Assembly (NCBI GenBank): GCA_002105175.1
Contig: MCGE01000019.1
Location: forward strand, 682,001 to 746,000
Origin: Absidia repens
Lineage: Eukaryota > Mucoromycota > Mucoromycetes > Mucorales > Cunninghamellaceae
Reading direction: 5' to 3'
DNA: 64,000 bases
Part shown: positions 1 through 64,000 of the stretch, in pieces
How positions within the stretch are numbered: the first letter of the stretch is position 1
How the letters are laid out: every line of letters begins with the position of its first letter
Notes under the pieces: generated by a model
The model's input: the letters and a program-made list of their open reading frames with translations, nothing else
Databases searched by the model: none
What the model was told of the DNA's origin: nothing
Program-made: the position numbers and the translations under genes

Positions 1-1
1 T

Positions 2-232
2 GCAAAGCAAGGTTCAAAAGGGAACCGCAAGACTGATCTAAAAAACAAGCAAAACAAAACAAAAACTTTGACTGGTGACGACAAACGAAAGAAGAAAGCA
101 TTATCAGCCGATGACTTGGACAAAGCTTTGGACACATATATGATGAAAGATCCTAAAACTGCCCAAGCCAGGTTGAACGATGAGCTTGACTCGTATATGG
201 ATGAAGCTGGGGATGTGTTGATGGATTTGTAG
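2..232 (+). CDS. Aly/REF (Yra1)-type mRNA export adaptor, C-terminal end
   Basis: Only the last 76 codons are in the window; the reading frame enters at base 2 and stops at 230-232 (TAG). A basic, Lys-rich linker is followed by two acidic helices reading LDKALDTYM and LNDELDSYMDEAG. This arrangement matches the C-terminal UAP56/Sub2-binding box of Aly/REF and Yra1 proteins, which couple spliced mRNA to nuclear export. The duplicated helix is seen directly; the family call is from knowledge. The RRM domain that should precede it lies outside the window, so this remains a C-terminal inference. A related FoP/CHTOP-type protein is the main alternative. Confidence 0.75.
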   Translation, partial: AKQGSKGNRKTDLKNKQNKTKTLTGDDKRKKKALSADDLDKALDTYMMKDPKTAQARLNDELDSYMDEAGDVLMDL

Positions 233-1017
233 GGGCATTATTTTTTTTATTACACGAATAAATATTATTTTTTTTGTGCTTCAAGGAACTTTGTCAGTAA
301 TACAGAACTAAGGTCTTTTCGATATATATACATTAAAATACAGGGTTCAGTTCACTTTTGTCATGTCAAGCTTGGTTAGGCGTCATCAAGATTAAGGTCC
401 AGCTTCAATATGAATGACCACCAGAAAAAAACGGTACCTTATGTGGGTAATCCAAAATCAAGTTGTGAACACTTCAATTCAACACAATGGACATACTAGA
501 TTATTTGTGCAGGTATTCTGTATATACTGCACTCAAATCACTTTGTGTCTGGAAGATCTCTGAGCATTGCCTTTGATTAATTTTATTTCATTTGACTTTT
601 TCTTTATCAGAATTGCTCCAGCGGCAATAAAATATCTTCTCGTCGGCAATAAATTATCCTCAGAAGATAAATTATCTCATCAGACAATAAAAATTGGATT
701 GAATGTCCTTTCAGTGCAATAAAACTGCATGGCACTATTACGCTCAAGGAGCAAACTTGATAAATGACATATGTTAATAAAGAATTTTTTTTTTTTTTTT
801 TTTTTTTGTATAGAATAAAAAAAAAATTGCCTTAACCTTTTTCGAGTATTCTTTTGGTGCCATCAGGAAAGGGATCACCGATGAATGGCCAGTATAAAGG
901 AGCATGAGGATGCTTATAACACCTATTAGTGGATTGGGCCGGCGATCTGTCAGTATTTTCTTGCTATAGGCTGTAGAGGGGTTAATCTAAGTAGATTGCT
1001 GGGGTGGTGGTTTTATC
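233..1017. other. Intergenic region, no gene seen
   Basis: AT-rich 3' flank of the export-factor gene. It has candidate poly(A) signals just after the stop and contains the short dispersed repeat at about 600-805. No coding signal was seen. Confidence 0.5.
600..805 (+). repeat. Dispersed short repeat with poly-T tail (copy 1)
   Basis: A stretch of about 180 bp beginning near CAGAATTGCTCCAGCGGC and ending in TTAATAAAGAA plus a 24-nt T run. A clearly related copy lies in reverse orientation at 37995-38147. The homopolymer tail suggests a retroposed short element (SINE or LINE 3' end); the source is unknown. Confidence 0.6.
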
Positions 1018-1707
1018 TTTTTTTTTTTTTTTTTTTTTTTATGTATAGAGTTGAGACTTTATTAATTAATATTAATATCATATATAATTGTGCTTGTCTA
1101 TCTCAAGTGACTATTCTACATTTTTTTGATTTTCTGGGAGCATGCCAGCTTGCCACACCGTTTTATATAGTGTACTGCGGGCATGCGTGTTGCTCCACGT
1201 TTTTTGTTCCACGTTTTTTGTTCCATACTACTTTGCCAGTGTAGTTGCCATACTACTTTCAGTTTGTGTTGGGGCGTGTCGGATTGGAAATTCAAAGCTG
1301 CCCAGAGTTGGTCTAGTTTGAGGACAGTGGTCCCCAGCGCCTTTTGTCCTGCAAACCAAAGGGAAGCTTTCATTGGACATGCCAAGATGAGGTGGAAATC
1401 ATCTTCGATATATTTTTGACAGATGGAGCATTGACTCGGGTTATCTTGATCTTGGATACTATGGCGGAGAGTTTTTTTTTTTTTTTTTTGGAGTTTCTTT
1501 GGTTGGCAATTTTTTCGTAAGAATACGCCACCAGACAGTTCTTGTGCCATGGTTTACTTTGAGTCTCCAGAAAATGGACCATTGCTTGTGAGTCATCATC
1601 GTTGCAGCTGCCGGGGCGAGCGGTGTACGTGGGCTTGGAAGGCATCTTTCTTCTATCATTTGGGATCTCCAAGGTGGTGGTTTTATCATGCCAGGTGACG
1701 CCGTCAT
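1018..1707 (-). mobile_element. LINE fragment, minus strand, with zf-RVT tail
   Basis: Broken reading frames on the minus strand encode the 3' end of a non-LTR retrotransposon. They show a CSICQKYIED...HLILACPMKASLW zinc-knuckle (zf-RVT type, about 1370-1450) preceded by a WRLKVNHGTRTVWWRIL segment. Poly-T at about 1018-1040 is the poly(A) tail of this minus-strand copy. Frames are interrupted by homopolymers, so it is dead. The same segment is found on the plus strand at about 3838-4000 and, more diverged, at 2930-3180. Confidence 0.8.
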
Positions 1708-1739
1708 CTTGAATTAACGCTTGCCATTGGGGGGTTTTA

Positions 1740-2335
1740 AAGACCGTAGCGGGTCAATTTTTAAAAAAAAAGTAGCGATTCAAAACGTCACGTGACAGCT
1801 AGCTAGTTCACCCACTATTTTTTTTGTACAAAAAAGGTTACCCACTATTGCTCACTAAACACTACAAAGCAACAGTTTTTCTTGTGTAACAATTAATTAA
1901 AATGTCACGTGACGTTCATAAATGGAATTTGAAATAAATAATTTTTACCTAATAGGCAACTAAAATATTTTAAATAAAAACAATTACTTCCATTTGTGGA
2001 TTGTGTTACCTTAGGTGACATGCCTAATAAGGATTGTCATTACTGGCTAAGGAAGGTAACCTCATGCAACATAATCCACAAATGGAAATAATTGTTTTTA
2101 TTTAAAATATTTTAGTTGCCTATTAGGTAAAAATTATTTATTTCAAATTCCATTTATGAACGTCACGTGACATTTTAATTAATTGTTACACAAGAAAAAC
2201 TGTTGCTTTGTAGTGTTTAGTGAGCAATAGTGGGTAACCTTTTTTGTACAAAAAAAATAGTGGGTGAACTAGCTAGCTGTCACGTGACGTTTTGAATCGC
2301 TACTTTTTTTTTAAAAATTGACCCGCTACGGTCTT
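1740..2335. mobile_element. 596-bp palindromic (foldback) element
   Basis: Two arms of roughly 260-290 bp are near-identical inverted repeats separated by a loop of about 60-80 bp (about 2015-2075). Outer ends read AAGACCGTAGCGGGTCAA and its complement. Each arm carries two copies of GTCACGTGAC, itself a palindrome and a consensus E-box/CDEI core, giving four in total. No ORF is present, so it is non-autonomous. No clear target duplication is visible in the flanks. It sits between a minus-strand and a plus-strand LINE remnant. Confidence 0.85.
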
Positions 2336-2385
2336 CAAAAAATCACTGAGTATTGGTTTTTTTTTTTTTTTAGGTAAAGCCGATC

Positions 2386-3518
2386 CCTCAACTGCAGCAT
2401 CTAGCAGCCCTGATTCATCGCCTTCCCCCGCTTACCATCTCACCGGAATGGGCCCCAGCAATAACACGCTACGTCCCTCTAAAGATTGCTTTGCAGCCAC
2501 CAGACGTCTTCGTTCCATCAATCAGACTTCCCCATGGTATATCAGTCACTCCGATCCGAAATCATGCAATGCCACCACCTTATGCCATGACACAAGAAAT
2601 GATACCTTTTGACACCCAAACCAACAACTTCTCCTGCCCCTCCAAATCGACCAAGTACAACACCCTAAGGCAGGCTATCAAAGACCAGATATACAATTGG
2701 GACCCTTTGATCCTGGACCAAATAGCAAATCCAAGTCCGACGGGAACCATTACTAGCATGAGCAAAGAAGCTTTGAACCACTGGGTGATCACCATCATTC
2801 CAAAACGAGAACGTGAACAACCTTTTGATCTGCCGATACCTCTCTCCACTACCAGTATGATCAGAAGATTCTGGATTCAACAAACAGCAACCGGATACAG
2901 TCTCCCCTTCCCACGACCACCTAAAGCTCCTCCCCCAGCTACAACAATGGACAGGAAAAAATGGCGACTCTTCTGGCGACTCGGGATACCACATGGAGCT
3001 AGAACAGTTTGGTGGCGATTACTCGTCAACAAGCTGTCTACACAAGAAAATCTTCGACATGTTAACCGAGAACAAGAAAATCCTGGATTTTGCAAACTGT
3101 GCTGCCAATATATTGAAGATGCCCACCACCTGATCCTATCCTGCCCAAGAAAACGCTCTCTGTGGTTGGCCAGCAACTATATGTTTCATCTGGACCTCAA
3201 CATAGATGACATCTGGGATATTTTGACATTTGACAAATCGGCCGACAGCTCGCAACTGGTTAATATGGGAGAGATCTTACTAACCATATGGCAACACCAT
3301 TGGTGGTGCATCATAGAAGATATCCCATGGAATACCACGCATGCTCTCATCCGGTTAATGCTCACGAAATGGAAGGGTGACAAACTTCCATACAAGCCGA
3401 ATCAGCCCCTAGAATAGTACTTACGCAGCATAATATAGAAAATACAATATCGCGGTTTCAATATTGATTATGTCTACCAAATAAAAGTTCAAATTATACA
3501 TAAAAAAAAAAAAAAAAA
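2386..3518 (+). mobile_element. LINE 3' end, 5'-truncated, with open tail ORF
   Basis: The frame 2491-3417 (308 codons, no convincing ATG at its start) encodes the C-terminal part of a LINE ORF2: RRFWIQQ, WRLGIPHGARTVWWRLLVNK, then the zf-RVT zinc-knuckle CKLCCQYIED...HLILSCPRKRSLW at about 3097-3165, then a Trp-rich ILLTIWQHHWWCIIED helix. A short 3' UTR has AATAAA-like signals and an 18-nt A run ending near 3518. Reverse transcriptase and endonuclease are missing. It differs in sequence from the copy at 1018-1707, so it is a second LINE subfamily. Confidence 0.8.
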
Positions 3519-3529
3519 TGTGTCGACAT

Positions 3530-3790
3530 ACAACAAAAAAAAAATTAAAAACAAAAAAAAAAAAAAAGACACTGAAGACTGGAGGAAAATCTGGCGACCG
3601 CACACAGCCTTATCCATGTACTACAAAAACATGTGATACACAATAGATTTATTTTTTTTTGCATTGTAGTAATAGTGTCCTGAAAAACAAAAAAAAAAGT
3701 AGTAATAGTGTCCTAATTTAGGGTTGTAGCGGACCTTGTCCACACCCGGATTTTCAATAAAACAGTCATTTCATACAAAAAATAAAAAAA
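3530..3790 (+). repeat. LINE 3' UTR fragment
   Basis: This stretch matches the 3' UTR of the downstream LINE (5745-5880): both contain AAACATGTGATACA, a TAGCGGACCTTGTCCACACC block, TTCAATAAAA and a terminal A-rich tail. It is the remnant of another 5'-truncated insertion, with an internal duplication of a GTAGTAATAGTGTCCT segment around an A run. Confidence 0.7.
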
Positions 3791-3837
3791 TCTAATGTGT
3801 CGACACGGCGTGTTTCATTACTCTCTTCTCAATACAA

Positions 3838-5880
3838 AATCGCCCCGGCAGCTGCAACAATGATGACTCACAAGCAATGGTCCATTTTCTGGAGGCTCAA
3901 AATAAACCATGGCACAAGAACTGTCTGGTGGCGTATTCTTACGAAAAAATTGCCAACCAAAGAAACTCTCCGCCATAGTATCCAAGATCAAGATAACCTG
4001 TCGTTAACATTCAACATCAGCAGCTCGCCCTCCAACTGATTTACATACAACGCATATTCCGAACCAGAAAGACCTCAGACATCTGTACCCCCATGATAGA
4101 AGACCTGACCAAATACTATACCGGACTGGAATCATGGATGGTGTCTCTGATCAACACGGATGCTAAGCTCTTCACCAAAATACTCGCCAATCGACTCAAG
4201 CCACTCCTACCCAACATGATCAACCCCTACCAAACAGGCTTTATGGCAAATCGCCTGATTTCGGACAATGGATGGATCATGCAGGCAATAATGCAACACT
4301 ATCGCAACATCGACAGCAGGACCACATTCCCGGCGATTGCAGCATGTTTTGATCAGGAAAAAGCGTATGATAGGGTACATCCTGAGTACTTGACAAGGTC
4401 ACTACTACATTTCGGCCTCCCAATCACTCTGGTGAAGACCCTACATCACCTTTTCTTTGATACGCAAATTTCTCTCTCAATCAATGGATGGCTCGGTACC
4501 CCGTTCCGACAAAGAAGAGGCTTACGACAAGGTGACCCCCTCTCGCCCTTACTTTTCAATCTGGCCTTTGAAGCTTTTTTACGATCCTTGCTGGCATGTC
4601 CCCAACTTAAAGGTATTGGCCTGGACCACCCTCGGAAGGTAACGAAACGAATGGCAAGCAACATGCATTTGGACCCTTCTGTGGCTCAAGTCACCTCGTA
4701 CAATATCAAGCTATTAGCATACGCGGATGACCTACTCCTTTTCCTCACAACTGAACAAGAATGGAAAGATGCCCTCTCGCTTTTCCAGCTTTACAACCTG
4801 GCGTCCAACTCAAAAGTGGACCTCCAAAAAACGTACCTGGTATCTTTATCAGGCCACCCTCACCAAGAATGGATCAATATTTGCAACAACGACAATATTC
4901 GTTGGCACGATCAAAACAGTCCGCAGGCCATCACGTATCTAGGATACCCTCTGACTTCACATCATAACCAGTTGGCGCTGTTCCTTGAATCCATATATAT
5001 TAAGATTAATCGTCATATCAACATATTACAAGATCGCAATTTATCTATCCGTGGTAGAAGCCTGGTCGTCAATTCTCTCCTTCTATCTAGACTATGGCAT
5101 TTACTCAGGGTAGTGACTATCCCTCCCAAATGGCTCAATAGCATTCAAACCCTAATACGTAAATTCTTGTATCCTTTTTGGCCCTTTCCATCATGGGACA
5201 CGGCGTGTTTGAAGAAACAGTTTGGTGGTCTAAATGTCGTCAACATTCACTATCAGCAGCTTGCCCTCCAGCTGATCTACATCCAACGCATTTTTCGAAC
5301 CAGAAAGACCTCAGACATATGTACCCCCATGATCGAAGACTTGACCAAATATTACACTGGACTGGAATCATGGATGGAACTGCTCAAACGTACAGACATC
5401 ATCAAGTGTACTCTGAAAACCATTTCATGCATGATGACCCTGTGTGTATTGGCTGGCAAACTGCCAATCTCCCCCCCCCAAGAACAGATCCTCTCGAGTA
5501 TAATTGGAAAATTCAGACATTGCGATGAGACATGTACAATGTGCTCTATGCCAAACCAAGAATCCTACGGATATGGCTGCATCCCCAATATCTATGGCAC
5601 ATCCATCCTCCGACAACACCATTATTGATTCCCCTGAACTGGCGCATTTCAACAACAGTATGGAAATCCTTTTGGAAAATTCCCATGTCCCACAGAAGCA
5701 CGACCATTTGGTGGCGGCTCCTCCTTGTCTCCCTATCCATATACTAGAAAAACATGTGATACATCAATAGAATTAGTTTTTGCACTGTAGTCATAGTCTC
5801 TTAATTTAGGATTTTAGCGGACCTTGTCCACACCCGAATTTTCAATAAAATAGTCATTTTATACAAAAAAAAAAAAAAAG
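3838..5880 (+). mobile_element. Mosaic LINE with reverse transcriptase
   Basis: This is a scrambled copy. A zf-RVT-proximal segment (about 3838-4000) is joined to a 140-bp block (about 4000-4139) that is homologous to 5235-5376. That block is joined directly to the start of the reverse transcriptase region. The element ends in the 3' UTR described at 3530-3790 and an A tail at about 5866-5879. No endonuclease domain is seen. The block order shows that it arose by recombination or template switching. Confidence 0.8.
4093..5628 (+). CDS. LINE reverse transcriptase, open over 511 codons
   Basis: This non-LTR retrotransposon reverse transcriptase copies element RNA at a nicked target. Visible motifs in order are LFTKILANRLKPLL...QTGFM (RT motif 1/2 region), ACFDQEKAYDRV (motif A with catalytic Asp), RQGDPLSPLLFNLAFE (motif B) and LAYADDLLLF (motif C, YADD). 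Thumb-region residues follow. The first 16 or so codons (up to GLESWM) are not the native N-terminus: they duplicate residues found again near codon 420. The catalytic residues are intact, but the endonuclease and most of the zinc-knuckle region are gone in this frame, so autonomous activity is unlikely. Confidence 0.85.
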   Translation: MIEDLTKYYTGLESWMVSLINTDAKLFTKILANRLKPLLPNMINPYQTGFMANRLISDNGWIMQAIMQHYRNIDSRTTFPAIAACFDQEKAYDRVHPEYLTRSLLHFGLPITLVKTLHHLFFDTQISLSINGWLGTPFRQRRGLRQGDPLSPLLFNLAFEAFLRSLLACPQLKGIGLDHPRKVTKRMASNMHLDPSVAQVTSYNIKLLAYADDLLLFLTTEQEWKDALSLFQLYNLASNSKVDLQKTYLVSLSGHPHQEWINICNNDNIRWHDQNSPQAITYLGYPLTSHHNQLALFLESIYIKINRHINILQDRNLSIRGRSLVVNSLLLSRLWHLLRVVTIPPKWLNSIQTLIRKFLYPFWPFPSWDTACLKKQFGGLNVVNIHYQQLALQLIYIQRIFRTRKTSDICTPMIEDLTKYYTGLESWMELLKRTDIIKCTLKTISCMMTLCVLAGKLPISPPQEQILSSIIGKFRHCDETCTMCSMPNQESYGYGCIPNIYGTSILRQHHY

Positions 5881-6194
5881 AGACATTTATACAGAAAAAA
5901 TATAAAAAATTATATGTACACCTAGAGTGATAGAGAAAGATAGTTACCATGGATTGGTTACTAAAAGATTATTGGCGTGGGGGGGGATCCATCGTGAAAT
6001 GATTGAACGAAGTACCTTGGCGGTATTTTCGAAGTATTTGGGCCTGTGACTCAGTACTTTTTTTCGGATAATTTCAAAGCCAGAAAAAATACTTTTGAGT
6101 TCTAAGACACATATACTGTATCTTTGCGCTTCTCCATCCAGAAGACAAAGCTGTGTTTCCCCTTCCTCCACCACTTTGGCCGAAGCATCTCATC
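5881..6194. other. Intergenic region upstream of the carrier gene
   Basis: 314 bp between the LINE tail and the carrier start. It has AT-rich segments and a GC patch (GTGGGGGGGGATCC). No gene was seen. It should hold the carrier promoter, but no convincing TATA box stands out. Confidence 0.4.
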
Positions 6195-7609
6195 ATGCTC
6201 CAAGACAATCCGAAAAAATGGAGCATTCAACAGCTTTTCACCTCGCTTGATCATGATAATGATGGGTTCATTGATGCCATTGACTTGATTGATGTTTGTA
6301 GTCACTCATGTACCCCTTTAGACGAGGTAAAAATTAATATATTTATTTTTTTCATTAATATCCCCCTTTTCGGGCGATTTCCAGTATATTCAACAGCTCT
6401 GGCAACGGAGATGGAACTTTGTAGATAACGTAAAGCGAATCATATATTGATGATATTTTTATTTTTCAGGTCCTTCTCTCACAACTTGAATGCAACACTA
6501 CTTTACAGTCGAAACTTCAGTTCTCGTATGCTGAGTTTGCCCGTTTTTTTGATCATCCTTTAGCTTCGGTGGAACAAATCGATACCATGCGACTAATTGC
6601 TCAATCTATTGCGCCTTCCTATCCTTGGTATAAATGCATGCTCTCTGAGACGATGAAGCACCTGGTTGCTGGCGGGATGGCAGGTGCAGTCTCGAGAACC
6701 GTTGTGAATCCAATGGAAAGGATGAAAATTTTATTTCAGGTAAATCCCGGAAAACCCGTTATCACATGCTTTCATGCGCTGATTTGTCGTGATTTTTTAA
6801 TTTAGATTCAAGGTCCTGAAATGGCTGCCTATCAAGGTATCTGGCCAACACTTAAAAAAATGTGGCAAGAAGAAGGTGTGATTGGCATGATGCGCGGCAA
6901 CGGAACCAACGTCATTCGCATTATCCCATACAGTGCGTCCCAATTTGCAGCCTACGAGTATTTCAAAGGTCTTTTAATGAAAGAAGGTGCATCAGAGCTA
7001 GACACTCCTCGGCGACTGATATCAGGTGCCCTGGCTGGTATTGTATCCGTTGTTTGTACCTATCCATTAGATATGGTGAAGACCCGCTTAGCCATTCAAT
7101 CTGCGTCACTTCATAAGAACCATTCTCATCTGTCTAACTACGCCTCCAAACCTGGTTCTGTCCAAAAATTACCTGGTATCCTTCCAACTATCATGTCAAT
7201 TTATCGTAATGAAGGTGGTGTACCAGGTTTATACCGTGGTTTGGTTCCTACAACGCTCGGTGTTAGCCCATATGTAGCGATCAGTTTTTGGAGTTACGAA
7301 TCGCTAAAATCTTACATTGATAACGAAACGCCTACTAAACGTTTGGTATGTGGCGCACTGGCGGGTTCCATTGCTCAAACTATAACTTATCCTCTGGACG
7401 TACTTCGGCGCCGATTTCAAGTTGCAGGAATGGCTAACACAGGCTACAAGTACAATGGAACAGTAGATGCTATCCGAACTATGGTACGAAGTGAAGGTGT
7501 GCGATCCCTTTATAAAGGTCTCATCCCCAACTATCTCAAGGTGGCACCAGCGATTGGTGTCAGTTTTGTAACTTATGAAACTTGTAAAGATCTATTGAAT
7601 GCTCTCTAG
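6195..7609 (+). CDS. Mitochondrial carrier (SLC25), YPR011C-like, with N-terminal EF-hand
   Basis: Three exons: 6195-6326, 6470-6739 and 6806-7609, giving 401 aa. The three carrier repeats show the signature P-x-[DE]-x-x-[RK] loops: NPMERMK, YPLDMVK and YPLDVLRRR. The segments MRGNGTNVIRIIPYSASQF and YRNEGGVPGLYRGLVP resemble fungal YPR011C (adenosine phosphosulfate/PAPS carrier) and the adjacent SLC25A42/SCaMC group. The inner mitochondrial membrane is the expected site. Residues 19-30 form an EF-hand loop (D-x-D-x-D-G-F-I-D-x-x-D) before the first carrier repeat, pointing to possible calcium control as in SCaMC/SAL1 carriers. The substrate cannot be fixed from sequence. The ATG at 6195 was chosen as the first in-frame Met before the EF-hand; an upstream exon with more EF-hands cannot be excluded. 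Confidence 0.9.
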
Positions 7610-8788
7610 TTTTCTACGTAGATGCTTCCCCATCCCTGTCTTCTCTTAGAATTTTCCCTGATTTACTATATTTCAGCTGATGATACACTGTTAGATCCAC
7701 TTAAATTTGGCCAACCTTTCGCTCGTAGTTGTAACATTTATAATTGAACATACCCTTTTTTGTTTCCATTTTTTTAAAAGAGCACAATACAATAAAGCCA
7801 TTTTTATTTTATAATGTAAAAAAAAAATCAAAAGTTTATATATTAAAAGAAAAATGGGCAGCAAGAAAACTTTACTACATCTGCTACCTACTAATATATA
7901 TATATATATATATTTCAATACAGTACAGTACTGTACTGTCTTCGAATCTTTTGTGGACTGAGCGCTGAGCAATGACGGTTAGTCCCGAAGGGGTTGCCCG
8001 CCAAGGTGTGAAATGGCGGAAGCGTCTAATGCCATGCCACTAAAACCCACACTTCACAAAAAACGATCTCCTGACACTCAGTAAATTGAACATTTTTGAT
8101 CCTTCGCTACATAAATGATATTATCCTGAACTTTGCTACTCAATATAGCCCACACAACAGAATATTCTGTAAGGGATGCTACTTACACAAATATATACCT
8201 TTTTTTTTTTCTACACACACGCATATACAGTAATACATGAGGTGGCGAAAGAAGTCGCCTCAATACTAAATCCATTTCTTCTCAAATACACCCACAGGTG
8301 CACACAGACATCTGTTTTTTGTTTTTTTTCTGTGCACATCAATACGCAAACGATGAAAACGTATGAGAGAAATTAATGATAAAGAGAGGCAAGCCGATTT
8401 TATTCAGTTGTAGATACAAACTATAAGAAACGGATACTAAACTTATACACGGCAAAACTAATGATAGTGCTATGATACTACTTCTATGGAATGAGGCTAC
8501 TCTAATGGCGTTCCAAGATTTTGAAGCCAAATGAAAGAGCTTCCTCATGATGTTTTTAAGTCGCCCCTGATTGACCTTCACAAAATCAAAATCACCTGGC
8601 GGAATTTCTAACCCATCCTAATAAAAAAAAAAATCTGATATCCTGTAAATCAAAGAGCATCTTCAACAAGCACCAAGGCAACAAAGAGCGTTGATATCCT
8701 GTAAATCGATAGATTTCTAAAAGCTGCAATATAAAATAGAGCGTTTATTGATATAATAAAATAAGAATCATACATAACACAAAACTAT
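7610..8788. other. Intergenic region with diverged dispersed repeat
   Basis: AT-rich 3' flank of the carrier. The part from about 7960 to 8740 contains a diverged copy of the dispersed repeat seen at 13.3, 49.1 and 63.7 kb. It shows a GCGCTGAGCAATGACGG...GAAATGGCGGAAGC box, AAAACCCACACTTCAC, and a CCAAATGAAAGAGCTTCC...CATGATGTTTTTAAG core. No gene was seen. Confidence 0.5.
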
Positions 8789-10122
8789 TCAAATCTTCAA
8801 ACTAGCCAGATCAATTGCAATTTGACTAGGATCAAAATTCCACAAAACCACTTTTCCGTCTACCCCACAAGTAGAGAATTGAGTGACATTGTCACGAGTA
8901 CCAGCAAACACACGAATTTCACTAAAAAAAATATAAATATATATCAAGGTTAACACAAAAATAAAATGTTATATGTATTGACCTTACTTGATTGTATTCT
9001 GATGAGTCGTCAATAATACGGTATCCTTATCACTAGCTTGTCCTCGAGAATCCATAGATTTGAACCGGTTTAAGACGGACGACGAAGAAGAAACCTTTTT
9101 TTTGCCTTCGTCTAACGACCCAGAGACGATCCAGTGATCATCGTTTTTCGTTTCCACCAAAATGGGGGCACAATCAAACCCAGCGGCAACAATTTGACGC
9201 TCATTTGCCCAGATCAGAGAGCGGCATGGTAGTGACATGGCGTCAACAGACATAAGGACATGGCCACCAGAACCATCTGGGGAAGGACCAGCGATATTGA
9301 TGGTGGAATCATGACCAGAGAATGCCAGGCGATCACCGGAAGGAGAAAATGCAACTGCTTGGATCCAACCGCCGCGGCCGTTGCTAAATTCAGCACACAC
9401 TGTATTGAAAGGAAGTTTGTCACCCCATACAGTAGGAGCTGGTTTCTTGTCCAAACCCTTGATGAAAGAAGAAAATACTCGAGCCTTCATATCAGCTGAT
9501 CCTGCCGCCAAAAGCACGTTGTTAGGGTGCCAGTCAAGCGATAATACCGTACTCCGGATGGGCTTCTTGAGATGTTTAGATGCCCACCAGTCATTGTCTT
9601 CTTCGAAATAGCAAACAGCTATGCAACGAGATCCACTGGCAACAGCAAATTTTTCTTCATTGGGGGACCACCGAACGTAAGTAGCAGCTCTATTGATGCG
9701 CAAGAGTACCAAACCGGGCTTCCAGGTGCCATCAGGCTCTTGAGTCCACACATAAGCATTGCGGTCTTGGGAACACGTAACGATGCGATTGGTGGTAGGA
9801 GCAAAGTCGATACTGGTGATAACTTTGTCATGCTACAGAATAAAAAAAAGTCAGTATTTTTCATCATCCTCTCGGAATAACAAACTTACGCCTTTCAATG
9901 TAGCTTCAAGTTTCCAGTTGGACTGACCATGTTCATATATTTGAGCATCATTCGTATTGGGGCAAACCACCAATTCTATTTTATTTCGCAATTGTGATGA
10001 ATAAATAAGTGAAGAAAAACGTTTACAAGCGTTTACAAGGTTCAGTTCTACTTACTATTCTTGTTGAAAGAATGCGCTGTGATAGGAGCGTTTGCAATAT
10101 TGTAACAAATAGGATTAGCCAT
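8789..10122 (-). CDS. ARPC1: Arp2/3 complex subunit 1 (ARPC1, WD40)
   Basis: Four exons on the minus strand: 10122-10056, 9975-9890, 9832-8988 and 8921-8789, giving 376 aa, the usual ARPC1 length. It is the beta-propeller subunit of the Arp2/3 actin-nucleating complex, acting at cortical actin patches. Hallmarks are NRIVTCSQDRNAYVWT, INRAATYVRWSPNEEKFAV, CYFEEDNDWWASKHLKKPI and STVLSLDWHPNNVLLAAGS, which follow animal and yeast ARPC1 almost residue by residue, and a C-terminal blade FSTCGVDGKVVLWNF. All splice sites are GT-AG and phases join without loss. The gene is divergent from ERG27 across 582 bp. Confidence 0.96.
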
Positions 10123-10704
10123 TGAGGACTCTATCAGTCAACTCTGTTGATATAAGGGGAAAAAAAAAATGGGAAAGAGAACGTATCAGTTTGTAAAGAG
10201 CCAAGAAATAGAAAAGTGCGCGGATGCGGAACTGCAACTATGACTTACTGGTGATGGAAGCTGCACTATACCGTATTTGAATTTGAAATTGAGACACCGT
10301 CTTTTTTTTTTTTTGAGTACAAGTTTTTTATTTTGAGACGCCAGAAGAAATATGGAAATGCCTATCCCAGTAGCTTACTGCATGTCGGACCTATCCTTCA
10401 TAATCTTCGACGATGGCTGTTTTGCATGATTCAGCAATACGATCAGTAACAAGAAAAAAAATCACTTACTGTTTGCTGTTGTTGTTGTTGATATGTTCAT
10501 TGTGCTGTTGCGCTGCTGCATGGTTTGTTTTTTTGTTTACATCGTCCCAAAAATAAAAAATGACGGTGTTTCAACTTCAACTTCAGAAGTCATTTATTGG
10601 ACCAGTAAAAGCCTTCTGGGACTAGAAAACAATTCGGTTGGATAATAACTATATCAACAGGTGTGTCTTGTCCTTTTCAGGAGCTCTTTCTCAAAAAATA
10701 TCAT
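10123..10704. promoter_or_regulatory. Divergent intergenic region between ARPC1 and ERG27
   Basis: 582 bp between two ATGs facing apart. It contains T-rich and A-rich tracts, a TTGTTGTTGTTG microsatellite near 10485 and no gene. It presumably holds both promoters; no TATA or known operator is convincing. Confidence 0.5.
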
Positions 10705-11981
10705 ATGAAAGTAGCTATTGTAACTGGAGCTAATGCTGGTGTTGGATATGGTGTTGTCGAGCACTTATTGGAAACAGATGAAAGTCTGACCATTGTGATG
10801 GCTTGCAGAAACTATTCTCGCGCCAATCACGCGAAAGCAAGGCTATTGCAGCGGTTCCCCAGCGCTAATATCGCTATCGAGCTTGTAGATGTTGGTAATG
10901 TTCCTTCAGTTCTTCAATTTTGTCAAAATATAAAAAAAGGTATTCAGGATATGTAAGTATTTGCTAGACGCGGTCAACACTTCCTTATTTTTTATTTTTA
11001 TTTTTGAGGAACGTCATAAAACAGGTACCAGCAGATCAACTACTTGTTTTGTAACGCCGGAATACTTAGTGCTCTAGGTATTAACTGGGCAAAAACATTT
11101 ACTATGTTGGTGACAGATCCCGTGGCTTTGATCGAGCGCTCGGATGCCACCATACAGGCTGTCGGAGAAATTAATGAAGATGGTATGGGAAAAGTGTTTG
11201 CAGCCAACGTATTTGGGCATTATATCATGGTAGGTCATAGTGGATTAATTGTCTATATATTTTGGTCATACTGGATCTGGATTTGATAACATCATCAATT
11301 TTTTCCCTAGATGCGAGACCTAGAATTACTGCTAGCCAACTCGAAAGATGGCCGTGTAGTGTGGACAAGCTCTGTCACAGCGGATGAATCGTGTTTTGAC
11401 ATTAACGATTGGCAGGGCATCAAAAGGTAATGTTGAAAATGCAAATACTATTCCACCGTATATTTTCTGATGATTTCTAGTCCCTAGCGCAATTCCTTAT
11501 GAATCATCGAAATGGGCCTGCGATCTGATAGCAATCGCGTGCCATGAACGGTTTCAGGCAGAAAATTTGCCAATCTCGTCATTCACAACTTCGCCAGGTG
11601 TCGTGGCAAGTAATATCGGAGATTTACCTGGATGGATAACACAATTAAGAAAGCTTTTGCATTATCTGGTAAATTTGGAAAAAAAAAAAAAAAAAGATTT
11701 ACCATGTTTAATCTTTTCTGTTTTTATAATTTCTACAGATGCGATTTATTGGTGTGACCTCACAAAACATAACAGGATATCGTGGAGCGACAGCGGATGC
11801 GTATGTTGCTATGGCACCGCTCTCAATATTACATTCCACTACTCGGTATTTGGCATTGACAGATCGGTGGGGAACCTCTTTTGTTGGTGAACAACCACTT
11901 GTAATAGATATGAATGCAGCGCTGCAACTGACCAAGAAATGTGAACTTGCCTATCAAGCTCATATATGCAAGTCGCTTTGA
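10705..11981 (+). CDS. ERG27: 3-keto-steroid reductase (sterol C-4 demethylation), SDR family
   Basis: Five exons: 10705-10952, 11025-11229, 11311-11426, 11488-11668 and 11739-11981, giving 330 aa. It is an NADPH-dependent short-chain dehydrogenase of ergosterol synthesis that reduces the 3-keto group after C-4 demethylation at the ER. The cofactor motif TGANAGVG is at residues 7-14, CNAG follows in the second exon, and the catalytic Y-x-x-x-K is YESSK (Tyr194/Lys198). The block INYLFCNAG...DGMGKVFAANVFGHY is characteristic of Erg27/HSD17B7 rather than general SDRs. In the third intron the acceptor at 11487 must be used, because the nearer AG at 11480 would put a stop in frame. Confidence 0.92.
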
Positions 11982-12355
11982 ATTTTCCTATATCTTCTAT
12001 TATAAATATTTATTGTCATCATTTGACTCCTCATTCTTAGTCTTATAATCCTATGATATTGATCAATAACTCTATTTAATTAAAAACATGCGCCTTTTTG
12101 CGCGACTTTATTACAGTATCGCAAGAAAGAGAAAAATTAGGAGAGCTGGGCATAAATGCCTCTGACATTTTTGTAACCAAAAAAAAAAAAAAAAACGCAT
12201 CCTTTTATGGTAATTGCTTTTAAAATTGGAGTGCTTTTGAGATATTTTCAGACCTTCAATGAATATAAAAGTGAGAATCTTTTATACATAAAAAAAAGAG
12301 AATAGAAAACTCTCTTACTATCTTTTTATTTGAAATTTTATTCTTGCGCCTTAAT
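11982..12355. other. Intergenic region, no gene seen
   Basis: AT-rich spacer with A runs at about 12180 and several AATAAA-like hexamers. It holds the 3' end of ERG27 and the promoter of the copper-fist gene. Confidence 0.4.
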
Positions 12356-12861
12356 ATGATTCTTATTAATAATATTAAATATGCATGTGCTGGTACGTAA
12401 GAGCTACACAATTTCACGTTGACCTTTTATTTTAATATATGACTTCACTTTTTTTTATAGTTTGTATAAAGGTTGGACATTTGTGAAAGAAAAATTATGA
12501 TTTGGCAAAAATCGCTCATATTTTTTCATTTGTTTGCAACAATCATATTGGAATAGGGTCATCGCTCATCACAATGTAGTCATACTGATCGACGGTTGTC
12601 GGCAATACGAAGAAAAGGACGCCCTATAAGTCAATGTGATCAATGTCGAGAGCAAAGAAAAAAATATCGCATCCACCAAAAATGTACTTGCCCTAAAATA
12701 CTGCCTGTTCTTGTTAAAGCAAGTTCGTCTTCTTCATATCAAAAAGGTTCATATCAAAAAGGTAAAGTATATTTTTGAGAGTAGAGAGATATAGCTATTG
12801 ATGATACTTTTTTCTTGTAGAGATCACAAAATACAACACTATCGATTCCATACTTGCATGA
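12356..12861 (+). CDS. Minimal copper-fist DNA-binding protein
   Basis: I reconstruct four exons: 12356-12392, 12461-12471 (11 nt), 12557-12761 and 12821-12861, giving 97 aa. The joined protein has the whole copper-fist domain. INNIKYACAVCIKGHR leads into C11-x2-C14-x8-C23-x-H25, the zinc site of the fold. The KGRP minor-groove motif is at residues 36-39, then CDQCREQR and HQKCTC. Copper-fist proteins (Ace1, Amt1, Mac1, Cuf1) are fungal copper or nutrient sensors that bind GCTG-containing DNA. Here only the DNA-binding half plus about 30 residues is present: no Cys-rich copper-regulatory cluster and no obvious activation domain. The donor of intron 2 (GTTGGA) is weak, but removing it restores the domain exactly. 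It may be a stand-alone regulator or a 3'-truncated gene. Confidence 0.82.
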
Positions 12862-12894
12862 TATGATTTTTCATATCCTCCTTATTTTTTTATG

Positions 12895-13060
12895 TGTAAA
12901 TAAACGCTCTGGCGCTCCGCTACAGCATCTGGAAATATATCGATTTACTTAATGTCAGAGTTTTTTTTTTTAAAGTGTGGGTTTTGATGAGACTCCCGCA
13001 TGTCTCACTATAGTGGGCAGCCCTTGGGATCCAACCGTTGGGATTTCCTCTCGTTCAGAC
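12895..13060 (-). repeat. Short copy of the CGCTCTGGCGCTCCGCT repeat
   Basis: AAACGCTCTGGCGCTCCGCT at about 12902 is followed by AAGTGTGGGTTTTGATGAGA and a degraded GTGGGCAGCCCTTGGGATCC box. These are the terminal parts of the dispersed repeat seen in full at 13263-14300 and 22675-24070. Confidence 0.6.
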
Positions 13061-13262
13061 CCTCCCCCTTTTTTTTTACTGGGCTAAAAAACGGGCAAAA
13101 GAAGTATACACTGTCGATATTTTTTTTACTAGCTTGTCGCATTTTCCTTTTTGGACTTGACAGTGAAGAACTCGTCGGGTTATCTAATGTCATATGCAAA
13201 GTATAAATATAAAAACAAAAAAATAAATTAAAACAATATAAAAAATACAGAGGCAACAAAAT

Positions 13263-14300
13263 TTTTAATATATTAAAAAAGAGCATAGTCCAAATCCTTA
13301 TCTAAAATATCAAACTAAGATTAAGATCTATGACTTTAAAATTTACATCCATTTCCTCCACTCACATCACTTAAAAACCTCTCTGACTTTGTATTTTCCA
13401 TCCATTTCCTCCACTCATATCACCGTACCCATGCCGCTGTTACAATCTTGGGGTTGGCAACTGTACTGTACGTAGCATTTTACACACACACCGCCCATTC
13501 AGCGAGGCAATGAAAGGCATAAGAGAGAATAATTGTAAATAGACAAGACATGTTTAATTCTGATATAGATGCAATATAAACTATGATAACTAACGCTAAG
13601 CTGAGCTAATGACTCTATTCTAAATTGAATGCTAATTTGAGGACGGTCAAAGATCAACAATCCAAAATGGAAGGGTTTCCCCATGATATTTGTATTGCAC
13701 TTTTCAAAAGGCCCCTCATTCAAGTTCTAACCACTAATCCAAGGTCACTAAATCCGCAGTTGAAGTTGATGTTCTAAAAAAAAAAAAGAAAGAGAGAGAA
13801 AGAGGAAGAAAAAAAGAGGGGCGAGAAAATTTAAATCCATGAGAGGCGGAGTGCCATTTTTCACCACACACAAAAAAAATATCTATTGACGACGCGCTGA
13901 GCACGACGGTCGGGCTCCAAGGGGCCGCCCACCATAGTGCGAAATGGCGGAGGCTTTAATCCCTTCCCTATTTTTTTTTTTTCAGCACACATAAAAAACC
14001 CATTGACGACGCGCTGAGCACAGCGGTTGGGCCACAAAGGGCCGCCCACCATAGTGCGAAATGGCGGAGGCTCTAATCCCTTCCCTATTTTTTTTTTTTT
14101 TTTTTTCAGCTCACAAAAAAACCCCATTGACGACGCGCTGAGCACGACGGTTGGGCCCCAAGGGGCCGCCCACCAAAGTGCGAAATGGCGGAGGTTTTAA
14201 TCCTATCCCATCGAAGCCCACACTTTAATAAAAAAAACTGTGACACCCAGTAAATCGAAAGATTTCCAAAAGCTCCAGCGGAGCGCCAGAGCGTTTATTA
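13263..14300 (+). repeat. Dispersed repeat R2 (copy 1) with internal trimer
   Basis: About 1 kb shared in the same order and orientation with 49046-49925 and with the window end from about 63675. It starts near TTAATATATTAAAA and contains CCATTTCCTCCACTCA, CCGCTGTTACAAT, TAGACAAGACATGTTTAATT and the core CCAAAATGGAAGGGTTTCCC. It ends in GCTCCAGCGGAGCGCCAGAG plus CGTTTATT. No coding capacity was seen. Confidence 0.75.
13868..14215 (+). repeat. Tandem trimer of a tRNA-promoter-like GC-rich unit
   Basis: Three direct copies of about 115-125 bp, each with GACGACGCGCTGAGCACGACGG, a CAAGGGGCCGCCCACCA hairpin, TGCGAAATGGCGGAGG and TTTAATCC, separated by T/A-rich linkers. A matching trimer in the opposite orientation lies at 22745-23105, and single copies lie at about 49765 and 63520. 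GAGGTTTTAATCC resembles a Pol III B box and GCTGAGCACGACGG a weak A box. That is suggestive of a tRNA-derived SINE only. Confidence 0.65.
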
Positions 14301-15890
14301 TGTGTAATAACAAAGAAGAAAAAAAAGGATCTAAACTAAAGGTACTAAACTAAATATGATTTCCATGAAGACAATAATCAAATCGGGTGATGGAATGGCG
14401 AAAATATCCATGGAAGTCTTTGAAGATAACATGTCAGAGGCCAACACTACTTGTCTTATGATCGAGCATTTCATTTTGGCCAAGAAATATTCGATGGGAT
14501 TGAGTTTGAGAGAGTAACAAGATATCCGCAGTCCACCAATCGAATAGTTGATTGTTCAGTGTTTCTTAATTGCTGTATTGGCACACAGTTTCATCAGTCC
14601 ATATTTCTTATACATTTCTGTCTTCGTACATCCTAAGAGAATGAAATCAAGTGAAAAGGAGCATAAACTATCATAATACTATTATTTAGAGTTACATTGA
14701 TAATGCAGCAAAAAGTGGGAGCTGATAGGGTAGAGCCATATTTCCTTAATTGAGCTTCATCGGTAGCTAAGGACCATGACCGAATAGTAGAGATTTGAGT
14801 CCAGAGTATCTATTCCATAATAATCACTATTTTTCTTTTGTTGTTGTTGTTGGTCTTATTGTCATGCCATTGTTATTTGGTGTTGTTCTAGTCGTTCTCG
14901 TTGCTCATACACGTAAGGTTCTATTGAGAAGTGTGTGTTGTTCCATGTAATCTCACGTAACAATACACAACTGAGAAGTATCAGTACGTAAAAATGACCC
15001 CTTTGCTCCAGTTTTTACTTTACCCACTTACCTTCGAGACCAAAAGAGCCTTTGCTGACAATCGTAAGTATGGCTTATTTTTTGTTCGCACCCGCAATGC
15101 AGCAGCATCAGAAAAGAAGAAAGCAGTTGCAAGATGTATCAAGTCAATCCGCTGCTTTCAACCGTCATCCTACTACATACTGCTGCAGAAATATCATGCC
15201 AAGGAAAAAGCGATGACAGCGATCCAAACAATAAGCCTGGGACAAGCCAAAAACGTAATAAAACCCTTCGGTACACCTCCAGCTTGCTTCACCTTCTTTG
15301 TCGGTGGAGTCCCCTTGTAAGGGAAAAAAAAGTGATATGCGATGTTTGGGAAAATAAATCCAAAACTTGAAAAAATCAAGAGCGCAACAAGTTGATCAAA
15401 AGATCGCGATATTTATTTCTTGGAAATCCGACATCTGTTTTTTTCAGGTGCAACACCGATTTCAAAATGTGCCGACAAGTAATTCCGGAAACATTGTATA
15501 GTACCTCCAGCCAGATCCTCAACTCTAAAATTGTACCTGTACACATAGTACGTGATTTTTTTTGTTAAGGCACTGCATCGTTCGAGTATTATAATTTGTA
15601 AAAACATGATTAGTGATATAAAATGGGTGTAAGTCAAGACAATAAAAACCTAGGATCAAATATCCCCACAAACAGAGCACCCAATATGAAAATGGCCAAT
15701 CTCTACCGTTTTGTAGGAGACTTTCAAGGCCAGAGATACTTATAGGGCGCAAAGCTTGATTTGGAATATTTCAAAAATCAGTGCCAGTGAGCCAATTGAA
15801 GAGACTCTAATTCAAACCCAGAAGATTCTGACTTCACAGTCTCGAGTGTGGTTTAGCTGTTGTTTTATTGTTTACTTCCTCAATCAAAAA
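14301..15890. other. Region with an uncertain small ORF (14994-15320)
   Basis: AT-rich DNA between repeat R2 and the ALADIN gene. A frame from ATG 14994 runs 108 codons (MTPLLQFLLYPLTFETKR...), but two alternative frames overlap it and a possible 39-bp intron (GTAAGTATGG...GCAATGCAG) sits at 15064. I recognise no family, so I do not call a gene. No other signal was seen. Confidence 0.35.
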
Positions 15891-17841
15891 ATGTCAAGAC
15901 TCCCTACTGTACCAAATCTTTCACAGGGGACCATCGCTGATATAAACGGACGACTGGGTATATTATTATTAAACATATTTATAGAAGGAGGGGAGAAAAA
16001 CAGAGCCTCATATATTTATATATATTTTTCAATAGTGTATGCTACTGACGCGACTGATCCTACTTTCACTGGATTGTCACAACAACAGGTACACCCCCCA
16101 AAGAAAGGCGTTGAATATACATGACTACTATACATTAACACTATACATTACCGATCGAAATAGGTGCACCTTTATCCGTCTATTACGCTCGATCATTCTG
16201 GTATCCAAAGTCCGGATCAAGTGGATAGTCTTCTTGAAAAACTGTCTCAAAGTGTTTTCAGTGGTATACTCTCCTATGTTCAAACAAGGTAAGAGTATAT
16301 GCGCATATACGTATATGGTAGGAAACACCACTAATGGATTTATTATTTTCACTCAGGTTCGGCGACAGGTAGGTGCTAATATGTAATCTATCTAATAACT
16401 TCACCGCTCTCTAACTCCTTACGTGTTATGTATGTAGTGGGCTAACCTCTTTATCGAAAAGCCTGTACGATTCATTCAACAACATAATGTCTACACAACA
16501 CTCCTTACCTACAGATCATCATTTATTTAAAGCCAACACCTCCCCTTTGCGTGCTATGGCTTGGCATTGGCATCCTAAGCGCAAGGTTCTAGCAGTCGCT
16601 CATAAAGATCATCGCGTTTATATCTACGAATACAACACCACGACAAACGAATGGGACGAACAAGTATTGTACAATAAGTTCATGGCGGATATCACTTGTT
16701 TGGATTGGAAGAAAAGTAGTCATGACACATTGGCAGTTGCCTGTCGTACTGGTGTTTGCGTCTGGTATTTGAATGATCACCCAGCTATGAAGCATATTGG
16801 TTTATCACCTTCAACCCATACTTACCATGCATCCTCCAACGCTTATATGCAATATCTATCTACTCCTGGCCATCATCATATTAGTGCTGTTGCTTGGGAT
16901 CCTACTTCGGGAAGCCAGACATTAGCTGTCGCTTCAGCGGTGGACAATACCTTGATCATGTATGATCTTCTGCAATCTTTTCATACCCCGATCAAACGGC
17001 ATGGGAAGGGAAATACTTTATTACGATATAGTCCGGATGGAAGATATCTATACGTAGCATGTCTGTAAGTAACCGTCACTGCTCATAAATTATTCGTTGG
17101 TCGTTTATTTACCTTTTTTTTGAAATAGAAATGGGAAGTCTCGTGTATGGGACACTCGAAACTGGACGAACACAGAAATAAGGAATCCCTCAGGCTTATG
17201 GGTGAAGGTAATTTTTAGGATTTCATTTTTTATTTTTATGATTACAAAATGATCAAACACTTTTTTATACTCTATTAGGCAGCTTGTTGGGGTCCGGATA
17301 GCTGCAGTCTCTATTACTCGATGGTTGGCAAACAAGATATTCATATGTTATATATACAATCAGGCAACTCTACTTCTCTTGGGATGCTGGATATAAAGCT
17401 TCTAAGTACTCCTTCCGTTACAGTACCAACCTCAGATGGCACAACAGTGACTGTAGGGGGTGAAATTGAAGAACTTGCCATCGATTCAAGCGACGGTACC
17501 CGGTTGGCCGTGTCATATAAGCATTGTAAGTTATTGGCTCTCTACGTTGTAACACCAATGACTTCTTCTATGTCTGCGTCCCAAGGCCAAGAACTAACGT
17601 TAAGGTAAGGAATATAAAAAATATACTATTCGAAAACTATTATTAATCTATTTTTTCATTTCGTCGTCCTAGCGGATATGTCCGTGGCATGGATATATCA
17701 AGTGATTTTACTTTTGCTGAGCCGATTAAAGATACCAAAGCTGATCATATTGCCTTTGCCCACTCTAGACCCAATGACAAGCTACTGGCCACTGTATGGA
17801 AGAACAACAAGATTAGCTTTGTTCCTGTAGTAGCCATTTAG
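15891..17841 (+). CDS. ALADIN-like nucleoporin (WD40)
   Basis: Eight exons: 15891-15957, 16036-16088, 16164-16288, 16357-16368 (12 nt), 16438-17064, 17129-17207, 17279-17604 and 17673-17841, giving 485 aa. ALADIN (AAAS) is a beta-propeller component of the nuclear pore complex, anchored through NDC1. Propeller blades read WHPKRKVLAVAHKDHRVYIY, DWKKSSHDTLAVACRTGVCVW, ISAVAWDPTSGSQTLAVAS, LLRYSPDGRYLYVACLNGKS and AACWGPDSCSLYYS. This follows the human protein's order, including the HPGH-like TPGHHHI and a DG-T-TVGGEIEELA stretch. The weak N-terminal region before the first blade (helical, LLEKLSQSVFSGILSYVQ) also matches ALADIN layout. Residue identity is moderate, so another propeller nucleoporin remains possible. 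Confidence 0.82.
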
Positions 17842-18104
17842 TATTTTAGTATGTTGTCTTCAATTGCTCGAAATTCAAAATAAAAATCAATACTTTTACT
17901 CCACATATCCTTCCACACATCGTTTTTTTTTTTTTTTTGAATTACATCAGTATCCCATCGTTAACATTATCACCCTTTCTCAAACAAGTATTCGATTTCC
18001 GCACAATTTAATTGAAGCCCAGGTTTTTACGTGCCCCACAAAAGTAGCGCACCTACAGTGTTTTTCATTTCACTTTTTCTTCGCCCAATAAAATTTTAAA
18101 TGAA

Positions 18105-18635
18105 ATGATTCCTCGAATCCCACCAGCGTTATTGGTGATGCTCGGGAGTGCATCACTTTACGGAGTCAAGTACTTGCTGGACAAAACAGAAAGAAAAGCT
18201 TTAACTGGTAGTCCTGAACAAGCTGAGCAAGCAAAACGACATTTGCGATATGTGAAAAACAGTGGCCGACTGGCTGCAGGATCGCTAGCTGTGTATGCTG
18301 GTTATTATGGTATGTAGAGTTATCGAAGGTTAGCTACACATACATGGAATAAATATGTATATGTGTATCGGCGCCTATTTTTCTTATGTTTATTTTTTCT
18401 GTTCATACTAGGAAATTGTAACTAACTTTTTTGTTTTATGCTCAATATAGCTTATCGCTCGATACAAGAACGGCCTACACCATCATCGGTGACAAAGGAA
18501 GAAGCCGATTTTCATGACAACCAGTACTCCAACAGGGATAATACTTACAAAAAAAATGTTTCTTCTATCGAGGAAAAACGACGACTCGATGAAGAAGCTA
18601 GGCTGAAAAAGTTACAACAAGAATATATCAAATAA
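18105..18635 (+). CDS. Small membrane protein of unknown function
   Basis: Two exons (18105-18309 and 18451-18635), 129 aa. The N-terminal half has two hydrophobic stretches, ALLVMLGSASLYGVKYLL and RLAAGSLAVYAGYYAY, separated by a charged helix of about 28 residues. The C-terminal half is hydrophilic and coil-like (SSIEEKRRLDEEARLKKLQQ). The layout fits a small organelle-membrane protein, but I recognise no family. It starts 263 bp after the ALADIN stop in the same direction. Confidence 0.7.
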
Positions 18636-20794
18636 ACAATGTCAATTTTTTTCCTTAAATGGGTTGGATATTTGTTTTCAGGAGCTAGATCCATATGCAC
18701 TACTGTTGCTCATAGTGACCAAGTGACCAACATTTCAATGAATAACAAACACTGCACTTTTTCTTGAAGTCACTGGCCAATGTCAGATTCCGATGGCATT
18801 GTGGTGGCGCGGCCCTTCGGAGCTCCAATCTACATTGCACGGCGTGTCGTCGCCAAGGGAACAGTCATTGGAAAAGGACTTGGTACATTTTGTACATGAA
18901 GAATACCCTCAACCATGCGCGAACGACTTGATCCATTTTTTAGTTAGGAATTATTGGGATATTCTTTTTTTTTTTTTTTGGAACATAGAACATTTTATTA
19001 ACACTAGTACGTAACTTTGACCCACCATCGCTCAAAAATGCTTTAACAAAAAGGCGGAATTCCAATTAAATTTTTGCAAAGGTTTTTGTGCCGCTTTTTT
19101 TTCACGTTGTTGTCCTCGAACGGTCTGGTGATCATGGATTGGGATTATTCTTAGATTTAGAACGTTTTGAAAAAGGGCATGACAAAATACATGGTGATAC
19201 CCTTTCATTTTGGATGTAGGCACAAGCTATTTTATGATGGATGGTTCGTAACATGTTTCTGATATGGAATGGTGACATGGCAAGGGGGCTTAAAGCGGTC
19301 ATTCGGCGATTCTGGAATGGATTGGCGACTTGCTGATTGAATTTACCTTGCTAGGCAAAGCGTCTATGGCTTTGGAAACCGCAGCTTTTATGTTTTACTA
19401 TGTTGATATCATATATCCTCATCTTCAAAAAACGTGCTGGTTTGGTTCAATATGGCTGATATGACCTCCCATAGAAATAAAACATATATAATTAGATTAG
19501 ATATAGTAGTGATAGTGTTTAGAATAGCTATTACATTTAAATAAAATGTTTTACCACTTTACTTTTATCTCTGCGCAGTTTTATTACTTTTATACGCTGT
19601 ATACGAACACTGTCACTTTTTTTTTTTTTTTTTGTTACCCTTCTAAAAAGGAGCTAGAGACGTTGAAAAAAAAGTGTTGGCCATAATTCCTAAAAAGAGA
19701 ACAGCAAACCGAAGATCGCTACCATTGTTTTAGTCGGCTTTCATAGTCGATGGAAAATATGGGGTCATGCTTACGAATACTTTAACCAGGCCTTTCCTTT
19801 TCCCCCAACGACATCCTCAAACACTTACCCTCCTTCAAGAACTCCCAAATATTCTCGATGTTATGCGGTACATAACAATAGTATTCACTATACAATGGTT
19901 TATATGGCAACCATACTGGAGCTTCATCTTCAATAAACAACCAAGACGGAACAAGTCTATTAGCACCAACGTCACCACTCAAACGAAAATACTACGTCCC
20001 CAATCTCATCATCATCACATATAGTTCGAAGTGAATATTCTTACCCGCACTCATGTCATAGTACCTCCAAGTCAGTATAAAATCAGTCTCACTTTAGAAT
20101 ACCTTCCCACCTATCAACAACCCATCCCTTCGCGCCATACGGGAGTTTTAAAAAAAATCTAATAAACTTCTATTAGTCTACATATAAAAAAAAAAAAGAG
20201 AATAGTTGCTTGACTGGCTGGAAAAGAAAGGGCGCATAAAAAAAAGAATTACCTAAATTGGGGAGACTTGAACGAAGAAAGTGGTTGCTGAAAAGTGTTG
20301 GCTTGGCGAATGCTAAAAATGGGAATCTGCGTGATTTTGAGAATAGGCCATCCCACCTGAAGAAAAAAATTGTCGCCCCTATTTGACGAGTCGGGGTAAC
20401 CACGTCTCCCACAATTCCCCGGCCCCTTAAAAAATTCAAAAGTTGAGGCGTGACAGCGTTAGATGAAAAACCGTCGTTCGCTCGCCCGTTGCAGAACATA
20501 TCTATACGTTTATCGTGCCATTTAGCGCCATGGTCATAACAGATCATTTTATCGACGTGGTAAAGCTTTTTTTTTCTTTATACAGAGAAAGAGAAAAAGA
20601 GCTAACTACTGCAGTAATAACCGCTCTCTCTCTTTGTAGAACGACAACTCTTGGTTTATAGTAGCAACTCCCGAGTATGATATATCAGAAAGCATATTGA
20701 CACAACAGATGCTATCCATAGACCCTATTCAAGTAGAGCTATATCATTACTTTGACTCCACATCATCACTTCATTCTCCCCCTCTAAAACAAAC
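18636..20794. other. Intergenic region, mostly decayed repeats
   Basis: No host gene was seen. A stretch near 19130-19215 carries the ACCCTTTCATTTTGGATGTAGG core of the dispersed repeats, and 19740-20025 carries a LINE remnant. Poly-T runs lie at about 18966 and 19618. Immediately upstream of 20795 is the promoter of the next gene, with a stop in frame at 20753. Confidence 0.45.
19740..20025 (+). pseudogene. LINE C-terminal remnant
   Basis: An open frame encodes ITIVFTIQWFIWQPYWSFIF, which parallels the ILLTIWQHHWWCIIED Trp-rich helix just after the zf-RVT region of the LINE at 2386-3518. Flanking frames are broken. Assignment rests on this short pattern only. Confidence 0.4.
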
Positions 20795-22611
20795 ATGCCA
20801 TCAACCACTTTATATATTCAAGAGAATATACAGAGTATGATCTTGGACTATTTTGAAGTTGGATGTCGTAAGTAAATTATCCTTCATCTCAGAAAGTCCT
20901 TATTTCTTAATCCTTTTTTTTTTTTTTTTTTTTTTTTTTGACGGGCTAGATATTGACGCACTTGAGCTTATTGAAACAGCATTGATATCTTATCGAAAGC
21001 CGTCAACGTAAGTCAAAATAAAATAAAAAAGTATATTTTTTCTTTGTGTAACACTCTTTTGAACATACAGGGCGATCTTGCAAGTTATGGTGGGTCTTCT
21101 ACTAAGAAAAAGGGAACCTAACGAACAGAAGCATTACAAAGAGCACTGGATCGCAACAGACAAGACGCACGACCTTTTACTGAAAATTCTGAGGATCTTC
21201 GGACCAAGAATATTTGATAGTTTATGGGATACATTTGATCATTCACACTTGGCAGAGTTTAAAAGACAGCAACAGCAGCTACAATATCAAAATACATCGG
21301 ACCCTTCATATACTGATGATGATGATGATGATGGTGCTATTGATACTAGTGATCACGCCGAATCTTTCATTCATCAGGGACTTGAAGCATTCGAAGATTT
21401 CTGGGACTTTGTTTCTCAGTGCTTAAAATATTCGGATGAGATCGCTCTTATACAAGCCAAGGTAAAATTTAATCATTCATCACCATATATGATGGCCAGT
21501 TCCACTCAGAGGGGGTTTTTTTTTCATTCCAATAGTCGTACCTTCACTTGCTGGATATACTGGTCTCTGTACTGGAACAGGATTTTTATTTCAAAAGAGG
21601 TATAAAGCATCCAAAAATATAGATATACGATCAAGCACTTTATTTATTTATTTTTATTGGTTAGATTGCGCTGCCAATGTTACAAAATCGACACTTTTAA
21701 CAATAATACAGAAAAATGTTGTGGGTGGCTGGGATCGATTTGAACGTTATTTGGACATTATGCTTGAACCCTTTGGGTCCCACCAGAATGATTGCTCATC
21801 GATGATCATCACAAAACAAAAAGCTTTGGGTGGACGATTATTAAATTTGGTAAACCTACGATCAACAACAAAAAATGAATACTCAAACTCAATATTCTTT
21901 CCCCTTCTGCATTAGATGCATGCCATTTCTTGTTATGATATACCACTATCGATGACCTCTCTAGCAGATCAAACATTTAGAAGTTCAATGCAGAGGGGTG
22001 TTGACTGTTTTACAAATCTTATAAAGGTAATTTTTTTGTGGAGGAGGGCAGCGGGAGGAGCAATCACCAAAGAAGGTCTTGACTGTTCTTTTTTTTTTTT
22101 TTTTTTACTGCTTTAGTATATCAAATTCGATTCCTTCATTCTACAATTATGCGACTGTGGATTCCTGGATGTCGACTGGTCTACGGTACCCCAACGCTAT
22201 CATTATCTTAAAAAAGAGAAACCCTCGTCCGTGGAAAATCCTTCAAGGTGGCTAAATAAATGGATGCATACTTATACAAAAACACGACCGAAGAAGATCA
22301 AATGGAAAAACTTATACCTACATGTATTTTTGATATGGCAGTATTATCACAGTATTTTAAAAATATCTTCCCTTCGATATGACCTTGATCATAACCAAGG
22401 CACTGTTGTTATTCGGGGTTGTAATGATCTTGATAATGATGCTTTATCAACATTATTGGACGACGGTATGTTGAAGACATGGTACCGGCAAGTAACTACC
22501 TGGATGGAGCAGTGTCGCAAGTCGGATGTGGTTGTATCTTCACGCCATTACGACGATGAGCAACATTGGGAACAGAGAATCGAATTACTTTTAGATACAT
22601 TAACATTTTAA
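20795..22611 (+). CDS. 458-aa protein of unknown function
   Basis: Seven exons join in frame: 20795-20867, 20950-21007, 21071-21461, 21536-21599, 21665-21849, 21916-22026 and 22117-22611. An in-frame stop at 20753 and a single candidate ATG fix the start. The product looks alpha-helical (LLLKILRIFGPRIFDSLWDT, FEDFWDFVSQCLKYSDEIAL, WDRFERYLDIMLEPFG). It has an acidic Asp run encoded by a GAT repeat (about 21314-21333) and no signal peptide or membrane segment. Conserved Trp and Cys clusters (LQLCDCGFLDVDWSTVPQRY; IKWKNLYLHVFLIWQYYHSI) suggest a structured scaffold rather than an enzyme. I do not recognise the family. Confidence 0.8.
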
Positions 22612-22674
22612 TTTAGTACCTCCAACTACATCCTTATACCTTTGTATTTCTTATGATTAAATAAATTAAATAAT

Positions 22675-24070
22675 TAAACGCTCTGGCGCTCCGCTGGAAC
22701 TTTTGGAAATCTTTCCATTTACTGGGTGTCACAGTTTTTTATGAAAGTGTGGGTTTCGATGGGATAGGATTAAAGCCTCCGCCATTTCGCACTATGGTGG
22801 GCATCCCCTTGGGGCCCGACCGTCGTGCTCAGCGCATCGGCAATGGTTTTTTTTTTTGTGTGCTGAAAAGAAAAAAAAAATAGTGAAGGGATTAGAGCCT
22901 CCGCCATTTCGCACTTTGGTGGGCAGCCCCTTGGGGCCCAACCGTCGTGCTCAGCGCATCGGCAATGGTTTTTTTTTTTGTGTGCTGAAAAGAAAAAAAA
23001 ATAGTGAAGGGATTAGAGCCTCCGCCATTTCGCACTTTGGTGGGCAGCCCCTTGGGGCCCAACCGTCGTGCTCAGCGCGTCGTCAATGGGTTTTTTGTGT
23101 GCTGAAATAATAGCTTACTTGAAATGCGTCGGAGAGACTAGAGTTTGATTATATAGTGGTTGCAACTGCCTTTCCACTGGAAGATAAAACGAATTATGCA
23201 CTATGGTAATTATGGCGATTGCCCGTTTATTTAATTTTTATTTGTAGCTCCCTGATTTTTGACATAAAAAAAAGCTGGATGTTTCAGACTCCGCATTTTG
23301 CTTTCTATTTTTTTTTGGTTCCCTTTTTCTTTCCCTCTCTTTTTCTTTCTTTTTTATTTTTTTCCTTCATGATAGTCTGAATGATATGATGGCAAGGCTC
23401 ATTGGGGAACTGGTGATCTAGGATCAGTGTTAGAACTTGAATTAGGGGCGTTTTAAAAAACGCAAAACAAACATCATGGGGAAACCCTTTCATTTTGGAT
23501 GAAGGATTTAGGAACGACAGTAGACTAGCACTCATTAGTTTAGTAATAGTTTGTCATCGTCTCTGAATAAATATATTCCTTTTATTATAGTTAGTATCTC
23601 TGTTGTACTTTTACATGATGAGCTCCTCGAATGTGTATTACATATGCATAGAAAAAAAAGTGTGTCTATATATATATGAAAAAGGAACGGATTGGGTATC
23701 ATGGAGACTTCTTCTACCAAGTCTATAAGTTTGCGCGTAGAAAAGAATACAGGAATGTGTTTGTGTGAAAAAACAGCTATTACAGTGTATTTTATTGTGA
23801 TGGGGTATATTGAAGAGCAAAGTTGAGAATAGTATTAATTACGTAGCTACTGGGTAGCATGGGGTTTCTGAAGTGTGGGTTTTGATGGAAGACTCTGTGA
23901 TTTGGCACCATGGGTGGGCAGTGATTGAGAAAAAAAGGATGGACGGCTCCTATGGGGGCAGCGCCTTGTGACCCAATGGTCGTTGCTCAGGACTCGTCGG
24001 AAAAAAAAGAGTCGGAGGGACAAAAAAGCGAAATTGAAGTTGCTATAGCAGAGTTTTCTTACTGTCCATT
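22675..24070 (+). repeat. Dispersed repeat R1 (copy 1) with internal trimer
   Basis: About 1.4 kb whose reverse complement recurs at 62655-63680. It begins AAACGCTCTGGCGCTCCGCT and carries three tandem GC-rich units (22745-23105, the reverse of the trimer at 13868). It continues through AAACGAATTATGCACTATGG, the core ATGGGGAAACCCTTTCATTT and a degenerate fourth GC-rich unit at about 23875-24000, and ends near AGTTTTCTTACTGTCC. No coding capacity was seen. Confidence 0.75.
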
Positions 24071-24171
24071 TTCTTTTTAATATATAAAAATATATATATA
24101 TATATATATATATCTACTTTTTGAATATTTATTGCCCCAAAAAAAGAAAGTAATATGGAAAGAGAGATATT

Positions 24172-24984
24172 TTATGATTGTAAAAGCATAGGTAAAATAG
24201 AATCCATTCGAGCGAGTCCTTCTTTTGTCGGTCGAATACCACCCTGAGACCATTCATCTAAAAGTTCAGGGGGCACGTAATCTTGTAAATCATCACAGTT
24301 ATTATACGTTGTGTGAAGATCGTCTTGTTGTATTAAAAATCCCGACTGGATACACATGGCTAACGCTTCATGATTCACCATCTACCAAAAAAAAGGGGGA
24401 ATGTATTAGGTTTATTTCTGTAAAAACGCATTTACATGTATTCATACTTGATATAAAGAAGATCCGTGGGTTAATGATTGAAATCGAAGCTTTGGAATTC
24501 CCGCTCTTGTCCTCAAGCCAAATACAAGCAGTTCTTCTTTTGTTTGTTCAACATCAATGGGTATCGTTTTTCGTAGCCTTTTTTAAAATGGGATGAGTCA
24601 ATGAAGGATAAAAGACATAGTTGGCAATAATACTTTACCCTTCACCTTCTGATTCGCATAGTGCCATATATTTATCTGGATGGAATTCCTATTTTATTTT
24701 ATTTTCAAAAAAGTATGAGGGGCGTCGTCGATTCTTTTTCTATATGAGGAAATTCCTTTCTTTTTTTTTTTTTTTTTTTACCCCGAAGGTCCGTATTCGT
24801 TGATGTGTGATAGGATCGGTCAATCGACCATGGGCTCCAGGACCAATGCCTAGATAATCTAACCCTTGCCAATAAGAAAAATTATGTCGACTCATGGATT
24901 TGACGTCTTTGCTATAATTGGAGACTTCGTATTGCCGAAACCCTTTTTCACTTGTCAACTGTTGGAATGTTAGAAAAAGCGATT

Positions 24985-25023
<39 letters not shown>

Positions 25024-26253
25024 TCAACCGTAGCTTCATACATATCAGCAGCTTCATCTTGATCAGGCACGGGTGGTAACTCCCCTTTGGCCACTGCCTT
25101 TTGAATTCTAACCCAGGAATAATGATAATAATAATAATAATAATAAAATCGTTAAGATAGGGAATGGTAGCCCGAAAAAATGAAAAATAACCACTTACGG
25201 AGTGCCGCGTTCAAGTGAGAGTTGGTACAATGACAGATGACTACCAGCCAGGTCCAGCCCAAACTACATCATCATAAAAAATTGCATTTTTTTGTTAAAA
25301 AAATCCTTGTGACTATATTTTCCTCATGTAAATAATATCTATTTACTTGTAACTCCTTCTCCCAATTTGCCAAAGTTTGACCAGGGCGGGCATAGATTAG
25401 ATCAAAAGTAATATTATTAAATGATTTTTTGGCGGCGGCGATCGCTTTGATCCCTTCTGCCCCTGAATGATCACGGCCCATTCTCTGTAAATCAAGATCA
25501 TGAAATGATTGAATTCCCAATGAAAGGCGGTTGATCCCTATATCTCGAAAAGATTGTAATCGATTCAACTCCATCGACTGGGAAAGAAAGACATTACTTT
25601 TTTTTTTTTTAAAAAAAAAAGGTGTTTTGAAATAAAAAAAAAAAAGATACTCACTGTAGGATTGGCCTATGAACGAAAAAAAGTCAGACAATAAATTGAA
25701 CAGATAGCAATCATTTTATTACCTCCATGGTGATTTCAGTTGTAGAAGAAAGGCCAAACGTTTTGTCCAACATATTTAATATATATCCAAGCGTAGAAGG
25801 CTTTGATCACCGGAAAAAAAAAGAGAGAAAATATAATTTATATGACTGTCGGGGTCTTGTCTAGCTGACTGTGCTTACCTTGGCAAGACCTATGAAGAAT
25901 AGAAGAATATGTCAATCAGGTAGATCGAGATCAGGATGTCTTTTTTTTATTACTTGGCGTGCCACCACCAAAATAAACCGAATGAATAGGCCGAGAGTGT
26001 AACTGATATCTGTTCCGGTAATACTCTATTTCTCGAGTCATGGCCTTTTTTAATCGTTCATCGGGTGATATTGAAGGCTGGACATACTTGTTGAAATTGC
26101 AATATGTGCATTTACTTTTGTTACAGTAGAAAAAAACAAACTTTTTGTTAACACTAATTACTATTTTATTATTTGTACAATAATGAGACTTCACCTTTCA
26201 CAATATGGCCAGTGAATATATATAGAAAACGGTAGACGCTTAATATTCACCAT
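24172..26253 (-). CDS. Radical-SAM heme chaperone-like protein HemW (RSAD1)
   Basis: Twelve exons on the minus strand: 26253-26195, 26114-25954, 25889-25879 (11 nt), 25800-25723, 25666-25655 (12 nt), 25577-25347, 25263-25199, 25107-25023, 24958-24782, 24688-24639, 24577-24448 and 24381-24172, giving 422 aa. Human RSAD1 is about 440. The CX3CX2C iron-sulfur motif is CESKCTYC at residues 18-25, created only after splicing, then FNKY, the SAM-binding GGGTPS (residues 69-74), [31 protein letters not shown] and [12 protein letters not shown] followed by NFNKY, and the lack of the HemN CxxxCxxCxC fourth Cys, favour HemW over coproporphyrinogen dehydrogenase. The family carries heme for insertion into respiratory proteins; in eukaryotes it acts in mitochondria. 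No clear presequence is seen. Confidence 0.94.
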
Positions 26254-26897
26254 TGGCGTGAGGAGAAATATGATAGATGGTTGTGGCTGGACAGCTGATG
26301 TAGGCGGGTGGCTGACATCTCCCCTTTTTTTCTTGCAGCAGACCAATCAAAAAATGAACTCCGTTTCCTGGACAACAGAACCCAAGTGTACAGTCGAGAA
26401 AGTTAGGTTCGGTCAGGTTAGTTGAAAATGGGTCACCATTCTCAATATGGGTCAAACGCCGCAAAAGTGGGTCAACTACGCAGAAGTGGGTCAGAGCAGC
26501 GAAAGTGGTCAGGGTGGGTGAAAACAGGTCAATCACCTTTAAATTAGCTGTTGATACTATTTTGTTTTGACTATAACATAGGATCCTATCAAAATAAATA
26601 TATATATGACAAAATGGAGCGAGACAAAATGTGCATAAAAACCATTATTTTATTTCATAAAAAAAGACACACTACAAACTACAAACTACAATTCTAAAAC
26701 TAAAAGGATAGCCAAAAAAAACGATATATATCAGGTCACGAGTGTGCAGTAGAGGGGCGGGGACGGTGATCGTAGTTTGAATATAGAACGCTAAGTTTCG
26801 TCTTCGGGCGGCTCTGCCCCCTTCTTTTTTTTTTTCTCACACTTAATACAAAAAACAATAAAAAAAAACTTCTCAACAGCTCTTCCATCGTACGTGT

Positions 26898-27080
26898 TTG
26901 CCACCACTCACCATGCCACAATCAATACCAGTGCTACTGGTGAATCGCTGCTTTGCATGTAACAAATCGCTCGCCACTCCTCAAAACCTTCGCAGACACT
27001 TGGCCACCTCTCACAATTACAATTCCCTAAACGACTTAACAAAATACGACGGGTCAGTGATAATCGGTTCTGGTTTTTGA
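26898..27080 (+). CDS. C2H2 zinc-finger ORF, left arm of palindrome
   Basis: An open frame whose protein contains one finger, CFACNKSLATPQNLRRHLATSH (C-x2-C-x12-H-x4-H), after VLLVNR. The first Met of both mirrored copies is encoded by GTG/ATG around MPPLTMPQSIP; the first true ATG here is at 26913. After the finger this copy reads SLNDLTKYDGS. A 1-bp difference from the right-arm copy shifts the frame. The finger is probably the DNA-binding head of a lost transposase. Confidence 0.5.
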   Translation: MPPLTMPQSIPVLLVNRCFACNKSLATPQNLRRHLATSHNYNSLNDLTKYDGSVIIGSGF

Positions 27081-27419
27081 AGGAAGGCATCCAGAATGAT
27101 TCAGTCGAAACGCATTAGGCATGCCCCTGTTGTGCTGCTCACTTTGCCCAGCTCGTTGCTCTCCACGATCATGTTTACACTGACCACCATGACTATATTC
27201 CTTCTTCCCAAGTGCCCAACAAAGGAACCCCTGCCTCCGCCAATGGTAAACCACGAAATGGATGTGCTATCTTGGACACAATCAGCAATGATTCCACCAT
27301 TGATCACGGCGATGATTCCACCATTGATCACGACGATGCTACCACCATTAATCACGACGATAATAACGACCACGACGCCACCAACCAATCCAACAACCTT
27401 CAGCAGGGTGGTACTTCTG

Positions 27420-27617
27420 TCAAGTGCCTTCCTTCAAAAACCAGAACCGATTATTACTGACCCGTCGTATTTTGTTGAGTCGTTTAGGGAATGTGTAATT
27501 GTGAGAGGTGGCCAAGTGTCTGCGAAGGTTTTGAGGAGTGGCGAGCGATTTGTTACATGCAAAGCAGCGATTCACCAGTAGCACTGGTATTGATTGTGGC
27601 ATGGTGAGTGGTGGCAA
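27420..27617 (-). CDS. C2H2 zinc-finger ORF, right arm of palindrome
   Basis: Mirror copy of the 26898 frame, identical through NLRRHLATSHNY. It then diverges by frameshift to TFPKRLNKIRRVSNNRFW. The fact that both arms keep the finger open suggests either recent palindrome formation or conversion between the arms. Which tail is ancestral cannot be told. Confidence 0.5.
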   Translation of the reverse strand: MPPLTMPQSIPVLLVNRCFACNKSLATPQNLRRHLATSHNYTFPKRLNKIRRVSNNRFWFLKEGT

Positions 27618-27946
27618 ACACGTACGATGGAAGAGGTGTTGATAATTTTTTTTATTGTTTTAGTTTTAGGATTGTAGTTTGTAGTTTGTAGTGTGTCTTT
27701 TTTTATGAAATAAAATAATGGTTTTTATGCACATTTTGTCTAGCTCCATTTTGTCATATATATATATTTATTTATAATAGGATCCTATGTTATAGTCAAA
27801 ACAAAATAGTATCAACAGCTAATTTATAGGTGATTGACCTGTTTTCACCCACCCTGACCCACTTTTGCGGCGTTTGACCCATATTGAGAATGGTGATCCA
27901 TTTTCAACTAACCTGACCCAACCTAACTTTCTCAACTGTATCACTT

Positions 27947-28538
27947 TACCGAAGACGATGAGATTGTTTTAAATCCCGCCCACGTGGTTGGTTTTTTTTT
28001 TTCGCCCACTTATCTTTTTTTTCATTTTCATTTTTTTCTTCACCGTTTAACTTCATCGATGTTGTGGTTGTCGTAGATTAGTTCCAGGTCTAGTTTAGAA
28101 GGGATTTCAGCTCAGGGATTATAACATGTAAGGGGAATCCTTTCACTTTGGATCTAGGATTTGGGAACATTTTTCATTAGCTTAGTTTAGTGTTATTTTA
28201 CATAGTTTATATCTACAACTGAATAAAACACATATATTTTTATGAAAAATGTCCCGTTATATCTCTCATGCCTTGTGTGATAAATCCTTTTTTACTTCAT
28301 GACCCCCGATTCATTAGTGTTAGCCATTGTTGTGCTTTACTAACATATAGTCCTTCAATCGTTCTCATATCTTGTATAACACATTAGATCCGTTTTACAA
28401 TTGTCCTTTTTATTTTCTATTTGCGCTTATCACTCTTCGGATGCACATGTCTTCCGTCATTCATCAGATCTATTGTTATAATGAATCCTCGTTTTTAGTT
28501 TAGCATTTCAATATGCGTCAAATAAAGTATGCCTTCCC

Positions 28539-28574
<36 letters not shown>

Positions 28575-30124
28575 AAGCATTCTTTAATTCGTTAGAAAGT
28601 AACATCACCATTTTTGTAACACTTTTTTTTTTGCGTATTTTCTACCCTCATCCTGTCTTCTAGCTTGCAACCCCCTCACACTATGACTATTTTCCCAGAG
28701 TTCTAGGGCACTTGATATCACTCGTGGGCTTATTCCGACGAAAACTCAAACTGAAGCAGGCTGAGATTTTTAAGAAACCACTTGATGGTGATGAAAATGG
28801 AGGGGCGGTTGTCTCATTATATTAAAATCTACACCTCCCCACCCATCCCCTTATACCAAGTAGATCTTTTTTTTTTTGAAAGTGTAAACATGTTTCTATC
28901 CCGCGCAATTTTTTTTTAAAGCGGGGAACACAAAAGTAGGAGTGTTCTGCGTCAAGCCCTCCATAACGGTTGAGAATATAAAAACCTTTTACGTTTTCGG
29001 TGAACTGCACCGGAGTGATAATAGAGGAGGGGCATTAGTAGACAATTCATTTACTATATAGAAAAGTGATATTAGGTATTGTTTGTCCGTTTTAAGTTGA
29101 GCAAAAAAAACGAATTTCGCAAGGTCTTACAAGATATTTCGGGTAAATATTTATGAGTTTTTGGTAAAAGTGTAGTTGCTGACTGGCGACGGTGGGGTTA
29201 TGAGGAGATTTAATTGTCTTTGGGTGGTTTCATTATGATCGCGTTTTTATCGACCTCAAAACCAAAAGGTACTGACAATGTAAGGGTTGCTGGATACATA
29301 GAGTCAGTGGACAATCGTTCCCCACAAGGTCAAATAAAAAAAAAGTCTATTTTCTGTGATTCAAATACCGAAAGTCTGTGTCTTTCTCTCCCCCCCCCAA
29401 AACAAGGGCGTACACCCGGTGATCCGCAAATATATGTTTTTATTCAAATAAATGCAATAGAATGTTGGCGTTTCTCCCTTATTGACATTTTCTAAATAAA
29501 AAGTGATGCAAGGGCTTCGATTATTTCATGGAGACTTTTGTACATTTGACTGAAAAAAAGAATTCATTACCTGTTTGTTTGTTCTATAAATAAAACTAGA
29601 TTCCATTAACGAGGCTTTTTTTATTTTATTTTTATTTTATTTTTTTATTTTAAAAATAGCTTGTGGGTCAAAACATACACACACCATGAATGTTTTTTTA
29701 TGAAGATCTGGTATCAACCCAAAAAAATACGAGGGGACTGGGACTTTTTAGTGTTCATTAAACTCATTGATTCACCGCTTTTTTACTATTTTTAAAACGA
29801 GAATTTGGTCTAAATCAGCACCTCTTAATTCCCCTTTTTATACTACTACCTACTGTATCCTTTTCACTTTACCCTTTCTTTTCTCCTTCCCTTTTCTTCT
29901 CCATTCCTTTTTCTTTTACCAAGATATATATTTATATATATATTATACATCGTATATATAGACGTCTCCTTTTCGCTCTTTTCTCCCTTTATCACCCGTC
30001 TCCTCCCCTTTTCCCTTTTTCTCCTTTATCAAAAACATATATTCAATAGCGGAACTGTTCACCTAATCATTTTTTATTATCTTTTTCTTTTGTTTTCTAT
30101 CACATATACTTCTCTCACCATACA
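27947..30124. other. Long intergenic region, no gene seen
   Basis: AT-rich, with T runs (28538-28571) and a diverged dispersed-repeat core near 28130-28200 (GGGAATCCTTTCACTTTGGATC). From about 29860 a pyrimidine-rich, TATA-containing leader (TATATATATATTATACATCG near 29935) leads to the next ATG. No coding frame is convincing. Confidence 0.45.
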
Positions 30125-30760
30125 ATGAACGAACATACAATCATTTACCATACCACCGCTCTATCAGGACCTTTGAAACGAAAACGAACGGAATCCGCCC
30201 AAGAAGAACCACGCGACGCCGACGACCACCTCGATCGTCATACCCGCCGCCGGCTTTGTCGTCAGGTACGGTTTGATGATCAAGCGACACAAATATTTAC
30301 TACTTATTCATCCGAAGAATATGATCGGGGTGGCATATTTTCATTTCCTGTGCTCTATAAAGTCAACCCATCGATTCTCCAACAACAACAAAGCACCACA
30401 TCATCACCACCAAAACTATCCTTAGATACCCAATTCCAGTCCTCGTCTTGTGCCAACAGCACCAACAATAATGAAAAACAAAGCCCACAGACCCCCTTGG
30501 AAGAATCACCTACGACACCTCCACCCCCTGGTCACCTCCATCATCATCATCATCTCCCCAGCAGCAGTAACAATAGCACTAGTAATAACACTAGCAAACG
30601 ACCCAAACTGACCATCAACACAAACTTGACTGATGGTCCTTCATTTTTAACTCGCTTATCAACAACACATCATCATCATCATCAGCTAAATGAAGATAGG
30701 AATGATTATTTGGTACCTCTTTCTGCCTACTCTTCTCCTTCCTTTTTACCCTTCTTTTGA
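30125..30760 (+). CDS. Low-complexity protein with PP1-docking-like VRF motif
   Basis: Single exon, 211 aa. A basic N-terminal segment RRRLCRQVRFDDQ contains an RVxF-like PP1-docking motif. It is followed by TQIFTTYSSEEYDRGGIFSF, a Tyr/acidic block that fungal proteins often place just after such a motif. The rest is Ser/Thr/Asn/His-rich disorder with His runs and an NTSKRPKLTI stretch that could be a nuclear localisation signal. Long pyrimidine-rich leader upstream. The motif call is by pattern; the protein's role is unknown. A splice donor at GTACCTC (about 30714) could extend or change the C-terminus. Confidence 0.65.
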   Translation: MNEHTIIYHTTALSGPLKRKRTESAQEEPRDADDHLDRHTRRRLCRQVRFDDQATQIFTTYSSEEYDRGGIFSFPVLYKVNPSILQQQQSTTSSPPKLSLDTQFQSSSCANSTNNNEKQSPQTPLEESPTTPPPPGHLHHHHHLPSSSNNSTSNNTSKRPKLTINTNLTDGPSFLTRLSTTHHHHHQLNEDRNDYLVPLSAYSSPSFLPFF

Positions 30761-31473
30761 TCTTCCTCCTCCTATCACTATCATGTCGTATTTTAGTCCA
30801 CTCTCCTATTTTCTCCCCTCATTTTTTTTTTTTTTTGATATTTTGAAAAAAAAGTCTCCATCTTTATGTATAGTATAGATAGTTTATTTTTTTATTATTT
30901 TTCCCTTTCGTGTTCTCATTAATTTTTATTTTACGGACCTACTACTGTCTTTATATATATATATATCCACCTTTAATATATTCTTTCTGATTTTGGGCTA
31001 TTTTTTTCTTATATTGCTATTGACTTTTGTGTGACTTAAAATCTCTCTTGTGCAACTGACATTTTTTTTTTGTCATCACTACGACCAGAAAAGAAAGAAT
31101 TGTATGGTCCAGTACGTAAAGTATAGGCAATACATAAAGAATTCAACGACTTTGTTTCATACAAAAAAAAAAAAAAAACGCAGTCATCTATATGAATATT
31201 CTTGTGTAGATAACTTTATCGAGTGCCAATCATTGATGATTAGTAAAAAATACCGAGGTTTTTTGTACAGTACTCCTGAAGTCCAAAAAAAGATTCATTC
31301 TATTGTTGATGAACTTTAGCAAAAATTGGGGGGAGGGAGGGGAGGACATGCCAAAAAAGTAAATGAAAAAAAAAAACTTGAATAAGAAGAGAAAAAGACA
31401 GTGCTATAATGTTTCCATAAAATACTTCATAAAAATACAGGTTTTTATTTTATTTTATTTAAGGTACAATAAA
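30761..31473. other. Intergenic region between convergent genes
   Basis: AT-rich, with T runs, microsatellite (AT)n near 30955 and an A-rich tract at about 31165. A frame at 31050-31319 ends KKIHSIVDEL, but it begins in low complexity and lacks support. No gene is called. Confidence 0.4.
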
Positions 31474-34386
31474 TCAAGATATTGAATTCAGTAAACTAAC
31501 ACACCTATTCTGATATTGTCTTGCAAGTACTAGTCTGTCCAAACGATATCCACGGGAGCCCTAATAAGAAAAAAAAAAAAGGCATCAATCAAATGGTCGA
31601 CATCATACTGCGAACTATCGATTGCTTACCACACAAGAAATGGAACACGCCCAATGTTTGCCCACTGCAGAATCCAATACTCTGATTTGTGACCCTGGAG
31701 ACATTGCCTTAAATTGTTTAGCCTGATAGCCCAAGATCACCTATATTTTCAAAAAAAAAAGGTAAGAAATCGAATCAAAAAATAAATGAAAACAATTTAC
31801 CTCTTCTCCTCCATATGCATTCAGTATCCCTTGACCATTATCTAGGCACCATTCGATCCATCCTATTTTCGTTGTTTCTGATGATGCTAAGACTTGTTTT
31901 CTTTGCCGATACATCCAATATTTGTCCCCATATCCGATTGGCACATCACAATAGCTGCACCTGCTATCGTTCTGAACGATTTCTGAACATTCCTGATCTA
32001 TTATAAATAAATATAAGCACCTGGCAAGTTTCCATCTATCCTTATTTTATTTTATTTTTGTTTCCTTACGTGCTTGAACCACCATATAATCACTGAGACA
32101 AAAATCATCGTCATGATCTGCCAATGTATCACTTGAGTAAACGACAGGTTGATGGTTCGTTGCCATGGACCGTAGCGTCCAACCCACAATGGTTGCCTCT
32201 GTTTCCCATTGGCCATCCCCCTGAATACTATGCAAAGGCGTCATTTGTCCAAATCCATTACTGACCAAAAGACAATCCAAGTGTGACACTATAATAAATG
32301 ATAACAAGAGGAGCAACAACAAAATAAATCAAAAAATCCTTTGCTTTCTTTTTTTTTTTTTGGGGGGGGGGTGGTGGTGGTTGCCTTACCATTGTAAATC
32401 ACTGTTCCACAAACTGCACTTCCATTGACATACCAAGTTGTTTTGCCTTTGACACTTTTATGTTGGACTGAGGTGGAGAGACCCGTCAAAAGAATATGTT
32501 GACCCACAAGGACTTTCTTTGCATATTGGCCCGCTTGCTCCCATAATGTCACATCGACTTTGCCAGACTCGTCTTCAATGCGCATGGCATAACGATCCAT
32601 TCTTTTCCCATCGCTTAAAAATGGATTCTAGATAAAAAGAAGGGATTAAGTAAAAAAAAAAAAAAAAAAAAACAAAAAAAAAAGAGACTTACATTGTTGG
32701 CCTTGGCAATCACACGCCCAGAGAGAGTAATGTTCAGCATGGAAGGTTCCAAGTCATTGATCTTGATGCGAGGGGCATACGTCAGACAATCCATCAATCC
32801 TTCATCGTCTCTTTCCATGAGGGGCGGTTTTGTTGACGAGGGTCGTTGTTGCTGTTGCTGCTGGTGCTGATGCTGTTGTTTTTGTTGAGCAAAAAAATCA
32901 CGCATCGGACTATGCCTACCACCACCACCATTACCACCACTATTTTGAGATGTTTCCTGTTCTTGAGATGTTGCCACAGTCAGATTGGATAAAATGGAGG
33001 GGGATTGTAAAGAGGAAGGATCGACTTTGGTGACACCGGCTTTCACGGCATCGTCATTGGTCATGATAAAGAGAATGGTGTTGGGTCCATATTCAAAGAC
33101 AAGATCGGTTTGTGACAATTGACTTGCAGTGAGATGACTAGCAATGACGGGATCATACAGGCCCAAATAATCGCCACGTTGAATCATTCGTGTCAGGTCG
33201 GTTTGTTGGTCATAAAACGAGAGTAAGGCTGGTTCGGTATCGTTGGATTTATCCACCACATACACATCTTTCCTTATCAAACGTTGTTGTTGTGCATGGC
33301 CATTGATCGTGTTGTGGAAGCTCTTGTTGCGCGATCCAGGCTCCGTCGGTTCGTCTTCCAATTGGATTTCGTCTTGTTCCACGTGGATCACTTTGAGCCA
33401 CAATCGATGTGTTTTGGATGTATGGTTGGCCATGGATTGGGGTTGGATGACCGTAGCAAACGTATCTTGGTTGAAAAAAATGGCCCTGATCCAAGGTTCA
33501 TCGTTGGCTTGTAATTGCCAAATACAATCGTGAGTGGGAGGACAGCAGATCACGCGATCCGATCGTGGTAGCGTCATGTTGTGATAATGCCTGGTAAGAA
33601 CAGAATTGATCTGTGGAGGACACCTGAGCCGTATTTTTCTATCCTTCGTAATAAATTGATGTGGGGCAGTGATGTTGTTGTTGATCCAATCGTTGAATTT
33701 CAATGGTAGGTAGAGATCCAATTCCCGATTACTGTCATCCTTCAATGTGGCCAGCCGTACTAACATAATCAATAAAAATTAAACGAGTCAAGGTGCTACA
33801 GTGTAGTATATAATCATCATCATCATCATCATCATCATCTTAAAAAATAAAGGATATAAATTGTATTATGCTTGTATTCGAGTTGGGTAATACGACCGTC
33901 CAAAAGGAGAACTTCGTGACAGGAATCAGGATCGTATTTGTTTGCAATGGTATCAAATTCTATTATAAACGAATATCATTAGTAATTATATCTAGTAATA
34001 CCCCCCTTTTTTTTTACTTACTGTCACTAGTCATCGTAATACAGCGTTGTTCCCACTGTACAAAAGAAGAAGGGGAGAGGAGTATTAGTGAGGGTTTAAT
34101 GGTACAGTGCTTAATTTCTTTATGTTACCTGTGATTCGAGTTCGGCCAAAATAATTGCATTGGTTAGTCCTATGGGATATGTGATCATTAGTTGTGCGGT
34201 GCGGGTAGCTATCCAAGACCTACATTTGTATTTAACCATTACTATATGTCTTTCTGGTATCGTTGAGTGACTGACCTACCATGTTATGAGGGGTGCATTG
34301 TTAAATTTTTCTATATATTCAGGCGTTTCTTGAAATATTCGAGTCAACTCAATTTGTAATCGATCGATAGTTACATTAAAAGACAT
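31474..34386 (-). CDS. OB-fold ssDNA-binding protein, RPA1-like (divergent)
   Basis: Ten exons on the minus strand: 34386-34280, 34219-34129, 34055-34022, 33959-33894, 33759-32693, 32627-32390, 32288-32070, 31997-31801, 31740-31630 and 31560-31474, giving 738 aa. A central OB-fold reads LSGRVIAKANN...YAMRIEDESGKVDVTLWEQAGQ, with LVGQHILLTGLS after it, as in RPA1 DNA-binding domains. Near the C-terminus CSEIVQNDSRCSYC and later CSISC could form a zinc ribbon like that in RPA1's last OB-fold. A Gln/His-rich, disordered linker (about 32840-32890) separates the N-terminal part. I place it among RPA1-related proteins (RPA1, RADX, MEIOB types), not as canonical RPA1. The fourth donor (33893) is the least certain. 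It shares a promoter with the shugoshin-like gene. Confidence 0.72.
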
Positions 34387-34511
34387 TTGAAAAAAGGGCA
34401 GAAAGTGCAGGTGGCGCCGGTTCGCGCGTTGACCGATTTTGTTTTTTAAAAATTTTGAGTGCCGCACGTGTAAACCATTCTCCCGCCTTTTTTTTGCTTT
34501 GTTTGGAAAAT
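34387..34511. promoter_or_regulatory. 125-bp bidirectional promoter
   Basis: Only 125 bp separate the ATGs of the OB-fold gene (minus) and the shugoshin-like gene (plus). It is GC-richer than its surroundings and holds GGCGCCGG, TTCGCGCGTTG, GCACGTG and TCCCGCC. The TTCGCGCG/TCCCGCC words resemble E2F/MBF-class cell-cycle sites, which would suit S-phase or mitotic genes; this is inference from short words. Confidence 0.55.
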
Positions 34512-35639
34512 ATGGCGGTGCCACGGCCAAAAAATTGGATCCAATGGTCTTGTAATTTACTTTCCAAACTGAAAAAGTACCAAAAGCTCAATAAACATCT
34601 AGCCATTGAAAATCGCCTACTTTTGTCCCAAATCCAACAACAACCAACGTCCGGCCCTTCTCTTGCTGCACTCATTCTTCAATCACCTACCGGTCCTTTA
34701 ACACCTATTATTTCGTACCCTGATCCTGTTTGCTCTGAAAACAACTGCCATCAGCCTTCCGAATCACTCTCAATCCTTTGCAACAGTAACCCAAGTAATA
34801 ACATTTACAGCAACAACCTGCAATCGATTCAACCCTTATCTGCCCCTTATGAAACCGTTGGTGACTACGATGATGGGTTTATGGACTACATTGACTACGA
34901 CGCTAGCCTGGATAATGATATTACTTCACCAAGGAATCTATCCGCGCTCTTCGACCATTATTCCACTTATTGCGCGCCACCCATTTGTAGCGACCTCTTC
35001 GGCCATGAAGAGCCACCACCACCAACTCAAGAAGAAAACACTGACGCTAAGATGATGGTTATTGCTACTGCTGCTACTGACGACGACCATGACACATGCA
35101 CCATTTTGAACGACGATCCTGTGGCATCCACTGACAGCAAAGAGGAAGAGGAAGTTCCACCTATACTACTCAAACGAAAGCGACACGTCGATTCTTATGC
35201 ACTCCCTTCCCTCAAGTCAAAGCTTCGCAAAGGCGATCGGTTCTCATTTACCACACCAGCAACAACGGCGGAAGCTATCGGGAGGAAACGCAACTATTGC
35301 CCAATATCTCCTCCTCCTCCTCCTCCACCACCACTCACGCCACCGCTACCATTACCGGCAAAACGAAAACGACACGTCGACTCTTATGCACTCCCTTCCC
35401 TCAAGTCAAAGCTTCGCAAAGGCGATCGGTTCTCATTTACCATACCAGCAACAACAGCGGAAGCCATCGCGAGGAAGCGCAACTATTGCCCATTATCTCC
35501 TCCTCCTCCTCCTCCTTCACCACCACCACCACCCACGCCACCATTACCGGCAAAACGAAAACGACGCGTCGACTCTTATGCACTCCCTTCACTTAAGTCA
35601 AAGCTTCGCAAAGGGGATCGTTTCTCATTTAGATTCTGA
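34512..35639 (+). CDS. Shugoshin-like protein with triplicated SGO motif
   Basis: Single exon, 375 aa from ATG 34512. Residues about 15-45 form a coiled coil (LLSKLKKYQKLNKHLAIENR), the place where shugoshins bind PP2A-B56. The middle is disordered and acidic. The C-terminal shugoshin motif, YALPSLKSKLRKGD, which in the family binds Bub1-phosphorylated H2A at centromeres, occurs three times, with repeat units starting at residues 221, 284 and 348. Each follows KRKR(H/R)VDS; units one and two continue through TTAEAI-RKRNYCP and a Pro run. Shugoshins normally have one such motif. DNA identity between units is very high, so the expansion is recent. The family call rests on the coiled coil plus SGO motif order. 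Confidence 0.8.
   Translation: MAVPRPKNWIQWSCNLLSKLKKYQKLNKHLAIENRLLLSQIQQQPTSGPSLAALILQSPTGPLTPIISYPDPVCSENNCHQPSESLSILCNSNPSNNIYSNNLQSIQPLSAPYETVGDYDDGFMDYIDYDASLDNDITSPRNLSALFDHYSTYCAPPICSDLFGHEEPPPPTQEENTDAKMMVIATAATDDDHDTCTILNDDPVASTDSKEEEEVPPILLKRKRHVDSYALPSLKSKLRKGDRFSFTTPATTAEAIGRKRNYCPISPPPPPPPPLTPPLPLPAKRKRHVDSYALPSLKSKLRKGDRFSFTIPATTAEAIARKRNYCPLSPPPPPPSPPPPPTPPLPAKRKRRVDSYALPSLKSKLRKGDRFSFRF
35172..35636 (+). repeat. Coding tandem repeat, 189-192 bp x 2.4
   Basis: Units begin at 35172, 35361 and 35553. They differ by few substitutions and by length of the Pro-encoding CCT/CCA run. The third unit stops after the RKGDRFSF codons. Confidence 0.9.
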
Positions 35640-36885
35640 TAGCTAGGTCTAGTGATAGCGATTTTTTTTTTTTTTAGTTTTTTAGTTTACCAGCTCGCAT
35701 ATCCAATATTGTATCTCCCTCTCCCTTTTTTTTAGCTAGAACTAGTTAGCTACTGTTACAGTACCATTTGATAATAAAAATACAAACCTTTGATACTATT
35801 TGATTACATTATACAAATGAAAAATAAAAAACGGTGTTGTGTTGCAAGATTGTAGGTCATATAAAAATGTGGGAAAGAGGTGCGTAAGGAATTGACTGTT
35901 CCTGTGAGTACGAGATGCCGTCTGCATGACAGAGAATGGGAGGGCATTTTTGCTACTACGTATATGTCTTGGTCGCGGTTAAAGGATAACTTATAGATCA
36001 ATGAGTCATTCAGGATCATTGGATTGGTAGGTATGAAAAAAACAAACAAACAAATAATGATCTGAGATGGGTAGAATGTAGCTTGAGGAATTTCCAACCG
36101 TCATATCATACATGAATAAAAAAAAAAAAAAGTCAAACGATGAGGGACATTGATATTCCAGCGTGCATGATTTTCTGTCACCGAAATGCGGGGGGGGGAC
36201 TTTAGATTAGTATTAATAATAAGAGCATATGGTTTTTTGCAACAAGGAAAGGGGTAAAATGGAGTCTAAATAGTCAACACTGAGAATGGTCTATGGGACT
36301 GTGGGATTTGGTGGAAGGGGAAGACAAAGTTTGGGAAGGGATACAAATGCCATCCTTGGTCAAACCCATCCTAAATAGATAGCTGTAAAATGAGTACCAC
36401 AGTAGTATACTTTACAAGGCATGAAGATTATTAAATGCATAACAACGATCAACACGGTGATAAGACAAAAAAAAAAAAAAAAAAAGGGAGGTGTTTATTG
36501 CATAAGGCACGAGAGAGACTAATCGAGCTTTTTTTTTTCATTGAACAGTTGTATTTTTTTATGTCATAATCACATTTCTATAAAAGGATGGCTGATTCAT
36601 ATTGAATAAAGGTTGTCAACATTCTCATCTTATTTTTGACCTTCTATTTTTTTTTTTTTTTTTATTTTGATATCAGAATAGTTTAATGCCAGATGGATCT
36701 GGATAGGTAAAAGGGAACATATGATCGGTGAAGAGGGCGCTTGTCAGATTTCGTGTAAAAATCTTGGACGGGACTTTATAAAATCCAGACTTCAATCTCT
36801 CAACTTTTCGTGTTTGAGGTAATTAAATGATCGAGAGCCTCCATCAGAAAAGTTAAACAGTTAATATCGTCCTAATATTACTAAT
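35640..36885. other. Intergenic region, no gene seen
   Basis: AT-rich with A/T runs (36468-36485, 36645-36664). No homologous block was recognised until the LTR at 36886. Confidence 0.45.
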
Positions 36886-37160
36886 TGTAGTATTTGATGG
36901 GAAGACGTTATAAGAATAAGTGATATAACAGATATGGTTTTTATTGAATAAAATGAGGAAGGGTTTTTATAATAAAATGGGGAAAAGGAAGGCTGTGCTA
37001 GTTGTGGCTGTGGGTGTGGTCGAAGAATAGTAATTTGAGGCATGGGAAGGTGGTTGTCTGTAGATATAAGTGTATATACCTAAGTATTGGGTACTTGAGG
37101 CTGTGTGTTATACCTGTATAGGAATGACAAGTGTGATAGTGTGGGAAATGATTAGTGACA
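36886..37160 (-). repeat. LTR family D, minus copy
   Basis: 275 bp, the reverse of 46269-46553. The LTR reads TGTCACTAATCATTTCCCAC at its 5' end (37160). It contains AATAAAAACCATATCTGTTA and TATAACGTCTTC and ends in ACTACA. No target duplication is seen, so the copy may be rearranged. Confidence 0.7.
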
Positions 37161-37178
37161 AATGACAAATGCGACATT

Positions 37179-37421
37179 CAATATTCAAACATGTCATATT
37201 TATATCTTTTTCTATAGCTAAGTGAGTCATAATGAAATGGTTACAAATTGGGATAATTTGGAGTGATGTTGGGGAAGTAATTTAACGGGTGATGAAGTAT
37301 GAATAAAATAAGATATTGGGTAGTATCTGTCAAAATGTCAAAGTGAAGAAATGTGGAGCGGGGTATAAATAAATGAAGATGTAGGAGATGGGAAATAGGT
37401 TTGGGTATCACAAATACAACA
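37179..37421 (-). repeat. Partial copy of the LTR found complete at 53113-53407
   Basis: About 240 bp nearly identical to 53165-53407, from ATATTCAAACATGTCATATT to GGGTATCACAAATACAACA. The left end is replaced by other sequence. Confidence 0.75.
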
Positions 37422-38070
37422 CAGACGTTCATCCTTATTTTTCCCGCCCCACCGGCGTTGGTCCTGGTCGTAGATATCATTGGATACAACAACCTTGTCA
37501 CTTTGTTCAAACAAAAATCATTGATTTGGGAGGGCTGGATACGAAGCTGACGCATACGATCCACTTCTTTTTTGTGTAATCGTCAAGCTACGAGAGGAAG
37601 GAACCGTGTGTGCGGTGGTATTTTCACTGCTGTACATAGGTTGAGAGTGCTCGATAATGGTGCTGAGGTTAATGCTATTCAAGTTCTCGTATGTATGTGG
37701 TCGAATTGCATTGCAGATCCAACTCCCATCATTTTCTTTTTTCCATACACGAGCCATTGACAAAGTTCTTTGACGATTTTTTGTACGTCCTTGTCGAACA
37801 CGGATGGATGGACCAACTCTGTCTTGGTATCGCGTACCTTGATCGCAATGAAAGTAAACAGAATCACCATTGTTGCCACTTTTAAGCTAATGCCGAAACC
37901 ATTGTTGTTGCAAAATTTTGACGGCCAGTTCCATACCATCTCTATCAGTATAGTTTTGTCTAAGAAATATTCGCTGGTCATGTTGAAGATTTTCGATAAA
38001 AGAAAGATTTTTATTATTATTAACAGATGCCATTTATCAAGTTTGCTCCTGGAGCGTAATAGTGCCATGC
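37390..38070 (-). pseudogene. Decayed coding remnant, unidentified
   Basis: Overlapping minus-strand frames can be read as one broken protein (VHPSVFDKDVQKIVKELCQW, then ARVWKKENDGSWICNAIRPH, then LLYPMISTTRTNAGGAG). The frameshifts between the pieces suggest a dead element gene. The family is not recognised. Confidence 0.35.
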
Positions 38071-38147
38071 AGTTTATTTCCCTAAAAGGATATTCAATCC
38101 AATTTTATAGTCTGAGAAGATATTTATTGCCGCTGGAGCAATTCTGA
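37995..38147 (-). repeat. Dispersed short repeat (copy 2)
   Basis: Reverse complement of the repeat at 600-785, with the same CAGAATTGCTCCAGCGGCAA, TTGGATTGAAT and GCATGGCACTATTACGCTC blocks. Confidence 0.65.
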
Positions 38148-38179
38148 AAAAGAAATGGGAGGACACAGAGAAAAAAAAC

Positions 38180-41000
38180 CAAACAAACGGGAAGGAGCCA
38201 ACTTCTCTTCACTGTTTAGGGCTCGTTGTGGACCTGGTGGCCTTGGCTTTCTGTTAGAACTAGTTTAGAAGGGTTTAGAAAAGGGATTGCAAGAAACATG
38301 GGAAACCCTTTCATTTTGGTTCTAGGATCTTGGGGAAATGTCTTGATTAGCTTAGTATATGTATGTCACTTTTCTTCAATAAAGCATATCTCTGCTTCAA
38401 TAAAACTTGTCTTTGTTTGAAAAAATGTGTATTTGCTTCAAGGATGTGCGTTTAAGCATCATTAGAAGTTTGGAGATCCCTTTAAAAATCCCCTTTAGAG
38501 ATCCCTTTTTTTTATTTGACATCGTTCCTTCTTCAACACCATTCATCTAGACTAGCACCTTTCGCAACTATTATTAGCGGCCCCTATTTTTACATCTTCT
38601 TTCCTTTTAGTATAGTATTGACTATTATGATTCAATAAAGCTTTCTTTATTTTATTTGCAATGAAGAATGGATGGCAAAGCTATTCTACTGTGATAGGCT
38701 ATTTTACATACTATTCTATTGTGGTAGGCTATTTTACATACAATTCTATTGCGGTAGACTATTCTGCATATTATTCTTTTATTGGTTTGGAAAGCCTATA
38801 GCGAAATTGCCACTTTTGGCAGGCTCCGCGGTCGAGCTATTCCCGATTTATTGGATTTTAGAGGTGCGGCGGGCAGTTTTTGGGGTGATTAAAGGGGATA
38901 GTGGAAGAAACAAAGGTAAGATGGTGAGGAGGCCAAGTGAATTTTGATGTTCAAGTAAAAATGTGTGTTTGAATGGCGGGCCATGGCTATAGCGTAGAGG
39001 CGGTTATTATGGCTGTAGGCTTTAGCTGTGAGCTTATAAGCGTAAACTTTAGAGCATTGTGCAATTAATTGTATGAGAGATGGATGGTTGGTTTGGTGAC
39101 AAAAAATGATTGTATAATATTTCTAAAGATGCATGGAAAATTTGAAGTTGAACGGTTTCGTAGTTCGTTTTATATAAAGCGAAGAAGAAAATATTGCACG
39201 TTAATTGGATTTTGCAGGCTGTAAAGCCAGTTGGGTGTGAATTCAACCGCCGCCGCCGGCAGCCTGGATTGTTGATCGAGAAAAAAAATGGGAGCGCATA
39301 TCCAAAAAAAAGACAAGTCAACGGGAATGAGCCAACATCTGTTCACTGTTATGGGCTCACTGTGCAACTGGTGGCCTTGGCTTTCTGTTAGAACTAGTTT
39401 TGAAGGGTTTTAGAAAAGGGATTGCAAGTTGCATGGGGAACCCCTTTCATTTTGATTCTAGAATATTGGGGAAATGTCTTGATTAGCTTAGTACATGTAT
39501 GTCTCTTTTCTTCAATAAAGCATATCTCTGCTTCAATAAAATTTGTCTTGTTTGAAAAAAAAAATGTGTATTTGTCTCAATGATGTGCGTTTAAACTTCA
39601 TTAGAAGTTTGTAGATTTCTATGTTTGCTTCAATGATGTGTGTTTAAAAGGTCATTAGAAGTTTGTAGATCCCCTTTTGAGATCCATTTTTCTTGTAGAC
39701 TAGCACTTAGATTTTCTTTCCTTTAGTATATTCTTGACTATGATTATTCAATAAAAGTTTTTTTTTATTTTGCAATGAACAATGGGTGACAAAGCTATTC
39801 TACTGTGGTAGACTAATCTACAGACTAATGTACATACTATTCTTGTTTTGGTACTCTATCCCTATAATGTGGTGATCTACAGGTATTTTCCAAACCAATT
39901 TTGTACGGTAAATACCTCTACAGAATATAATGTTGTAAGCAATACTGAAGCAAAAGACTTGTTATTATAGCAGTAGGGTTTCCCGTCTTTGTTTTTGTTT
40001 GTTGACGGGCCTCCATATTTTTTGTGACAGGATTGAAAATCAAAGCCCGCTCGGCCTGAATTATTTTTCAAGCGGCATCCCCCATTTTCTGTCTCTCTCT
40101 CTTTCTGTTTCTTTCCTTTTTTTTAACGAAAAATTATTTTTTCTTTTTGGATCGTTATGGACCCGGTGGACTTGGATTTCTGTTAGAACTAGTTTAGAAG
40201 GATTTTAGAAAAGGGACTGCAAGAAGCATGGGGAACCCTTTCATTTTGGTTCTAGGATCTTGGGGAAATGTCTTCATTAGCTTAGTACATGTACTGTATG
40301 TCACTTTACTTCAATAAAGCATATCTCTGCTTCAATAAAACTTGTCTTTGTTTGAAAAAAAATGTGTATTTGCTTCAATGATATGCGTTTAAGCTTCATT
40401 AGAAGTTTGGAGATCCCTTTTAAAGATCCCTTTTTTTATTTGACATCGTTCCTTCAACACCCTTCATCTAGACTAGCACCTCTCTCAACTACTATTAGCG
40501 GCCTCTATTTACATCTTCTTTCCTTTTAGTGTAGTATTGACTATATCATTCAATAAAAGCTTTTTATTTTATTTTGTAATGAACAATGGATGGCAAAGCC
40601 ATTCTACTGTGGTAGACTAATCTGCATACTAATGAACATACTATTATACTGTTCTACATACTATTCTTGTTAAGTAGTGTATCCCTATAGTGTGGTAATC
40701 TATTTTCCAAACCAATTTCGTACGGTAAATGCCTCTACATGCTATAATGTTGTAAGCAATACTGAAGCATAGAGGCTTGTTATTATGGCTGTAGGCTTTC
40801 CCTCCTTTGGGTTTGTTTGTTGACGGCCTCCCGATTTTTTGTGACGGGATTGGAAATCGAAGCCCGCTCCTCCTGAATTGTTTTCTCTCGCCTTTTTGCT
40901 TCCTTCCTCATCACAACAATCCTCACCATTCAACTTTGGATCTGTAGAATAGTATACATTAGAATACCTCATTCTTCATTCATGAATAAAAACTTTTTTA
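38180..41000 (+). repeat. Tandem array of ~800-bp units, left block
   Basis: Unit landmarks recur in order. These are GACGG(G)CCTCC...GAAAATCAAAGCCCGCTC; then GTGGACCTGGTGGCCTTGGC with ACTAGTTTAGAAGGG; then CTTCAATAAAGCATATCTCT; then TTTTGCAATGAACAATGGGT; then GTAAGCAATACTGAAGC. The GTGGACC landmark starts near 38228, 39362 and 40157. Spacing is about 800 bp except for one 1.13-kb interval with extra sequence. No ORF was seen. Confidence 0.75.
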
Positions 41001-41196
41001 TTGAAACATCGCTAAACTTAAGTCACTAAACTAAAGGGAGGCGAGTGAAAGGATCTCGGGAGCAGTCGAGGGATCTTGAGGGATGTCGTGAAAAAAAGAG
41101 AGAGATAGTTCCTTTTCCAAAAAAAATACCTGCCCCACAACCCCCGCCCACAAAAAAATACCCCGCACAACCCGCCCTAAAAAAATACCTCCCTCA

Positions 41197-41590
41197 ACAA
41201 CTCCCAAAAATAATACCTCCCCCCATACACCCCAAAATAATGTCTCCCCCCATACACCCCCAAAAAAGACCTCCCCCATACACCCCCAAAATAACGTCTC
41301 CCCCATACACCCCCAAAATAATGTCTCCCCCATACACCCCCAAAATATGTCTCCCCCATACACCCCAAAATAATGTCTCCCCCCATACACCCCCCAAAAT
41401 AACGTCTCCCCCATACACCCCCAAAATAATGTCTCCCCCCATACACCCCCCAAAATAATGTCTCCCCCCATACACCCCCAAAATAATGTCTCCCCATACA
41501 CCCCCCAAAATAACGTCTCCCCCCACACCCCCCCAAAATAATGCCTCCCCCACAACCCCCAAAAAAAAGTACCTCCCCACTACACCCATA
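41197..41590 (+). repeat. C-rich minisatellite, ~27-29 bp unit
   Basis: About 14 imperfect copies of AAATAATGTCTCCCCCCATA plus CACCCCCA. Overlapping spurious frames (Gly/Trp-rich on the minus strand) come only from the repeat. Bounded by A-runs on both sides. Confidence 0.9.
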
Positions 41591-41599
41591 ACCCCCCAA

Positions 41600-41880
41600 A
41601 AATAGCGCCCAAAAAAGTCTGGTTTATTTGAGCCAAAACCAAAATCAAAGGTTTAACTAACCAAAAGGCCTGGAGAAGGAATGATGTATAAAAAAGGGAT
41701 CTCTACGATGGATCTGTAAGAGGGATTTCTAAGAGGGATTTCTATGAGGGATTTGCAAACTTTTAACGACGTTTAAACACACATCATTGAAGTAAAGACA
41801 AGTTTTATTGAAGCAAAGACAAATTTTATTGAAGCAGAGACATATTTTATTGAAAAAAAGAGACATACTAAGCTAATCAC
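41600..41880 (-). repeat. ~800-bp-unit fragment, reversed
   Basis: Contains GTTTAAACACACATCATTGA and AGTTTTATTGAAGCAAAGAC, reverse complements of the CTTCAATAAA block of the array. It continues at 42338-42430 on the far side of the inserted LTR. Confidence 0.6.
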
Positions 41881-41887
41881 TACAACC

Positions 41888-42337
41888 TGTTGAATGTAGT
41901 GTTTGTGATAATAAAAAAAATAAAGACGTAAGAAAATAAGTGAGATTCTTTGTTATCTTTATTTTAGATTGATGTTGATAATAAAAATAAAAATAAAATA
42001 CTAGAGACTATTTATACAAAATAAAAATAAAATAACGTTTAAGACCGGGTAATCTATGATATTGGTTATTTGATCATGATTGGTGTTAATACAATTGGAA
42101 CTAGTAAGAAAACTTTTTCATTGGTTTTCTTATAAGGATTATAAATCATATCATAATGATTACAAATATAATGATTACAAATAAAAAGAATCATGATACT
42201 GTAAGTGTATGTTCATATCTTATGTAGAGATCATTGGTTTGGTTTTGAAATGGATAAATGATTAATTGGTACCTGAATTTATTCAAATGCCGCTCTGCTG
42301 ATTATTCAGGCAGAACATTTTTATTCATGATACGACA
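41888..42337 (-). repeat. LTR family A, minus copy
   Basis: 450 bp, reverse of the LTR at 51803-52204. The 5' end is TGTCGTATCATGAATAAAAA (at 42337), the 3' end CACTACATTCAACA. It has a GTATAAATAGTCTCTAG TATA region and AATAAAG. The array sequence on its right (TCACCCATTGTTCATTGC) shows that it inserted in the ~800-bp unit. Confidence 0.75.
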
Positions 42338-42439
42338 TCACCCATTGTTCATTGCAAAATAAAAAAACTTTTATCGAATCATGATACGTAGTCAAGACTA
42401 TACTAAAGGAAAGAAAATCTAAGAACTAGTCTACAAGCA

Positions 42440-42810
42440 AAACGGATGTCGAAAAGGGATATCCAAACTTCTAATGACCTTGTGTCGTATTTGTCATCCT
42501 CTATATTTACATTATAAATCAATCTATCAAATATAGCAAATGTCAGACTCAGATCAGGACTAACTGTCATATTCAATCCCAATCTGTCAGTACACCAATA
42601 ATCATTCAATCATCTAATCACAGTCCAATGATTTATTCCCTCATCTCTATCTTATCCAATAATACAGTACAATAGTAGTAGAAATTTATTATTCCAATAA
42701 CCGCTTCCCCAATTTTATTATAAAAGCCTTCCATCATTTTACTGAAATAAAAATATAACTTTGTCTCACTTATTTTGACTTATCATCTACTACACCAACA
42801 TTACAGCCTT
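42440..42810 (+). repeat. Diverged LTR-like sequence
   Basis: AT-rich stretch with CCAATTTTATTATAAAAGCC, ACTGAAATAAAAATATAACT and TCTCACTTATTTT. These are the same end-region words as the LTRs at 46269 and 51803, but no exact termini can be set. Confidence 0.4.
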
Positions 42811-42814
42811 ATTT

Positions 42815-43290
42815 TTTTTGATAGACAGAAGGAACCCCTTTTTTGCTTGATAGATAGCAGGAATCTCCTTCCTTTTTTTTAAAGATAGCGGGAACCCCCC
42901 TTTTTTTATGATAGACTGCAGAAACTCTTTTTTTTTGATAGTCAGCAAGAATCCTTTTTTTTTTTGATAGACCACAGGAATCCTTTTTTTTTTTTGATAG
43001 ACAGCTGGAGCCCCCCCTTTTTTTGATCTCCCTCTTCTTTTTTTTTACGGAATGCCTTCTTAAGATCTCCAAGGATTCAGACGATCGTTTTAGTTTAGGG
43101 ATCAGAAGTGTAGTAATGTTTCAATAAAATGAAAAGTTTGTTCATGAATGAGGAATGAGGGTACCTTTTTTTTTTGACAGGGGAGGTGGGGTTTTTTTTG
43201 AAGTCAGCAGTAATCTTTTTTCTCGATAGACCACAGGAACTTTTTTTTTTGATAGACAGCTGGAAACCCTTTTTTTTTGAAAGATAGCAG
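42815..43290 (+). repeat. Minisatellite with GATAGACAGC core
   Basis: Degenerate units of about 40 bp, TTTTTTTTGATAGACAGCNGG plus AACCCC, run to about 43030 and resume at 43170-43290. Expansion of T runs makes unit length irregular. No gene. Confidence 0.7.
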
Positions 43291-43299
43291 TGTTGTATT

Positions 43300-43960
43300 A
43301 TTAAATGGAATAGGACTTGTTATCAAATATTGTGAAACTTTTGGACGATTCTTTATTTTTATTTAAATGTATTGTCTTAATTATACTGATGTGAAGGTAC
43401 ATGAGCATGTAAAAATAGGGGCAATGAATATGATAGGAATTTGTGTAGTGGGTGATTCGAGGTCTGAATTACAGTACGTATTGTGGAATGATCCCATGTG
43501 CATGAACTAAGGTATAGGAATAAGTGAATTGATAAATATGAATACTGTATATACTGTATATACAGTATATGAAGATACGTGCAGTATATGGTAGATGGAA
43601 TGAAAGGTGAATGTGTTGGTATTGAAATGGTTGTAATAATAAAAAGATGAGAGTAAAAATAAGTGATACAATTGATATGGTTTTTATTTAATTGATAAAA
43701 TGTCAAGTCTTTTTATAATAAAATGAAGATATTTGTGGCTGTGGATGGGAGCATGATAACGGTGTATTTGAGACTACGGATAATTGAGGCTGTGTGCTAT
43801 CTGATGTGTTGAATGACAAGTGTGAGAATAAGTGGGGGTTCAGGGGTAAAAAATAGAATGAAGAGATAAGGCGGATATACAAATGATGATGGTATAGATA
43901 TTTTGATGTACATATTGCGAATCAGAAACCAGGAATACGACAGGTATACAACAGAGTCGA
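43300..43960 (-). repeat. LTR-D-like sequence, minus
   Basis: 43650-43850 matches parts of LTR family D: AAGTGATACAATTGATATGG, TTTTTATAATAAAATGAAGA, GAGGCTGTGTGCTATCT and GAATGACAAGTGTGA. CTGTATATACTGTATATACA near 43548 is a short palindrome. Ends are not defined. Confidence 0.45.
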
Positions 43961-44139
43961 CTTTTTTTTGTCAATCATAGAATCTCATACTCAAGTGGAA
44001 GCGTGGGAACAGACTATTCTAGAGTGGAGATCCTCTTGTGCTTCTGTGTCCAAAATAGTCATTCCCTGTTCCGGAAACCAGACATGTGCTGATGGAGTAG
44101 GAAATTCTATTTCTGTCCAGCGCTCTTTCTGGCATCCCT

Positions 44140-46090
44140 TTTTCTCACTGTTTTTGACTCGTTGTGGAGATGGCGTTAGGATTAGTTTAGAAGGGTTTCA
44201 GAAAAGCGATGATGGCTTTCATTTTGATTCCAGGATCTTGGGACTTTCTCTTTTCTTCAATAAAACACAGAGTACAATGCCTTTGGTTCAAAAATAACAT
44301 GTCTTTGTTTTGAAAAATGTGCGTTTGCTTCAATGCTGTGTGTTTAAACTTCATTAGCAGTTTGCAGATTTCTGAGTTTGCTTCAATGATGTGTGCTTCA
44401 AGGTCATTAGAAGTTTGCAGATCCCTTTTGGAGATCCCTTTTTCTTGTAGAGTAGCACCTCACTCTACTTTTACATTTTCTTTTATTTAGTATAGTCTTG
44501 ACTACGTATCATGATTCAATAAAAGTTTTTTTTATTTTGCAATGAACAATGGGTGACAAAGCTATTCTACTGTGGTAGACTAATGTGCATACCAATGTAC
44601 ATACTATTATACTGTGGTAATCTGTTCTACATACTATTCTTGTTTGGTGGCCTATCCCTATACTCTGGTGATCTATTTCCAAACCAATTTACTATGGTAA
44701 ATGCTTCTACATGCTATAATGTTGTAAGCAATACTGAAGCATACAGTAGGGGCTTGTTAATATGGCTGTAGGGTTTCCCGACTTTGTTTTTGTTGTTGAC
44801 GGCCCTCCAGATTTTTCGTGACAGGATTGAAAATCAAAGCCCGCTCAGTCTGAATTATTTTTGGAGCGGCATCCCTCATTTTCTCTCTCTCTTTCTCTTT
44901 CTTTCCTTTTTTTTTTAACGAAAAATCATTTTTTCGTCACGGTTTTTGGCTCGTTGTGGACCTGGTGGCCTTGGCTTTCTGTTATGACTAGTTTAGAAGG
45001 GTTTAGAAAGGGATTACAAGTTGCATGGGAAACCCTTTCATTTTGATTCTAGGATCTTGTGGAAATGTCTTGATTAGCGTAGTAAATGTATGTTTCTTTT
45101 CTTCAATAAAGCATATCTCTGCTTCAATAAAATTTGTCTTTGTTTGAAAAAAATGTGTATTTGTCTCAATGATGTGCGTTTAAACTTCATTAGAAGTTTG
45201 CAGATCCCTATGTTTGCTTCAATGATGTGTGTTTAAAAGGCATTAGAAATTTGTAGATCCCCTTTGGAGATCCATTTTTCTTGTAGACTAGCACTTAGAT
45301 TTTCTTTCCTTTAGTATATTCTTGACTAGGATTATTCAATGAAGTTTTTTTTTTATTTTGCAATGAACAATGGGTGACAAAGCTATTCTACTGTGGTAGA
45401 CTAATCTACAGACTAATGTACATACTATTATACTGTGTAGTCTGTTCTACATACTATTCTATTTGGTTAGTCTATTCTTATATTGTGGTAGTCTATTTTT
45501 CAAGCCAATATTGTACGGTAAATGCTTCTACTGGCTATAATGTGTAAACAATACGGAAGTATAGGGTTGTTATTACGGCTGTAGGCTTTCCCGACTTTGT
45601 TTTTGTTTGTTGACGGGCCTCCAAATTTTTTTGTGACAGGATTGAAAATCAAAGCCCGCTCGGCCTGAATTATTTTTCAAGCGGCATCCCCGATTTTCTC
45701 TCTCTCTTTCTCTTTCTTTCCTTTTTTTTTTAACGAAAAATCATTTTTTCGTCACGGCTTTTGGCTCGTTGTGGACCTGGTGGCCTTGGCTTTCTGTTAG
45801 GACTAGTTTAGAAGGGATTCAGATTAGCGATTACAAGATGCATGGGGAAACCCTTTCATTTTGATTCTAGGATTTTGGGGGTGTCGTGATTAGTTTCGTT
45901 TGTCTCTTTTCTTCAATAAAACATGTCTCTGCTTCAATAATTTTTTTTTTGCTCCAATAAACCTTGTCTTTACTTCAATGTTGTGTGTTTAAACTTCATT
46001 AAAATTTTGCAGATCCCTCTTACAGATCCCTCTTAGTGATCCATCGTAGAGATCCTTTTTTATACATCATTCCTTCTTCAGGCCTTTTGG
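44140..46090 (+). repeat. Tandem array of ~800-bp units, right block
   Basis: Same unit as 38180-41000. The TTTAGAAGGG landmark lies near 44188, 44990 and 45808, giving periods of about 800 and 820 bp. The last unit breaks off near 46090, after which TTCAAGTAAAACCAACTGAT leads into LTR-related DNA. Confidence 0.75.
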
Positions 46091-46268
46091 TTCAAGTAAA
46101 ACCAACTGATTTTGGTTTTGGCTCAAATAAACCAGGCTTTTTGGGCAGTTGTTTTTTTGGGGGAGGCAGAGTTTTTTTTCTGGAGAAGGAACTATCTCTC
46201 TTTTTTTTCACGACATCCTTCAAGATCCCTCGACTTGTCCCGAGATCCCTTCTGTCGTATTTGTCACT

Positions 46269-46553
46269 TGTCACTAATCATTTCCCACACTATCATACTT
46301 GTCATTCCTACACAGGCATAAGACACAGGCTTGAGTATCCACTACTTAGGCATACTGTATGTACTTATATCTACAGATAACCAACTTCCCATAGCCTCAA
46401 ATTACCATTCTCCGACCCTATCTACAGCCACAACTAGCACGGCCTTCTTTTCCTATTTTATTATAAAACCCCTTCCTCATTTTATTCAATAAAAACGATA
46501 TCTGTTATATCACTTAATTTTTTATAACGTCTTCTATTTTATCAAATATTACA
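46269..46553 (+). repeat. LTR family D, plus copy
   Basis: 285 bp, TGTCACTAATCATTTCCCAC to AAATATTACA. TTCAATAAAAACGATATCTG is a likely poly(A) region. It lies immediately upstream of the hAT remnant. Confidence 0.7.
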
Positions 46554-46599
46554 TCAAAAAGAAGGTAGGCGCATACCAGTCTCACCAACGATTTTTTAT

Positions 46600-48363
46600 A
46601 GATTCTAGCGGTGGTAACAGATAATGCGTCCAACAATACCACAATGATGAAAGCACTCGAGAACAAGTGGATGTTGGAAGGTTTTGACTTCAATCATAAA
46701 AAACACCACGTGCGATGCCTGGCCCATATCATGGACCTAGCCATTCAATCAGCTCTCTCCACGTTGTGTTGCGCACCGACAGCGGACGGTATAGAAATGA
46801 AAACATCCCAACATGTCTGAAAAATGTAAGTGAAGTTTATATAATTATTTTAATATACTCAGCGCTAAATCTTTTGTTTTATTATAGCTTCGAAAATGCA
46901 TTAAATCAATAACACTGTCAAATCAAAAAATCGAGCCACTTCCTCAGATTGAGCGATGAGTGCAATGGTGTCAAAAAAATCAAACCAATATTGGATGTCG
47001 TAACTCGCTGGAATTCCACATATCATATGATAAATACAGCAATCGAATTACGAACACCTCTTACAATGATCACTTCAACCGACGTTGACCTCCAATCGTA
47101 CTTGTTATCTGAAGAAGAATGGACATATTTGGTGAAATGCGAATTTAATTAGAGGTAGCGTTATATATCATTGTTCATGATTGATAGGGCACTAACCGGG
47201 TTTATTAGGATTTCGAAATAGCAACAAAATTTATATCCGGGCAAGATTATCCAACCATCAACATCGTTATTCCTGCATACAATTTTCTTATGGACGCATT
47301 GGACCAGTTTATTGACGACCAAAGCAATGACAACTCACCTCTCAAAAAGGCCGCTGAAGTACTCTATGTTTTTCAAAAGTTACAGCAATACTATGTCAAG
47401 ACAGACGATTCGCCTATTTCTATGGTAGCTTTTTGTAAGTAATAATAAAAAAAAGAGTGGTCAAAAAACAGATTTTTAATTATTTTTTTTGACAGCACTT
47501 GATCCTGGGCTCAGCATTGATTATACAGATCGAAATAACTGGGAATTGGAATTTATTCAATTATGTCGACAGCAATTAGATGATCATTACCAAAATATTC
47601 GCAACAGTATGGACAACCGCAGAACGACGATCACGAAACGCCTGTGGTTAATGGAGAAGCAATACCACGAGTGTTACGGCCGTCGAATTGCGGCACGAAG
47701 AATCGAAGAACGAGTCAATGAAGTTGATCTTTATCACCGTCCCTCAATGGAACTAAACGCAGTCTCCCGTGATGTCTTGGGGTGATGGAAGGCAAACCAA
47801 GATCTTTTCCCAGTTTTATCAAAGATGGCCTGGGACTACCTTGCGGTGCCAGGTAAAAAAAAAAAAAAAAAAATATCTTTTTTTAGGAACAAGTGTGCTC
47901 GTAGAGCGAGTATTCTCAAGCGCAAAGCATACAATCCCCGTCTTCGCCGTTCATTGAAGCCTGATACGATCAGATTTTGTATGATGGAAAAATATCGATT
48001 AAAAAGAACCTTGGAGACGTCATGCGATGATGAACATTCGTATATATGATTTTTTTATTCCTCATACGCCTAGTTTAGTTGAAGCAATCCACTCTTATAT
48101 TAGATTATAGATTATTACTATCATTGGAAATAAATTAGATATTGCCATTTATACAACAACGTCTTTATTTAATGCTGAAAAATAAAAAATTTCATGGTTT
48201 TGTAATTAGTTTCCACCAAAATGAAATGGGTATTTTCTTTTTGTTTTGATTTTTTGCATGACCTTTTGTGATAGATTAGTCTCGGTAACAGGTATTGATC
48301 AAAACCAATACTTAATATTGGTATTGCTAATCCCGCTGTAACGTGGTATTGTTAAGAGCCCTA
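46600..48363 (+). pseudogene. hAT-family transposase, decayed
   Basis: Broken frames read in order: VVTDNASNNTTMMKALE (second catalytic Asp region), HHVRCLAHIMDLAIQSAL (the typical CxAHxLNL-like block), ILDVVTRWNSTYHMI, then FNFLMDALDQF, WLMEKQYHECY and, at the end, the hAT dimerisation box LVERVFSSAKHTI...RRSLKPDTI. Introns or frameshifts separate the pieces, and the N-terminal BED finger is absent. The sequence GTGGTATTGTTAAGAGCCCTA ending near 48362 reads, on the other strand, TAGGGCTCTTAACAATACC, a normal hAT terminal repeat. The 3' end of the element is therefore likely there. Confidence 0.8.
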
Positions 48364-48535
48364 CAGGGAAAATATTTGGTGCCTACACATATCTAATGAT
48401 TTACATTTGGAGCTTACACAATTAAAAATTGTAAACATTGGATGCTCACATATGTATCGCAACTCATATTAAAAAAAAAAAAAACTTCCCTTGTATAATT
48501 TTTACTCTTCCACTTATTAACAATCAGCAATCAAA

Positions 48536-48933
48536 ATGAATTCTACTTGGGCCCTCAATGAATAGGAACAAATGGTCTACCTTGAAGCCATGACCTTTCT
48601 GAACGTGAACACTACTGGGCGAAAAATGCAACTCTAAATAAATATTTGGTGCCAACACTACTCGGCTATGTTCATCTTAAGCTGGAACGTCCCACCAATA
48701 CCCTCGAATTTGTGGTATACCGCCGTGACAAACGACGTCTGGTGAACAATTTGCTGCAAGTTACTAACAACCGCCGAAATGTCAATACTGTAATCAAGAA
48801 GTTGGCCAGTGCCGACAAATGGGAACAAGCCGCCGGTGCCGCTTTTACGGTAGAGGGGCATGTTAACACTGGGTTAGACTTGGCCAACCTGTTTGGCCTG
48901 GGTGACTTGATGGCTTGGGCCACTAGTGAGTAG
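48536..48933 (+). pseudogene. Env-position small ORF, copy a (frameshifted)
   Basis: It starts MNSTWALNE, has a stop after nine codons and a frameshift, then stays open through WAKNATLNKYLVPTLLGYVH, RRNVNTVIKKLASADKWEQA and the tail LANLFGLGDLMAWATSE. An LTR starting TGTCGCAGCCCC follows 3 nt after the stop. No integrase remains upstream. See 55836-56261 for the intact form. Confidence 0.75.
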
Positions 48934-48936
48934 TTT

Positions 48937-49045
48937 TGTCGCAGCCCCGCCATAGTCGTCGACTTCTTCTCCGCTCTCCTCTTCATCTTATTACTCCGCC
49001 ACTCTAATTCTCGTCGACGACTCCCACACTCCGCTCCTTTTATTA
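48937..49045 (+). repeat. LTR family F, 5' fragment
   Basis: TGTCGCAGCCCCGCCAT...GTCGTCGACTTCTTCTCCGC matches the start of the LTRs at 52849 and 59031. It is cut at about 49045 by dispersed repeat R2. Confidence 0.65.
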
Positions 49046-49925
49046 AATTAATATATTAAAAAGAGAATGGTATCTACTTATCTAAGATAACGATCAAAGA
49101 TAAACATCTAAGATAAACATCTATGACTTTGAAATTTCCATCATTTCCTCCACTCACATCACGTAAAACCTCTCTGACTTTGTATTTTCCATCCATTTCC
49201 TCCACTCATATCACCATATCCATGTCGCTGTTACAATCTTGGGGTTATTTCTAGATAAACTATAAGTAGCATTTTACGCAACGAGCTGCGGTTTTTTTTT
49301 TCTACGCACAAACCCCCATCCCCACACACTCTGTTTTTCCACGCACATATGCCATTCCCATTCAGAGAGACAATGAAAGGTATAAAAAAGAATAATTGTA
49401 AAAAGACAAGACATGTTTAATTCTGATATAGATGCAATATAAACTATGATAACTAACGCTTAGCTGAGCTAAGGACTGTTTTAAAATGAATACTAATTTG
49501 ATGAGGGTCAAAGATCACGAATCCAAAATGGAAGGGTTTCCCCATGATGTTTGCAATGCACTTTTCAAAAGGCCCCTGCTTCAAGTTCTAACCTCTAATC
49601 CAAGATTACTAAATCCGCAGTTGAAGTTGATGTTCTAAAAAAAAAAAAAAAAGAAAGAGGAAGAAAAAAAAAAGGCCAACAGAAAATTTAAATCCATGAG
49701 AGGCGGAGTGCGAATGGTTCAGTCACCCTATTTTTCGACCTTCCATTTTTTTTTTAAAAAGTATCTATTGACGACGCGCTGAGCACGACGGTCGGCCCAT
49801 TAAAGTGCGAAATGGCGGAGGCTTTAATCCTATCCCATCGAAACCCACACTTTAACCAAAAACTGTGACACCCAGTAAATTGAAAGATTTTCAAAAGCTC
49901 CAGCGGAGTGCCAGAGCGTTTATTT
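49046..49925 (+). repeat. Dispersed repeat R2 (copy 2)
   Basis: Same order of blocks as 13263-14300, with a single GC-rich unit (about 49765-49835) instead of three. It ends GCGGAGTGCCAGAGCGTTTA exactly where integrase coding sequence begins, so it truncated that element. Confidence 0.75.
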
Positions 49926-51358
49926 ACGATATAATATCTCGATTTGGCACAATGCATATCCTGATTACGGATAATGGAAAACCTATGGTGAGTAAATTAA
50001 TCCATTCAGTTTGTTTTCAATATAATATACATCATAAGACGATCTCTGTTGGAAACTCTCAAGCAAATGGTTTAATCGAACGATTAAATTCAACTTTGGG
50101 ATCGATCATCAAAAAAATAAATAAAACGGAAAAGCTTGTTTGGGACGAATATTTGCCTTCAGCTTTGTTTGCGTACAGCATCATAAAACAAGAATCAACT
50201 GGGTACTCTCCATTTTTCCTTACGTATGGGATTGAAGCAAGAACGCCTTACGACAACATGATGGATAAACCTCAAAACATAAACACAAGAGCTTTCCAAC
50301 GAGAATGGGTCAAACCTTCCACCATAGAAATACAAATATTAGAAAGGATCCGGGAAGACGCTGCAGAAATGATAAAGAAATCACAAGCAAGTCAAAAGAA
50401 AGTAGTAGACAAGAAGGTGATGAATATCAAACGACAATGGAAGCCACCCTTTAAGATGGGCCAACTAGTAATGCTATATACAGGTATCAAGCCAAATTCA
50501 TGGGCAGGAAAAATATCTGACAATTGGGAAGGATTATATATTATACATCAAATTCACAAAAAAGCGAGGATCAAGGTTAAAATAGACACTCCATAGTAAT
50601 TTGAATTCCAAATTAGTACACGGAGAATGGGTTTATCCGGCCGAGAGTGGTACCGATCGACGCGCAATTGTTTAGAGTATGTTACACATAAGTTTAAGAT
50701 TCATCGGCCGACATTTTTCGTAAATCGAAAAGTGGCTTTAAATGTCTAACTTTATACGTGGTTTAGATACAGAGACGTACGTTACACCAATCGAAAGTGC
50801 TTGTAAAACTACATATTCTGATGTAGTTTCAAAGTTATTCGAGTTGAATTAACAAATTTATGACTTTATTTCTGGAAAATGAGAAAATGACAATTCAGGT
50901 TTCATTATTTTTTTTTACTGATTTCAGATTTATTGAAAAATTAAAGATGTCGGAACGGGTTCCAAATTTCAGGAACAAACGTCCGTGCGCAGATCGACAC
51001 AGGGAACACAAATAGATTGTCATCAGGGTCTGCAATCGTCATTTAAGCCATTTTTCGATTTACGAAAAATGTCGGCCGATGAATCTTAAACTTATGTGTA
51101 ACATACTCTAAACAATTGCGCGTCGATCGGTACCACTCTCGGCCGGATAAACCCATTCTCCGTGTACTAATTTGGAATTCAAATTACTATGGAGTGTCTA
51201 TTTTGACTTTCAACCAAAAGCGATGTACACTATAAAGGAATATAACAGACAATCCAAAAACAAAAATCATGCATGGAAATAGGCTGAAATTGTATCACGT
51301 ACGCGATGTATTCTACAATGATCAAATGATGAAAGCCTGGGCATCTCATTTGTACTAG
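49926..51358 (+). pseudogene. Ty3/Gypsy integrase 3' end, interrupted
   Basis: Integrase core from the second catalytic Asp (ILITDNGKPM) to the Glu (GLIERLNSTLG), then LPSALFAYSIIKQESTGYSP and the GPY/F-like C-terminal module NWEGLYIIHQ. The frame runs to 50567, is split by the TIR element 50568-51215 and resumes at 51224 to end HVRDVFYNDQMMKAWASHLY then stop (51356-51358). Near the join the 3' part is also shifted by one base. It lacks everything upstream of the core. Integrase inserts retroelement cDNA. Confidence 0.88.
50568..51215. mobile_element. 648-bp TIR element, 8-bp target duplication
   Basis: Inserted in integrase coding DNA with the exact duplication AAAAGCGA at 50560-50567 and 51216-51223. 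Arms 50568-50744 and 51041-51215 are inverted repeats with ends GGATCAAGGTTAAAATAGAC and, from the other side, GGTTGAAAGTCAAAATAGAC, followed by ACTCC. There is a subterminal GCCGACATTTTTCGTAAA. The core has no ORF, so it is non-autonomous. Same family as 56891-58322. Confidence 0.92.
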
Positions 51359-51463
51359 TCAAAAAAAATTTATACAGTATATATATATAACCAGGTCAAG
51401 GAAAAAGGGAAATTTCCTTTATACATGATTTTTAGTAAAACATCACCAATCTCAATCAACAAA

Positions 51464-51802
51464 ATGAACTCTACCTGGACCATAAACGAACAAGATCAGA
51501 TTACCTACCTCGAAGCCATGGCAACTCGACATTTTGCCGGGTACGAAGCTCATGCATTCGCGGAAAGGGAACACTTTTGGGCCAAGGTCGCAACTTGAAC
51601 AAATTATTTGGTGCCGACTCTGGTGGAGTACAGTCACCTGAAACTCAAACAGCCAACAAATACCGTGGAGCTCATTGAATACAAACGGGCAAGGTCCCAC
51701 TTGGTGCAAGACCTCCTTCAACACTCTGAAAACAGAAGAACTGTATGTCAACGTAGTATTACGAAAATTGGTTCATGCCGATAACTGGGAACAAGTCGCC
51801 GG
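51464..51802 (+). pseudogene. Env-position small ORF, copy b (stop, 3' truncated)
   Basis: Begins 105 bp after the integrase stop. MNSTWTINEQDQITYLEAMA, then FAEREHFWAK, one in-frame TGA (51595-51597), then NYLVPTLVEYSHLKLKQPTN and NRRTV, then a frameshift. The copy is fused at GGTGTCG to an LTR (51803), losing the LFGLGDLMAWA tail. Confidence 0.75.
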
Positions 51803-52204
51803 TGTCGTATCATGAATAAAAATGTTCTGCCTGAATAATAAGCAGAGCGGCATTTGAATAAATTCAGGTACCAGTTAATCATTTATCCATTTCAAAAACC
51901 AAACCAATGATCTCTATATAAGATATGAACATACACATATCATGATTATTTTTATTTGTAATCATTATGATATGATTTATAATCCTTATAAGAAAACCAA
52001 TGAAAAAGTTTTCTTACTAGTTCCAATTGTATTAACACCAATCATGATCAAATAACCAACATCATAGATTACCCGGTCTTAAACGTTATTTCATTTTTAT
52101 TTTGTATAAATAGTCTCTAGTATTTTATTATCAACATCAATATTAAAATAAAGATATCAAAGAATCTCACTTATTTTCTATCATACAAAACACTACATTC
52201 AACA
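51803..52204 (+). repeat. LTR family A, plus copy
   Basis: 402 bp from TGTCGTATCATGAATAAAAA to CACTACATTCAACA. The TATA region TTTGTATAAATAGTCTC is near 52103 and AATAAAGATATC near 52147. Inverted counterpart at 41888-42337. Confidence 0.8.
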
Positions 52205-52317
52205 ACAGCTGATATCTTTGATATCAATCGAGTGATTGGGTGGGGTCTAAGTGATGAATGACCCCTCATCAACGAAGCGACATCACCACTCGCGCCAAAA
52301 ACAATAAAATACAAAAA

Positions 52318-52397
52318 GGCTGAAATTGTATCACGTACCCGATGTATTCTACAATGATCAAATGATGAAAGCCTGGGCATCTCATTTGTACTATTAA
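52318..52397 (+). pseudogene. Integrase last exon-like tail (26 codons)
   Basis: Almost identical to 51279-51358 and encodes LKLYHVPDVFYNDQMMKAWA plus SHLY and stop at 52395-52397. Upstream DNA is unrelated, so only the integrase end survives in this copy. It precedes small-ORF copy c by 109 bp. Confidence 0.8.
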
Positions 52398-52506
52398 AAA
52401 CATTTTTTTTTTTGAATATACAGTATACAGTATATAGCTAGTTCAAGGAAAAGGAAGCCTCCATTCAAAAATCAATTTTTTATATACAACATCTCAAATT
52501 ACCACA

Positions 52507-52848
52507 ATGAATTCTTGGACCTTGAACAACGAGCAACAAATCACTTACTTGAAATCCAGGACCGTGCAACACTTTGCCGAATATCAATCTCACACATTCT
52601 CGGAACGCCAACACTACTGGGCGAAGCATACAGTACCACCTTAAACAACTATCTGGTGCCTACCCTTTTAGAATTTATACATCTTAAGCTGGAACAACCA
52701 TCCACTACTTTGGAAATGGTGACTTACCGACGTGAAAGACGTCGCTTAATGTTAGGATTGCTTCACGATGTCAACCGCCGCAATGTCAACACCGTGATTA
52801 GAAAAGTTGTTGATGCCGATAGTTGGGAGCAAGACGCCGGTGCCGCAG
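52507..52848 (+). pseudogene. Env-position small ORF, copy c (frameshift, 3' truncated)
   Basis: MNSWTLNNEQQITYLKSRTV, FAEYQSHTFSERQHYWAK in one frame, then a 1-2 nt shift, NYLVPTLLEFIHLKLEQPST, RRNVNTVIRKVVDADSWEQD. It ends at GGTGCCGC, fused to an LTR of family F, without the C-terminal tail. Confidence 0.75.
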
Positions 52849-53466
52849 CTACGCCATCTCGTCGACGACTTCTTCTCCGCTACTTTTTATTTTAGTATAA
52901 ATAGCTCGACTTTTTTGTTACAAATTATTTTTCTCTAGTTTTTCAGTTTTATACTTTTCTCAGTTATCAAATAAAAGTCAGTACAAAAGGTTTTTTTATA
53001 ACCATCAAGTTATCAAGTCATTTCTATTTTGCTATAGAAATCCACTTTATTTTATTTCAGAGTCAGTTATACTCTCACTTTTTATTTTTATTGAACCAGC
53101 TAAGGTCAATACTGAAATAAACGCAAAGGTAAATAAGTGATACAATTGGTTACTCTTTTTATTTAATATTCAAACATGTCATATTTATATCTTTTTCTAT
53201 AGCTAAGTGAGTCATAGTGAAATGGTTACAAATTGGGATAATCTGAAGTGATGTTGGGGAAGTAATTTAGCGGGTGATGAAGTATGAATAAAATAAGGTA
53301 TAGGGTAGTACCTGTCAAAATGTCAAAGTGAAAGAAATGCGGAGCGGGGTATAAATAAATAAAGATGTGGAAGATGGGAAATAGGTTTGGGTATCACAAA
53401 TACAACAAATACTTCTACTTTATTTTATTTTATCAAGTTTTCTTTTCAAAACTTCTTTTATTTCAA
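52849..53466 (+). repeat. LTR family F with nested solo LTR
   Basis: Starts TGCCGCAGCTACGCCATCTC, with TTTTAGTATAAATAGCTCGA as TATA region and ATCAAATAAAAGTC as poly(A) region. It passes through TTATTGAACCAGCTAAGGTC and ends near TTATTTCA. Removing the nested solo LTR (53113-53407 plus duplication) gives about 318 bp, co-linear with the LTR at 59031-59877. Confidence 0.7.
53113..53407 (-). mobile_element. Solo LTR with AATAC duplication
   Basis: 295 bp, TGAAATAAACGC to ATACAACA, flanked by AATAC at 53108-53112 and 53408-53412. 5-bp duplications and TG...CA ends are what Ty3/Gypsy integration leaves. It lies inside another LTR, so it is younger. Partial copy at 37179-37421. Confidence 0.9.
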
Positions 53467-53789
53467 GTTGGACTTTATCTATAAAAGTTCTGGTGCTCAC
53501 TACTTACTATCCAAATTCATATCTGAAACTCACTACTCATTATCAAAAATCATATTTGGTGTGATACATATCTGGTGCTCTCTCTATAAACAAAAGTCAA
53601 TTCAGGGACCACAGAAAATCAAATTTCAAATTCCGTCCAGAGAAAAAAAAATCACTCTTGACTCTCACTAAGAAAAGCCGTTCCACTTGGAAGAAAAATT
53701 AATCTATTACAAGACACTATTCTAGCTATACCAAACCATACAAATAACATCAAAAACATCAAGTCTACCATAACATATTTGGTATTGTC
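53467..53789 (+). other. Retroelement leader with candidate primer-binding site
   Basis: Directly after the LTR end comes AGTTGGACTTTATCTATAAA, which recurs after LTRs at about 59877 and 61757. TGGACTTTATCTA would pair with a tRNA 3' end and is the likely PBS. GTTCTGGTGCTCACTACT follows. Gag and most of pol are deleted here. Confidence 0.6.
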
Positions 53790-53867
53790 ATGCAGACGAC
53801 CAACGACGATTTCCTTGCTGCCGCCTTTGGCATTACTGATGCTCTTGGTTGGGCAATGGAAGAATAA
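53790..53867 (+). pseudogene. Tail-only remnant of the env-position ORF
   Basis: A 25-codon frame ending FLAAAFGITDALGWAMEE. The tail matches the Phe-x-[Leu/Ile]...Trp-Ala pattern of the full ORFs, and the frame is followed within a few bases by an LTR, as in the other copies. The ATG at 53790 may be fortuitous. Confidence 0.55.
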
Positions 53868-54150
53868 AGGTGCATAGTTATTTTCTTTCCTTTTTTTTTT
53901 TATTATTATCTTATTTTTATTGGTTCTTTCATATATATTATCTTCTCACCAAATTACTACCGCTGTCATTTTTCTAACACCTGTCACCTATGTACATAGC
54001 ACCCGCTCCTTCTTCCTACATATAATTATCCCTTATATTTTTTAGTATAAATACCCCACCTTTTTTTGCAGTAATTTCTTTTTTCTTTAGTTATTTATTA
54101 TTACATATTTATGTATCTCAACCTTTTTTTTTAAAATTCAGTACAAAGGA
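53868..54150 (+). repeat. LTR family C fragment
   Basis: TTTTAGTATAAATACCCCAC with ATTCAGTACAAAGG, shared with 61403-61757 (TTAGTATAAATACCTCCACT, AATTCAGTACAAAGG). It runs almost straight into the ATG of the next small ORF. Confidence 0.6.
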
Positions 54151-54167
54151 AAACATCACAAACAAAA

Positions 54168-54593
54168 ATGCAATCCAACTGGAGCTATACCGAGAAAGAA
54201 TTGGAGTTATACTTACGCTCCATGGCCAATGAACACTTCCGTACTTTCTTGGACTATCAATTTGCTGAAAAACAGGCCAATTGGGCCAAGGAAAATGCTT
54301 TAACAACATATCTGGTGCCAACATTGTTGGACCTCATTCATCAACGGTCAAGAAAACCGACAACATGGGAAGAGCGTAGGGTATACCTGACTAAATCCGG
54401 GGCACTAGTAAGAAGAATGTTGAAGGCTGTAGGTGATAGAAGGAGTGTCACCAATGTGTGGAAAAAGGTAAAAAACAAGGACCATTGGCTCAATCTGGGC
54501 CAGATTGAAGCAGGGCCGGCACATGTCAGTGATGACTTCAATTTAGAAAAATTATTTAATCTCGATGGACTGCTCAACTGGGCCCAAAATTAA
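54168..54593 (+). CDS. Env-position small ORF, copy d (intact, 141 aa)
   Basis: Uninterrupted 141-aa frame from ATG 54168. It begins MQSNWSYTEKELELYLRSMA, has FAEKQANWAKENALTTYLVP, TLLDLIHQ, RRVYLTKSGALVRR, WKKVKNKDHWLNLG and ends FNLEKLFNLDGLLNWAQN. Predicted mostly helical, no signal peptide or membrane segment, so not an envelope protein. An LTR begins 28 bp after the stop. It shares about two-thirds of residues by eye with copy e and the pattern of copies a-c and f. Function unknown; possibly a nucleic-acid or capsid partner. Confidence 0.8.
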   Translation: MQSNWSYTEKELELYLRSMANEHFRTFLDYQFAEKQANWAKENALTTYLVPTLLDLIHQRSRKPTTWEERRVYLTKSGALVRRMLKAVGDRRSVTNVWKKVKNKDHWLNLGQIEAGPAHVSDDFNLEKLFNLDGLLNWAQN

Positions 54594-54621
54594 GGATTGT
54601 TTTGTGACTCTGCTGGGTTAT

Positions 54622-55052
54622 TGTCGCATCATGAAAAATGATGGCATAAAAATAAAACCTGTTCCTGAAGAAATTGAAAATCCGATTAGGAACACTGCAT
54701 GATAAAAATAAAGAATCACGCAACATTGTGATAGAAGAAAAGAAAATAATGATTTACTTCATGAAATCATTAGGTCCCATAAAATAGAATAAAAGAAAAT
54801 AAAATACCCTTGCAATAACATCAATCATATCATCATACGATTATAATAAAAATAATGATCATGATAAAAAATAATAATAACAATAAACCCATGTAATATC
54901 TATTTCCAATGAAACATAAGATATAGTATATAAAGAGTGACATTTTTATTAATAAAAACCATATACAAGAATCTCACTTAATTCTACCTGTCCCACTTTT
55001 TATTTTCTACTTTTTATTTTTTTCTTTTTTTCTTTATATACGCTATTCCACA
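54622..55052 (+). repeat. LTR family B, plus copy
   Basis: 431 bp from TGTCGCATCATGAAAAATGA to CGCTATTCCACA. TATAGTATATAAAGAGTGAC (about 54930) is the TATA region. Its inverted, complete solo copy is 59353-59804. It abuts integrase sequence without a gap. Confidence 0.8.
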
Positions 55053-55729
55053 ACACCATAAAACTTATTACAGTGGGAAACTCCCAAGCAAATGGATTAA
55101 TCGAACGACTAAATTCAACCTTAGGATCCCTTATACAAAAATTAGATAAGAATGAAAAACCAAATTGGGATGAATATTTGCCAGCAGTACTTTTCGCATA
55201 CCGAACCATTAAACAAGCATCAACCGGTTATTCACCATTTTATCTCACATAAGGGCATGAATGTAGAACGCCCTATGATAATCAAATGCAAGAACCTTTG
55301 AAGATAGATAATGCATCTTTTCAACGACAATGGAACATCCGAGCAAATACGGAGGTGAAAACTTTGGAAAGAATAAGAGAGGATGCAGCGGAAATGATAA
55401 AGAAATCTCAAGAGAGTCAAAGAAAAGCGGTAGAAAAAAAAGTAATGGCAGTACATAGACAGTGGAAACCTCCATTCAAACTAGGAGATATGGTGACCTT
55501 ATACACAGGTATCAAACCAAACTCATGGTCTGGAAAAATTTCTGATAATTGGGAAGGACTATATATAATACACCAGGTTCACAAAAAGGGAACTTACACT
55601 ATCAAACAATATAATACTGATAATGCACAGGTAAAAGTCATGCACGGAAATCGATTGAAGCTTTATCATGTACCTGATGTATTCTACAACAATCAAGTTC
55701 TAAAAGCATGGGGATCCCATTTATACTAA
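55053..55729 (+). pseudogene. Ty3/Gypsy integrase 3' end with one stop
   Basis: From just before the catalytic Glu (GLIERLNSTLGSLIQKLDKN) through LPAVLFAYRTIKQASTGYSP, a single TAA at about 55249-55251, then PYDNQMQEPLKIDNASFQRQ, MIKKSQESQRKAVEKKVMAV, the GPY/F module ISDNWEGLYIIHQVHKKGTY and HVPDVFYNNQVLKAWGSHLY stop. The part after the stop is open from 55286. There is also a 1-bp shift near its start. It is 106 bp upstream of an intact small ORF. Confidence 0.88.
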
Positions 55730-55835
55730 AAACAAAAAAAAAAAAATTAATTTTTTATAAAAAGAGACACATTTTTAACCCTCAAAAACGATACACACAA
55801 TAACCACAAATACCAAAACCAATTTTTATTTCACA
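55730..55835 (+). promoter_or_regulatory. Constant-length spacer between integrase and small ORF
   Basis: 106 bp here, 105 bp at 51359-51463 and 109 bp at 52398-52506. Each has an A/T run then a TATA-like word (TTTTTTATAAAAAGAGAC here; CAGTATATATATATAACC and CAGTATACAGTATATAGC in the others), and an A/C-rich leader just before the ATG. This suggests a separate transcript start for the small ORF. Confidence 0.5.
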
Positions 55836-56261
55836 ATGCAAGCAAACTGGAGTTATGCCAAAGAAGACATGGAGCTGTACCTTCGAACCATGGCTTGCGA
55901 ACACTTCCGCACCTACGTAGACCATGCATTCGTAGAAAAGCAAGCATCCTGGGCAAAGGAGAATATCCTAATAACATCCCTTGTGCCAACATTATTGGAT
56001 TTAATTCATCAACGGTTAACCAAACCGACAACTTGGGAAGAAAGAAGAGTGTACTTAGCAAAATCTGGGGCGATTGTGAGGAGACAATTGAAAGCCATCG
56101 GTGACAAAAGGAATATCACCAATGTTTGGAAGAAAGTAAAGTCCAAGGACTCTTGGCTCAATCTGGGCCAGATTGAATTGGGGGCGACACATGTCGATAA
56201 TGATTTCAACCTACAGCAATTATTTAATTTGGATGAACTGCTCAACTGGGCACAAAACTGA
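55836..56261 (+). CDS. Env-position small ORF, copy e (intact, 141 aa)
   Basis: The reference copy: an open 141-codon frame 106 bp after an integrase stop. MQANWSYAKEDMELYLRTMA, FVEKQASWAKEN, SLVPTLLDLIHQRLTKPTTW, RRVYLAKSGAIVRRQLKAIG, WKKVKSKDSWLNLG, tail FNLQQLFNLDELLNWAQN. Conserved across all copies are Trp-Ala-Lys, [Tyr/Ser]-Leu-Val-Pro-Thr-Leu, a basic Arg/Lys stretch, Lys-x5-Asp-x-Trp and the C-terminal Leu-Phe-x-Leu-x2-[Leu/Met]-[Leu/Met]-x-Trp-Ala. It is predicted soluble and helical, and I know no family for it. Differences from copy d look mostly synonymous or conservative, hinting at selection on the protein. Confidence 0.82.
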   Translation: MQANWSYAKEDMELYLRTMACEHFRTYVDHAFVEKQASWAKENILITSLVPTLLDLIHQRLTKPTTWEERRVYLAKSGAIVRRQLKAIGDKRNITNVWKKVKSKDSWLNLGQIELGATHVDNDFNLQQLFNLDELLNWAQN

Positions 56262-56289
56262 AGTTTTTGTTAGTTATGATCCATGTGAC

Positions 56290-56640
56290 TTTTTTAGGTC
56301 AAACCCTTTCTTTTTTACCCCTTCTCTTTTTCGTTGCTTTTTGGCAACCTTTTTTTTATTCTTTTTTCATCTTTTTTTTAGCTTTTATTTAGCTTCTTTT
56401 TTATCCTTTTTTCAACGTTTTTTTTTATCTTATTTTCAACTTCTTTTTCGTCCTTTTTTTTTATCGTTTTTTAGTTCTTTTTTTATTGTTTTTTAACTGG
56501 AAATTCATTCCCAGTTGTTTAAAGAAAAGGTATAAATAGGATGAAATTCCTATTTGTATTCTTCTTCTTCAGTTAATTTTTATTTTTAAATTCTCTCAAT
56601 AAAAGGTTTTTTTTTAAAACCAATCTCAAGTCTTAGTACT
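56290..56640 (+). repeat. LTR-like region after copy e
   Basis: A T-rich stretch with repeated TTTTTTATC/TTTTTAGC words, then GGTATAAATAGGATGAAATT (TATA) and CTCTCAATAAAAGG (poly(A)) about 70 bp later. Its position after the ORF and its layout match an LTR; ends not set. Confidence 0.5.
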
Positions 56641-56740
56641 TTTATTTTGTTTGGCAGAGCTATATATCTTCGTACAGTAAACTTAACAAACCACATATAT
56701 TTGGTACACACTTTATTTTATTAACTCAAAAATAGCCGAC

Positions 56741-56824
56741 ACTACCATAACTGTTGATAATGGGTTAGATTTGGCTAACCTTTTTGGTTTGGGCGATTTA
56801 ATGGCTTGGGCAACAAGTGATTAA
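56741..56824 (+). pseudogene. Tail-only remnant of the env-position ORF
   Basis: TTITVDNGLDLANLFGLGDL followed by MAWATSD and stop. Only the last 27 codons remain, nearly identical to the tail of copy a. TTGCCGCAGTTACG after the stop resembles the start of LTR family F. Confidence 0.65.
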
Positions 56825-56890
56825 TCTTGCCGCAGTTACGTGTAATGATCATATTTTGCCGCTCATATTTTACTATTTAATTTTTATATA

Positions 56891-58322
56891 GGATTAGGTT
56901 CAAGATAGACACTCATGCGTAACTTCAAAGTAGATTTACTATACCAAAAATAGGTTTATTTGAGCCGAAAATAGTATAGATCGACTCAGAATGAAACGCA
57001 GTTTATGATCTGCATAATTTTAAATTGATTTGCCGACATTTTTTGAAAAACTTATATTGCTATTTATGCAACAGTTATCAATATTTTTGGCGATTTTTTT
57101 GTGTTCCCCGAGGTTATATACATCCTATTATTGGTCCATGATAGTTATAGAACATTATGGCAACTTTAACTTAATTTAAAATATCAAAGTTTATGTAAAA
57201 ATATATCATGAAATTGAAGTTGACATTTTTTACATTTTATTTTATAAAGCTTTCAATTTATATTTGATTTTAATAAAACTGATACACTTAATGTGGTTTT
57301 TGTTTCTCTTTCGAATGGTGGTATTTACAAGTTTGTATCTTTATTTGCTGCAGAGTTATTGCTGAAAATGTGTTTTGCTTACCGAAAATGGTAAGTATGG
57401 AAAGCGGTAGGACAGCTTCATGCAAGTTATATTAGCTCATTACGGAGTAAGTTTTAGCGTGGTGCGGTAATTTATGGTGCATATAAGCGAAAAAAATATA
57501 TAAAGAGTGGTATTTTTTTGATTATTTTGATCAAAACATGCCTGCCGTACCTCCAACTGTCCAAGTCTCTCATGCCCTTGCGTCTCCCCCTGTTGCCGCC
57601 GAGTTCCTCTGCCAGAATAACTTGGTACGCACCGCAGAAACTGGTGCAGGATTGTTTTATTCTAGCCATTGCGGTACAATCATGAAATTTAACAATCGTG
57701 ATAAGTCCTATTACATTTGGCAGTGTCCCTACTTCTCCAGTAGCGCGCACAAGTCTAAGGCCATTAGTAGCACTGATGCAGCATATTTGTTTTAAGTCTC
57801 ATATAGACGCTTTCAATACTTACCATTTTCGGAAAGTAGAACACATTTTCAGCAATAACTCTGCAGCAAATAAAGATACAAGCTCGTAAATACCACCATT
57901 CAAAAGAGCAACAAAAACCACATTATGTGTAACAGTTATATTAAAATCAAATATAAATTGAAAGCTTTATAAAATAAAATGTAAAAAATGTCAACTTCAA
58001 TTTCATGACATATTTTTACGTAAACCTTGATATTTTAAATTAATTTAAAGTTGTCATAATGTTCTATAACTATCATGCACCAATAATAGGATGTATATAA
58101 GGTCGGGGAATAAAAAAAAGCGCCAAAAATATTGATAACTATTGCATAAATAGCAATATAAGTTTTTCAAAAAATGTCGGCAAATCAATTTAAAATTATG
58201 CAGATCATAAACTGCGTTTCATTCTGAGTCGATCTATACTATTTTCGGCTCAAATAAACCTATTTTTGGTATAGTAAATCTACTTTGAAGTTACGCATGA
58301 GTGTCTATCTTGACCTTCAACC
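56891..58322. mobile_element. 1.43-kb TIR element, 8-bp target duplication
   Basis: Flanked by TTTATATA at 56883-56890 and 58323-58330. Arms of about 520 bp (56891-57411 and 57806-58322) are inverted repeats with ends GGATTAGGTTCAAGATAGAC and GGTTGAAGGTCAAGATAGAC, followed by ACTC. The core carries one small ORF. Termini and subterminal GCCGACATTTTT match the 648-bp element at 50568. Confidence 0.92.
57538..57795 (+). CDS. 85-aa ORF in the core of the TIR element
   Basis: MPAVPPTVQVSHALASPPVA, then FLCQNNLVRTAETGAGLFYS, HCGTIMKFNNRD, KSYYIWQCPYFSSS. TATATAAAGAG at about 57495 is a plausible TATA box 40 bp upstream. The Tyr-Tyr-Ile-Trp-Gln-Cys pattern after a Cys-Gly resembles FLYWCH/WRKY-type zinc modules that some transposases carry, but a second Cys pair is not evident. 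It is too short to be a transposase; it could be its DNA-binding head. Confidence 0.55.
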   Translation: MPAVPPTVQVSHALASPPVAAEFLCQNNLVRTAETGAGLFYSSHCGTIMKFNNRDKSYYIWQCPYFSSSAHKSKAISSTDAAYLF

Positions 58323-59030
58323 TTTATATATAATGATCATAGTTTACTGCCTTAACTATTTTATTCTACTCCCAACCACATTCCTTCCACCACTCTCTTA
58401 TATATCCCCTAACATCCTCTACTACTCCAACCCTTACCACTATCAGCACTTTACTTTTATTTCGTATTCATCTTTTTACTACCACCTTCCCCAATCGGAA
58501 CATTCCACCGATTTAATATAAAAAGATGAATCAAATCAAATCCAATAAAGATCATTCAATTATCAAAGTTCAAATATCACTGTTTTATTTTCATAAACAA
58601 ATCAAACACTACTATCAAAGATCCACTTATCTTTCCAGTGTTCCTTTTTTATATATCACGCTATATAATTCCTTGTCCTCATCAGACATTATTTTTGGTT
58701 GTCTCGTCTTCCATTGTTGAACCTAATTGTCTCGCTCCTAAAATGTAATTTGACCTCCGCTGTGTCCTTCGGCATTACTGTATGCCTACTTCATATTACA
58801 TTTGTCTAATTGTATATTTTAGTATTCTATATCTCTAGTTACGCCTAGTCCTCCCTCTTACTATATATACATACTTCCCTTCTGTTCTTTATTATTGTAA
58901 GACCCATTCAATAATAGTCATGCTAATCTACATTGTTCTAATCACCTTCCTTTTCTACCCATATCCCCTGACGTGCACACCTATCACTATAGGTGCAAGT
59001 ACACTTTTCCCTTCTTGTAGTGTTTACCCC
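58323..59030. other. AT-rich spacer, no gene seen
   Basis: Contains TATA-like and AATAAAG words and short open frames without recognisable motifs. It may be internal DNA of a decayed LTR element whose 3' LTR begins at 59031. Confidence 0.4.
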
Positions 59031-59877
59031 TGACATTACGCCATCTCGTCGACGACTTCTTCTTCTCCGCCTTCCTTCTCCTATCATCTTACTCCGCCAC
59101 CACAAATCTCGTCGACGACCAATTCCACTCCGCTCCTTTCCTTTTAGTATAAATAGCTCGATTTTTTGTTATAAATTATTTTTCTTTAGTTTTTTCAGTT
59201 TTTACTTTTCTCAATAGTCAAATAAAAGTTTACTCTAAAGTTTTTTTTATAAAAACATCAAGTTATCAAGTCATTTCTATTTTGCTATAGAAATCTTTAT
59301 TTATTTTATTTTCAGAGTCAGCTATACTCTTTTTTATTTTTATTGAACCAGCTGTAAAATAGCGTATATAAAGAAAAAAAGAAAAAAATAAAAAGTAGAA
59401 AATAAAAAGTGGGACAGGTAGAATTAAGTGAGATTCTTGTATATGGTTTTTATTAATAAAAATGTCACTCTTTATATACTATATCTTATGTTTCATTGGA
59501 AATAGATATTACATGGGTTTATTGTTATTATTATTTTTTATCATGATCATTATTTTTATTATAATCGTATGATGTTCTGATATTAGGTGTATGATGATAT
59601 GATTGATGTTATTGCAAGGGTATTTTATTTTCTTTTATTCTATTTTATGGGACCTAATGATTTCATGAAGTGAATCATTATTTTCTTTTCTTCTATCACA
59701 ATGTTGCGTGATTATTTATTTTATCATGCAGTGTTCCTAATCGGAATTTCAATTTCTTCAGGAACAGGTTTTATTTTTATGCCATCATTTTTCATGATGC
59801 GACACCAGCTAAGGTCAATACTTCTACTTTATTTTATTTTATCACGTTTTCTTTTTAAAAACTTCTTCTATTTCAAG
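59031..59877 (+). repeat. LTR family F with nested solo LTR B
   Basis: TGACATTACGCCATCTCGTC, TTTTAGTATAAATAGCTCGA, CAATAGTCAAATAAAAG and TTATTGAACCAGC are co-linear with 52849-53466. After removing 59353-59804 and one CCAGC the sequence runs on into TAAGGTCAATACTTCTAC and ends near CTATTTCA, followed by the leader AGTTGGACTTTATCTACAAA. Confidence 0.75.
59353..59804 (-). mobile_element. Solo LTR B with CCAGC duplication
   Basis: 452 bp with TGTAAAATAGCG and GATGCGACA at its plus-strand ends, flanked by CCAGC at 59348-59352 and 59805-59809. It gives the full length of family B and dates it after the host LTR. Confidence 0.93.
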
Positions 59878-60269
59878 TTGGACTTTATCTACAAAGGTTC
59901 TGGTGCTCACTACTTATTACCAATAACAAATCTGGTACTTTCTATCTTACATCAAATAATTTATTTGGATATTTGGTGCTCTCTATTTTGAAGACTACAA
60001 GTCAAGTAAACAAAAAAGTTCATTTCAAATTCCGATTCAGGGGAAAAATATATTTTGGTCCTCGCTGCAAATCCGTTCAAGCAAGAACAAGAATACACTT
60101 ATACACTATCCATTTGGTGTAAAATATAATTGGAACTTAACTAAAATGTTAACTTCACACCGTTACTGCGTATATAAACTCAAGTAAACCGTACATATTT
60201 GGTGCATCACTTTTACTTATTAACTCAAAAATACCCGTAACAAAAGATTAAATCAACATCGTGGATCAG
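59878..60269 (+). other. Retroelement leader remnant
   Basis: Starts with the shared AGTTGGACTTTATCTACAAA (candidate PBS TGGACTTTATCTA) and has several TTTGGTG words (TATTTGGTGCTCTC, CATATTTGGTGCATCAC). No gag frame survives. Confidence 0.5.
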
Positions 60270-60726
60270 GTGGAGTATATGTTCTCACCTCAAAAATAAG
60301 TTCTGGATTATAAATATAATAGGTAAATATATGTATAAACATTTATCCATATATTCTATATATAGATATATACTATTAAAGGTGCCACTGTGTACAACAT
60401 TACATGTTGACATGGCCCAACACGCTTTTTTTTGAAATGGCTTTTTAAACGGATGTTGAAATAGATAATGAAATAAACATTGAGCTTCTTATGTGACTGT
60501 AATAAAATTGAAAAATATACAGTATATAGCCCTAAAAAAAATATGCAATATAATGACGATAATGTTAGAAGTAGTACATATACAGAATTTTAAAAATAAT
60601 TAAAATTTACATATCAATAAAAAAGCTTTTATTTTATTATATTGATGAATGGTATGTATTACAAATTATGTGTGACCCGAAATATTATTTTTGAGAAAAA
60701 AACTCGGGTGAGAACATATACTCCAC
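60270..60726. mobile_element. 457-bp MITE-like element
   Basis: Terminal inverted repeat GTGGAGTATATGTTCTCACC at both ends, with weaker extension (CTCAAAAATAA). The interior is AT-rich without ORF. No clear target duplication. It ends 80 bp before the ATG of small-ORF copy f. Confidence 0.75.
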
Positions 60727-60806
60727 ATTAACCAAAACTATATATACCACAACAAATTCGATATCAAGTATACAATTGGATTATATTCTACACAACAATA
60801 ACCAAA

Positions 60807-61361
60807 ATGAACTCTACTTACCCTACTCCTCCCGTTAGCCCTGCCAACCCCATTGACTCTGAACCATGGTCCGACGATTGGTTAGTGACTGAAGACTTGA
60901 TAAATCTAACATCGAAAGATAAAGGTGAAATAGTCGACACCCAGCAAGACACCACTTGGCATCCAAATGTGATGGAAATGGAATTGTTATCAATGAACAT
61001 ACAACTCACTAAGACGGCCCTGGACAAGTTTAGCCAAGCCCATTGGGAGAAGAAGAACGCTTTGGAGGTCGAATTGGTTCCTCGCTTGATTGAACTAATA
61101 CACCAGATCTTCAAACCACGGCCCACTCCTGAAGCATACCGGGAATTAGCAAGGAGCTTCATACATGCCACATTAAACCAAGAACAACAGTCGGAGTCCT
61201 TCAGGCCCATCTGGAGAGAAATAAATGTCCAAGACCCATGGCTTCAAGCTGGAGGACCAGCTTCTTCTGGCCTGGCGGATGTCGACCCTATAGAAAATAT
61301 GGGTGCGTTCATCTCGTCCATTTTTGGAATCAGTTCTACCATTGGTTGGGCCATGCAGTGA
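60807..61361 (+). CDS. Env-position small ORF, divergent copy f (184 aa)
   Basis: Open 184-codon frame with an extra acidic N-terminus (PTPPVSPANPIDSEPWSDDW, TEDLINLTSKDKGEI). It then follows the family pattern: HWEKKNALEVELVPRLIELI, a helical region, WREINVQDPWLQAGGPAS and tail ISSIFGISSTIGWAMQ. Upstream there is no integrase, but CTATATATACC lies about 65 bp before the ATG, and a C-type LTR follows the stop. It is either an ORF of a different retroelement lineage or a copy now living apart from its element. It is not recognised as any known family. Confidence 0.75.
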   Translation: MNSTYPTPPVSPANPIDSEPWSDDWLVTEDLINLTSKDKGEIVDTQQDTTWHPNVMEMELLSMNIQLTKTALDKFSQAHWEKKNALEVELVPRLIELIHQIFKPRPTPEAYRELARSFIHATLNQEQQSESFRPIWREINVQDPWLQAGGPASSGLADVDPIENMGAFISSIFGISSTIGWAMQ

Positions 61362-61402
61362 CTGGTGTTCATGCTGACCGATGTTGACAAGTGTCGACAA
61401 GT

Positions 61403-61757
61403 GTCGTCCTGTACCACCCCCTCATATATAGTTAGCCTTCTTTTTTTGTTTAGTATAAATACCTCCACTTCCCCCGCAACAATTTTATTTTTTCTTTAGT
61501 TCTTATCTTCTATATATTTACTCAATCTTTTTTATAAAATTCAGTACAAAGGTTTTTTTAACCACCAAATCACTGTCTTATTTTTATTTGTTTCTATTGT
61601 CTATATAGAAACTTTCTTTTATTTTTTTGTGACTACAAGTCCCTTTTTTTTTTGTGTGTTATACACTATATTTTTATTGAACCAACAAAGGTCAATACTT
61701 TTTATTTTTATTTTATTTTACTCTTCCAAGTTTATTTTTTTATAAACTTTCTCTACA
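61403..61757 (+). repeat. LTR family C
   Basis: About 355 bp from TGTCGTCCTGTACC (start approximate) through TTTAGTATAAATACCTCCAC, ATTCAGTACAAAGG and TTTTATTGAACCAAC to TCTCTACA. It is followed by GTTGGACTTTATCTACAAAA, the shared leader with PBS-like TGGACTTTATC. Confidence 0.65.
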
Positions 61758-62654
61758 GTTGGACTTTATCTACAAAAGTTCTGGTGCTCACTACTCTCAA
61801 TTCTATTTTTGTCCGAATCAGGAACAAGATACTGTATTTCAAATTCCGTCTAAGGAACAAATTTATTTTCAAGCTCTAAACAAGCAAAAGCTATATTAAA
61901 AGATAACTCAAGACATCCTATTCAACCCAAAAAAATATAAAAACCTACAAAAACACTACTCTGTTACAATTTTGACTTTCAACCCAATCTAGTAAACATT
62001 CTATCAATAAGAGCCAATATTCCGTATCAAAGAGAGAAACGCCAACAAAATATAAAGCAAGTCAAAAAAGTTGGTTTTTTTTATTCCAGAATGTCAAAAT
62101 GAAGAGACTAAATACTAGAGTGCCTATACTAATGTGAAAGAGAGTGAATGGGGAAGTTACTTGTGTTGCCGATACAAGTAATGTAAAAATAAAATAGAAA
62201 CAAATATATAATAGTAATGGGAACTGAAACAGTCAAATAAAATAAGTAACAAAAGAAGGGAACTGAGTCAATGTAAGAGATAAAAATAAGGTAGAAGTAA
62301 TGGGAGCTGAGACAATGTAAGAAATGATAATAAGATAAAAGTAATGGGAACTGAGACAATGTCAACAATGAATGAATGGGGAAAAGTGAGAGGGAAAAAG
62401 GGAAAAGAAAAGAAAAAATAAAAATGCAAATGCGCGATCAAAATAAAGGGATTCAAAACCCGTCGCCTGTCAGTGGAGAGCCAATCACCGCCGAATATAT
62501 ACGGGCCGAAATACCCACTTGACCGCAAAATACATATCGCCTTCCAACTTGTCAATCATGTTACGCTGATATCACGATAACCGATCAATTTGAGTCACCA
62601 AAAAGAATAAAGCATTGAGAAAAAGATGATTTTTTATTACAGTACATACAGTAT
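61758..62654. other. Retroelement leader and AT-rich DNA, no gene seen
   Basis: Leader words to about 61800, then AT-rich sequence. From 62160 to 62400 short direct repeats of GTAATGGGAACTGAGACAAT occur about four times at 60-75 bp spacing. No coding frame is convincing. Confidence 0.45.
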
Positions 62655-63680
62655 TAAAAAAATAAGGACCGTAAGAAAAGTCAGCTATAGTAACTTTAAT
62701 TTCGTTTTTTTGTCCCACCGACTCTTTTTTTTTCAAACAAAGCCCTGGACAACCACCGTTGGATCCCAAGCCGCTGTCCATCCTTTTTTTTCTCAATCGC
62801 TGCCCATCCAACACAGAGTAACTGCCACCCAGTGGCTACATAATTAATATTATTCTCAACTTTGTTCTTCAATATCCCCCACCACAATAAAATATACTGT
62901 AATAGCTGTTTTTTTCACACAAACACATCCCTTGTATATATATATAGACGCACTTTTTTTTCTATGCATATGTAATACACATTCAATAAAGCTCATAATG
63001 TAAACGTACAACAGAGATACTAAATATAATAAAAAGAACATATTTATTCAGTCGTAGATATAAACAATGACAAACCTTTACTAAACTAATGAGTGCTAAT
63101 CTACTGTCGTTCCTAAATCCTTCATCTAAAATGAAAGCGTTTCCCCATGATGTTTGTTTTGCGTTTTTTAAAACGCCCCTAATTCAAGTTCTAACCACTA
63201 ATCCTAGATCACCAGTTCCCCAATGAGTCTTGCCATCATATCATTCAGATTATCATGAAGGAAAAAAATAAAAAAGAAAGAAAAAGAGAAGGAAAAAAAA
63301 ATGGGGGGTCAAAAAAAATAGAAAGCAAAATGCGGAGCCTGAATCAACCAGCCTTTTTTTTAATGTCAAAAATCAGGGAAGGGGCAATCGCCATAATTAC
63401 CATAATGCATTATTCGTTTTATTTCCAGTGGAAAGGCAGTCGCAACCCCTACATAATCAATGTCTAATCTCTCTGACGCCTTTCCAGTAAGCTATTATTT
63501 CAGCACACAAAAAAAAACCATTGACGACGCGCTGAGCACGACCGTTGGGACCCAAGGGGCTGCCCACCATAGTGCGAATTGGCGGAGGCCCTAATCCCTT
63601 CCCATCAAAACCCACATTTTGATAAAAAAAAACTTTGACACCCAATAAATCGAAAGATTTCCAAAGCTCCACTTGGAACA
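62655..63680 (-). repeat. Dispersed repeat R1 (copy 2), inverted
   Basis: Reverse complement of 22675-24070, with one GC-rich unit (about 63520-63600) where the other copy has three. The outer words GGACCGTAAGAAAAGTCAGC and CAATAAATCGAAAGATTTCC match the ends of copy 1. Confidence 0.75.
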
Positions 63681-64000
63681 TCTCTGACCTTGTACTATCC
63701 GTCCATTTCCTCCACTCACATCACCGTATCCATGCCGCTGTTACAGTGTTGTTGGTTTTTTTGGCAGCACAACCCCCCCCCACACACACTGGTTCTGTTT
63801 TTCCACGCACATACAGTATGCCATGCCCATTCAGCGAAACAATGAAAAGCATGAAAGAGAGCAATGGTAAATAGACAAGACATGTTTAATTCTGATATAG
63901 ATGCAATATAAACTATGGCAACTAACGCCAAGTTGAGCTAATGACACTATTCTAAAATGAATGCTAATTTGGAGGACGGTCAAAGATCACGAATCCAAAA
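63675..64000 (+). repeat. Dispersed repeat R2 (copy 3), cut by window end
   Basis: CATTTCCTCCACTCACATCA, CCGCTGTTACAGT, TAGACAAGACATGTTTAATT and GGTCAAAGATCACGAATCCA follow the order of 13263-14300. The copy continues beyond the window. Confidence 0.75.

What the first reader, a model, noticed from the sequence alone, without database searches (positions are those of the whole stretch)
48536..61361. Unrecognised ~140-aa ORF in the env position of Ty3/Gypsy elements
Six copies (48536, 51464, 52507, 54168, 55836, 60807) share a layout. Where integrase survives upstream (three cases), the ORF starts 105, 109 and 106 bp after the integrase stop. An LTR begins immediately or within about 45 bp after the ORF in the copies where it is preserved. 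The protein is soluble-looking and helical, with Trp-Ala-Lys, Leu-Val-Pro-Thr-Leu and Asp-x-Trp landmarks, so it is not an envelope protein. I know no described fungal Ty3/Gypsy accessory protein that fits.
Basis: partly seen in the sequence, partly recalled or inferred. Interest (0 to 1): 0.85.

Follow-up and report, generated by a model that had tools for sequence, protein, structure and literature searches.

The report
Swappable regulator gene in fungal retrotransposons
A family of fungal jumping genes carries a small extra gene that overlaps its own control region, and gene and control region appear to be swapped together between otherwise near-identical elements, as if each pair were a private switch.

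Summary
The ORF is a real gene. The window lies in Absidia repens, a Mucorales fungus (named proteins sit on contigs of equal length). Of 24 long integrase matches of one Ty3/Gypsy clade, 24 have this ORF ("ORF4") 128-249 bp downstream; of 31 distant integrase matches, 0 do. Within families dN/dS is 0.05-0.20. It has no Pfam family or clear structural match. It does not end before the LTR: its last 22-47 codons lie inside the 3' LTR. A TATA box behind a poly(A) tract precedes it.

ORF4 plus the LTR stretch up to the LTR TATA box behaves as an exchangeable cassette. Pairs with gag/pol/IN dS 0.07-0.13 have ORF4 dS 1.2-1.65. Integrase and ORF4 trees reject each other. ORF4 similarity predicts upstream-region similarity beyond the LTR core (partial Mantel r 0.60, p 0.0005). 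One ORF4 family has palindromic sites about 39 and 102 bp upstream of TATA.

Best explanation: a self-encoded regulator of its own LTR, working like foamy-virus Tas or plant VANC. DNA binding is inferred, not shown. Possible kin are fused to integrase in Rhizopus.

The parts
55836..56261 (+). ORF4, 141 aa, family F1 (MQANW...)
   Evidence: Open frame; dN/dS 0.07-0.11 in three pairs, a fourth saturated
55286..55729 (+). Integrase C-terminal fragment upstream of ORF4
   Evidence: clade integrase match at C11:737037-737699 = window 55037-55699
55734..55763 (+). A tract (55734-55746) and internal TATA box (from 55756), 80 bp before the ORF4 ATG
   Evidence: TATA within 20 nt after the first A run in 8 of 8 spacers, 0.35 expected from shuffles
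56192..56530 (+). Start of the 3' LTR (by register): ORF4 C-terminal codons to 56261, then T-rich upstream region (UAS) 56262-56530
   Evidence: Register with the L009 LTR
56531..56539 (+). LTR TATA box (TATAAATAG)
54168..54593 (+). ORF4, 141 aa, family F1; LTR starts at about 54524; upstream region passes into unrelated sequence soon after the ORF
60807..61361 (+). ORF4, 184 aa, family F7; TATA-like site at 60739; LTR from about 61280; UAS 61362-61453 with two ACAAGTGT; LTR TATA 61454
48536..48933 (+). Broken ORF4, family F2 (open piece 48646-48933); exact palindromic UAS site at 49009
51464..51745 (+). Broken ORF4, family F2 (open N-terminal piece 51464-51595); downstream replaced by other sequence
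52507..52850 (+). Broken, shortened ORF4, family F2; exact palindromic site at 52857, LTR TATA at 52896
59044..59155 (+). F2-type upstream region without an ORF4 beside it: exact palindromic sites at 59044 and 59107 (63 bp apart), TATA 39 bp after the second

Best explanation
ORF4 is a self-encoded, sequence-specific regulator of the element's own LTR promoter, most likely an activator or anti-silencer. It is transcribed from an internal TATA promoter between integrase and ORF4 (inferred). Its helical core would recognise family-specific sites just upstream of the LTR TATA box (inferred from covariation), and its acidic C-terminal tail would contact the transcription machinery (inferred). The C-terminus is encoded in the 3' LTR, and reverse transcription copies that U3 to both ends (established knowledge). 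Regulator gene and target sites are therefore inherited as one block, and this block is exchanged between elements (the exchange is shown by sequence). Each exchange would give an element a new private control system.
For: (1) Constraint: dN/dS 0.05-0.20 within families. (2) Linked to one integrase clade: 24 of 24, against 0 of 31 distant integrase matches. (3) Internal TATA 1-9 nt behind an A tract and 74-113 nt before the ATG; 8 of 8 spacers, 0.35 expected. (4) Exchange: ORF4 dS 1.2-1.65 against 0.07-0.13 in gag/pol/IN of the same pairs. Left break 31-96 bp behind the IN stop in 7 of 7 pairs; right break within -52 to +39 bp of the LTR TATA in 6 of 8 pairs. (5) Integrase data reject {L016,L032} and {L022,L026}; ORF4 data reject {L026,L031,L032} (AU p 6e-41 or less). 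(6) Upstream-region similarity follows ORF4 more than the LTR core: partial r 0.60, p 0.0005, against 0.22 for the core, 21 cassettes; L040 is the clearest case. (7) F2 site columns 76-97% identical where ORF4 fourfold sites are 32-58%. TCTCGTCGACGAC occurs 38 times in the genome, reversed control 0. In 13 of 14 fetched instances it lies 37-39 or 101-102 bp upstream of TATA; 8 of 10 close pairs are 62-63 bp apart, six helical turns. (8) Acidic tail in 22 of 22 ORF4s.
Against: No binding or expression data. Core net charge ranges from -13 to +7, so the core is not generally basic. No known DNA-binding fold was matched. ORF4 and the upstream region are neighbours, so plain linkage can produce part of the covariation; some of the 21 cassettes are near-duplicates. 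The palindrome is absent from the F2 IN-ORF4 spacers printed, unlike foamy virus sites. L031 and L046 have similar ORF4s (0.51) but no detectable upstream similarity. The right break lies inside ORF4 in L010/L013 and 82 bp past TATA in L016/L019. L053/L054, not F2, have one CTCCGC. Upstream repeats do not exceed shuffles in L009, L013, L026 and L031. Possible Rhizopus kin are fused to integrase, which suggests another role.
Confidence: 0.5

Rival explanations
1. ORF4 is an integrase partner or targeting domain. In some Rhizopus-type elements it is a C-terminal extension of integrase; in Absidia it has become a separate protein that steers or tethers integration. Cassette exchange then changes target choice, and the upstream motifs ride along by linkage.
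For: The C-terminal extensions of P0012 (Rhizopus microsporus) and P0051 (no organism given) score 14.9 and 13.9 bits with the ORF4 profile, above all 2000 shuffles; hhalign with A2 gives E 1e-4, probability 58%. ORF4 follows integrase in 24 of 24. ORF4 loci are clustered: 21 of 57 within 20 kb of another, 2.5 expected.
Against: P0045 does not beat its own shuffles and P0038 (Rhizopus arrhizus) has no reported score; hhalign with A3 gives only 1.8% probability, E 0.027. Two recently inserted elements without integrase (L018, L019; LTRs 99.9% identical) keep ORF4. The internal TATA and the fixed sites near the LTR TATA are unexplained.
Confidence: 0.2
2. ORF4 is a virion, RNA-export or host-factor-binding accessory protein. 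Its covariation with the upstream region is pure linkage, and the upstream sites serve host transcription factors.
For: ORF4 overlaps the start of U3, so any exchange of the 3' end moves both. The short leucine-rich C-terminus could also be an export or docking motif (recalled resemblance). Cer1 CERV acts in RNA export (PMC10309623, search listing with start of abstract only).
Against: Linkage alone does not explain why F2 site columns stay 76-97% identical while linked ORF4 fourfold sites are 32-58% identical, nor why right breaks gather at the LTR TATA in 6 of 8 pairs.
Confidence: 0.16
3. ORF4 is a self-encoded repressor or copy-number controller, like Ty1 p22 in effect or a phage repressor in logic. 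Exchange of ORF4 plus its sites escapes control by relatives (heteroimmunity).
For: Same cassette data. The 20 sampled loci fall into seven ORF4 types of 1-5 copies each. Ty1 p22 also comes from a sub-genomic transcript (PMC8458377, listing with start of abstract), and Ty1 control evolved by recombination (PMC7055915, abstract).
Against: ORF4 shows no relation to gag. The acidic tail reads more like an activator's. No copy-number experiment exists.
Confidence: 0.12

Closest known systems
Foamy virus (Spumaretrovirinae) Tas/Bel1 with internal promoter
   Same: Regulator gene near the 3' end, internal promoter directly upstream of it, acidic activation domain, target sites in U3 (passages of PMC3798896)
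   Different: No env; no sequence comparison with Tas was made; the F2 palindrome is absent from the internal spacers printed; ORF4 is exchanged as a cassette; DNA binding untested
VANC anti-silencing proteins of Arabidopsis VANDAL transposons
   Same: Transposon-encoded protein that evolves together with short repeated motifs in noncoding parts of its own family (passages of PMC5735166)
   Different: DNA transposons, not LTR elements; VANC binding is shown, ORF4's is not; here gene and sites form one exchangeable block overlapping the LTR
Additional ORFs (aORFs) of plant LTR retrotransposons (Grande, RIRE2, Retand, env-like)
   Same: Extra conserved ORF between pol and 3' LTR, with a regulatory role proposed (passages of PMC7264820 and PMC11963269)
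   Different: Those described are antisense or env-like; ORF4 is sense, hydrophilic, runs into the LTR and has no family match
Ty1 copy number control (p22/p18)
   Same: Fungal retrotransposon encoding its own regulator from a sub-genomic transcript; evolves by recombination (abstracts or starts of abstracts)
   Different: p22 is a gag fragment acting on capsids; ORF4 is a separate gene without relation to gag

Membership tests
Ty3/Gypsy (Metaviridae) LTR retrotransposon (the carrier) | Domain order PR-RT-RNaseH-IN between LTRs | tested here: met
   Pfam domains in that order in L026; direct LTR pairs of 94.5-100% identity in 20 of 20 loci
Chromovirus | Chromodomain at the integrase C-terminus | tested here: not met
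   No chromodomain listed for integrase or ORF4 of L026 and L016 at E up to 1
Retroviral envelope (env) | Hydrophobic, membrane-spanning protein | tested here: not met
   GRAVY -0.42 to -0.84 in 12 of 12 ORF4s; helical model without an obvious membrane span; no dedicated membrane predictor was run
Foamy virus Tas-type regulator | Expressed from an internal promoter upstream of the gene | tested here: inconclusive
   TATA placement in 8 of 8 spacers; no transcript data
Foamy virus Tas-type regulator | Binds sites in both U3 and the internal promoter | tested here: inconclusive
   Family-specific sites upstream of the U3 TATA; absent from the F2 internal spacers printed; binding itself not testable here
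VANC-like anti-silencing protein | Binds own-family motifs and removes silencing marks | not testable with these tools
   Motif covariation only
Rhizopus-type integrase C-terminal extension (proposed kin) | Sequence homology over the helical core | tested here: inconclusive
   hhalign E 1e-4 (58%) with A2, E 0.027 (1.8%) with A3; profile scores above 500 own shuffles for P0012 and P0051, not for P0045; P0038 without reported score

The most novel reading that the evidence does not exclude
LTR retrotransposons of Mucorales carry a heteroimmunity-like regulatory cassette: a regulator gene joined in sequence to its own promoter targets, exchanged whole between elements, so that one genome holds many mutually blind control systems on nearly the same gag-pol backbones. 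It would be a eukaryotic counterpart of the exchangeable immunity region of lambdoid phages.
Probability: 0.28. Interest if true: 0.9.

Novelty: new variant of a known kind. Interest (0 to 1): 0.75.

Why it matters
If true, fungal Ty3/Gypsy elements encode their own sequence-specific promoter regulators, and exchange of gene plus target would explain how related elements coexist or evade control in one genome. The family-specific palindromes and cassettes give ready natural test pairs. It would also explain a set of unnamed Absidia proteins and possibly the long integrase tails of some Rhizopus-type elements.

Tried and rejected

Protein search with one ORF4: 10 candidates, none significant. 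With the 12-row alignment: six, being the window's own protein, one of Absidia cylindrospora and four of Absidia repens. IMG/VR scan with one integrase: none.

Idea that TTTGGTGCTCA near the A tracts is a regulator site: given up, because it matches the primer-binding-site region behind the 5' LTR.

Repeat statistics in upstream regions: exact 8-mer repeats exceed shuffles in L016, L019, L022 and L032, not in L009, L013, L026 or L031, so 'every family has significant repeats' is not claimed.

Relaxed selection as the cause of ORF4 divergence: rejected, since synonymous sites diverge too while dN/dS stays low. Between families dN/dS is 0.26-0.36 at near-saturated dS and is not used.

A weak ORF4-profile hit (E 5e-4, 16 bits) lies on the opposite strand of L035, an element of another clade; not followed up.
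Full report
WHAT IS THERE. The window is part of contig C11 of a 47.4 Mb genome. An ORF4-profile search returned four proteins named Absidia repens on contigs of 151171, 411754, 2241197 and 209019 bases, and the window's own protein on a contig of 815227 bases. These lengths equal C51, C30, C34, C44 and C11 of this genome. The host is therefore very probably Absidia repens (Mucorales, Cunninghamellaceae). A search with the 55836 protein gave 69 matches in the genome; searches with three other ORF4s reached further loci.

THE ELEMENT. I fetched 20 loci of 10 kb around ORF4 matches. All 20 have a pair of LTRs, 15 of 20 pairs at least 99% identical. The order is LTR (about 780-930 bp), gag (about 360 aa), a PR-RT-RNaseH ORF (about 1010-1036 aa where open) ending SRLGY and a stop, an A tract, integrase as its own ORF (about 450-515 aa where open), a second A tract, ORF4, LTR. 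In some copies all four ORFs are open; in others gag, pol or integrase is interrupted. L018 and L019 lack integrase but keep ORF4. Six further loci of this clade were picked by reverse transcriptase, without regard to ORF4 (L029-L034, RT to 4.5 kb downstream): two have integrase and ORF4 (L031; L032, whose ORF4 frame is cut short at the polypurine tract) and four lack a full integrase and any ORF4-profile hit at E 0.01. The other three loci of that fetch (L035-L037) belong to distant clades; none has ORF4 behind integrase, though L035 has a weak profile hit on its opposite strand.

ORF4 AND THE LTR. In 20 of 20 loci the 3' LTR begins inside ORF4, which runs 22-47 codons into it; the G-rich polypurine-like tract just before the LTR lies within ORF4. 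Matches covering only the last 20-45 residues fit 5' or solo LTRs (inference).

IS IT A GENE? One search scored 89 of 206 integrase candidates. Of 24 matches with at least 55% identity over at least 400 aa (some with stops inside), 24 have an ORF4 locus 128-249 bp downstream on the same strand. Of the 31 matches with 26-33% identity, 0 have one within 2 kb (tested against 57 ORF4 loci, C-terminal-only matches left out). The remaining 34 rows are shorter clade pieces and were not counted. dN/dS in ten F1 pairs is 0.05-0.13 (two of the ten saturated), and 0.20 for L016/L019. An ORF4 relative is held for Absidia cylindrospora (P0002, E 3e-24), and a weak one lies in an Absidia glauca protein (P0067, E 0.004 among 86 proteins).

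THE PROTEIN. Twelve ORF4s share seven invariant residues. The better AlphaFold2 model (10 rows, mean pLDDT 80, pTM 0.54) is a helical core of about 110 residues, a low-confidence linker and a short low-confidence C-terminal helix. The tail behind the D-x-W landmark is acidic in 22 of 22 ORF4s (net -3 to -10) and ends in an aromatic/leucine W[A/G] motif in 18 of 22 by pattern; L038 and L055 are cut short, L050 and L051 differ. The core charge varies from -13 to +7, which is against a simply basic DNA-binding surface.

OWN PROMOTER. Behind the integrase stop comes a run of 13-40 A's, then a TATA box within 1-9 nt, then 74-113 nt to the ATG. In eight spacers examined, a TATA lies within 20 nt of the first A run in 8, against 0.35 expected from shuffles of the remainder. 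This looks like a poly(dA:dT)-TATA polymerase II promoter (established fungal promoter architecture, recalled). No transcript data were available.

THE CASSETTE. Pairs of elements nearly identical elsewhere differ sharply in ORF4. L010/L013: integrase dS 0.08, ORF4 dS 1.45. L009/L011: gag 0.07, ORF4 1.24. L016/L019: gag 0.09, pol 0.10, ORF4 1.65. Sliding identity in 100-base steps falls from 96-100% in integrase to 62-76% in ORF4 and returns to 98-100% in the F1 pairs; between L026, L031 and L032 it falls from mostly 80-95% to 32-62% and returns to 89-97%. Fitted breaks: left 31-96 bp behind the integrase stop in 7 of 7 pairs. Right: -38, -52, -9, +39, +31 and -4 bp from the LTR TATA in six of eight pairs; the exceptions are L010/L013 (inside ORF4) and L016/L019 (+82). 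Trees conflict: integrase data reject L016+L032 (AU p 6e-41) and L022+L026 (2e-71); ORF4 data reject L026+L031+L032 (5e-55) (the groups were named after the identity tables had been seen, and L031 is a long branch in the ORF4 tree).

GENE AND SITES MOVE TOGETHER. Over 21 cassettes (some near-duplicates, three with partial ORF4s), upstream-region similarity correlates with ORF4 similarity (r 0.74), and still does after controlling for the LTR core (partial r 0.60, permutation p 0.0005), while the core adds little (0.22). L040 is the clearest case: its LTR core is closest to L026/L031/L046, its ORF4 to L038/L016/L042 and its upstream region to L019/L041/L042. Against this, L031 and L046 share ORF4 (0.51) but no upstream similarity, and L022/L026 match only at z 4.5.

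THE F2 SITES. F2 upstream regions carry CTCCGC and the palindrome TCGTCGACGA. CTCCGC is present in 9 of 9 F2 regions read (L016, L019, L038, L040, L041, L042 by script; L043, W48536, W52507 by eye), in 0 of the 15 non-F2 regions scanned by script, and once each in L053 and L054, which are not F2. The palindrome with at most one mismatch is in 3 of the 6 F2 and 0 of the 15 non-F2 regions scanned; exact copies are also printed for L043, W48536 and W52507. Exact TCTCGTCGACGAC occurs 38 times in the genome, its reversed control 0; most of those places were not fetched. In fetched sequence, 13 of 14 instances lie 37-39 or 101-102 bp upstream of a TATA box (one place counted twice, window and L002); the fourteenth, at window 49009, has none within 180 bp. 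Of ten close pairs, eight are 62-63 bp apart (the others 66 and 52), six turns of DNA. Motif columns are 76-97% identical between F2 members whose ORF4 fourfold sites are 32-58% identical; the other upstream columns are 48-79% (motif columns were defined on L042, so this is not fully independent). F7 members L048 and W60807 share ACACTTGT in opposite orientations.

MECHANISM. The simplest account is a trans-acting regulator and its targets inherited as one block. Reverse transcription copies the 3' U3 into both LTRs, so a swap of this block changes gene and promoter of the daughter element at once. Shown: the overlap, the constraint, the exchange, the covariation, the fixed site positions in the F2 family. 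Inferred: DNA binding, activation, use of the internal TATA. I give 0.50 to a positive regulator or anti-silencer, 0.12 to a repressor, 0.20 to an integrase partner, 0.16 to an unrelated accessory role with linkage.

POSSIBLE KIN IN RHIZOPUS. The integrase search returned many 448-449-aa separate integrases, several named Rhizopus, and 629-722-aa forms of the same group. The C-terminal regions of P0012 (Rhizopus microsporus) and P0051 (no organism given) score above all 2000 shuffles with the ORF4 profile (14.9 and 13.9 bits; best shuffle 10.2); P0045 (9.2) does not, and P0038 (Rhizopus arrhizus) gave no reported score. hhalign gives E 1e-4, probability 58%, with A2 but only E 0.027, 1.8%, with A3. 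I call this likely, not proven.

KNOWN SYSTEMS. Foamy virus Tas (internal promoter, acidic activator, U3 sites; passages of PMC3798896) and VANC (motif coevolution; passages of PMC5735166) are the closest in working. Plant aORFs are the closest in position (passages of PMC7264820 and PMC11963269). A survey of fungal LTR elements (passages of PMC3248453) mentions chromodomains and composite elements; the passages seen describe no such ORF. Paper searches that turned up no description: (open-licence PMC only, listings seen).

LIMITS. One genome; related eukaryote genomes could not be searched. The 20 main loci were chosen by ORF4 match. Motifs were noticed before they were tested. ORF4 and upstream region are adjacent, so linkage contributes to the covariation.

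Noticed in passing
pol-IN spacers of L009, L011, L013, L016, L019, L022, L023, L026, L031, L032: In this clade integrase is a separate ORF behind a stop (SRLGY*) and an A tract, unusual for Ty3/Gypsy (recalled); how it is expressed is open.
   Followed up: partly
L016, L022, L026, L031, L032 junction spacers: Primer-binding-site-like TTTGGTGCTC copies, in L032 with an LTR-end-like CCGTAACATA, sit at pol/IN or IN/ORF4 junctions near the A tracts; possible template-switch scars.
   Followed up: partly
L018, L019; L029, L030, L033, L034: Recently inserted integrase-less elements keep ORF4 (L018, L019), while other pol-bearing copies lack a full integrase and ORF4.
   Followed up: partly
60807-61361 N-terminus; P0005; P0012: LI[DN]LT(S/T) stretches in F7 ORF4 N-termini and in the Rhizopus microsporus integrase tail resemble SUMO-interaction motifs (recalled motif).
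   Followed up: no
C11:736-786 kb (window end and beyond); C38; C46; C14: ORF4 loci are clustered: 21 of 57 within 20 kb of another, 2.5 expected, at most 10 in 500 random placements; the window end is one such nest, perhaps heterochromatic.
   Followed up: partly
56885-58328: A large inverted repeat, arms 56885-57406 and 57808-58328 (93-97% complementary, 401 bp between), lies between the ORF4 copies.
   Followed up: no
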